This document shows, piece after piece, positions 1-5,034 of a stretch of 5,034 bases of DNA. The position numbers and the translations under genes are program-made. This DNA comes from Candidatus Pelagibacterales bacterium (GTDB lineage Bacteria > Pseudomonadota > Alphaproteobacteria > Pelagibacterales > AG-422-B15), in contig JADHQX010000118.1 in the NCBI GenBank assembly GCA_016777745.1, positions 1-5,034 of the forward strand, written 5' to 3'. Under the pieces are notes generated by a model. That model ran no database searches, was not told where the DNA came from, and saw nothing but the letters and a program-made list of their open reading frames with translations. How positions within the stretch are numbered: position 1 is the stretch's first letter; each line of letters opens with the position of its first letter.

Positions 1-78
1 AACATAAAAGACGAAAATGGAAATCTTTTGACAAACTATCAAGTTAAAAAACTAAGAAAAAATAAGATTAAAGTTTAG
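1..78 (+). CDS. C-terminal end of an unidentified protein (partial, 5' end outside window)
   Basis: Frame 1 is open from the window edge to a TAG at 76-78 and encodes 25 residues, beginning NIKDENGNLL and ending KLRKNKIKV. It is the only frame on either strand that stays open across this stretch. The tail is hydrophilic and lysine-rich, which fits a soluble protein's C-terminus, but no family can be recognised from so few residues. It converges on the acetyltransferase gene at 284-784, and both probably end at the terminator at 241-280. The reading frame could be a chance opening in AT-rich DNA. Confidence 0.45.
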   Translation, partial: NIKDENGNLLTNYQVKKLRKNKIKV

Positions 79-240
79 TACAGATTTTTTAAAATTTTTA
101 AGGACAACTTACAAAGTCCTTCCAAAATTTCAGATTTTCTCAACGAAGTTTTCAACGAAGGTCATCAAAAAGATGAGTAATCACTTGATAATTTCAAAAA
201 GGTAGAAGAATGTAATCTCAAAAACCCAAATCAAAAATTC
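79..240. other. Non-coding spacer with one short hairpin and a 9-bp direct repeat
   Basis: No start-to-stop frame of useful length is seen here. A 6-bp perfect stem (AAGGAC at 100-105, GTCCTT at 116-121, 10-nt loop) lies 21 nt after the preceding stop, but no T-run follows it. TCAACGAAG is repeated at 140-148 and 152-160. The stretch is probably a 3' untranslated region ending at the terminator at 241-280. A small RNA cannot be excluded, but no promoter was recognised. Confidence 0.4.
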
Positions 241-280
241 AAAAAAGGCAGAGAATTCAACACTCTCTGCCTTTTTTTTT
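241..280. terminator. Strong bidirectional intrinsic terminator
   Basis: A perfect 8-bp GC-rich stem, GGCAGAGA (247-254) with TCTCTGCC (264-271), encloses a 9-nt loop. It has nine T on the right (272-280) and six A on the left (241-246), so it can terminate transcription from either side. It lies between the convergent partial gene ending at 78 and the acetyltransferase gene whose stop codon is at 284-286. Confidence 0.9.
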
Positions 281-283
281 GTT

Positions 284-784
284 TTAAGTTTTCAATGTCT
301 TTTCAAAATATTCAAAATAATTATCCTTTTTCAAATTCGGATTATTGTGTGTCTTATGTTTTCTTTTATCAAATTTAATCAATTTAAAGTTATTTTTCTT
401 AAAACATTGTTCAGATCTTTTGTTAGTTTTTATTATTAAGCAGACTATTTTTTTTGGTTTGTAAATCTTAGTAAATTTTTTTATTGATAGTTTTAAAAAC
501 TTTGTACCCAAACCTTGGTTACAATGTTTTGAAAGAATTCCGATAGAGACTTCATAGTTTTTTTTATTTATATGATCGAATCTTGTAAAACCAAATTTGT
601 AGTTTTTAATCTTCCCAATAAAAATTTTAGATTTTGAAATGAATAATTTATATTGTAACCATGATTTCCATATTTTAAAGGTGGGAATACGAGATATAGA
701 TCTTAAATGTCCTTTATTAACAGATTCTCGATGAATTTTGAAAAGTAACTTTGCGTCAGATAAATTACAATTAATTAATTTCAT
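284..784 (-). CDS. GNAT-family N-acetyltransferase, surface-sugar (PseH-like) type
   Basis: This 166-aa protein probably transfers an acetyl group from acetyl-CoA to an amine. The acetyl-CoA loop is at residues 86-97, where NQGLGT (89-94) precedes helix KFLKLSIKKF. The last conserved strand and helix are at 114-135, with N121, S124, F128 and NNF typical of GNAT motif B. The layout W42...KIFIGKI...GFTRFD...YEVSIGIL resembles acetyltransferases acting on amino-sugar nucleotides for surface glycans or flagellin sugars; the substrate is inferred from that resemblance. The usual Arg/Gln that opens the pyrophosphate loop aligns with C88, a mild deviation. The ATG at 784 has no clear Shine-Dalgarno. 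The gene is extremely AT-rich and lysine-rich like the histidine genes, unlike the small-gene cluster at 1076-2558. A 16-bp sequence at its 3' end recurs at 2975-2990. Confidence 0.8.
   Translation of the reverse strand: MKLINCNLSDAKLLFKIHRESVNKGHLRSISRIPTFKIWKSWLQYKLFISKSKIFIGKIKNYKFGFTRFDHINKKNYEVSIGILSKHCNQGLGTKFLKLSIKKFTKIYKPKKIVCLIIKTNKRSEQCFKKNNFKLIKFDKRKHKTHNNPNLKKDNYFEYFEKTLKT
291..306 (+). repeat. 16-bp direct repeat, left copy (possible element boundary)
   Basis: TTCAATGTCTTTTCAA is identical to 2975-2990. It lies in the last codons of the acetyltransferase gene. The flanking bases differ on both sides, so the identity is exactly 16 bp. It may be one end of the inserted segment; no integrase is present to support this. 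Confidence 0.45.
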
Positions 785-866
785 TATAAATATTTGGAAA
801 TAATTTTAATTTTAGGAAAAATATTGTTTTTAAAGGCAAATATTTTTAGATTATCTATTTCTGGGC

Positions 867-898
867 GGTATGTAAGTTTCATTTACTAATTACATACC
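867..898. repeat. Perfect 9-bp inverted repeat
   Basis: GGTATGTAA (867-875) pairs with TTACATACC (890-898) across 14 nt. There is no T-run on either side, so it is not an ordinary terminator. It could be an operator for the ribbon-helix-helix protein, a recombination arm pair or an RNA hairpin. The function is unknown. Confidence 0.5.
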
Positions 899-1009
899 AC
901 AATACAATCCAAAAAAAAATAATTAAACATCACAAATAGTTGTTTGAAGTTCTACATTACAGATATTATGTCTAATAATCTCTTCATTTAAAATAGTAAA
1001 TGTAAAGAT

Positions 1010-1045
1010 TGGTGTCAGTGGAACTTTAAAAAACCACCGACACCA
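1010..1045 (-). terminator. Stable hairpin at the end of the small-gene operon (possible terminator)
   Basis: On the plus strand TGGTGTC (1010-1016) pairs with GACACCA (1039-1045). After one A-C mismatch, GTGG (1018-1021) pairs with CCAC (1034-1037), leaving a 12-nt loop. It starts 31 nt past the stop of the ribbon-helix-helix gene, where a terminator for the minus-strand operon would be expected. The minus strand continues with AATCTTTAC, only a weak T-run, so termination may be inefficient or the hairpin may instead protect the 3' end. Confidence 0.5.
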
Positions 1046-1075
1046 TTTGAGTTAATGTAATACTTAAATACTTAA

Positions 1076-1240
1076 TTATTTATTTGTTTTTAGTGTGTAG
1101 GATTTCATAAAGTTTTCAACTACCCAAGATTTTGTTTGTAATCTTTCTTTTGTTGCTTTCTTAAACTCTTCATATACTTCTGGTTTAATTGCTAAATTAA
1201 CTTTTCTTTTGTCTTCTTGTTTCTTTTCTGTGTTAAACAT
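1076..1240 (-). CDS. Small ribbon-helix-helix (CopG/Arc-type) DNA-binding protein
   Basis: This 54-aa protein starts at ATG 1240 and stops with TAA at 1076-1078. The start is supported by a GAGG Shine-Dalgarno (1247-1250), six bases before the ATG. After a charged N-terminal arm (MFNTEKKQEDKRK), residues 13-18 (KVNLAI) form a DNA-contacting beta strand. Residues 20-34 (PEVYEEFKKATKERL) form helix A and 38-48 (SWVVENFMKSY) helix B, the classic fold in which dimers read short operator repeats. Small proteins of this kind autoregulate plasmid, phage and toxin-antitoxin operons. Here it is the last gene of the minus-strand cluster and may repress it or control copy number. No toxin partner was recognised. 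Candidate operators are the palindrome at 2594-2613 and the TACGCA repeats at 2823-2898. Confidence 0.75.
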   Translation of the reverse strand: MFNTEKKQEDKRKVNLAIKPEVYEEFKKATKERLQTKSWVVENFMKSYTLKTNK

Positions 1241-1296
1241 CTTATTCCTCTATTGTTGCTGATTAACTTGTTTAAGAATTTACATTAACAATTTCT

Positions 1297-1680
1297 TTAA
1301 TCTTTAATATCGTATGAGATTTTTACATCGCCAATGATTTCATCTACTATTCTCGTCCATAATCTCATTGAATGGGCATCTGTTGCTGAATGACCCAATG
1401 ATTTTAAATGGTCAAGGAAGTTTTGTTTCTTTGTAATCAATCTATTGTAAGTAAGCATATCTTCAAATTCAGCAGTTACTTTGTCTGTATCAAAATAAAC
1501 TTTCTGTTCTTTAAACTGATTTGATTTCTTAATCGCTCTTATGTCATACAAACCACCAACATTATGTTTAGACATTTGTTCTACCTTCGCTTGATACTGT
1601 CTTTCTTGTTCTCTTCTATCTTCCGCATTTTTTATCGCTACTCTTCTCAACTGTTCTGTGTTCATTGGTATTAAACTCAT
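1297..1680 (-). CDS. Hypothetical protein, 127 aa, charged N-terminal helix
   Basis: The family is not recognised. The start at ATG 1680 has an AGGAG ribosome-binding site (1689-1693) with 8-nt spacing. The TGA of the preceding gene overlaps this start in an ATGA, which argues that both are real and translationally coupled. Residues 7-37 are rich in R, E, Q and K and probably form a long helix or coiled coil. Residues 75-120 look mainly helical and carry SLGHSATDAHS and MRLWTRIVDEII. No signal peptide or membrane segment is seen. With its neighbours it belongs to the small-gene cluster. A role in replication, regulation or helper interaction is only guessed from context. Confidence 0.75.
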   Translation of the reverse strand: MSLIPMNTEQLRRVAIKNAEDRREQERQYQAKVEQMSKHNVGGLYDIRAIKKSNQFKEQKVYFDTDKVTAEFEDMLTYNRLITKKQNFLDHLKSLGHSATDAHSMRLWTRIVDEIIGDVKISYDIKD

Positions 1681-1838
1681 ATTTTTTTCTCCTGTTTTGC
1701 CTTTGTCATTTGTTCTGTTTTAACCTTGTTCATCTCTTCAACAATGTCCTCAATTTTAGACATTGCCTTTAATCTTTCTTTTTTTGAAATATGTTTATCT
1801 ACTTCACTCATCATTGTTTTAATTTTTTGTGTAATCAT
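1677..1838 (-). CDS. Small hypothetical helical protein, 53 aa, overlapping both neighbours
   Basis: The frame runs from ATG 1838 to TGA at 1677-1679. Its start shares an ATGA with the stop of the 80-aa gene upstream, and its stop shares an ATGA with the start of the 127-aa gene downstream. AAGAGGAG at 1849-1856 is a good ribosome-binding site 10 nt before the start. The protein is lysine- and glutamate-rich (MITQKIKTMMSEVDK at the start, KAKQEKKI at the end), probably a single helix or coiled coil, with no membrane segment. The double overlap is the main reason to accept so short a gene. The function is unknown. Confidence 0.65.
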   Translation of the reverse strand: MITQKIKTMMSEVDKHISKKERLKAMSKIEDIVEEMNKVKTEQMTKAKQEKKI

Positions 1839-2077
1839 ATTGGTAAAACTCCTCTTGTTTCTTTACCTTTGAAACTTTGTAGAAACTCTTTGTTCTTTCC
1901 TGTTTGAATTAAATACTTATCTATTCTATCTAGTATTTTTCTTGCTCTAACTTCTTGTAAAGTTTCTGCCTTTTCATTCTTAATTGTATAAAGGCATAAT
2001 CTGATAATCTCGTTCATATAGTAGTGAGATATTTTGATTACTCCTTCTTGTCCTTTTTTGTATCTTACACAACTCAT
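1835..2077 (-). CDS. Hypothetical protein, 80 aa
   Basis: The family is not recognised. The start at ATG 2077 is fixed by a strong AAGGAG at 2084-2089 that overlaps the TAA of the Rep-like gene, with 10 nt between the two genes. A hydrophobic stretch around residues 15-31 (IKISHYYMNEIIRLCLY) is too polar for a membrane helix and probably packs in a small helical fold. Residues 40-60 are an amphipathic charged helix (TLQEVRARKILDRIDKY). The stop overlaps the start of the 53-aa gene (ATGA). The tight packing indicates one transcript with the Rep-like gene. Confidence 0.75.
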   Translation of the reverse strand: MSCVRYKKGQEGVIKISHYYMNEIIRLCLYTIKNEKAETLQEVRARKILDRIDKYLIQTGKNKEFLQSFKGKETRGVLPI

Positions 2078-2087
2078 TTTTCTCTCC

Positions 2088-2558
2088 TTAATGTCTGCTA
2101 TGTTTGTTTTCTAATCCTAAATTAACATCATCATAAAAATCTCTAATGTTGTATGACGATATTCTTTCTTCTGTTCCAAAATACTTTTTCTTTACATACA
2201 AATCAAAATTCAAATGTTTGTTTTTAATTCCAATTGAATGCCAAGCACATCTTGCTCTCATAATAACTAATTCAACATTATGAATTGGTGGCACTATTAG
2301 AAAGATATGAGAGTGTGTGTGTTGTGCTGTTCTTTGGTGCCAACAATCAAATATAATTCTTTCACTTAATTTCTTCTGCCATTTGCCTTTAATGAAGTGT
2401 TTATTCACTATGGCAGATAATAGGGAGAGATTTTTATCTAAACTTTCAAAACTCATTTGAGTTCTAGTATTCGCCACTATTTCATAATCAGTTCTTATGT
2501 CTTTATTTTGGACATAACTATCAATCAAATCTTGCTTTTGCTTTGTACTTAATTTCAT
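2088..2558 (-). CDS. Possible HUH-endonuclease-like replication initiator (Rep), 156 aa
   Basis: The key feature is QHTHSHIFLIVP at residues 79-90. H82 and H84, followed by a hydrophobic strand and P90, match the metal-binding HxH strand of HUH nucleases that nick DNA to start rolling-circle replication. The region before it (SLDKNLSLLSAIVNKHF at 39-55, then KLSERIIFDCWHQ at 63-75) fits the helix and strand that precede the HUH strand in small Rep proteins. The nucleophile could be Y136 in SSYNIRDF, with R139 where YxxK has lysine; Y121 in YVKK is the alternative. The protein is small and has no helicase domain. It is first in the minus-strand operon and lies beside a gene-free, repeat-rich region that could be its origin. 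The ATG at 2558 has only a weak GAGAG upstream. Identification is by motif alone; an RNA-processing or unrelated histidine-rich protein is possible. Confidence 0.5.
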   Translation of the reverse strand: MKLSTKQKQDLIDSYVQNKDIRTDYEIVANTRTQMSFESLDKNLSLLSAIVNKHFIKGKWQKKLSERIIFDCWHQRTAQHTHSHIFLIVPPIHNVELVIMRARCAWHSIGIKNKHLNFDLYVKKKYFGTEERISSYNIRDFYDDVNLGLENKHSRH

Positions 2559-2593
2559 TAACTCTCACTTTGTATCTGCCATAGGTTAAACAA

Positions 2594-2613
2594 TCGTCAT
2601 TTTTTGATGACGA
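2594..2613. promoter_or_regulatory. 7-bp palindrome upstream of the Rep-like gene (possible operator)
   Basis: TCGTCAT (2594-2600) and ATGACGA (2607-2613) flank TTTTTG. The palindrome sits 36-55 bp before the Rep-like ATG, a typical place for an autoregulatory operator or a leader hairpin. The ribbon-helix-helix protein of the same operon is a natural candidate ligand. No clear -35/-10 pair was found around it. Confidence 0.35.
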
Positions 2614-2692
2614 GAACAATGACCGAAGAAATACTTTCTAACCAACTATCGTAGATAATATGGCATATTCATATCTCTATGTTTATTTATAC

Positions 2693-2720
2693 ATCTTCAT
2701 CTTTGAAGATTTATTTTTTT
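2693..2720 (+). terminator. Plus-strand terminator-like hairpin
   Basis: ATCTTCA (2693-2699) and TGAAGAT (2704-2710) form a 7-bp stem with a TCTT tetraloop. TTATTTTTTT follows on the plus strand, as in an intrinsic terminator. The stem is AT-rich and modest. No plus-strand gene precedes it, so any transcript it ends would be a non-coding RNA or read-through opposite the Rep-like gene. Confidence 0.4.
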
Positions 2721-2744
2721 TAAAATTATTTTTAGAAGAAAAAA

Positions 2745-2813
2745 TAAATGCCGATATATTTCTCTTTTAGATGAAGTGCGCTACTCGCATAACCATATTA
2801 AAAATGGCATTTA
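2745..2813. repeat. 8-bp inverted repeat enclosing a small hairpin
   Basis: TAAATGCC (2745-2752) and GGCATTTA (2806-2813) enclose 53 nt. Inside is a small hairpin, TGCG (2777-2780) and CGCA (2786-2789) around the loop CTACT. A second small stem, CCAT (2793-2796) with ATGG (2804-2807), overlaps the right arm. Nested structures of this kind occur at rolling-circle origins, where the nick lies in an exposed loop. The match is structural only. Confidence 0.35.
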
Positions 2814-2822
2814 ATTAAAGCA

Positions 2823-2898
2823 TACGCAAAAGTGTTTTTTACGCAGTTTGATATAATGGGTGTACGCAAAAAGAAGAGGAATAAAGATGTGGTGCGTA
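2823..2898. repeat. Iteron-like TACGCA repeats (three direct, one inverted)
   Basis: TACGCA occurs at 2823-2828, 2840-2845 and 2863-2868, the first and third extended to TACGCAAAA. An inverted copy, TGCGTA, is at 2893-2898. In DNA this AT-rich, four copies of a CG-containing hexamer within 76 bp look like protein-binding sites. They flank and bracket the promoter at 2849-2857. The Rep-like protein or the ribbon-helix-helix protein could bind them. Confidence 0.5.
2849..2857 (+). promoter_or_regulatory. Extended -10 promoter, plus strand
   Basis: TGATATAAT at 2849-2857 is a perfect extended -10 element (TGnTATAAT). No good -35 is present at 16-18 bp, which extended -10 promoters do not require. 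Transcription would begin near 2864. The RNA would open with one TACGCA and could reach the palindrome at 2910-2940. No convincing protein-coding gene follows. A four-codon frame (MWCV) at 2887-2901 has an AGAGGA before it. Confidence 0.45.
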
Positions 2899-2942
2899 TA
2901 GATAATAGGAAGACATTGAATATCAATTATTCAATGTCTTTT
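2864..2942 (+). ncRNA. Possible small structured RNA of about 80 nt
   Basis: Starting from the extended -10 element, the predicted RNA would have a 5' stem ACGCA (2864-2868) with TGCGT (2893-2897). Its loop carries the purine-rich AGAGGA. A 12-bp 3' hairpin (2910-2940) ending in TTTT follows. This is the plan of a small regulatory RNA with a weak terminator. It is a prediction from promoter and structure only; the same palindrome may instead be a DNA recombination site. Confidence 0.3.
2910..2940. repeat. Perfect 12-7-12 palindrome (recombination-core-like or terminator)
   Basis: AAGACATTGAAT (2910-2921) and ATTCAATGTCTT (2929-2940) are perfect inverted copies around the 7-nt spacer ATCAATT. 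Two arms of about 12 bp around 6-8 bp is the geometry of tyrosine-recombinase core sites. As RNA it would be a stable hairpin followed by a short T-run, a weak terminator. The arm sequence TTCAATGTCT recurs at 2975-2984, 2986-2995 and 291-300. Confidence 0.5.
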
Positions 2943-2974
2943 ACTTCCGAGTTTAAGTTCTAAATAAATTCAAC

Positions 2975-2990
2975 TTCAATGTCTTTTCAA
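2975..2990 (+). repeat. 16-bp direct repeat, right copy (possible element boundary)
   Basis: TTCAATGTCTTTTCAA is identical to 291-306, about 2.7 kb away. It overlaps the next TTCAATGTCT copy (2986-2995), so this end has a tandem array. It lies 63 bp before the hisG stop codon, between the structured region and the histidine operon. Confidence 0.45.
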
Positions 2991-3052
2991 TGTCTGATGA
3001 TTGATAATGGGATATTTACTTATCTTTTTATCTTTGGAATGCGAATGTAATT

Positions 3053-3733
3053 TCACCTACCCAAAGATTTTAAAAAAGGCTGCAATTTTGCAGCCTTTTT
3101 TTTTGCAATAAATAAACATGCTCTAGAGCTAAGTATCAATCCATCTTTAAGAATACGTAGATTATTATCAGCCAAAGTTTTCCCTGTAGAAGTAATATCA
3201 GTAATTATTTCTGAAGAGCCTATAAAAGGATAAGTTTCTGTAGCACCAAGACTAGGTATCAATTTGTATTGAGTAACTCCTTTTGAAATCAAAAAATCGT
3301 TAGTTAAATTCGGATACTTAGTTGCTACTCTCAGTCTAGTATTTCTTTTGGATCTTATATCAAATGATATTTCTTCGAGGTCAGCAATTGTCTGCACATC
3401 TATCCAGTCATCTGGCACGGCAACTACTAGGTTCGCATTTCCATATTCAAGATTTTTTTGAATATTTATTTTATCTTGTAAATTTTTGGCTGATTCTTTT
3501 AAAAGATCTAGACCTGATACACCAATATCTAAAGTTCCGTCTCCTAATCTTTGAATGATTTCTTTAGCGTGAAGAAATATAATTTTAAAATTGGGTTTAT
3601 TATCAATAGTACCGAAATAATTTCTCTCTTTTTCACTTTGTACAATTTTTAGCCCGCTATCATTAAAGAACGATATTGATTTTTCTTTTAATCGCCCTTT
3701 GCTTGGTAAACCTATAGTAATTAAATCTTTCAT
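3053..3733 (-). CDS. hisG: ATP phosphoribosyltransferase catalytic subunit, short form
   Basis: HisG joins ATP and PRPP to give N1-(5-phosphoribosyl)-ATP and pyrophosphate, the first and feedback-controlled step of histidine synthesis. The 226-aa length is that of the short form, which lacks the C-terminal histidine-binding domain and needs HisZ. Visible motifs are GLPSKGRLKE (8-17), the GDGTLDIGVSGLDLL block (64-78) and the PRPP-binding signature EIITDITSTGKTL (175-187). Its ATG overlaps the hisZ stop in an ATGA, so the two subunits are translationally coupled. The oddity is the 3' end: a strong terminator hairpin (3072-3104) lies inside codons 211-221, and the stop follows its T-run by about 17 nt. 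The tail KKKAAKLQPFLKSLGR may therefore be a variable or altered C-terminus. Confidence 0.95.
   Translation of the reverse strand: MKDLITIGLPSKGRLKEKSISFFNDSGLKIVQSEKERNYFGTIDNKPNFKIIFLHAKEIIQRLGDGTLDIGVSGLDLLKESAKNLQDKINIQKNLEYGNANLVVAVPDDWIDVQTIADLEEISFDIRSKRNTRLRVATKYPNLTNDFLISKGVTQYKLIPSLGATETYPFIGSSEIITDITSTGKTLADNNLRILKDGLILSSRACLFIAKKKAAKLQPFLKSLGR
3072..3104. terminator. Bidirectional terminator hairpin inside the hisG 3' end
   Basis: GGCTGC (3078-3083) and GCAGCC (3090-3095) form a GC-rich stem with a 6-nt loop. It has six A on the left (3072-3077) and nine T on the right (3096-3104), so it can work in either direction. For hisG transcripts the T-run is read at 3077-3072, before the stop codon at 3053-3055. 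It is the only evident terminator for the histidine operon in this window. On the plus strand it would block transcription coming from the repeat-rich region. Confidence 0.8.
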
Positions 3734-4767
3734 ATATTTTTTAAGTTAATTGCTGCACCAACGGCTGGAATATTCTTTTTAGCTCCTAAGCTTTTTAACA
3801 AATCATCATAACGACCGCCTGAAGCAATTTCTTTTGTCCCTGACATTACTTCAAAAACAATTCCAGTATAATATTCTACATCTCTACCAAAATTAGCGAT
3901 AAAATTAATATCTTGATTAAGTTTTTTAAGATTTTGAATAGACTTAAAATTTTTAAATATATTTTCTTTTAGGTTATTTTTTTTTGAAAAATTTAATAAC
4001 TTGTCATCAACTTCTGAAAGTTTGCAATTAATTTTTAAAAAATTTTTAATAATTTTTACAATTTTTTTTCCATTAGCAAAAGATCTTGGGTCTTTTATCT
4101 TTTTATCAAATCTTTTTAAAATTTCTGATATTGATCTACCGGCAACTATTTTAGTTTGATCTAGTTTTTTCATTTCATAAAATCTTTTTTTATCCGCATT
4201 AAAAGTTACTGCGTCAATATCTGTATTTTTTTCTAATCTCTTTAAAAGTTCTTCAAAGTAACTTGGTCTCCAAAAGTGTCTAATTAGTCTTAACTTCCAT
4301 CTTTCAGGCATCTCGAGAGCGTTGATTAAGCTCTTAAATAAACTTATGTCACCTACTTTAATTTTAATTTTTTTTATTTTAATTTTTTTTGCTGAACTTA
4401 AGATTGTGCTGATTACTTTAAAATCATCTTTAATGAGGTTTTTTGAACCTAGAATTTCGATACCTAATTGATCATTAATAAAGTTTGCGCCTTTGCCTTC
4501 TGATCTTCTGTATGCTTGACCAGAATAATAAATTTTTGAAGAAGATTTTTTTTGCAAGAAACTTATACATGATGCAACTGTTAAGTCCGGTCTTAAACAC
4601 ATCGTTTTTCCATCTTCACTATCAAAAGTAAGCATTGAACTTCTAAATTTTTCTCCAGATCTTTCTATAATATAATCTGAGTCTAAAAGAACGTCTGGTT
4701 CTGATAAAACAAAACCATTTGTCTTAAAGGTTTTAATTATTGCTTCAGATAATTTTTTTGATTTCAT
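3730..4767 (-). CDS. hisZ: ATP phosphoribosyltransferase regulatory subunit
   Basis: HisZ is a catalytically inactive relative of histidyl-tRNA synthetase that binds short-form HisG and gives it activity and histidine feedback. At 345 aa it has the class II synthetase core but no anticodon-binding domain. Visible motifs are LRPDLT (58-63), YYSGQAYRRSE (80-90) and QLGIE (100-104). Further on are YYTGIVFEV (299-307), GGRYDDLL (317-324) and AVGAAINL (335-342). The middle, 125-290, is unusually lysine-rich and low in complexity, reflecting strong AT bias. The start at ATG 4767 lies 23 nt inside hisS; no clear Shine-Dalgarno is seen, so translation probably couples to hisS. The stop overlaps the hisG start (ATGA). 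The order hisS-hisZ-hisG makes a histidine use-and-synthesis operon. Confidence 0.95.
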   Translation of the reverse strand: MKSKKLSEAIIKTFKTNGFVLSEPDVLLDSDYIIERSGEKFRSSMLTFDSEDGKTMCLRPDLTVASCISFLQKKSSSKIYYSGQAYRRSEGKGANFINDQLGIEILGSKNLIKDDFKVISTILSSAKKIKIKKIKIKVGDISLFKSLINALEMPERWKLRLIRHFWRPSYFEELLKRLEKNTDIDAVTFNADKKRFYEMKKLDQTKIVAGRSISEILKRFDKKIKDPRSFANGKKIVKIIKNFLKINCKLSEVDDKLLNFSKKNNLKENIFKNFKSIQNLKKLNQDINFIANFGRDVEYYTGIVFEVMSGTKEIASGGRYDDLLKSLGAKKNIPAVGAAINLKNI

Positions 4768-5034
4768 TAACTAATTCTTTTATTTCAATTGACCTTTCTT
4801 CACCTGAACTTAGGTTCCTTAAAGTCGGTTTCCCTGATTTGATTTCATTCTCACCATATAAAATTACTGCTGGAGATTTTATTTTGTTTGCATAATCCAT
4901 TTGTTTTTTTAGTTTGCTTTCTCCAGGATAAATTTCAGTGCTAACACCAGCCTTTCTTAATATTGTTTGAACATTTATGTAATCTTTCATTGAATTTTTA
5001 TCGAAAACACAAATCACGACTGGTTTAGATTGTT
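4745..5034 (-). CDS. hisS: Histidyl-tRNA synthetase, C-terminal anticodon-binding domain (partial)
   Basis: HisS attaches histidine to tRNA-His. Only the last 95 or so residues are in the window; the frame stays open to the right edge, with QSKPV preceding VICVFD, so the GTG at 5017 is an internal valine, not a start. The visible part is the anticodon-binding domain. It has an alternating strand/helix pattern with ILRKAGVSTEIYPGESKLKKQ, then AVILYGENEI and LRNLSSGEE, as in family C-termini. The catalytic core lies outside. The TGA at 4745-4747 is 23 nt inside hisZ, which in turn overlaps hisG. Confidence 0.92.
   Translation of the reverse strand, partial: QSKPVVICVFDKNSMKDYINVQTILRKAGVSTEIYPGESKLKKQMDYANKIKSPAVILYGENEIKSGKPTLRNLSSGEERSIEIKELVNEIKKII

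Follow-up and report, generated by a model that had tools for sequence, protein, structure and literature searches.

We consider it likely that a 2.8-kb unit beside the histidine genes of a SAR11 bacterium is a non-autonomous integrative element whose lead gene encodes a minimal single-tyrosine HUH initiator, and which is mobilised in trans and replicates as a rolling circle. The unit occupies positions 208-3051 of the window, by which we mean the whole 5,034-nt stretch analysed here (Candidatus Pelagibacterales bacterium, contig JADHQX010000118.1), and its features are collected in Table 1. SAR11 are among the most abundant bacteria and are generally regarded as poor in mobile DNA.

Table 1. 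Features of the window, in window coordinates.
Feature	Position	Strand	Remarks
Most likely the end of a second, different element	1-207		arm variant CTTCGTTGAA at 151; ORF ends at 78
att core GAATGTAAT, 9 bp, far side	208-216		
Terminator-like hairpin and T-run by far att	247-280	plus	resembles groEL-side end of L053 (46 bp, 80%)
GNAT-like acetyltransferase, probable cargo	284-784	minus	PF13302 E 1.3e-4, 23.1 bits, below 25.4 cut-off
Far-end arm-type repeat TTCAATGTCTTTTCAA	291-306		identical to 2975-2990
Relic, serine recombinase C-terminus	923-994	minus	48 bp at 83% to L145 gene end
Small Arc/RHH-like protein, possible repressor	1076-1240	minus	weak match phrog_3180, E 0.0014
P127, operon gene	1297-1680	minus	52/127 aa identical to G312 copy
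P53, operon gene	1677-1838	minus	48/53 aa identical to G312 copy
P80, operon gene	1835-2077	minus	48/79 aa identical to G312 copy
HUH-type rolling-circle replication initiator (Rep), 156 aa	2088-2558	minus	motif II H82-S-H84, E/Q75, motif III Y136-x-x-R139
Iteron-like cluster, candidate Rep-binding region	2823-2898		includes every TGCGTA of the window (four); Rep on one side, arm repeats on the other
Arm-type repeats GACATTGAA, four copies, hisG-side end	2912-2994		
att core GAATGTAAT, 9 bp, hisG side	3043-3051		copy of groEL 3' end
hisG, host flank	3053-3733	minus	
hisZ (presumed), host flank	3730-4767	minus	named from its look

A scan with HisG returned 156 relatives, the best 80 of which were all Pelagibacteraceae/SAR11 by title and 83-96% identical. 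At 71 of these 80 loci nucleotide similarity to the window continues beyond the hisG stop codon, and it ends at window position 3035-3041 in 70 of the 71 and at 3025 in L058. On the opposite strand groEL ends at most 60 bp from hisG at 67/80 loci; the distance is 139-6266 bp at a further 12, and one contig (L032) carries no groEL. At empty sites the junction consists of ATTACATTC and, after it, the remaining groEL tail. The window has ATTACATTC on the hisG side (3043-3051) and one more copy at 208-216, with groEL itself predicted from the other genomes to lie outside the window. The surroundings of the two copies are also alike (208-230 vs 3043-3065, 83%; 233-249 vs 3064-3080, 82%). A hairpin with a T-run follows each of them, one within the hisG end and one element-borne (247-280), and the element may carry its own terminator for groEL. 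The terminator-like hairpin at 3078-3104, within the 3′ coding end of hisG, could serve the opposite-strand groEL in empty-site genomes.

Five copies of GACATTGAA (at 291, 2912, 2930, 2975 and 2986) all stand near the unit ends, a count reached in 0/300 dinucleotide shuffles; the single repeated 16-mer is not significant alone, being present in 30/300. Related elements have the same end layout with a different repeat common to both ends, ACTTCTTTGAA in G064 and ACTTCGTTGAA in G312, and a repeat ACTTCATTGAA was read at the hisG-side end of L023. When arm-repeat patterns were sought in viral contigs, one had no match and the other gave a chance match in an unrelated phage gene. Because the CTTCGTTGAA variant stands beyond the far att copy, positions 1-207 most likely belong to another element in tandem, and the window unit is therefore 208-3051. 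Positions 1-78 were considered as the integrase end of this unit and rejected, given the different arm variant and the lack of a match. The att copies and the arm repeats at both ends, together with empty sites in other genomes, are features of a tyrosine-integrase integrative element; the unit lies at the groEL end and no tRNA was detected.

The gene content agrees with the preliminary description, which had reported four further small genes beside Rep, core histidine genes alongside, and neither integrase nor virion genes. The four small genes are at 1835-2077, 1677-1838, 1297-1680 and 1076-1240, all on the minus strand. The GNAT-like gene at 284-784 is also part of the island, beyond that count. 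The island is adjoined by hisG, hisZ (as we take the ORF at 3730-4767 to be) and the end of hisS. No integrase was found in 208-3051, either in the ORF list or in family scans of the six island proteins, and the same six ORFs gave one weak virion-type match, that of P53 to a portal family (phrog_64, E 0.0049, 49 of 547 positions), which we took as chance.

We then turn to other SAR11 genomes. When 397 Pelagibacteraceae genomes were searched in six frames with Rep, clear relatives emerged in G064 (41%), G312 (39%) and G202 (28%), and a profile search of a second draw of 397 genomes, overlapping the first, recovered G312 again together with G154 and G358; weak rows were dropped as chance (22/25 genomes in the six-frame search, 16/19 in the profile search). 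For two Rep relatives (L116, L117) the search reported stops within the matched span, yet open ORFs of 151 and 161 aa are present. Rep is thus seen in five SAR11 genomes, in each case accompanied by some or all of the same operon, and a tyrosine integrase is nearby in three, the relatives at L108, L109 and L110 having their own. In G312 the element stands directly after tmRNA and runs A268-Rep-P80-P53-P127-RHH, then a divergent block (a lipoprotein-like, two small membrane-like and one small protein, and a serine recombinase), which is followed by P263, P251, a T4-type sliding clamp (L109:15637-16377; PF09116 E 3.4e-7, phrog_223 E 1.5e-41) and a tyrosine integrase (phrog_1 E 1.2e-13; PF00589 E 0.0025, below cut-off). 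Its clamp might connect this element with a T4-like helper phage. The site of the window unit, between hisG and groEL, is occupied in G064 by an element comprising A268, Rep, RHH, serine recombinase, P263, P251 and integrase; ORFs at the places of P80 and P127 were unrecognised there at E 0.01. Rep, P53, P127, the lipoprotein block and serine recombinase of G202 adjoin tRNA-Leu and another tyrosine integrase (PF00589, 26.5 bits, cut-off 27.1), and in G154 and G358 P127 and the lipoprotein gene adjoin Rep. Most of these element genes also occur at tmRNA in G260, where Rep is absent. At tmRNA, the L145 element (14586-15423) carries P80, P127 and a weak RHH match, with no Rep found.

Relatives of the G312 integrase occur in 8/397 genomes, G312 included, with Rep near the integrase in two (G064, G312); in the other six Rep was not found in the stretches examined, some of them short contigs. 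P80 occurs in 2/397 genomes (G312, G260). Viral contigs (IMG/VR) yielded no relative of Rep, P263 or P127, and the serine-recombinase profile matched three relatives there at 28-29% identity. Other integrase-less inserts occupy the hisG-groEL site (L023:8660-10780, L058:8660-9540, L053:940-1140) with different or almost no cargo. A 6.3-kb insert between hisG and groEL (L019:1500-7800) contains helicase-like and DNA-methyltransferase-like genes, named by eye, and is perhaps a defence island.

The window element appears to have a mosaic history. It matches G312 at 75% over 593 bp, beginning right after the Rep stop codon, and the two Reps share 46/142 residues against 48/53 for P53; it looks as though the Rep gene was swapped in one piece. 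Moreover, positions 923-994 hold a serine recombinase tail (HNICNVELQTTICDV vs HNICNTELQPNMCDV in L145) in the orientation opposite to that of full elements, and because of this reversed relic the mini-element is best read as a rearranged deletion form.

Such a form might be a decayed, immobile remnant in which Rep and its operon were stranded after integrase loss. The relic and the missing integrase in 208-3051 speak for this, as does the finding that most checked genomes with similar inserts show no second integrase. An integrase search in six genomes, the hosts of L023, L053 and L058 included, gave a match in five, and two integrases only in the genome of L053. The single matches (frames of 309-326 aa) may be housekeeping Xer proteins, which leaves most of the six genomes, possibly incomplete ones, without an evident partner integrase. 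However, the five operon ORFs are open, the Rep motifs are intact, both ends retain att copies and arm repeats, near-identical Rep clusters contain 118 and 27 sequences, and L023, L053 and L058 likewise have integrase-less inserts at this site. We regard an immobile remnant as unlikely and lean towards mobilisation of the window element in trans.

The Rep ORF (2088-2558, minus) opens with ATG and encodes 156 aa, which are very probably a real, minimal HUH Rep. The preliminary description had proposed a minimal rolling-circle initiator, and the residues on which it relied (H82-S83-H84, a hydrophobic strand after H84, P90, an LDKNL segment and Y136-N-I-R139) are all at the positions claimed. Single-sequence searches of Pfam, PHROGs, NCBIfam, PADLOC, PDB, phages, plasmids, and viral and genome contigs gave nothing useful, and a protein search with Rep alone returned only four near- or partly identical proteins. 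With a profile, 83 relatives were found among public proteins; the three largest clusters comprise 501, 180 and 118 sequences, and the family is marine. Two public proteins (P0004, P0003) share a near-identical Rep N-terminus of 71 or 84 aa followed by a cut or different end that lacks the tyrosine, presumably through recombination or as an assembly chimera.

Our alignment of 67 rows omits 17 of the 83 profile matches (short, cut, fused or weak), P0003 and P0004 among them. In it, the histidines and the tyrosine singled out beforehand are conserved (H82 67/67, H84 66/67, Y136 67/67), as are S/T83, P90, K/R139, E/Q75 and N52 (67 each). All but two rows are 19-33% identical to the window Rep, many being close to one another, and since nearly all are so distant from it the conservation of H82, H84 and Y136 goes beyond chance. 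The three residues each remain at ≥90% in a wider 72-row alignment that includes fragments and a fused protein. The middle residue of motif II is Ser/Thr and so non-hydrophobic, residue 139 is K in 35 rows and R in 32 (motif III YxxK/R), and the motif I place reads VVANT or IVANT in most rows, not UUTU, and was aligned with Rep_1 FLTLT by hhalign.

None of Pfam, PHROGs, NCBIfam and PDB gives the family a confident match. Comparison with Rep HMMs, proposed earlier as a check, favoured the reading in part, with weak matches in about half of the members, all of them below cut-off. Rep_1 (PF01446) was matched by 33/67 members at E<=1 (best 22.9 bits, curated cut-off 33.2 bits), the window Rep itself giving no PF01446 match in the Pfam scan. 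The likeness lies in weak colinear profile matches and in the order motif I, E, HxH, YxxK. However, the SAR11 family is about half as long, has HSH where Rep_1 has HFH and YxxK or YxxR, and the 156-aa family is missing the N-terminal Cys region of Rep_1 (C44, C65, C70 and C73, invariant in 45 Rep_1 rows). REP_ORF2-G2P (PF23343) was matched by 36/67 members at E<=1 (best 19.2 bits, curated cut-off 27.8 bits), weakly and, for those members whose matches are displayed, across the HUH region, but no phage morphogenesis gene was recognised beside the window Rep. A PHROGs scan of the 67 members gave scattered weak matches, with no replication initiator among the matches listed (25 of 47 families). 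Together with motif conservation, the weak matches to these two replication families support a minimal rolling-circle initiator, and it is reasonably likely that Rep initiates rolling-circle replication of the excised element.

Integrative elements are often mobilised through relaxases, and Rep might be a relaxase nicking an oriT for conjugative mobilisation, instead of or besides vegetative replication. The accessible text of two papers (PMC4176350, PMC6668415) describes HUH enzymes as covering plasmid relaxases as well as Reps. We nevertheless find this improbable: both nuclease families matched are replication families, no relaxase family is among the matches listed for the 67 members (25 of 31 Pfam families), and neither a coupling nor a secretion protein was recognised in the six island proteins or in the related-element proteins scanned. 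The families listed in that Pfam scan include no IS200/IS605 Y1 transposase either.

The fold was another point left for checking. A first AlphaFold model of Rep, from five alignment rows, was discarded (mean pLDDT 40). The later model, of modest confidence, is ferredoxin-like with five strands, and generic ferredoxin-like folds top the structure-comparison lists, as they would for a non-HUH ferredoxin-like protein with a chance HSH. That the His, E/Q, Tyr and K/R residues are conserved in HUH order, and that two Rep families are each matched by about half of the members, make such a protein very unlikely. The least credible reading makes Rep a transposase of the Y1 HUH kind (IS200/IS605 or REP-associated) acting by single-strand transposition: such enzymes resemble Rep in length and single tyrosine, and two appear in its Foldseek list (ranks 37 and 44, E 0.16-0.19), but the unit is bounded by att copies and arm repeats, the pattern of tyrosine-integrase elements, motif III of the family is YxxK/R, and the Rep gene sits within kin operons of elements at different sites.

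The candidate origin is the TGCGTA cluster upstream of the Rep gene. In L108, L109 and L110 the stretch before the Rep operon has three or four GCGTA in a cluster, a count reached in 0 to 1 of 500 region shuffles, although the motif was chosen by eye from the same loci and is a lead. L116 and L117 each have three GCGTA upstream at places like those of L110, and the corresponding stretch of L145, which lacks Rep, shows a single one. In HUH enzymes the conserved His and acidic/Gln residues have a metal role. In the course we propose, a related element resident in the same cell would supply a tyrosine integrase that binds the GACATTGAA arm repeats and excises the unit as a circle. Rep would then bind the TGCGTA iterons upstream of its own gene and nick with Y136, using metal held by H82, H84 and E/Q75; such Tyr-dependent nicking is predicted from the motifs. 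With the nick Rep would start rolling-circle synthesis, carried out by a host or helper polymerase, copies would reintegrate or leave the cell, and the small RHH protein may repress the operon. Excision in trans and transfer are likewise predicted.

Several known systems share parts of this plan. Tycheposons, as passages of PMC10872708 present them, resemble the integrase-bearing relatives, which have a tyrosine recombinase, two being at tmRNA; the window unit differs in its size (2.8 kb), its place at the groEL 3′ end, its HUH Rep, and in having neither integrase nor tRNA border. VEIMEs (virion-encapsidated integrative elements), named in the accessible text of PMC10803314, are likewise small and marine, whereas nothing points to packaging of the window element; Rep, P263 and P127 are without IMG/VR relatives, though the element might still be packaged. 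The PICMI satellites of Vibrionaceae, in the same part of that source, similarly have a minimal gene set for integration, replication and cargo, but their integrase, AlpA, primase and Fis are unmatched among the six island proteins. Charybdis elements, in the accessible portion of PMC12324425, are small marine elements with rolling-circle replication proposed, but have integrated copies in archaea, no recognised replication gene and a putative structural module. The text available from a 2007 paper on SAR11 variation names four hypervariable regions and does not contain the word hisG. Among the papers listed by our literature search, judged by titles and the starts of abstracts and mostly outside subscription journals, no such SAR11 element is described. 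Rep itself looks like a new and minimal type of rolling-circle initiator.

More speculatively, and with considerable doubt, SAR11 might have its own lineage of rolling-circle integrative elements. Full ones (integrase, serine recombinase and, in G312, a T4-type clamp) would be parasitised by mini-elements (att/arm ends, Rep operon, cargo), with Rep alleles and arm variants exchanged and several elements sharing one groEL site in tandem. If this were true, the G312 clamp might let full elements use the replisome of an infecting T4-like phage. The integrase-less inserts with other cargo (L023, L058) point to the hisG-groEL gap as a place where small gene loads enter repeatedly, and the larger integrase-bearing relatives at the same and other sites hint at a little-known route of gene movement in SAR11. 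An element whose insertion site is defined, and which has arm repeats, a candidate origin and a Rep of a new-looking family, opens gene transfer in SAR11 to direct tests.
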